Assembly (NCBI GenBank): GCA_016177405.1
Contig: JACOVG010000031.1
Span: 1 to 35,264 of the forward strand
From: Candidatus Omnitrophota bacterium
Lineage (GTDB): Bacteria; Omnitrophota; Gorgyraeia; 1-14-0-20-64-10
Direction of reading: 5' to 3'
DNA length: 35,264 nt
The position numbers and the translations under genes were made by a program. Numbering within the stretch: position 1 is the stretch's first letter; every line of letters begins with the position of its first letter. Of the stretch, positions 1 to 35,264 are shown one piece after another. The notes under the pieces were generated by a model. That model was not told the DNA's origin and made no database searches. It was given only the letters and a program-made list of their open reading frames with translations.

Positions 1-174
1 GCGCACCTCCCGAGGCTGCCCGGGCATGGTTCCCGGCGAGCCACCCTCCTTGGAGAGGGCAGCCGAGGGTAGAGTGAGAGCGCCACGCTGGGGCGCTCGA
101 GCGATGCGCGCAGGGACACCCCGAACGGGGGTTCCGATACTCCTGGGCGGCCAGACCAGGAGCGTGTGGAGCGC
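1..174. other. Non-coding edge region with several hairpins
   Basis: No protein or RNA family was recognised here. The stretch lies downstream of the leftward yidC gene and contains several perfect stems: 14-21 with 57-64 (8 bp, extended by 6-9 with 65-68), 78-84 with 92-98 (7 bp), 118-122 with 128-132 (5 bp), and 140-146 with 156-162 (7 bp). This density of stems suggests a structured RNA or a strong processing/termination region. I checked for the hallmark sequences of RNase P RNA, SRP RNA and tmRNA and did not find them. There is no T-run typical of an intrinsic terminator after the hairpin nearest yidC. The strand is undetermined and the element may continue beyond the window edge. Confidence 0.3.
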
Positions 175-1692
175 TCACGAGGATCTGGATTGAATTCGGT
201 GAAACAGCGCGTATTGGCTCAATGTCAGTGCGGTATTGACGACCCAGTATAGCACGAGCCCGGAGGGAAGACCATAGAAGAGAAAGCTGAACAGCAGAGG
301 AAACCACTTGAAGATTTTCTGCTGCGCCCTTTGTTCTTCGCTCATGCCGGCGCTGTTGGCCGAGGTCATCCTTTGCTGAACGAACATGCCGGCGGCCATC
401 AAGATGGGCAGGAGATTGAGGCTTTCTCCGACGAGCGGAACCGGATTCGGAAACCGGACAAGGGCGTCCGGCGCGGCCAGATCCTTTATCCAAAGGAACG
501 GCGCCCCCTTGAGCTCGGCCGACCTGGAAAGAACCTGAAACAGGGCGATGAAAATCGGCATCTGGATAAACAGGGGCAGACATCCGGAGAGGGGATTGAC
601 CCTGTGTTTTTTGTAAAGCTCCATGAGTTCCCGGTTCATCCGCTGGGGGTCCTTGGAATGTTCCTTTCGGATCCTCTCCACATGCGGCTGGATCTGGCTC
701 ATCACCTTCATCATCCGAACCCCAGCCCAGGTCATCGGGAAGAAAAGAAGCCAGATACAAAAGCTCACAAAGCAGACCGCCAGGCCGTAGTTGTTGAAGA
801 GGTTCTTGCTCCAGTTTAAGATTCCAAGAAGCAGCTTGGCGATTCCTGAAAAAGCCCCGAAAGAGATCGCCTGCTCCATTCCCAGGACCTTCAGCCGGCT
901 CATGGCCATGGGGCCCGCATAAACCCGGAACTCCCATTTAACCACCTGCCCGGGCGAAAGCTCGACTTCCGGAAAGGTAAGCCACCCGGCGGTCAGGCCA
1001 TCGGCCGAATGTTCCACGTGGAACATTCCAATGGGCGGCTTGGGGCCTACAACGATGGCGCTGGATTTTCCCTGGGAGGTGATCCAGCTTGGCGATCCGG
1101 AATAGCTTTTTGTCTCTCGGACCTTCTGGGGGAGAGTGGTTGTCTTTCCCTCCGTGACAACGATGCCGGATCTGTAGCGGAGCTCTTCCTGATCCTTCGC
1201 CTGAACAGGCCGGTAGACCGCCATTCGAAGGGCCAATTTTCGGTTTTGTCCGGAGTCGTTGGCCGCCCGGAGGCTGCACAGGAGCTCCTCGCCGCCCGAG
1301 AGCTCCCGGACAACCGTTATTCCATTCTCAAGATGGGCAGTGGACAAGAGGGTTGGCCCGGCGGCTTGAGTTGTAAACCGAATCTTATCTTGATCAATAC
1401 CAGAAATCTCTACCCGGAAAAGCCCGGGGCTTGAATCCTTAAGGAGTTCGGCCCCGTTGCTGGATAACCCCACAAGGGCTCCGGAATCCTGGCCGACCGT
1501 AAAGCGATAGGGGCCCCAACCGGCCTCAAGGGTCGGCTCTTTATTTGTAACATGTTTAATCTCAATAGGTTGCGTACTAATTACGCGACCATCTCTTGGG
1601 GGTGCGGAGGGGGGTTTCAAGAGGCTTGACCAGAGCATAAGAATCCCCATGGTCAACGCGATCGCCAAAAAAAGCCTTTGCTGTTCTCTCAT
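175..1692 (-). CDS. yidC: Membrane protein insertase YidC
   Basis: YidC inserts and folds inner-membrane proteins, alone or with SecYEG. The 505-residue protein has an N-terminal membrane anchor (about residues 8-25), a periplasmic beta domain of the Gram-negative type, and a C-terminal Oxa1/YidC core of about 230 residues. The core includes the segment NNYGLAVCF, a basic cytoplasmic hairpin (IQPHVERIRKEH), NPLSGCLPLFIQMPIFIALF and a final hydrophobic hairpin ending in GLVLYWVVNT. Its length and periplasmic domain are those of a diderm YidC. ATG at 1692 is preferred over the TTG three bases upstream because a GAGG lies 7 nt before it. It is the last gene of rpmH-rnpA-yidD-yidC, 4 nt after yidD. 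The coding sequence also carries a perfect parS palindrome at 1010-1025. Confidence 0.96.
   Translation of the reverse strand: MREQQRLFLAIALTMGILMLWSSLLKPPSAPPRDGRVISTQPIEIKHVTNKEPTLEAGWGPYRFTVGQDSGALVGLSSNGAELLKDSSPGLFRVEISGIDQDKIRFTTQAAGPTLLSTAHLENGITVVRELSGGEELLCSLRAANDSGQNRKLALRMAVYRPVQAKDQEELRYRSGIVVTEGKTTTLPQKVRETKSYSGSPSWITSQGKSSAIVVGPKPPIGMFHVEHSADGLTAGWLTFPEVELSPGQVVKWEFRVYAGPMAMSRLKVLGMEQAISFGAFSGIAKLLLGILNWSKNLFNNYGLAVCFVSFCIWLLFFPMTWAGVRMMKVMSQIQPHVERIRKEHSKDPQRMNRELMELYKKHRVNPLSGCLPLFIQMPIFIALFQVLSRSAELKGAPFLWIKDLAAPDALVRFPNPVPLVGESLNLLPILMAAGMFVQQRMTSANSAGMSEEQRAQQKIFKWFPLLFSFLFYGLPSGLVLYWVVNTALTLSQYALFHRIQSRSS
1010..1025. promoter_or_regulatory. parS: parS centromere site (ParB/Spo0J binding)
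   Basis: The sequence TGTTCCACGTGGAACA is a perfect palindrome that fits the bacterial parS consensus TGTTNCACGTGNAACA at every position. The symmetry extends three more bases on each side (1007-1028). It lies within yidC, where the codons read Met-Phe-His-Val-Glu-His, about 1.4 kb from the rpmH/dnaA divergence. Clusters of parS near oriC are the general rule for ParABS chromosome segregation. No parA or parB gene is in the window. No second copy was seen here. Confidence 0.9.
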
Positions 1693-1696
1693 CAAA

Positions 1697-2104
1697 TTAC
1701 CTCACCGGATCGAAGCCGCCGCTGTGAAGCGGGTTGCATTTGACCAGGCGGCGCAGGGTATTCCATCCGCCGCGCCAGAGGCCATAGCGAAGGAGGGACT
1801 CCTGGCTGTACCTGGAACAGCTGGGGACAAAACGGCAATGAGGTCCGAGAATCTCTATTGAAAAGGCCTGGTAGTACCCGAGGAGGCGGCAGGCGAGTTT
1901 GACGACCCCAGCGCCGTTGCGCTCTTTAGAAGGGTCTCTTCCACCTGTGAATAGGACAGATCCCGCGGGATTCTCCGGACGACGGCCATCAGGTCGTGCC
2001 CGGGCGGAAAGGCTGCTTGGTTGCGTCGGAAGGCCTCCTTTAGCCAGCGCTTCATTCGGTTGCGCTGGGTCGCTTGGGGTTGGGCTTGGCGGCGAACCGC
2101 GCAC
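1697..2104 (-). CDS. yidD: YidD, membrane protein insertion efficiency factor (start unclear)
   Basis: YidD is a small membrane-associated protein that assists YidC-dependent insertion. The conserved core covers only the last 69 residues (1697-1906): LLGYYQAFSIEILGPHCRF, then VPSCSRYSQESLLRYG, WRGGWNTLRRLVKCNPLHSGGFDPV. The family's CRFxPSCSxY and CxPxxxGGxDPV motifs are both present. The problem is the start: no ATG, GTG or TTG occurs in this frame near the core. The nearest are GTG at 2104 and ATG at 2155, which would add a 66-83 residue Pro/Arg/Gly-rich extension lying wholly inside rnpA in another frame. The GTG at 2104 is given as a placeholder. The stop is 4 nt before the yidC start. 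Confidence 0.75.
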   Translation of the reverse strand: MRGSPPSPTPSDPAQPNEALAKGGLPTQPSSLSARARPDGRRPENPAGSVLFTGGRDPSKERNGAGVVKLACRLLGYYQAFSIEILGPHCRFVPSCSRYSQESLLRYGLWRGGWNTLRRLVKCNPLHSGGFDPVR

Positions 2105-2262
2105 CCAAAACGGCTCTCTCCCAGCCGGTGCTTGAGAAAACGAAGGTTCATCCATCCCAAAGGAAGGGTTTTCCCCTCCTTAAAAAGCTTCTCGATTGCC
2201 CGTCGTCCACTCAAACGCCGGCTGCGCGGAAAGGTGGAACGAGGTCTTTGAGCCGCCTGCAA
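1855..2262 (-). CDS. rnpA: Ribonuclease P protein component
   Basis: RnpA binds the RNase P RNA and aids 5' maturation of pre-tRNAs. The 135-residue basic protein shows the family core: RRLSGRRAIEKLFKEGK near the N-terminus, FGCAVRRQA, and the signature QRNRMKRWLKEAFRRN (about residues 67-82), followed by HDLMAVVRR. The start is a TTG at 2262 with AGAGG 4 nt upstream, 9 nt after the rpmH stop. No ATG or GTG is available before the conserved region. The last 19 or so residues (GSSNSPAASSGTTRPFQ) are a low-complexity tail beyond the usual RnpA end. That tail overlaps the conserved part of yidD in another frame by about 50 nt. Confidence 0.92.
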   Translation of the reverse strand: MQAAQRPRSTFPRSRRLSGRRAIEKLFKEGKTLPLGWMNLRFLKHRLGESRFGCAVRRQAQPQATQRNRMKRWLKEAFRRNQAAFPPGHDLMAVVRRIPRDLSYSQVEETLLKSATALGSSNSPAASSGTTRPFQ

Positions 2263-2271
2263 CGGTCCTCT

Positions 2272-2409
2272 TTAAGGGACCAAACGAAGGCGTCCCTTGC
2301 TCCGGCGGCGGCGCAGAACCTTCTGGCCGGAACGGCTCTTCATCCGGCGGCGGAAGCCATGAACACGCTTCCTCTTCCTTAGGGAGATGGGTCGCAGGGT
2401 TTTTTTCAC
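2272..2409 (-). CDS. rpmH: Large ribosomal subunit protein bL34
   Basis: This 45-residue, strongly basic protein reads [19 protein letters not shown], then [26 protein letters not shown]. It matches bL34 along its whole length, including the HGFRxRMxxxxGxxVLxxRRxKGR core. It starts with GTG at 2409, with GAGG 8 nt upstream, and stops at 2272. It is the first gene of the leftward rpmH-rnpA-yidD-yidC operon, the usual arrangement next to dnaA. The predicted transcription start, about 2420, leaves a leader of only about 11 nt, so the mRNA would be almost leaderless. Confidence 0.95.
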
Positions 2410-2426
2410 GGTGTGTGCCTCGGTGA

Positions 2427-2456
2427 ATTGTAACAGCGAACCCCGGCCCTTGTCAA
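2427..2456 (-). promoter_or_regulatory. Promoter of rpmH-rnpA-yidD-yidC
   Basis: Read on the minus strand there is a consensus -35 TTGACA (2456-2451), an 18-bp spacer and a -10 TACAAT (2432-2427). Transcription should start near 2420. The -35 hexamer overlaps that of the dnaA promoter on the other strand by 5 bp. Confidence 0.8.
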
Positions 2457-2479
2457 ACGCGCGGGGAGTGTGCTACTAT
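2450..2479 (+). promoter_or_regulatory. Promoter of dnaA
   Basis: TTGTCA (2450-2455), an 18-bp spacer and TACTAT (2474-2479) form a sigma70-type promoter with an extended -10 TG at 2471-2472. The predicted start is near 2486, giving a 37-nt leader to the ATG at 2523. No DnaA box was seen in this short intergenic region. Confidence 0.7.
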
Positions 2480-2522
2480 GCGTGCCTCAATTGTGATCGG
2501 GAATAATTTTAACCCTTCAATC

Positions 2523-3914
2523 ATGACACATCCGGATTCCAGCCTTTGGCAAAAGGCCCTTGCCCAAATTCAGCGGGAGCTTCCTTCCCAGGCCTACGAG
2601 ACCTGGTTTGAGCCCACCCGCGCCGTTTTCACCGGGACCAACTCCCTGGTGATCGAGGTGCCCTCTGTTTTCTTCCGGGACTGGATTGTCAGTCATTACT
2701 CGGAACTGATCGGCCGCGTCCTGGGAGGGCTGTCCCCGGCAAAGGTCAAGGTGGAATTCGCGGTCGCCTCCCGGGTTCAGGCCCCGGCGACTTCAACGGG
2801 CGCTCCCGGTGCCGGCGCAAGCCCAACCCCGGCCGCGGGTCCATCCGTCGGGCTCGCGGAGCAGCCGGCGCGCCACGAACCCGGAGAGGGCGCGCTCAAC
2901 ACCAGGTACACCTTCGATCAGTTCGTGATCGGTTCCTCCAACCGGTTTGCCCACGCGGCGGCCATGGCCGTCAGCGATTCGCCGGCCAAGGTTTACAACC
3001 CCCTCTTCATTTATGGCGGGGTGGGGCTGGGAAAGACCCACCTCATGCAGGCCATTGGCCATAGGATGCGGGAGCGCTCCCCGCGGGCCAAGTGTTTGTA
3101 CCTGACCAGTGAGCGCTTCACAAACCAATTGATCAGCGCCATACAAAACCGCTCCATGGCCGCCTTCCGCGACCGCTTCCGGACGGCAGATGTCTTGATG
3201 GTGGACGATGTCCATTTTATGGGAGGCAAGGAGGCCACCCAAGAGGGTTTCTTCCACACCTTCAACGCCCTCTATGACGCGCACAAGCAGATTGTGATCT
3301 CCAGCGACCGGCAGCCCAAGGAGCTGCATGGTTTGGAGGAGCGTTTGGTTTCCCGGTTTGAGTGGGGCCTAGTGACCGATGTTCATCCACCCGACCTGGA
3401 AACACGGGCGGCCATCCTGCGCAAGAAGGCCCTGGCCCAGGGTCAGGAGGTTCCGGAGGAGGTCACGCTGTTTATTGCCCAGCAGATCACCTCCAACATC
3501 CGGGAGCTGGAGGGAGCCCTTAATCGGGTCACCGCCTATGGGCTGCTGGAGGGGCAGGCCATCACCCTCCCCATGGCACGGGAGGTTCTTAGGGGGGTTA
3601 TGGTGGAGACGGCCAAAGAGGTCACGGTTGAAAAGATTCTTCAGGTGGTGGCGGACCACTTCAGCCTCTCGGTGGCTGACCTTAAGGGAAAGCGCCGGAC
3701 CCAAAAGGTTTCCTTTCCACGGCAATTGGCCATGGCCTTGGCGCGCGAGCTGACCGAGTCGTCTTTGCCGGCGGTCGGGGAGTTTTTTGGCGGCAGGGAT
3801 CATACCACCGTGTTGTATGCTTGTCAGAAACTTGAGCAGGTTCGGAAAAAGGATGGTAAGGTGGGAAGGATCTATGAATCCCTGTTGGTAGAGCTGGGGA
3901 AAAGTTGTGGCTAG
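2523..3914 (+). CDS. dnaA: Chromosomal replication initiator DnaA
   Basis: DnaA is the AAA+ ATPase that binds DnaA boxes and melts oriC. The 463-residue protein has an N-terminal domain I (LWQKALAQIQ, TWFEPTRAVF), a Pro/Ala-rich linker (about 85-125), an AAA+ core starting at YTFDQFVIGSSNRFAH with Walker A GGVGLGKT (about 165-172) and Walker B VLMVDDVHF (about 224-232), the sensor/arginine-finger region ERLVSRFEWGL, and the domain IV signature VGEFFGGRDHTTV for DNA binding. An in-frame ATG at 2478 exists, but it lies inside the predicted -10 box and would precede the transcript start. The ATG at 2523 is therefore preferred, although it has no clear Shine-Dalgarno sequence. The GLEE in HGLEERL is part of the normal DnaA fold. 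Confidence 0.97.
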   Translation: MTHPDSSLWQKALAQIQRELPSQAYETWFEPTRAVFTGTNSLVIEVPSVFFRDWIVSHYSELIGRVLGGLSPAKVKVEFAVASRVQAPATSTGAPGAGASPTPAAGPSVGLAEQPARHEPGEGALNTRYTFDQFVIGSSNRFAHAAAMAVSDSPAKVYNPLFIYGGVGLGKTHLMQAIGHRMRERSPRAKCLYLTSERFTNQLISAIQNRSMAAFRDRFRTADVLMVDDVHFMGGKEATQEGFFHTFNALYDAHKQIVISSDRQPKELHGLEERLVSRFEWGLVTDVHPPDLETRAAILRKKALAQGQEVPEEVTLFIAQQITSNIRELEGALNRVTAYGLLEGQAITLPMAREVLRGVMVETAKEVTVEKILQVVADHFSLSVADLKGKRRTQKVSFPRQLAMALARELTESSLPAVGEFFGGRDHTTVLYACQKLEQVRKKDGKVGRIYESLLVELGKSCG

Positions 3915-4110
3915 GTTTAAGGATTTTTGTTTTTGCTTAGCTCTTGTTGGGTGTGTTGATTTTTGTGGGTGGTTTTCCACAGAGTTTTCAACAATTCAAC
4001 CCTTTATGTGGTATGGGGTTATGTGTTTTTAAACATTCCGAACACCCCTTATTATTATTATTATTACCATTATCCTTATTAACCAATAACCATAACAACG
4101 AGAAGTCTGA
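3915..4110. other. oriC: Candidate replication origin (oriC) between dnaA and dnaN
   Basis: This 196-bp AT-rich gap lies in a GC-rich region. It holds two tandem DnaA-box-like 9-mers, TTTTCCACA (3973-3981, one mismatch to TTATCCACA) and TTTTCAACA (3985-3993). Further on, after the short C-run at 4045-4048, come six TTA trinucleotides (4049-4066) and a further AT-rich stretch. The strand complementary to the TTA run reads 3'-AAT repeats, which matches the DnaA-trio pattern 3'-(G/A)AT of bacterial unwinding regions. The dnaA-dnaN position, the divergent gene strands and the nearby parS support the call. No perfect DnaA box adjoins the trio run, so the exact layout is uncertain. Confidence 0.6.
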
Positions 4111-5211
4111 ATGAAGGTTAAGGTTTCCAGGGAAGCACTCCTTAAAGGAATTCAAACGGTTTTGCCCGTTGTCCCAACCCGCAGCACGCTCCCCATTCTT
4201 TCACACCTCCTCATAGAAACCAAAAAGGGTGGAATTTATTTGGCCGGAACCGATCTGGAGGTTGGGATCTCCTGCGTGGCGGAGGCCGAGGTGGTGGAGG
4301 ATGGCGCAACCACCATTCCCGCCAAAAGGTTTTCCGACCTTATCAAAGAACTTCCGGCGGACGCTACCCTAACCCTCTCCACTAAAAAGAACCAACAGGT
4401 TTCCCTGGAATGCGGCCGGTCGCTCTTTAAGCTGGTTGGGCTGCCAAAAGAGGAGTTTCCGCGGCTCCCCACCCCAGACGACTCCGGCGCCATGGTGATT
4501 GACCAAGGAGTTCTTCAGGCCATGTTGGGGTTAACCTCCTTCGCGGTCTCACATGACGAATCCCGCTATGTTCTAAACGGAATCCTTTTTCTTGCCAGAA
4601 AGGGTTGGCTTAAACTGGTGGCCACCGATGGCAGGCGTCTAGCCCTTGTCTCCAGAGACATCTCCAATGCCCCCGCCACCGACTCCCACGCGGTGGTTCC
4701 CATTAAAACCGTCAATGAACTTAACCGCTTGTTAGGGGAGGGGCCCACCCTAAAAATCACACTCAAAGACACCCAGATCGCTTTTGATTTGGGCAACACC
4801 CAAATCATCTCCCGGCTCATTGAGGGCAAGTTTCCAAGCTATGAGCAAGTGATCCCCCAAGAGGTCCCGCAAAAACTTAAGGTGGACCGGCAGGCCCTTT
4901 TACTTGCCGCGCGCCGAATAGGTCTGTGGGCGACCCAAGAATCCCCCTCCATACGGTTTGATCTTAAACCCAACCAGCTGGTTCTCTCCAAGCAGACCCA
5001 AGAGGCCGGAGAGGCCCATGAGGAAATCTCCGCGGCCTACACCGGGCCGGAATCCTCCATGGGGTTTAATCCGCACTACATCATTGATGTCCTAAAAGCC
5101 CTCACGGATGAAGAGGTGGAGTTTGAGCTGCCTGGCCCGGACCGCCCCGGAGTCGTCAGGACCAAAGACCATTACACCTACATTGTTCTGCCCATGCAGC
5201 TGGGCCCCTAA
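4111..5211 (+). CDS. dnaN: DNA polymerase III sliding clamp, beta subunit
   Basis: DnaN forms the ring-shaped processivity clamp for replicative polymerase and many repair proteins. The 366-residue length is normal and the three-domain fold is recognisable: MKVKVSREALLKGIQTVLPVVPTR, LPILSHLLIET, GTDLEVGISC at the N-terminus, FAVSHDESRYVLNGILF and ATDGRRLALV in the middle, and the C-terminal YIVLPMQLGP, close to the usual VMPMRL ending that lines the peptide-binding groove. The start has only a weak GAGAAG upstream. It lies directly after the candidate oriC and 2 nt before dciA. Its clamp groove is the expected partner of the QLTLF tail of the EndoQ-like protein at 23173-24405. Confidence 0.97.
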   Translation: MKVKVSREALLKGIQTVLPVVPTRSTLPILSHLLIETKKGGIYLAGTDLEVGISCVAEAEVVEDGATTIPAKRFSDLIKELPADATLTLSTKKNQQVSLECGRSLFKLVGLPKEEFPRLPTPDDSGAMVIDQGVLQAMLGLTSFAVSHDESRYVLNGILFLARKGWLKLVATDGRRLALVSRDISNAPATDSHAVVPIKTVNELNRLLGEGPTLKITLKDTQIAFDLGNTQIISRLIEGKFPSYEQVIPQEVPQKLKVDRQALLLAARRIGLWATQESPSIRFDLKPNQLVLSKQTQEAGEAHEEISAAYTGPESSMGFNPHYIIDVLKALTDEEVEFELPGPDRPGVVRTKDHYTYIVLPMQLGP

Positions 5212-5213
5212 GG

Positions 5214-8031
<2,818 letters not shown>

Positions 8032-8033
8032 AT

Positions 8034-10465
<2,432 letters not shown>

Positions 10466-10490
<25 letters not shown>

Positions 10491-10540
10491 GACACGGCCC
10501 TTTCAAGGCCGCGACACGGGTTCGAATCCCGTCGGGGACG
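10466..10540 (+). tRNA. tRNA-Glu (anticodon TTC)
   Basis: The 75-nt gene folds as a full cloverleaf: acceptor 10466-10472 with 10533-10539, D-arm from 10475, anticodon stem 10495-10499 with 10507-10511, loop CTTTCAA with anticodon TTC at 10502-10504, and T-arm CGGG-TTCGAAT-CCCG. It closely resembles bacterial tRNA-Glu, including the TCGTCTAG start of the D-arm. The discriminator is G10540 and the 3' CCA is not encoded. The first 25 nt are also the last coding bases of gyrA, whose TAG stop falls in the D-loop. Confidence 0.95.
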
Positions 10541-10563
10541 TAACTCTCGAGTTTCCTGGTATG

Positions 10564-10576
10564 CCCGTCGGGGACG
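10564..10576 (+). repeat. 13-bp direct repeat of the tRNA-Glu 3' end
   Basis: CCCGTCGGGGACG at 10564-10576 exactly repeats the last 13 bases of the tRNA gene (10528-10540), 36 bp away. Such a copy can be left by integration at a tRNA gene or by local duplication. No integrase gene is present and no further copy was seen near 17583. Confidence 0.6.
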
Positions 10577-10609
10577 CCACCCCAAACTCCTTAGGAAGGG
10601 ATGCAAGCT

Positions 10610-11242
10610 ATGGAAGTTCTGCTTCTTTCCGCGGTTTCGGTCGCCTTCTTTCACGCGCTGGCCCCGGACCACTGGCTGCCGTTCGTGGCCCTGGCCCAAA
10701 ACTCCCGGTGGCCCATGCGGCGGCTGGCTCTCATCACCACCCTGGCCGGCGCGGGGCACGTCCTTTCCTCGCTTGCGATCGGGATGCTGGGGTTGTGGGC
10801 CGGGTGGGCGCTGCATCGACTGGAAGGGACAGAGGCCTGGCGCGGCTCCGTGGCGGTTTGGCTGCTGGTGGGCTTCGGGGTGGCCTACGCCCTTTGGGGC
10901 CTCAAGCACGCCCAGCACCCGCACCCCCATCTTTCCGTCAAGGATGCCGTGAAGCTCTACGCCGCCCGGCGGGCGTGGATTCTAATGGCCGTCCTGGTCT
11001 TCGGGCCGTGCGAGCCGCTGATTCCGCTCATGTTTCTTTCCTACCAGAGGGGGACCGGGGCCGTCGGGATGGTCTGCGCCGCCTTTTCGCTGGTGACGGT
11101 CGCCATGGTGGTGGGGCAAAGCTGTTTAAGCTACGCGGGACTTCGGCTTTTCCGGCCGGCTTGGATGGAGCGATACGCCCATGTCCTGGCCGGGGCGGCC
11201 ATCGCGGCCACCGGACTGGCCGTGATTGTGCTGGGGATCTGA
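10610..11242 (+). CDS. UreH/NiCoT-like integral membrane protein, putative metal transporter
   Basis: The 210-residue protein is highly hydrophobic with about six membrane segments. The first segment carries FFHALAPDHWLPFVALA, an HAxxPDH motif like the metal-binding helix of nickel/cobalt transporters (HxxxxDH) and of UreH-like or DsbD-type proteins. A second His is in GAGHVLSS, a His-rich loop HAQHPHPH follows, and a GPCEPLIP segment resembles the Pro-containing reentrant of this superfamily. Transport of Ni, Co or another metal is an inference, and cytochrome-maturation-type roles are an alternative. ATG at 10610 is preferred over ATG 10601 because AGGAAGG at 10593-10599 is 10 nt from it but only 1 nt from the other. 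It sits alone between the tRNA and the polyprotein gene. Confidence 0.75.
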   Translation: MEVLLLSAVSVAFFHALAPDHWLPFVALAQNSRWPMRRLALITTLAGAGHVLSSLAIGMLGLWAGWALHRLEGTEAWRGSVAVWLLVGFGVAYALWGLKHAQHPHPHLSVKDAVKLYAARRAWILMAVLVFGPCEPLIPLMFLSYQRGTGAVGMVCAAFSLVTVAMVVGQSCLSYAGLRLFRPAWMERYAHVLAGAAIAATGLAVIVLGI

Positions 11243-11252
11243 CGGTAAAGCG

Positions 11253-11275
11253 TAACAAATAGTTTGTTATTTTTA
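11253..11275 (+). terminator. Possible weak terminator after the membrane protein gene
   Basis: TAACAAA and TTTGTTA form a 7-bp stem around a TAG loop, followed by TTTTTAT. The stem is AT-rich and so weak, and it could instead be an operator-like palindrome ahead of the polyprotein gene. Confidence 0.35.
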
Positions 11276-11313
11276 TACACGAGGGGCATGAGGCAAGCTA
11301 TACTTGTAGTGAC

Positions 11314-14300
11314 GTGTTAAAGAGATCCGGCCAAAAGCCCAAAGGGGCTTTTCTATTTGCCCGCTTTTGGGCCACTTTATTAATCCTCACCCAGCTCGCC
11401 TGGGGCTTGCCCGCCAACGCTTTGTGGCGGGGCCTGCCCCCGCTTTCCGCCGATACCCTGCGCGTGGGCCAAGAGGCCGAGACCGCCGCCTCCGGTCTGG
11501 AAGAAGCGCTGACAGGGCAACCAGCCACTCTCTCCAGCCGACCAGCCGTTTCCTCGCAGCCAGAAACACCTGCCCAATCCTCTCCTCCATCTGACCAGGG
11601 GAAATCCACCTACCTCATTCTTATCCCGGCCTACAACGAGGGCCACCAGATGGAAGAGACCCTTCAGGAGATCAAACGGAACGGCTATTTGAAGCAGGTG
11701 GCCATTGTGGACGACGGCTCCGATGACGACACCGCCGAGATACTGCAGCGGTGGCAAGAGAAAGAGGGCCTGCGCGCCTTTTTTAGTCCAGCGAACGGCC
11801 GGATCATTGGGGCCTATCTCCATGCCCTGGATCAACTGAAAAAAGAAGGGCCCCTTCCAGACTACCTCATCTTGACGGATGCCGACACCTTCTTGGAGCC
11901 CTTGGCGGGCCATCAAACCCTGGAGGGGGCCATCCGCGCTTCCCTGGCAGAGATGGAAGAGAGGGGATGGGCCGCGGCCAGCCTTCCGGTAGAGCCCTGG
12001 CTTGGCCCCCGGTCGACCTGGCTGGAAAGGGTCCAAGTGGTCAGCTACCGGACACTTCATTTCATCAAGCGGCTCATGTCCTGGCGGCGGCAGCAACCGG
12101 TGATCTCCGGGGCAGGGGGCGTTTTTGACAGCCGGATCCTTCACAAGATGCTGCCCCACGTCCTGCGCGGGAAGGATCTGGCTCAAGATCTGCATCTGAC
12201 CTGGGTCCTCCAAAAGTACGGCTACTCCGTCGGGTTTCTGGAAAAGGATCTTGTGGTAAAGACCGCTGTTCCCAAAACGGCGGGCGCTCTCATTCGGCAG
12301 AGGACCCGCTGGGTTCGGGCATTCCTGCGGGTGGCGGCCAGAGAGAGATTCTTCCTCCTAGACGAACTGAATCATTTTCGGCTGTTGGGTCTCCTGGTCG
12401 GAGCGGAGCTTGCGGCCATCGGCTCCACGGTCTTTGGGACGACATGGCTTCTGGCGCGCGCCTGCACGGCTGCCGCGCGCAACCTTGCCTGGGTTGCTCC
12501 GGGGGATGCCTCTTTTTGGTCGGACGTCCTTTTGTTTCAGGATGCGGGGTCGATCGCGGGCCAACTGATGGTGGCGCTGGCTCTTGGAACAACCGGGATG
12601 ACCGGGATGGCCCTGCTGGGATCGAGGAGCCGGCTCGAGCGCCGCCAGGTGCTTGGCGCCGCCTGGCTCGTGCCGTCCTACCTCGTGGCGGCCGCCATGA
12701 TTCCGGTGGAATTAGCGGCTCTGTCTCTGACGCGAAAATTCCTTCCCGGGAAGCTCGGCCTTAGCCCTCTGTCTGTGACGAAGCCCAAACCGTCCGGGCT
12801 GGAAGAGATGGACGAGCCGCAGTTAAAGGAAAATAACGATTACGCGAAAGCCTTGCGATCGCTCCTTTCAGGAGAAAAAGGGGCGGGTCAGGTCACACCC
12901 CAAAGTGCTTGGCGGAGGAGAATCTTAAAGGAGATGGGCCCTCTGATCGAGGGGGAGGCTCTGCGAGTCTTCAACAATGAGAGGGTGAGGACCGCCGTTA
13001 TCCCCCTGGGAAGCGCCCTGAAGGGATACGCAGTGGATGACAGCGATGTGGAGTATGCGATTTATGTACTGGAAGGGGTAGAACCCTCTCTTGGGGCTTG
13101 GGAGGATGAAGGCAGAGAGATTGGAGCGGCGGCGGATCTGTTTTTGCGAAGGAAGGGAGTTAAGCCTGAAGGGCTGTTTTTTATAACGGGCGGACTGTGG
13201 AATTTCTCCGACGTCGCGCAGGGAAACTTTTCTTCTTGGCGCAAAAAGGCCATCCAGGCCGCCAACGTCAATCAAAGCGCTTTCCTTGCCTACCTTTTCT
13301 TGCCGGTGGCTTATGGTGATCCCGCCCTGGTAGAAGCGGCCCGTCGGAACGTTATCCGGTTTCTTTCAGAACTCAACCACGGTACTCAAGAACAGATTTG
13401 GAGCCAGATACAGAAGAAGTACCTCTGGATAGTAAGCCCGGATCCCGAACAGGTGTCTTACAAACTCGCCCTTCAGAGGTGGCTGGCTCGGCAAGAAACA
13501 ATTCCCAGCCCCGCAGGCGTGGAGGTATTTAACAAAAAGCGGAAAGCCAAGGTGGGGCTTCCCAATTTTCGCGAGATGCTCAAAATCTACGGTACCACCG
13601 CCGGGCTGGAGGAGGGGAAGCGGGGTGATCCACTCTGGCAGAAGACGCAAGGGGAGATCGTCGCCGGACTCCAGAGCCATCCGGGAGGGGAGTTTCGGGT
13701 GGAGGAGTTTGCCGAAACCCTTGGCTTGGCCGCCAAAACCTTGTATCGCCACCGGATCTTCAGATTGGTCAGGGCGGAGAATAAGCGTAGGAAGCCGCTG
13801 AACCCGCCCCTCGCCGCCCTTTGGGTTAGGCGATATAAGAAACCCAAGAGGCACGTCAAGTATCCTGTAGCTGCCATCCAGGGGGCGATCCGCAGTCATC
13901 CGGGGGGCTTTTTGGAGGTCAGAGAGCTTGCACAGCGAGCCGGTGTCGGCCTGACCACGCTCTACCGGCATCGCTATTACGATTGGGTTGAAGAAGAAAA
14001 CCGCCTCCGGAGAGAAGATCCTTCCCGAGGGATACCCATTAAGCTCTCCGGCAAGGGAAGGCCCCGCAACGAAGTGTCGGCGGACAAGCCCCGCCCTGCC
14101 GGAAGTCCAGTCCCAGCTGGGCTGGAGGAGGGGCCCGGGCGGTTTACGCGCAGGGGATTTTTGAAGACGGTGGGGGCTGCCGGGGCGGGTCTGGCGCTTG
14201 GTTCAAACTACCCCCTGTTTGGCCAGGAAGCGCCGCCCGGGGCGCCTGTTTCGGAAAAAGAGCTGTCTGACTGGAGCTTCCCGCTCTGGGAGCCCCACGG

Positions 14301-17300
14301 GCCGGATGAGCGGATACCGACGGATATTAAAGCGCTCGATAAAGCCATAGAAGTAATGAGGGAACGCCATCGAGAGTGGCAGAAGCGGCCGGGCCGTTCA
14401 GGACGGTTTGTCTTTTCCCAAGAGCTTGAACCATTGAAAATAAGGGATCCCGATCGCTTTGAATACGGAGTAATAGGGGTGATCACGGGCAAAGCCCAAA
14501 ACATTCGAAAAACAACGGACCCCAAAGAGAAGGCTCAGAAAAACGCGGAGCTCGTCGAGTACATCACGAGCCACGCAGGATGGCTCACTCATTTTCCGGA
14601 CGCGCTGATTGATGCCTATCAATCCATGTGGGGCGAAGAGTACCGGAAATTTGTAGAGGCGTACCGTTATGAACCGAGAGACCCCCGGGACGCCGAATCG
14701 CTGCGCCAGATCTTTTCAAGCCCACAGCGGTTGGCGCAGACGTTGGCGGTTGCGCCGTTTGTGCTTGGCCTGCAGGAGGCCGGCTACCGGCTGTACCAGG
14801 GGGTATGGTTGAGGGAACCCATCGGGCAAGTGAACTATGCCGATTTTTGGATGTTGGAGAATCTGGCGGCCGACCCCGTCGGCTCCAAGCAGGTGATAGA
14901 CCTGGCGCGAGAGCTTCGAGAGGCGCTGGGCGTTTTGGAGTTAGGCGGCGGCGTCGGAGAAGCCCTTCGCCTTCGGGAATTGGCAACGCCCGAACAGGAG
15001 AAAGAAAGGAAAGAGCTGATCGAAACTTTTCGGTGGTATGGAAGCTCTCCGTCGAGCCGGGCCGCCGGGCAGGGATTGAACGTCACCTTGGCTTTGGCCT
15101 TTGCGGAGGCGTCCCGCGAGGTTTACTTAGAGCGCTACTCCGGCGTGGCGAACCAAGGGCTTGAGCGGTTGGGCTTCTTTTTTACCAAGTTGGAGGAGCT
15201 GATCGGCAGGCCCCTGGAAGAGGAGGAAAAGAAGGATTTCGTGTCGGACAAGTTTAATCCGGGCCCCTTGGAGCTTGGCGCGATGGATCTTCTGCTGAAG
15301 GAAAAAGAGCAATGGCGCAAGGACTTCCCCTACCTGGCGCGCCGCCCAGCCAAGGTCTTGCCTTATTTATTGGAGTTTGCCTCTGACGGGAAATCCCTGG
15401 CGGTTTTTCACTGGGTTGTCCAAAGATTGGGGCCGACGGATGATGTGACGAAACTCTTGAGGTTTAGGTTCCTCGACCTAAGACGCCTGGGTTCACTCCA
15501 AGAGGTGCAAGCAAGCATTGCCGCGCTGGAGAAGAAGATCGGCCTCCGCTTCAACCAAGAAACCTGGGAGGAGGCCCTTGCGCTCACCTCCCGAGAGCCG
15601 GAGCTTATCGCCTTTCTTCAAAAGGCCCACCGAGAAACGGGATGGCGATTCACCGATCCAGGCCCCGTTCCCCTGTGGCTGTGGGTTGGGCATCAATTTA
15701 ACCGATGGGGAGACGCAGACAGGGAAACTCTCTTCTGGCAGATGATTCAACGGTTGCGTAAAGCCGGGTGGGATCCGGCCGATCCCAGCCGGGAAGTTGA
15801 GGAAAAAAACATCACAAAGTGGATGGATCCCGGAACGCCGTGGGATGAAATTGCGGTGCTGCATCAGGAAACCGGCTATCGGATTGAAATGGGTGATCCG
15901 CAGGCCTCTGGTGTGCTTGGCTACTTGAGGGATCGTCCTGACGTGAGGGAGATGGCCGCCACCCTGCACCAATTGAGCCGGGGGGCCTACCGGTATTTTC
16001 ACGGCCCCGGAGGCCACGATCCGTTTCTTGAGAAGCTGCTGAATCGGAAGGACGGAAGGTTGATCCGGGCGGTCGCGGAGGGGCTTGGGGAAGGATGGCT
16101 GACACAGGAAGACCTGGTCTTAGGCGGATCGCCAGGGACGGAATTGTTCGAGCACCTTTCCCGGATGGCCGACATCAAGGATCGCCTTGCCTTGATCGAG
16201 AGGTTCTTGAAGTTGATGGACCCGAAGCGCGGGAAGAAGGCGTTACTCGGACCCAAGATAGAGGGCTGGCTGGACGCGGGGGTGCTGGATCTCGCCGAGC
16301 GCTTCCAAAGCGAGATCGGCTGTGTGTTTGACCCCGCGGATTCACCGGCCTGGCTGGTCACGTTGGATCAAGAATGGCGTGGACTGGAAGGGACGGAAGC
16401 CGCGCGGAGGTTTAAGCGTTTGTTCTTTTTTGCGGACTTCCGGATCGGCCTGACGGAGCTCTTCAGATTCCTGGACAAATTTTCCCTAGATCCGTCAGGC
16501 GCTCTTTTACGGCTTATGGATCTGGACGCGGAAGCGGCGCTCAAGGTTTTGACGCCGAGGGGCTACCGGCTGCGCCTGGCCGACGCGGCCTTCCTTCAAC
16601 AGCTGGGGCAATCCCCGGGGTTTCTTTATGAGGTGGGGAGGGGAAGGATTCCGGTGGATCCGGATCTCTATCGAATCCGGTCGGAGTACCTGAAGCGGCA
16701 GCTTCAAGATCCCCAGGTGCAAGCCGAGCTCCACCCCATCGGCTTGAACGATCTCAACGACCCCTATTCCGAGCATGGCGGCATGATCGGTTGGCGCAAG
16801 GATGGCCGGCTGGGGTGGCTGGACCTGCCATCCTGGTTCGTTCCCATGCGTTCGGCTGCCGCCAACCTGCATTATAAGGAAAGCGCAAGGGATTTCGCCC
16901 ATGCGGGCCTTCATGATGGCGAGTGGTTTGGGGAATTCCATCTGCATGCCGTGGGAGACCCAAGACACGCGGATTCGCCCAGCGACGGTGACCTTAAAGG
17001 GGCAAAGGCCGAGCACAGAGGCATAAGCGTTCTGGTTTCAGTGACAGCGCCGGATGCCGGCGGCCGGATTGAGGTTCGGGTCAAGACGTACCGGGGAGAT
17101 TACGAGACTCCTCCCATCACAGTGGCCGACTTCTCCTTCAAGCCCGCCGGTCTGGAAGAGAGGCAGAGCGGGGCAGTGCTGGAAATCTGGCAGGGTTTCA
17201 GATCGCAGGCGCCTGCCCTTAGCGGCCCGTGGGTGGTGGTGCTGGGGCCGACGCTGGCGAAGATTCCGGCGGCGCGAACCTTGGCCGGCCTGGAGGAGTG

Positions 17301-17583
17301 GATTCGTCTGGATGAAGGGGGCGAGCAGACGGCGGAGCTGACGGCCCGCCTGGTTTTTGAGGGAACAAACCAGATCCGGTACCTGGGAGGGCTGGAGGAG
17401 GCCGGCCGATTCAAGAAAATCTCTGCCGGACTCGTGGAGGTGAGCCACTTCCCCGTCGAGAGCGCGCCGGACACCTCAAGGGTCATCGGACAAATTCTCC
17501 TTTCCTTGGGGATCCCTCCCGGCAGCTACTCGGCGGGGCTGGAGGAGTTCACCCGAGAGCTGGAGCTCTTGGAGGCGGCGTAG
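11314..17583 (+). CDS. Giant multidomain polyprotein-like protein with GLEE motifs
   Basis: This 2089-residue reading frame is unbroken and was not recognised as a known full-length family. It has: residues 1-36, a Sec-like signal (basic start, hydrophobic core, ANA|L); 98-475, a GT2 glycosyltransferase (IPAYNEG, VDDGSDDD, DAD 189-191, D292, QRTRW 329-333) with three membrane segments; about 500-740, a nucleotidyltransferase-like core (G566-S567, D578-V-E580); 780-902, two helix-turn-helix-like repeats; 943-985, a twin-arginine signal (TRRGFLK); about 990-1780, a long helical region of unknown function; 1820-1893, a JAMM-like motif (E1820, H1876-x-H1878, S1890-x-x-D1893); and a 140-residue tail. 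The pentapeptide (A/S/G)GLEE occurs at 60, 494, 763, 935, 1945, 1991, 2025 and 2074, mostly between domains. The start is GTG without a clear ribosome site. TATACT at 11299-11304 may be its -10 box. Confidence 0.85.
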   Translation: MLKRSGQKPKGAFLFARFWATLLILTQLAWGLPANALWRGLPPLSADTLRVGQEAETAASGLEEALTGQPATLSSRPAVSSQPETPAQSSPPSDQGKSTYLILIPAYNEGHQMEETLQEIKRNGYLKQVAIVDDGSDDDTAEILQRWQEKEGLRAFFSPANGRIIGAYLHALDQLKKEGPLPDYLILTDADTFLEPLAGHQTLEGAIRASLAEMEERGWAAASLPVEPWLGPRSTWLERVQVVSYRTLHFIKRLMSWRRQQPVISGAGGVFDSRILHKMLPHVLRGKDLAQDLHLTWVLQKYGYSVGFLEKDLVVKTAVPKTAGALIRQRTRWVRAFLRVAARERFFLLDELNHFRLLGLLVGAELAAIGSTVFGTTWLLARACTAAARNLAWVAPGDASFWSDVLLFQDAGSIAGQLMVALALGTTGMTGMALLGSRSRLERRQVLGAAWLVPSYLVAAAMIPVELAALSLTRKFLPGKLGLSPLSVTKPKPSGLEEMDEPQLKENNDYAKALRSLLSGEKGAGQVTPQSAWRRRILKEMGPLIEGEALRVFNNERVRTAVIPLGSALKGYAVDDSDVEYAIYVLEGVEPSLGAWEDEGREIGAAADLFLRRKGVKPEGLFFITGGLWNFSDVAQGNFSSWRKKAIQAANVNQSAFLAYLFLPVAYGDPALVEAARRNVIRFLSELNHGTQEQIWSQIQKKYLWIVSPDPEQVSYKLALQRWLARQETIPSPAGVEVFNKKRKAKVGLPNFREMLKIYGTTAGLEEGKRGDPLWQKTQGEIVAGLQSHPGGEFRVEEFAETLGLAAKTLYRHRIFRLVRAENKRRKPLNPPLAALWVRRYKKPKRHVKYPVAAIQGAIRSHPGGFLEVRELAQRAGVGLTTLYRHRYYDWVEEENRLRREDPSRGIPIKLSGKGRPRNEVSADKPRPAGSPVPAGLEEGPGRFTRRGFLKTVGAAGAGLALGSNYPLFGQEAPPGAPVSEKELSDWSFPLWEPHGPDERIPTDIKALDKAIEVMRERHREWQKRPGRSGRFVFSQELEPLKIRDPDRFEYGVIGVITGKAQNIRKTTDPKEKAQKNAELVEYITSHAGWLTHFPDALIDAYQSMWGEEYRKFVEAYRYEPRDPRDAESLRQIFSSPQRLAQTLAVAPFVLGLQEAGYRLYQGVWLREPIGQVNYADFWMLENLAADPVGSKQVIDLARELREALGVLELGGGVGEALRLRELATPEQEKERKELIETFRWYGSSPSSRAAGQGLNVTLALAFAEASREVYLERYSGVANQGLERLGFFFTKLEELIGRPLEEEEKKDFVSDKFNPGPLELGAMDLLLKEKEQWRKDFPYLARRPAKVLPYLLEFASDGKSLAVFHWVVQRLGPTDDVTKLLRFRFLDLRRLGSLQEVQASIAALEKKIGLRFNQETWEEALALTSREPELIAFLQKAHRETGWRFTDPGPVPLWLWVGHQFNRWGDADRETLFWQMIQRLRKAGWDPADPSREVEEKNITKWMDPGTPWDEIAVLHQETGYRIEMGDPQASGVLGYLRDRPDVREMAATLHQLSRGAYRYFHGPGGHDPFLEKLLNRKDGRLIRAVAEGLGEGWLTQEDLVLGGSPGTELFEHLSRMADIKDRLALIERFLKLMDPKRGKKALLGPKIEGWLDAGVLDLAERFQSEIGCVFDPADSPAWLVTLDQEWRGLEGTEAARRFKRLFFFADFRIGLTELFRFLDKFSLDPSGALLRLMDLDAEAALKVLTPRGYRLRLADAAFLQQLGQSPGFLYEVGRGRIPVDPDLYRIRSEYLKRQLQDPQVQAELHPIGLNDLNDPYSEHGGMIGWRKDGRLGWLDLPSWFVPMRSAAANLHYKESARDFAHAGLHDGEWFGEFHLHAVGDPRHADSPSDGDLKGAKAEHRGISVLVSVTAPDAGGRIEVRVKTYRGDYETPPITVADFSFKPAGLEERQSGAVLEIWQGFRSQAPALSGPWVVVLGPTLAKIPAARTLAGLEEWIRLDEGGEQTAELTARLVFEGTNQIRYLGGLEEAGRFKKISAGLVEVSHFPVESAPDTSRVIGQILLSLGIPPGSYSAGLEEFTRELELLEAA
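13654..13791 (+). repeat. SHPGG-TLYRHR protein repeat, copy 1
   Basis: Residues 781-826 of the giant protein contain SHPGG, then a Val-Glu helix, then TLYRHR, then V-x-x-EN-x-x-RR. The same pattern returns 73 residues later. The spacing and the G-x-x-x-x-TLYRHR turn look like a small helix-turn-helix domain. Confidence 0.6.
13873..14016 (+). repeat. SHPGG-TLYRHR protein repeat, copy 2
   Basis: Residues 854-901 repeat the pattern of copy 1, including SHPGG, V-x-E-x-A, a Gly turn, TLYRHR, WV and EEN-x-x-RR. About 40% of positions are identical by eye. The two copies are separated by a Lys/Arg-rich linker. Confidence 0.6.
14149..14235 (+). other. Internal twin-arginine (Tat) signal-like segment
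   Basis: Residues 946-974 of the giant protein start with the twin Arg (cgc agg at 14149-14154) in TRRGFLK, fitting the S/T-RR-x-F-L-K consensus. A weakly hydrophobic Ala/Gly core (TVGAAGAGLALG) follows, then a Pro-containing region ending FGQEA. An AGLEE pentapeptide lies seven residues before the twin Arg. Tat signals normally stand at a free N-terminus. Confidence 0.7.
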
Positions 17584-17596
17584 CACCCCTTTCCGC

Positions 17597-17602
17597 TATA
17601 AT
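17597..17602 (+). promoter_or_regulatory. -10 box of a possible leaderless rsmI promoter
   Basis: A perfect TATAAT lies here, with no good -35 at 16-19 bp. If transcription starts 7 nt after the box, the first base is A17609, the A of the rsmI ATG. Confidence 0.45.
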
Positions 17603-17608
17603 GAAGGC

Positions 17609-18301
17609 ATGGATCCCGGGACGCTGTTCATCGTGGGAACTCCCATCGGAAACCTGAGGGACATCACCCTGCGGGCGATCGAGGTGTTGAAGTCGGCGTC
17701 GGTGATCGCGGCGGAGGACACCCGGAGAACCAAGATTCTGTGCCAGCGGTATGGGATGGACCGGCCGCTGGTGAGCCTCAACGAGCACAACGAGCGAAAC
17801 CGGGCGCCGGAGCTGATTCTAAGACTGCGGGCGGGAGAATCGGTAGCGCTGGTGACCGATGCCGGGATGCCGGTGGTCTCGGACCCCGGGGCCTATCTCA
17901 TTGAGCAGGCCCAGGCGGCCGGAATTCCGGTGGCGGTCATACCGGGCCCCTCGGCGGTGACGGCGGCGCTGGCGGTTTCCGGGTTCCGGGGGGAACGGTT
18001 TCGGTTCGAGGGATTCCCGCCGCGCAAGGACAAGGCGCTCAAGGCGTGGCTGGCCTCGCTGGCCCGGGAGGAGACACCGGTGGTTTGCTTCGAGTCCCCC
18101 TTCAGACTCGTTAAAACGCTGAAGGCGGTTCGGGAGGTTTTGGGAGAGATTCCGGTGGCGGTGGCCAGGGAGTTGACCAAGCTGCACGAGGAGGTTACCC
18201 GAGGCTCGACAAGCGAGGTCCTGGCACGGTATACTGACAGGCACCCCAAAGGAGAAATCACGGTTGTTTTTCTGCCCGGGGGAGAAAAACCAAGCAATTG
18301 A
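17609..18301 (+). CDS. rsmI: 16S rRNA 2'-O-methyltransferase RsmI
   Basis: RsmI uses S-adenosylmethionine to 2'-O-methylate C1402 of 16S rRNA. The 230-residue protein has the SAM-dependent tetrapyrrole-methylase fold: FIVGTPIGNLRDITLRA, AAEDTRRTKIL, VSLNEHNE, VALVTDAGMPVVSDPGA and VIPGPSAVTAALAVSG, each typical of RsmI. It lacks the longer C-terminal extension of some family members. ATG at 17609 fits the family's N-terminus. It has GAAGG only 1 nt before it, too close for normal initiation, while TATAAT stands 7 nt upstream, so a leaderless message is plausible. lpxA follows 1 nt after its stop. Confidence 0.95.
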   Translation: MDPGTLFIVGTPIGNLRDITLRAIEVLKSASVIAAEDTRRTKILCQRYGMDRPLVSLNEHNERNRAPELILRLRAGESVALVTDAGMPVVSDPGAYLIEQAQAAGIPVAVIPGPSAVTAALAVSGFRGERFRFEGFPPRKDKALKAWLASLAREETPVVCFESPFRLVKTLKAVREVLGEIPVAVARELTKLHEEVTRGSTSEVLARYTDRHPKGEITVVFLPGGEKPSN

Positions 18302-18302
18302 A

Positions 18303-20801
<2,499 letters not shown>

Positions 20802-20805
<4 letters not shown>

Positions 20806-22115
20806 GCTCGCCCATGAAGCTTCTCATCAAGGGCGGGCACCTGGTTGACCCCTCGCAGGGGATCGACGAACCCACCGACCTTTTGATGGAAGGAGGCAGG
20901 GTCATTGCGCTGGGAAAGAACTTGAAGACCAACGGAGCCCACGTCATCGAGGCCAAGGGCAAGGTGGTCGCGCCGGGCTTCATCGATCTTCATGTGCACC
21001 TGCGCACGCCGGGCCAGGAGCACAAGGAGAACCTGACGACCGGCTCCCAAGCCGCCATCCAGGGAGGCTTCACCACGGTCTGCAGCATGGCCAACACCGA
21101 CCCGGTGGTGGACACCGGCACGGTCGTGGAATTTCTTAAGGCGGCCAATGCCAAGGTGGGATTGGTGAATCTCCTGCCCTTCGCCGCGGTCACGGTGGGC
21201 CTTCAAGGGGAGACCTTGACCGAGATGGGCGAGCTGAAGGAGCGCGGCGCGGCCGGGTTCTCCGACGACGGGGCCCCCATCATGAACGCCGGCGTCATGC
21301 GCAGGGCCCTGGAGTACACCAAGATCACCCAGCTTCCGGTGGTGGCCCACTGCGAGGACACCCATTTGAGCGCCAACGGAGTGGCCCACGAGGGCCAGGC
21401 GGCGGCCCGGCTGGGGCTGGCGGGAATTCCCTCCGAGTCCGAGACCGTCATGATCGCGCGGGACCTCCTGCTGGCGGAGGCCACCGGCGGGCGACTTCAT
21501 GTCGCCCACGTGAGCACCGAGCGGGGGGTGGAGCTGATCCGGGCCGCCAAGGCCCGGGGGGTCCTGGTGACGGCTGAGGCGACTCCGCATCACCTGACCT
21601 TGACCGATGAAGCGATGGGCACCTACGACGCTCGCTTCAAGATGAATCCGCCGCTTCGCGCCGAGCGGGATGTGAAGGCCCTCCGCGAGGGTTTGAGGGA
21701 CGGCACGATCGACGCGGTGGCCACCGACCACGCCCCCCATTCCAGGGCCGAGAAGGAAGCGGAGCTTTCGCAGGCCCCCTTTGGGGTGGTGGGCCTGGAG
21801 ACGGCCCTCGGGGTTTTGATGACCGAGCTGGTCCACCAGAAACATTTGAAGCTTTCCACCCTGATCGCGGCCATGACCCTCCGGCCGGCGCTGGTTTTGG
21901 GGATCGACCGGGGAAAGCTGACCGTGGGATCGCCGGCCGACGTGACCGTGTTCGATCCCTTGAGGGAATGGACGGTGGACCCCAGCGCCTTTCGCTCCAA
22001 GGGGGCCCATTCCCCTTTCGCGGGCTGGCGGCTTAGGTCCAAGGTGACCGATGTGGTGGTTTCTGGACGGGTGGTCTATCGGGATGAACAATTTATGAAC
22101 GGAGAGAAACGATGA
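20802..22115 (+). CDS. pyrC: Dihydroorotase, type I
   Basis: PyrC cyclises carbamoyl aspartate to dihydroorotate. The 437-residue amidohydrolase has the zinc motif DLHVHLRTPGQEHKEN (His64, His66), TTVCSMANTDPVVD, FSDDGAPI, the VVAHCEDTHL and LHVAHVSTERGVEL metal His sites, and VATDHAPHSRAEKE with the catalytic Asp. This is the longer type I enzyme usual with non-PyrI ATCases. The chosen GTG start at 20802 overlaps the pyrB stop (GTGA) and has GGAGG 7 nt upstream. An ATG four codons later (20814) is the alternative and matches the usual M-x-L-I-K-G beginning. The long open frame upstream of 20802 is a shadow of pyrB. Confidence 0.95.
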
Positions 22116-22816
22116 AGAGATCCCTCTTGGGACTTGGTCTTATGGCACTGGCTCTTTTGGCTTTGGGGCGATCAGCGGCCTTTGGCGAGGCGGCCGCGGG
22201 GCTTCCCCCGGAGGCCCAGGCGCTTCAATCCAAGGCGGATGCCCTGAAGAGTTACCGGGCCCAATTCATCCTGGAGGCCCGGGAGGAGGACGGCCAGAGC
22301 GTCCGCCTGGAAGGAAAGCTCCTTTTTGAGGGCCCCAACCGCAGGCGGGTGGAGATTAAGGAAGAGGGCTCCAGCGACGCCTCCCAGATCCTGGTGGGAG
22401 ACGGAAAACTGGAGTGGCAATATTTCAAGGAGGCCAACACCGTCTACCGGCAGGAGAATCCGCCCCAGCCCCCGGGCCCCCACCGCCCCTTCGCCGAGAT
22501 TCAGGACGGCACCCTGCGCGCGGTGGCCCAGGCGCCGGCCGGAACCCAAGCCATCCAGCGCTTCGAGGGCAAGCCGGTGGCCGAGGTGACCGAAGGGGCC
22601 CCCGTTCCCATTGAAACCATCCGGGTGGACGTGGGGACGGAGGATGGTCTGGCGCGCGAGCTCACCCTGCTGGACGCGCAGGGTAAGAGCGTCTTATCGC
22701 AAAGGTACAGCCAGGTCGAGGTGAACCTCTCTTTCCCCGAAGGGACGTTCGCCTTCACCCCGCCGGCGGATGCCGCGGTGGTCGACCTGAACAAGGAACT
22801 GACGGAGGGCGAATGA
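22112..22816 (+). CDS. LolA-like periplasmic (outer-membrane lipoprotein-sorting) protein
   Basis: The 234-residue protein starts with a signal peptide (MKRSLLGLGLMALALLALG, cleavage about AFG|EA). A beta-rich LolA/LolB-like fold follows: KADALKSYRAQFILEARE, LEGKLLFEGPNRRRVEI, QILVGDGKLEWQYFKEANTVYRQ and a final FPEGTFAFTPPADAAVVDL, the last resembling the PxxxFxFxxPxGxxVxD ending of the LolA group. The family carries lipoproteins across the periplasm or acts in related envelope tasks. The exact role here is not known. It overlaps pyrC by 4 nt (ATGA) and so is translationally coupled to the pyrimidine operon, an unexpected place for an envelope gene. Confidence 0.75.
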   Translation: MKRSLLGLGLMALALLALGRSAAFGEAAAGLPPEAQALQSKADALKSYRAQFILEAREEDGQSVRLEGKLLFEGPNRRRVEIKEEGSSDASQILVGDGKLEWQYFKEANTVYRQENPPQPPGPHRPFAEIQDGTLRAVAQAPAGTQAIQRFEGKPVAEVTEGAPVPIETIRVDVGTEDGLARELTLLDAQGKSVLSQRYSQVEVNLSFPEGTFAFTPPADAAVVDLNKELTEGE

Positions 22817-22817
22817 G

Positions 22818-23159
22818 ATGAAGGCCAAAGGCGTTGGGGTGGCGGTTCTGGTGCTTGCGATTTTCGCGGCGGCAGCCGGAGAAACCCTGGGCGCTCCGCT
22901 GCCGGAGTCGGTGGTGGACGGGGTCCGGGAGGCCCGGGACTGGATGCACCGGGCCGACATGGCCCTGGTCCACGAGCAGTGGCTCATCGCGTACGAATAT
23001 TACGACCTGGTCGCCAAGGTTTTCCCGAATACCGCCTATGCCAGACGGGCGGTCGGCCGGCGGGAGAGCCTTCGGTACCGGCTGACCCGTCCGGCGCGGG
23101 CCGCCGGAACCGGGAACAGCTGGGTGGGGGAGGTCTGGGAATTTCTGATTTGGCCGTGA
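22818..23159 (+). CDS. Small secreted TPR-like protein, unknown function
   Basis: No family was recognised. The 113-residue product has a clear signal peptide (MKAKGVGVAVLVLAIFAAAAG, cleavage about GET or LGA). The mature part has one helical hairpin, ADMALVHEQWLIAYEYYDLVAKVFPNTAYARRA, that looks like a single TPR or BamD-type unit (bulky A-x-x-Y-Y-x-x-V...FP...A pattern). The C-terminus is basic and then Trp-rich (SWVGEVWEFLIWP). It starts 1 nt after the LolA-like stop. The two may work together at the envelope, which is inferred from position alone. Confidence 0.7.
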   Translation: MKAKGVGVAVLVLAIFAAAAGETLGAPLPESVVDGVREARDWMHRADMALVHEQWLIAYEYYDLVAKVFPNTAYARRAVGRRESLRYRLTRPARAAGTGNSWVGEVWEFLIWP

Positions 23160-23172
23160 AGGAGGAGCTTGG

Positions 23173-24405
23173 GTGAAGCTGGTCGCCGACTTTCATCTTC
23201 ATTCCCGCTACAGCCGCGCCACGAGCAGTTCGCTGGATGTGGACCAGCTTGCCCGGTGGGCCGGGTACAAGGGGATAAGTCTTCTGGGAACCGGGGATGC
23301 CACCCATCCCCTGTGGCTTCATGAACTCAAGAGCAAGCTCACCCAAGGCCCCGACGGGCTCTACCGCTACCAGGGGGTCCGCTTCATCCTGACGGCCGAG
23401 GTGAACAACAATTTCTTTTGCGCGGGCAAGGGGCGCCGGATCCACAACCTCCTGTTTCTGCCGAGCTTCGAGACGGCCGAGCGGCTCAACCGGACCCTGG
23501 CCCGGTACGGCGATCTCACCTCGGACGGCCGGCCGACCCTCAACCTCTCCGCCCGGGACCTGGTGCGGCTGGCCCTGGACACCTCCCCGGAGATCTTCAT
23601 CGTGCCGGCCCACGCCTGGACCCCCTGGTTCGCCATCTTCGGGGCGAACGCCGGCTTTGACACCGTGGAGGAGTGCTTCGGCGATGAGGCCAAGGAGATC
23701 CGCTGCCTGGAAACGGGCCTCTCCAGCGACCCCGAGATGAACCGGCGCTTAAGCCGGCTCGACCGCTACACCTTGATCTCGAACTCCGACTCGCATTCCG
23801 CCAGTCGGATCGGGAGGGAGGCCAACGTCTTGGAGTGCGAACCTTCCTACGGCGAGGTGATTGACATCCTGAAGACCGGCGATCCCAAGCGTTTTCTCTA
23901 CACGGTGGAGTTTTTCCCGGAGGAGGGCAAGTACCATTACGACGGCCACCGCGCCTGCAAAACGCGGCTTTCGCCCCAGGAGGCCTCCCAAAACGGCAAC
24001 CGCTGCCCGGTTTGCGGCAAGCGGCTGACGGTGGGGGTGATGCACCGGGTGGCCGATTTGGCCGACCGGGAAAGCGGCAAGCCCCACGAGCGGATTCCGT
24101 TCAAGCGGATGGTGCCGCTGGATCAGATCATCGCCGATTCCAAAGGGATGGGGGTGAATTCCAAGGCGGTGGAGCGGGAGTATCTGGATTGGATGGGCCG
24201 GGTGGGGACGGAGTTTGAGATTTTGATGGAGCTGCCCGAGGAGGCGCTGAAGAAGGGAGGAGATCCCAAGGTGGCCGAGGGGATCCTCCGGGTCCGGGAG
24301 GGCCGGGTCCGCATCCTGCCTGGATACGACGGCGAATACGGCGAGGTGGAGATCTTTCGGGACGAGGCCTCCGCCCCGGCCGAGAAGCAGTTGACCCTCT
24401 TTTAG
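23173..24405 (+). CDS. EndoQ-like deaminated-DNA endonuclease (PHP domain)
   Basis: EndoQ nicks DNA 5' to uracil, hypoxanthine or xanthine. The 410-residue protein has an N-terminal PHP metal site (DFHLHSRYSRATS with Asp6, His8, His10; GTGDATHP; AEVNN; VPAHAWTPWF; SNSDSHS), a zinc-finger-like cluster (His259, Cys262, Cys278, Cys281 in CPVCGKRL), and a C-terminal region (HERIPFKRMVPLDQIIA, GVNSKAVEREY) typical of the EndoQ group rather than PHP polymerases. The last residues are KQLTLF, close to the bacterial clamp-binding pentapeptide QL(S/D)LF. Archaeal EndoQ is known to bind PCNA. The GTG start has GGAGGAG 5 nt upstream. It lies 9 nt before carA in the pyr operon. Confidence 0.85.
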   Translation: MKLVADFHLHSRYSRATSSSLDVDQLARWAGYKGISLLGTGDATHPLWLHELKSKLTQGPDGLYRYQGVRFILTAEVNNNFFCAGKGRRIHNLLFLPSFETAERLNRTLARYGDLTSDGRPTLNLSARDLVRLALDTSPEIFIVPAHAWTPWFAIFGANAGFDTVEECFGDEAKEIRCLETGLSSDPEMNRRLSRLDRYTLISNSDSHSASRIGREANVLECEPSYGEVIDILKTGDPKRFLYTVEFFPEEGKYHYDGHRACKTRLSPQEASQNGNRCPVCGKRLTVGVMHRVADLADRESGKPHERIPFKRMVPLDQIIADSKGMGVNSKAVEREYLDWMGRVGTEFEILMELPEEALKKGGDPKVAEGILRVREGRVRILPGYDGEYGEVEIFRDEASAPAEKQLTLF

Positions 24406-24414
24406 AGACAACCC

Positions 24415-25508
<1,094 letters not shown>

Positions 25509-25512
<4 letters not shown>

Positions 25513-26084
25513 AAAAAACCTCGAGAATCGCCTTGGCGGCCTGGATCCTCCTCGCGGCGCTGGCAGGCACCTGTTTTGCCAAAAAGGAAGCGCCCCCCGC
25601 GCCCGCAGCGCAGGATTCACCGATTCAAGCCCTCTTCAACACCCCCGCGCCCCCGCGGCTCGACGAACCGGTGGAGGTGATCCTGGAGGTTCGCGGCCGG
25701 CCGGGAACCCCACTCCCGCCGATCCGGGAAGGGGCGAAGCTGGAGATCCTGCTGCGCCTGCCCGTCGGCGTCAAACTCTCCAGCGCCGGCTGGGTTCCGG
25801 TTGAACCTTCGGCCCAGGAGAAGAAGGAAAACCCCTCCGGTATTTGGAGCTTGTACGGCTGGAAAAGACCCCTGGCCAAACCGGAAGGGGAGCTCTTGGA
25901 CCGGATGCCGATCAGGCTCACGGTGGCGGAGGAGGGGATGAACTGGATCATCACCGCCCGGGTCCGGGTGATTCAAGGCCAGGAGGCCTGGCAGACCTTT
26001 GCCGCCACCTTCGCCACCCTGAAGTACGGGACAGCCAAGTTTTCTCCTGTGCCGCTGACCGCCCTGGATTCTCCAAAGGAATAA
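25509..26084 (+). CDS. Secreted hypothetical protein between carA and carB
   Basis: No family was recognised. The 191-residue product has a signal peptide ([20 protein letters not shown], cleavage after TCFA). The Cys there does not form a proper lipobox. A Pro/Ala-rich linker follows, then an apparently beta-rich domain with [66 protein letters not shown], which resembles an Ig-like or transglutaminase-associated beta-sandwich. It overlaps carA by 4 nt and precedes carB by 11 nt. It is thus the third envelope-type gene embedded in this operon, after the LolA-like and small secreted genes. Confidence 0.75.
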
Positions 26085-26095
26085 GAAAACCCAAG

Positions 26096-29000
26096 ATGCC
26101 CAGAAGGAACGACCTTCACAAAATCCTCATCATCGGCTCCGGGCCGATCATCATCTCGCAGGCCTGCGAGTTCGACTACTCCGGCACCCAGGCCTGCAAG
26201 GCCTTGAGGGAGGAGGGCTACCAGGTGATCCTGGTCAACTCCAACCCGGCCACCATCATGACCGATCCGGAGTTTTCGGATCGGACCTACATCGAACCGG
26301 TCACCCCGGAGGCGGTGGAGAAGATCATCGCCCGGGAGCGGCCCGACGCCCTGCTGCCCACCCTGGGGGGGCAGACGGGCCTCAACGTGGCGATCACCCT
26401 GGCCCAATCCGGGGTTTTGGAGCGCTACGGGGTGGAGATGATCGGCGCCGACGCCCAGGCGATCCGCAAGGCCGAAGACCGGCAGCTTTTCAAGGAAACG
26501 ATGCAGGCGGCCGGCCTGGATCTTCCCATAAGCGGCGTGGCGCGCAACCTGACGGAGGCCCGGGCGGCGGCCGAACGGATCGGTTTTCCGGTGGTGATCC
26601 GGCCCGCCTTCACCCTGGGCGGCACCGGCGGGGGGATCGCCTACAATTCCGAGGAGTTCGACCGGATCGCCCAGGCGGGGCTTTCCTTGAGCCTGGCCAG
26701 CGAGGTCCTGATCGAGGAGTCGGTGGCCGGCTGGAAGGAGTTTGAGCTGGAGGTGATGCGGGACAAAAAGGACAACGTGGTGGTGGTCTGCTCGATCGAG
26801 AACCTGGATCCGATGGGAATCCACACCGGAGACTCCATCACCGTGGCGCCGGTTCAGACCCTGACCGACCGGGAGTACCAGGCGATGCGCGACGACGCCA
26901 TCACCGTCATCCGGGCGATCGGCGTGGAAACCGGCGGCTCCAACATTCAGTTCGCGGTCCACCCCCAAACCGGCCGAAGGGTGGTCATCGAGATGAACCC
27001 CCGGGTTTCCCGCTCCTCGGCCTTGGCCTCCAAGGCCACCGGTTTTCCCATCGCCAAGATCGCGGCCAAGCTGGCCGTCGGCTACACGCTGGATGAGCTG
27101 CCCAACGACATCACCCGGGAGACCCCCGCCTGTTTCGAGCCGACCCTGGATTACTGCGTCGTGAAGATTCCCCGGTTCGCCTTTGAGAAGTTTCCCGCGG
27201 CCGACCCCACCCTGACCGTGCAGATGAAATCGGTGGGAGAGGTGATGGCGATCGGCAGGACCTTCCCCGAGGCGCTTCAGAAGGGTCTGCGCTCCCTCGA
27301 GATCGGGCGCTTCGGTCTGGGCGCCGACGGCAAGGACAAGCCCGTAAGCGAGGCGGAGCTCAAGGGGAAGCTTCGGACGCCTTGCGCCGAGAGGATCTTC
27401 GCGCTCCGCCAGGCGGTCCAGGCGGGTCTTTCGGACGAGGCGATCCACGAGCTCACCAAGATCGATCCCTGGTTTCTCCGGGGGATCCGCCAGATCGTGG
27501 AGCTGGAGGAGGAATTGAAGAAAAATCCTCCCGGCCCGGAGCGGATCTGGAAGGCCAAGCAATTCGGCTTCAGCGACCGGCAGCTGGCGTTCCTCTGGGG
27601 CAAGGAGGAAGGCCAGATTCGAAGCCTCCGGATGAAGCACGGGATCCGCCCCCGCTTCTACATGGTGGATACCTGCGCGGCGGAGTTTGAAGCCCGCACG
27701 CCGTACTATTACTCCACGTACGAGAAACCCCCTCACCTTGCCTCTCCCCCTCAAGGGGGAGAGGGTAAGGGAGAGGGGGCCAAGAAGATCATGATCATAG
27801 GCGGCGGCCCCAACCGGATCGGGCAGGGGATCGAGTTCGACTACTGCTGCGTCCACGCGGTCTTCGCGCTCAAGGAGGCCGGCTTCACCACCGTCATGGT
27901 CAACTCCAACCCGGAGACGGTCTCCACCGACTACGACACCGCGGACCGCCTTTATTTCGAGCCCCTCACCCTCGAGGACATCCTCAACATCGTGGAGGAG
28001 GAGCGCCCCTGGGGGGTCATCATTCAGCTGGGCGGCCAAACCCCCTTGAACCTGGCCCTCCGGCTGGAGAAGGCCGGGGTGCCGATCCTGGGGACCAGCC
28101 CCGAGGCGATCGATCTGGCCGAGGACCGGAAGCGGTTCAGCGACCTGGTCGAACGGCTAGGCTTAAGGCAGCCGCCCAACGGAACCGCCGTGACCCCTGA
28201 CGAGGCCCTTCAGATCGCCAGAAGGCTCACCTTCCCGGTGCTGGTGCGGCCTTCCTATGTGCTGGGCGGCAGGGCCATGGAGATCGTCTACGACGAGAAG
28301 GACCTGCTCGATTACATGGCGACCGCGGTGGAGGCCTCACCCGAGCGCCCCGTCCTGGTGGACAAGTTCCTGGAGGACGCCATCGAGGTTGACGTGGACC
28401 TTGTGGCCGACGGCCGCCGGGCCGTGATCGGAGGGATCCTGGAGCATGTGGAGGAGGCCGGGGTTCATTCGGGGGACGCGGCCATGGTGCTGCCGCCGCA
28501 CACCCTGGAACCCGCCATGATCAATGAGATCCGCCAGGTGAGCCTGCGCCTGGCCAAGGAGCTTAAGGTGACGGGGCTCATGAACGTCCAGCTGGCGGTC
28601 AAGGGCAAGGAGCTGTACATCCTGGAGGTCAACCCCCGCGCCTCCCGAACGGTGCCCTTCGTCTCCAAGGCGATCGGGGTTGCCTTGGCCAAGCTGGCCG
28701 CCCGGGCGATGGCCGGGGAAACGCTGGAGGCGCTGGGTTTCACCGAGGAGATCCGCCCGCCCTTCATGGCGGTCAAGGAATCGGTCTTTCCCTTCGCCCG
28801 CTTCCTTGGCGTGGACATCATCCTGGGGCCGGAGATGAGGTCCACCGGCGAGGTGATGGGGATCGACCTCCAGTTCGGGCCGGCCTATGCCAAGTCGCAG
28901 ATCGCCGCCTATCAGCGCCTCCCCTTAGGCGGACGGGTCTTTGTGAGCGTCAAGGATGCCGACAAGCCCTGGGTGGCGGAGATCGCGCGGCGCCTGGCGG

Positions 29001-29341
29001 CCATGGGCTTTTCCATCGTCTCCACCTCCGGCACCGCCGAGGTTCTGAAGGCCTCCGGCCTGGCGGTGGAGGAGGTGAAGAAGATCCACGAGGGCCGCCC
29101 CAACGTCCTGGATCTGGTTCTGGATCTCAAGGTGGATCTCATCATCAACACCCCGGCCGGCAAGGCGACCAAGGCCGACGAAACCAAGATCCGGTCGCTG
29201 GCGGTGGCTCGTGGGATCCCCTGCGTGACCACGATCCCCGGGGCGCTGGCCTTGACCACCGGGATCGCCTCCCTCCTCAAGGAGGGGATCCGGATTTGCT
29301 CCCTGCAGGAATGGCATGAAACCATCGGGGTCGCGGGATGA
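26096..29341 (+). CDS. carB: Carbamoyl-phosphate synthase large subunit
   Basis: CarB makes carbamoyl phosphate from bicarbonate, ammonia and two ATP. The 1081-residue protein has both synthetase halves: [21 protein letters not shown] with ATP-grasp motifs in the first, and [20 protein letters not shown] with ATP-grasp in the second. A C-terminal MGS-type regulatory domain follows ([29 protein letters not shown]). Length is close to the usual 1070. The linker before the second half (about residues 545-561, [17 protein letters not shown]) is encoded by a palindromic repeat. ATG at 26096 fits the family start, and the open frame upstream is not part of the gene. It overlaps pyrK by 4 nt. Confidence 0.97.
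27728..27779. repeat. In-frame palindromic element inside carB
   Basis: CCTCTCCCCCT (27741-27751) pairs perfectly with AGGGGGAGAGG (27754-27764) around a 2-nt loop, and the symmetry continues imperfectly outward to both ends. The sequence resembles CCCTCTCCC-type dispersed intergenic palindromes seen in many bacterial genomes. Here it codes for the linker between the two CarB halves. Confidence 0.7.
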
Positions 29342-30195
29342 TCCAGGTGAAGGCGCCCCTTCTTTTGCATCGCAGGGTCGCGCCGGAGCACTTCCTGATG
29401 AGACTGCTTGCTCCGGTTATCGCCCGCGAGGCCCGGCCCGGACAGTTCCTTCACATCCGGGTGGGCTCCGGTGATAATCCTCTCCTGCGCAGGCCGATCA
29501 GCCTGCTTAACGCCGACCGCCAGGCCGGGACGGTGGATCTGATTTACAAGGTGGTCGGTTCAGGAACCGCGGTGCTGGCCAAGCTGCCCGCGGGCGGCCG
29601 GCTGGATCTTCTGGGCCCCCTGGGGCACCCCTTCGAGATTCCCGGCGGGCTTCAGGAGGCGTTTCTGGCAGGCGGCGGCGTTGGGATTCCTCCCCTCTAT
29701 TTCTTGGCCAAGGAGCTGGTGAAGAGCCGGGGGTCCGGCGGGAAAGTCAAAGTGAGGGTTTTCCTGGGAGCACGGACCAAGGAATGGCTGATTTGCGGAG
29801 ATCTTTTCAAGCGGCTTAAGGTCGAGACGCGGGTGGCCACCGACGACGGCAGTCTCGGCCGCAAGGGAAGCGTCGTCGATTTGATGAAGGCAGCTTTACG
29901 AATGTCATCCCCGCGCAAGCGGGGATCCGATTCCCCCTTTCGGGGGAATGACGAGGTCATGCTTTTCATGTGCGGCCCCACCCCGATGATGGCGGCCGGG
30001 GCGGCCCTTGCCCGGCGCAAGGGATTGCGCGCGCAGGTTTCCCTGGAGGAACGGATGGGCTGCGCCATGGGCTGCTGCCTGGGCTGTGTCGTGGAGGTCG
30101 CCGCCGAACCGGCAAGCTCCCACGCCCGTTTCCAGCGGGTTTGCACCGAGGGCCCGGTCTTCCCGGCGGAGGCCGTGGTGTGGAGCCGCTCATGA
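29338..30195 (+). CDS. pyrK: Dihydroorotate dehydrogenase electron-transfer subunit
   Basis: PyrK carries FAD and a [2Fe-2S] cluster and passes electrons from PyrD to NAD+. The 285-residue protein has the ferredoxin-reductase FAD region ([43 protein letters not shown]), the NAD domain ([29 protein letters not shown]) and the cluster Cys region [10 protein letters not shown], then VCTEGPVF. About 17 residues ([17 protein letters not shown], about 189-205) are extra relative to the family and come from a palindromic DNA element. It overlaps carB and pyrD by 4 nt each. Confidence 0.94.
29904..29952. repeat. In-frame palindromic element inside pyrK
   Basis: The 49-bp element begins GTCAT and ends ATGAC. 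Inside are two hairpins, TCCCCGC/GCGGGGA and TTCCCCC/GGGGGAA. It resembles the dispersed GTCATTCCCGCG...GCGGGAATC repeats of many bacterial chromosomes. It is in frame and adds a basic Ser/Arg/Pro stretch to PyrK, just before the MCGPTP strand. Confidence 0.75.
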
Positions 30196-31154
30196 AGCAG
30201 CCGGACCTCTCCATTCGCCTGGGGCCGCTGAATCTTCAAAACCCGGTGATGACGGCCTCCGGGACCTTTGGCTACGGGCCGGAGTACCACCGGCTTTACG
30301 ACGTGAACCTCCTGGGGGGCATCGTCACCAAATCGATCACCTTGAAACCGAGACCGGGCAACCCGGCCCCCAGGATCTACGAGACTCCCTCCGGGATGCT
30401 CAACTCGATCGGCCTTCAAAATGTGGGGGTGGAGGCCTTTGTCAAGACGAAGCTCCCCTTCCTGCGAGGCCTTCGCGGCCCCAAGGTGATTGTAAGTCTG
30501 GCCGGGGAGTCGGTCTCGGAATATGTTGCCCTGGCCCGCCGGCTGGACGGCGAGAAGGGGATTGACGGCTTTGAGCTGAACATCTCCTGCCCCAATTGCG
30601 AGCAGGGAGGGATGGAATTTGGCGTGGACCCCCGCGGGACGGCCCGGCTGGTCAAGGCCGTGGCGGCGGCGACGCGGCGGCCCCTCATCGTGAAGCTCTC
30701 CCCCAACGTGACCGATGTCGTCGCGATCGCGAGGGCCGCGGCGGGAGCGGGCGCCCAGATCCTCTCTCTCATCAACACCCTGGTGGGTTTGGCGGTGGAT
30801 CCGGCGCGCTGGAAGCCCCGGATCGCCACCGTGACAGGGGGTTTAAGCGGCCCGGCCATCAGGCCGGTGGCCCTCCGGATGGTCTGGCAGGTCCACCGGG
30901 CGCTGCCCAAGATTCCGCTCATTGGAATCGGCGGCATCCTGACGGCCGCCGACGCGGTGGAGTTTATGCTCTGCGGGGCGAGCGCGTTTCAAGTGGGAAC
31001 CGCCAACTACGTCAACCCCCAGGCGCCGGTGGAGATTCTGCAAGGGTTGAGGACCTACCTGACCGAGAGGAAGCTGGTCAGCGCCAAGAAGCTGGTGGGC
31101 GGGCTTAAGGTTCCCCGCGTGCTTAGAGGGATCCCGAAGGTGGTGGCGGGGTGA
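30192..31154 (+). CDS. pyrD: Dihydroorotate dehydrogenase, class 1B catalytic subunit
   Basis: PyrD oxidises dihydroorotate to orotate with FMN. In class 1B it works with PyrK and NAD+. The 320-residue protein shows LNLQNPVMTASGTFGYG, TKSITLKPRPGNPAPRIYETPSGMLNSIGLQN, the active-site Cys in LNISCPNCEQGG, and the FMN-binding LIGIGGI and GASAFQVGTANY near the end. The Cys base and the adjacent pyrK mark class 1B. ATG at 30192 overlaps the pyrK stop (ATGA). The stop overlaps the GTG of pyrF. The longer open frame upstream is a shadow of pyrK. Confidence 0.97.
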   Translation: MKQPDLSIRLGPLNLQNPVMTASGTFGYGPEYHRLYDVNLLGGIVTKSITLKPRPGNPAPRIYETPSGMLNSIGLQNVGVEAFVKTKLPFLRGLRGPKVIVSLAGESVSEYVALARRLDGEKGIDGFELNISCPNCEQGGMEFGVDPRGTARLVKAVAAATRRPLIVKLSPNVTDVVAIARAAAGAGAQILSLINTLVGLAVDPARWKPRIATVTGGLSGPAIRPVALRMVWQVHRALPKIPLIGIGGILTAADAVEFMLCGASAFQVGTANYVNPQAPVEILQGLRTYLTERKLVSAKKLVGGLKVPRVLRGIPKVVAG

Positions 31155-31906
31155 AGCTCGCGCCGCAGGATCGGATCATCGCGGCCCTGGATGTGGAGAG
31201 CCTGGAGGAGGCCGCCGGCCTGGTCAAGACCCTGATGCCGGCGGGGATCAGCCATTTCAAGGTGGGGATGTCCCTGTTTACCCGCTTCGGGCCGCCCTCG
31301 GTGGAGCTGGTCCATCGGGAAGGGGGAAAGGTTTTTCTGGACCTCAAATTCCACGACATCCCCTCGACGGTCGGCAGGACCATGCGCTCCGTCGCGCGCC
31401 TTAAGGTCTGGATGACCAACCTCCACATTCAAGGGGGATCGGCCATGATGCGGGAGGCGGTCCGGGCCCTTAGGGAAGAGGCGGGCCAGGCGAGAATGGA
31501 ACCGCCCCTTTTGATCGGGGTCACGGTGCTGACCTCCATGGCCGAGCGGGACATGATAGACTTGGGGCTTCGCAAGACCCTGAAGGATCAGGTGATCTAT
31601 CTGGCCCGGCTGGCCAAGGGGGCGGGCCTCAACGGGATCGTCGCCTCTGCCCAGGAGGCCAGGGCCCTGCGGTGGGCCCTGGGGGAAGATTTCGTCTTGG
31701 TGGCGCCGGGCATCCGTCCCCAGGAGGCCCCGCGGGACATCCTGTCGGTGAAACCCGGCAGCGGAACCGACGATCAGCAGAGGACCGCCACCCCAGCGGA
31801 GGCGGTGCGGGCAGGGGCCGATTATCTGGTGATGGGGCGCCCCATCGTGAAGGCGGCGGACCCGAAGTCGGTGGTTTTGAAGATCATCCAGGAGCTTGAG
31901 CGATGA
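31151..31906 (+). CDS. pyrF: Orotidine 5'-phosphate decarboxylase
   Basis: PyrF decarboxylates OMP to UMP, the last step of the pathway. The 251-residue TIM-barrel protein has IIAALDVESLEEA, FKVGMSLFTRFGP, the catalytic FLDLKFHDIPSTVGR (about 63-77), VTVLTSM and the phosphate-binding LVAPGIRP and YLVMGRPIVKAADP. The start is GTG at 31151, overlapping the pyrD stop (GTGA). The stop overlaps the pyrE ATG by 4 nt. Confidence 0.97.
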   Translation: MKLAPQDRIIAALDVESLEEAAGLVKTLMPAGISHFKVGMSLFTRFGPPSVELVHREGGKVFLDLKFHDIPSTVGRTMRSVARLKVWMTNLHIQGGSAMMREAVRALREEAGQARMEPPLLIGVTVLTSMAERDMIDLGLRKTLKDQVIYLARLAKGAGLNGIVASAQEARALRWALGEDFVLVAPGIRPQEAPRDILSVKPGSGTDDQQRTATPAEAVRAGADYLVMGRPIVKAADPKSVVLKIIQELER

Positions 31907-32475
31907 GGCCCTCTGAAGTGATGAATCTCTTTCGGGAATCCGGCGCTTGGATGGACGGCCACTTCGTTTTATCGAGCGGGCTCCACAGCCGCGATTATCT
32001 TCAATGCGCGGTGATCCTTCAGCATCCCTCCCTCGCCTCCCGCCTGTGTCAGGCGCTGGCCCAGCGCTTCCTAAGCGACGAGGTGACCTGCGTGGCGGCC
32101 CCGGCGCTGGGGGGCATTCTGGTCGGCTACGAGCTGTCCCGGCACCTGGGATGCCGCAACGTCTTTGCCGAGCGGGTGGAAGGCAAGCTCCAGTTCCGGA
32201 GGGGCTTCAAGGTGGGGTCCCTGGACCGGGTCCTCGCGGTGGAGGATGTGGTGACGACCGGCGGCTCGGTGGAGGAGCTCATCACCCTGATTCGGGACGC
32301 CGGCGCCGAGGTGATCGGCGTGGGAACCCTGGTGGACCGCTCCGGCGGCTGGGCCTCGTTCGAGGCGAAGTATCACGCCCTGATGAGCCTGAACCTCAAG
32401 ACCTTCTCGCCCCAAGAATGCCCCCTGTGCAAGGAGGGGATTCCGATCATGAAGCCTGGCAGCCGCGGCCTTTAA
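31903..32475 (+). CDS. pyrE: Orotate phosphoribosyltransferase
   Basis: PyrE joins orotate and PRPP to form OMP. The 190-residue protein has HFVLSSGLHSRDYLQC, VAAPALGGILVGYELSRHLG, NVFAERVEGKLQFRRGF and the PRPP loop VLAVEDVVTTGGSVEELI (about 110). It belongs to the shorter, Thermus-like branch of the family. It has a Cys pair in FSPQECPLCKEGIPI near the C-terminus, also common in that branch. It is the last gene of the pyr operon. Only 16 bp separate its stop from the convergent yajQ stop and no terminator hairpin was seen there. Confidence 0.95.
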   Translation: MRPSEVMNLFRESGAWMDGHFVLSSGLHSRDYLQCAVILQHPSLASRLCQALAQRFLSDEVTCVAAPALGGILVGYELSRHLGCRNVFAERVEGKLQFRRGFKVGSLDRVLAVEDVVTTGGSVEELITLIRDAGAEVIGVGTLVDRSGGWASFEAKYHALMSLNLKTFSPQECPLCKEGIPIMKPGSRGL

Positions 32476-32491
32476 GGATGACGCTCCAAAG

Positions 32492-32989
32492 CTACCTGTA
32501 ATTTTCCACCTGAATCGGCACGCCAAAGTCTTTGCCGCGCAAGGCTTGAATAACGTCTTGAAGATCGTTGATTTGTCTGGCGGCTACCCGCACAGAGTCC
32601 CCTTCGATGCGGGGCTGTACCTTAAGCCCAAGCTCTTTAACGGCTTTCACGATCTCCCTGGCTTTCTCGGAGGAGAGCCCCTGCATCAGTTGAGCCTCTT
32701 GCTTGATGATCCCGCCGGGATTTTGCTCGGGCTCTTTCCAGGAAAGGGCCTTAAGGGAAACCCCGCGCCTGGCCAGCTTGGCCTCCAAAACATCCCGGAC
32801 GCTTTTAAGCTGCATGGATTGATCGGCGGTTAATTTCAAAACGCCTGAAGACTCCTCGAAGGTGATGCTGGCCGAGCTTCCCTTAAAGTCGAAACGGGTC
32901 CCGATCTCCTTCTGGGCTTGCTGGAGGGCGTTCCGGAGCTCCTGGAGATTCACCTTGGAAACGATGTCAAAACTGCGATCTTGAGCCAT
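32492..32989 (-). CDS. yajQ: YajQ-family (UPF0234) nucleotide-binding protein
   Basis: YajQ proteins are small cytosolic proteins with two RNP-like folds. Some members bind cyclic di-GMP or GTP. The 165-residue product starts MAQDRSFDIVSKVNLQELRNA, then FDFKGSSASITFEE, LKALSWKEPEQNPGGIIKQEAQL and KVQPRIEGDSVRVAARQINDLQDVI, and ends DFGVPIQVENYR, the typical full-length family. ATG at 32989 is preferred because the open frame upstream overlaps the antiporter gene in another frame. AAAGG lies 7 nt upstream. It starts 10 nt after the antiporter stop and is probably co-transcribed with it. Confidence 0.93.
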   Translation of the reverse strand: MAQDRSFDIVSKVNLQELRNALQQAQKEIGTRFDFKGSSASITFEESSGVLKLTADQSMQLKSVRDVLEAKLARRGVSLKALSWKEPEQNPGGIIKQEAQLMQGLSSEKAREIVKAVKELGLKVQPRIEGDSVRVAARQINDLQDVIQALRGKDFGVPIQVENYR

Positions 32990-32999
32990 AGGATGGCCT

Positions 33000-34370
33000 T
33001 TATTTAAGAAGAGGAAGCTGGAGCAGCAGAAGCAGGAAGGCCAGCGCCAGGGTCGGCAGGGTGACCGCGAGGCCCGGCCCCAGCCACTGGGCGAAGCGGA
33101 CGGGGTACTTTTCCTTCTCGAGCATGCCGATCGCCACGATGTTGGCGGTGGAGCCAATCATCGTGGCGTTGCCCCCCAAGGTCCCACCAAACAACAGCCC
33201 CCACCAGAGGGACGCCGTGGGAGCGCCGGCGGCGCCGAGATCCGCGATGATCGGGATGAAGGTGGCCACCACCAGGATGTTGTCCAGGAAGGCGGTCAAG
33301 ATGGCCGACAGCCCCAGGATCAAAGCGAGCAACAGCGCCGGATTGGTTCCGGCCACAGCCGTGAGCCCCTGGGCGATCCGGTCGGTCACCCCCACGTAGC
33401 GCAGGGTCCCCACCGAGGCAAAGAGAAGAATAAAGAAGGTCAGGGTCCACCAGTCCACCCGCTTTTCCACCAGCTCCCGGGCCTTGTCCTGTTCCAGCAG
33501 AAGAGCCGTCCCCGCCATGAGGAAGGGAACGCCCAGCAGCAGGGTATTCTTGGGCAGGTGAAGAAGGTGCTCCGCCTGGTGGTGGAGGATGAGACCCCCG
33601 ATCGTCAAGAGAAAGAGGATCCCCGCGGTCCGGAACTCCTTGGCGCTCACCCGCCCCTCCTCAACGGCTTTCTCTCCGGCCTTGCGGACCCCCTCGGCCA
33701 TGGCCGCCAGCGGTTTGCGGTAATAGATCGACAGGATGCCGATCGCAAGCCCCAGGGACAGGACAGAGACGGGGGTCGCCCACCGGAGGAAATCGGCGAA
33801 GCTTAAACCGGCCCTCAAGGCGATCAGGACGCCGATCGGGTTTCCCACGACCGTGGCGGAGGAGCCGATGTTAGTGGCCAGAACGATCATGATGAGGAAG
33901 GGGAAGGGCTCCAGCTTAAGCCGGCGGGTCAGGTGCAGCGTCAGGCTCGTCATGAAGAGGATGGAGGTCACCTCGTCCACCAGGGCGGCCGTCAGCATGG
34001 CCAGGGCCATCATCGCCGGGAAGAAAAGGCGCGGCCGGTGACTTATGGCATCGAGCATCCGCTCCAGCACGACCTCAAAGAACTTCCGGTTCTCCAGAAA
34101 GCCGATCACGATCATCATGGCGACCAGAAAGAGGATGATGTCGAGGTTGGCAAACTCCACGAGGTGGGGGATGTCGATCACCTGACCCGCCAGAAGAAGC
34201 GTTATCCCCACCAGGGCGAAGGCCAGCCGGAAGGGCCAGTAGAAAAGGGTTCCCAGGATAAAGCCCAAGAAGATGGAGACGGAGAGGATCTGGCGGCCCT
34301 CCAGGCCGGCCCCGGCCGAGCCCAGGATCCCGGCCGCCAGGATTCCGAAAAACCAGGGAAGCTTACGCAC
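33000..34370 (-). CDS. ArsB/NhaD-family ion antiporter (putative Na+/H+)
   Basis: The 456-residue protein has about 11-12 membrane segments and the ArsB/NhaD ion-transporter features: LDIILFLVAMMIVIGFLENRKFFE, TAALVDEVTSILFMTSL, the NIGSSATVVGNPIGVLIA signature and, in the second half, LTAFLDNILVVATFIPII and GGNATMIGSTANIVAIG. The twin G-N/S-A-T motifs and charged DE/DN in membrane helices fit a Na+/H+ antiporter. Other anion substrates in the superfamily cannot be excluded. The GTG start at 34370 overlaps the end of atpC by 8 nt, so it is translationally coupled to the ATP synthase operon. yajQ follows. Confidence 0.88.
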   Translation of the reverse strand: MRKLPWFFGILAAGILGSAGAGLEGRQILSVSIFLGFILGTLFYWPFRLAFALVGITLLLAGQVIDIPHLVEFANLDIILFLVAMMIVIGFLENRKFFEVVLERMLDAISHRPRLFFPAMMALAMLTAALVDEVTSILFMTSLTLHLTRRLKLEPFPFLIMIVLATNIGSSATVVGNPIGVLIALRAGLSFADFLRWATPVSVLSLGLAIGILSIYYRKPLAAMAEGVRKAGEKAVEEGRVSAKEFRTAGILFLLTIGGLILHHQAEHLLHLPKNTLLLGVPFLMAGTALLLEQDKARELVEKRVDWWTLTFFILLFASVGTLRYVGVTDRIAQGLTAVAGTNPALLLALILGLSAILTAFLDNILVVATFIPIIADLGAAGAPTASLWWGLLFGGTLGGNATMIGSTANIVAIGMLEKEKYPVRFAQWLGPGLAVTLPTLALAFLLLLLQLPLLK

Positions 34371-34628
34371 CTTCCACCTCGTCGGTCAGGAGGGTCGCCT
34401 GGTTGCGGCGAACCTCCAGGAAACCTTGACCCTGAAGGTGAAGGGTCACCGCTTCCCCGGGGCCGGTCCGATAGATGACCCTCCCCGGGGTGAGCGCCGC
34501 CGCGAGGGGCGCGTGATGGGCCAGGATGCCCAGATACCCCAAGGTTGCCGGGGCCACCAGCGAGATCACCTTGCCGGAAAAAACCGTGCGCCGCGGTGTC
34601 AGGATTTCGAGCGAAAAGCTTTTCTCCA

Positions 34629-34629
<1 letters not shown>
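34363..34629 (-). CDS. atpC: ATP synthase epsilon subunit (short form)
   Basis: The epsilon subunit sits on the rotor of F1Fo-ATP synthase. The 88-residue product covers only the N-terminal beta-sandwich: SLEILTPRRTVFSGKVISLVAPATLGYLGILAHHAPLAAAL and GFLEVRRNQATLLTDEVEGA. The usual C-terminal two-helix domain of about 45 residues, which can inhibit ATP hydrolysis, is absent. The stop is followed in the overlap by the antiporter start, so this is a natural end and not a window cut. The ATG at 34629 shares one base with the atpD stop (TGATG). Confidence 0.94.

Positions 34630-35264
<635 letters not shown>

Follow-up and report, generated by a model that had tools for sequence, protein, structure and literature searches.

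A short GLEE peptide motif brackets the modules of giant proteins in one family of Omnitrophota

Why does a giant gene beside gyrA repeat one short peptide between modules of unrelated kinds? The window, that is, the whole stretch of DNA analysed here (35,264 nucleotides, contig JACOVG010000031.1 of a Candidatus Omnitrophota bacterium), is a replication-origin region with dnaA, dnaN, gyrB, gyrA, the giant gene, a tetrapyrrole methylase gene and pyrimidine genes. The giant frame (11314–17583, plus strand, GTG start) lies between gyrA (8034–10490) and the tetrapyrrole methylase gene (17609–18301) and is open throughout its 2,089 residues. A preliminary description made from the sequence alone had read it as a possible self-processed bacterial polyprotein with eight [ASG]GLEE motifs at domain junctions. 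All eight motifs were found at the positions given there, which refer to the residue preceding the G of GLEE; the G itself is residue 61, 495, 764, 936, 1946, 1992, 2026 and 2075. From the composition of the frame, 0.16 copies of GLEE would be expected, and every other 4-mer occurs at most five times. The rest of the window holds one further GLEE, located in DnaA and preceded by His.

All parts of the giant lie on the plus strand. The protein starts with an N-terminal signal-peptide-like segment read from the sequence (GAFLFARFWATLLILTQLAWGLPANAL, 11344–11424), which is separated by the first motif copy (SGLEE, 11491–11505) from a glycosyltransferase family 2 domain (residues 102–380, 11617–12453; Pfam PF00535/PF13632/PF13641, best E 6e-15), in agreement with the glycosyltransferase named in the preliminary description. 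At the second copy, a junction (SGLEE, 12793–12807), begins a block homologous to a protein of the related genome G065 (residues 493–770, 36% identity), which spans a nucleotidyltransferase-like module (12808–13602). The earlier assignment of this module to the nucleotidyltransferases is tentative: it is based on the sequence motif (GSALKGYAVDDSDVE), and Pfam gave no match and the PDB no convincing one. The third copy, again a junction (AGLEE, 13600–13614), is followed by a helix-turn-helix (HTH)-like repeat module with HPGG (13615–14118), a reading that had also been proposed before and that agrees with weak Pfam matches and a confident AlphaFold model. In this model, which covers residues 740–990, both flanking motifs are unstructured (pLDDT <50). 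Directly behind the fourth copy (AGLEE, 14116–14130), likewise a junction, is an internal Tat signal (TRRGFLKTVGAAGAGLALG, 14146–14217), recognised as such from the outset and here matched by TIGR01409 at 31.7 bits against a cut-off of 16.7 (E 1.3e-7). The Tat signal belongs to a helical module of approximately 1,000 residues (14131–17148) that, apart from this signal, has no family or PDB match. Near the end of the module (approximately 16940–17000) is a JAMM-like stretch; the JAMM-like domain of the preliminary description is not supported, as the stretch has no Pfam match and is not conserved in relatives.

The fifth copy (AGLEE, 17146–17160) is a junction ahead of the C-terminal domain (17149–17580). 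For the last 144 residues, the model predicts a small alpha/beta domain (pLDDT 88), which is confined to the family of the window among 193 genomes; it has no catalytic match, and the PDB comparison returned generic Rossmann-like matches only, none with E <0.001. The sixth copy (AGLEE, 17284–17298) and the seventh (GGLEE, 17386–17400, at a strand-helix turn), with the residues ahead of the motif at 1991 and 2025, are located within this fold, in or at the starts of helices, and are variable among relatives; thus, the model and the alignments suggest that both copies are probably structural and not junctions. The eighth copy (AGLEE, 17533–17547) marks the start of the last helix and is present in all aligned GLEE-type relatives. 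Placement of the copies at domain junctions or in the tail therefore stands for residues 61, 495, 764, 936 and 1946 (junctions) and 2075 (tail), but not for 1992 and 2026, which lie inside the fold.

The GyrA encoded next to the giant has no insert, unlike the GyrA proteins encoded at L081:964–4725 (genome G242) and L100:8117–12088 (JACQCH010000007.1), which contain in-frame inserts of approximately 450 and 510 residues, respectively, at two different sites. The first residue of these inserts is Cys, and HN at their end is followed by Thr or Ser. Judging by these residues, the inserts are probable inteins.

The motif extends far beyond the gyrA locus. In the genome of the window (G000, 1.70 Mb), a DNA pattern for A-G-[LF]-E-E had 121 matches versus 12 for the reversed control, and 167 versus 15 when Ala or Ser was allowed. 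Twenty stretches around pattern matches, together with the window, yielded 29 motif-carrying frames of 421–4,827 residues, with 147 copies of GLEE against 4.1 expected. The residue ahead of GLEE is Ala in 82 copies, Ser in 29, Thr in 22, Gly in 8 and Val in 6, with no others, and single-residue variants are close to background (GIEE 3, GLEK 6, RLEE 8). There are 2–11 copies per giant, all internal, and some tails extend fewer than 25 residues past the last of them. One of the 29 frames (L047:16680–19256) joins the 20-, 30- and 49-kDa subunits of NADH dehydrogenase in 859 residues; its single AGLEE looks like chance, and this ordinary fusion was dropped from later counts. The motif thus belongs to about 30 proteins per genome, which is at odds with a single polyprotein, whereas the enrichment in long proteins that the preliminary description had proposed to look for is evident.

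Among 135 DNA matches to [AST]GLEE in the G000 stretches, 130 lie in the reading frame of a giant, one is in another sense frame, none is antisense and four are outside the giants, and the 146 motif sites in the giants are encoded by 70 distinct DNA 15-mers. Because the matches are frame-specific and so many different 15-mers encode them, selection acts on the peptide and not on a DNA repeat, the conclusion previously drawn from the Gly and Glu codons, which indeed vary between copies. Leu of the motif is encoded by CTG at 108 of the 146 sites, compared to 33% across the same proteins; GAG is favoured for Glu at these sites, and the CTG bias is seen in several relatives too.

The motif also avoids domains: none of 94 copies falls within a Pfam domain (17.2 ± 3.6 expected), the second point that had been proposed for checking. 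The window giant is not conserved end to end, and relatives align with it in motif-bounded blocks (residues 493–770, 761–939 and 1945–2088). Among 35 homologous blocks compared with the motifs masked, which share some proteins so that the cases are not all independent, 12 starts and 8 ends are no more than 15 residues away from a motif in each of the two proteins, versus 0.33 each under random placement. At aligned homologous junctions, the flanks diverge with gaps and the motif stays; the junction of HTH-like module, motif and RRxF in the window recurs in G242. The gene order gyrA, giant, tetrapyrrole methylase, pyrB is also found in G242 (giant of 1,356 residues) and G240 (916 residues), and the giants of all three loci have the N-terminus and the C-terminal domain in common, with largely different interior modules. 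Motifs are thus found where modules exchanged between genera end, and a repeated, recognition-like site occupies linkers between independent domains, as in polyproteins. The proposal of a signal at domain junctions is accordingly strongly supported, being genome-wide, frame- and family-specific, outside domains and at the borders of shuffled modules; its extension to all eight copies of the window giant is not.

The HPGG-containing HTH-like module is itself mobile: in addition to the window, it was identified in L077, L079, L080, L082 and L083, that is, in five genera overall, mostly directly behind a motif of its own in the four others, with one to three units per module and no match to a known family above the cut-off. 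Linkers are repeated within some proteins as well, with GPPHDR[RQ][TA]GLEE present three times in the frame L035:10144–14952 and GQGAGLEE three times in L038:7394–12052, as if linkers had been copied within the gene.

Across 237 Omnitrophota genomes, enrichment of the motif is limited to the family of the window (167 versus 15, 86 versus 23 and 61 versus 6 for the control), with counts close to the control in the other families. Eight of the nine family genomes show the enrichment; the exception is G237, in which the giants carry [AST]GLE followed by other residues, so that this genome seems to use [AST]GLE-x instead. Other relatives vary the second residue: G059 has a mixture of GLEE, GQEE and GAEE, mostly with a single flavour in each protein, and G242 and G065 have GMEE and GVEE in addition, these frequencies being rough, with few proteins sampled in each relative. 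The G059 giants L076, L077 and L078 each prefer one flavour (GLEE, GQEE or GAEE), suggesting homogenisation within the gene. Joint drift of a reader and its sites would be expected to produce such lineage variants. Relatives with giants of this kind include the isolates nzgw286 and NC_groundwater_963. A search of the open-access literature, with subscription journals outside its coverage, retrieved no paper describing the motif, which constitutes a real and large peptide code, apparently not described so far.

What the giants carry bears on how the motif might be used. A hydropathy rule (basic N-terminus plus hydrophobic stretch) detected a Sec-type signal-like segment ahead of the first motif in 38 of 39 giants with complete N-termini; in 35 of these 38, LR or LW directly follows the segment, and in 22 giants two motifs lie within 50 residues of each other near the leader. 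Past the motifs, Sec-like segments are not enriched (4 versus 3.9 expected). Near-canonical RRx[FV] sites occur within 30 residues past a motif in 6 of 21 cases, a zone that holds 8.5% of residues; one of the six falls in the C-terminal domain, and four others fail the curated Tat model, which the site in the window alone passes. The modules between motifs are cytosolic-type proteins, with Pfam matches in G000 to GH77, starch synthase, PfkB, GlpX, transaldolase, aminotransferase, phosphomannomutase, sigma-70 with Xre repeats, MraZ, WD40, TPR, Fic, GNAT and methyltransferases. The PfkB modules look like working proteins, to judge from the GxGD motif retained in all three. Two ordinary PfkB genes are present in G000 besides the divergent copies in the giants, and the only GH77 of the genome is part of a giant.

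In the best explanation, a single trans-acting factor of this Omnitrophota family would recognise [A/S/T/G/V]-G-L-E-E as a short peptide signal, which brackets the modules of about 30 giants per genome, each with an N-terminal signal-like segment. Recognition of the motif by a shared factor is likely: the motif is strict, resides in unstructured linkers, is kept amid changing surroundings and drifts by lineage, which together are best accounted for by one reader. The likeliest reader would be a protease, and to cleavage we give slightly less than an even chance. The enzyme would cut the flexible linker within the motif or immediately beside it, with the small residue and Gly at the scissile bond or directly ahead of it, and would release the leader, the modules and the tail as separate proteins. 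We infer from these patterns the single reader, cleavage as the outcome of reading, the position of the bond and the site where the modules act. A protease is favoured because the internal Tat signal past the fourth motif, at a junction that recurs in G242 with RRxF, should need a free N-terminus and because the modules look like complete proteins. On a broader view, which we find conceivable but somewhat doubtful, cellular polyproteins with signal segments would make up a sizeable share of the proteome; a dedicated protease, co-evolving with its site, would release enzymes and regulators from them by the dozen, and the linkers would double as shuffling joints.

Cleavage is not the only function that a recognised motif could have. 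The giants might stay uncut and bind a single receptor through the repeated GLEE, such as a scaffold, a chaperone or an export machine, a serious rival that we nonetheless consider unlikely. Module borders and a strict motif are also expected for a docking site, recurrence of the motif along the chain and at the extreme termini, including tails shorter than 25 residues, would suit it, lineage co-variation is as compatible with a binding partner as with a protease, and the copies within the folded C-terminal domain, which fit cleavage poorly, would need no cut. However, an internal Tat signal would be of little use in an uncut chain, and no receptor family has been identified. Uncut giants might also be exported as effectors or surface proteins to a partner cell, GLEE being a secretion or sorting tag. 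The leaders, often with a motif pair behind them, and the divergent, seemingly extra PfkB copies point in this direction, as does the predation or adhesion role proposed for giant Omnitrophota ORFs (PMC10066038), but this scenario appears improbable, given that no secretion system is tied to the giants here, that an internal, many-copy motif is unlike known secretion tags and that GH77 exists in G000 in a giant only.

Two further possibilities dispense with recognition of the peptide altogether. GLEE could have been copied along with shuffled modules and thus be a mark of ancestry and recombination. Swapping of modules at the motif between and within genomes, the copied motif-adjacent linkers of L035, the preference of each G059 protein for one flavour and the bias toward CTG and GAG are all consistent with such inheritance; it is, however, hard to reconcile with homologous junctions that keep the motif between diverged, gapped flanks, with a small residue ahead of all 147 copies and near absence of decayed variants in G000, and with the many 15-mers indicative of selection on the peptide, and we regard it as rather improbable. 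Alternatively, CTGGAGGAG could serve as an internal Shine-Dalgarno sequence or a recombination site, the peptide being a by-product. GGAGGAG does resemble a ribosome-binding site, codon choice is biased toward CTGGAGGAG, and GTG is slightly commoner just downstream (24 versus 13), yet ATG is rarer there (4 versus 8.6) and TTG is at background. Confinement of the matches to one frame and one strand, the variation of synonymous codons, and the change of the second motif residue in G059 with GxEE retained leave a DNA or RNA signal largely refuted and highly improbable.

If the motif is read by a protease, the giants do not appear to supply it. No peptidase domain was found in the G000 giants in Pfam scans, and hence no protease domain common to the chains, so that self-processing, as initially envisaged, is not supported, although a protease of unknown fold might still be present. 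The JAMM-like stretch (HxH..SxxD) was discarded as a built-in protease since, besides lacking a Pfam match and conservation, it is unique to the window giant; each relative has a different module ahead of the C-terminal domain. The C-terminal domain was rejected as well, its confident model having no protease match. Four candidate readers encoded elsewhere were also dismissed: LapG (Peptidase_C93), with none in G000 and weak matches in three of nine family genomes; sortase (PF04203), with none in G000 and one sub-threshold match in nine genomes; exosortase (PF09721), with none in G000 and presence in two of nine family genomes; and Prok-JAB, a single ordinary gene elsewhere in G000, from a family also present in 9 of 14 control genomes.

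Giant ORFs have been reported in Omnitrophota (Velamenicoccia and others) as very long (>20 kb) and poorly conserved, with few annotated domains, often transmembrane or adhesion domains, and without mention of the term polyprotein (PMC10066038). The giants described here span approximately 420–5,060 residues, contain many cytosolic-type enzymes and have the motif as their defining feature. They share with LPXTG/sortase, PEP-CTERM/exosortase, GlyGly-CTERM/rhombosortase and MYXO-CTERM/myxosortase systems a short, lineage-restricted motif in many unrelated proteins per genome, N-terminal signal segments and many substrates for one presumed enzyme. However, those sorting signals are single, C-terminal and tripartite (motif, transmembrane segment, basic tail), whereas GLEE is internal and repeated, with no hydrophobic enrichment behind it, and, unlike in LPXTG and PEP-CTERM systems, neither sortase nor exosortase was found in G000. 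Viral polyproteins, such as those cut by picornavirus 3C or potyvirus NIa, have repeated short cut sites in linkers between independent proteins. The giants resemble them in that a short site recurs along the chain and has fixed residues flanking the presumed bond, but are cellular, comprise about 30 unrelated chains per genome and contain no detected protease. LapA adhesins are giant, exported proteins cut by LapG at a TAAG-type (small-small-Gly) site. In contrast to the many GLEE copies of the giants, LapA proteins have a single site each, without LEE, and Peptidase_C93 is absent from G000. The giants of the gyrA locus are also reminiscent of polymorphic toxins and other cassette-recombining secreted proteins in having a conserved N-terminus and modules swapped at an orthologous locus; here, however, it is the interior that is swapped, a C-terminal domain is retained, and most modules are of metabolic and regulatory types.

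To our knowledge, polyproteins on a genome scale are a viral habit not known for bacteria. Should the motif prove to be a cleavage site, processing of cellular proteins in these bacteria would follow the manner of viruses, gene prediction and function assignment for the giants would be needed per module, and the specific protease with a five-residue site, if real, would be a useful tool. As a docking site, the motif would represent a new lineage-specific protein-recognition code. Under either reading, the short motif offers a testable handle on giant Omnitrophota proteins, and large proteins can evolve by cassette swaps at a fixed joint. Additionally, several giants without the GLEE-bearing C-terminal domain in L031, L039, L040, L048, L049 and L050 close in FA (for example, FLLFA, VLIFA, AVFA, DLFA and KQFA), which is possibly a second C-terminal signal.
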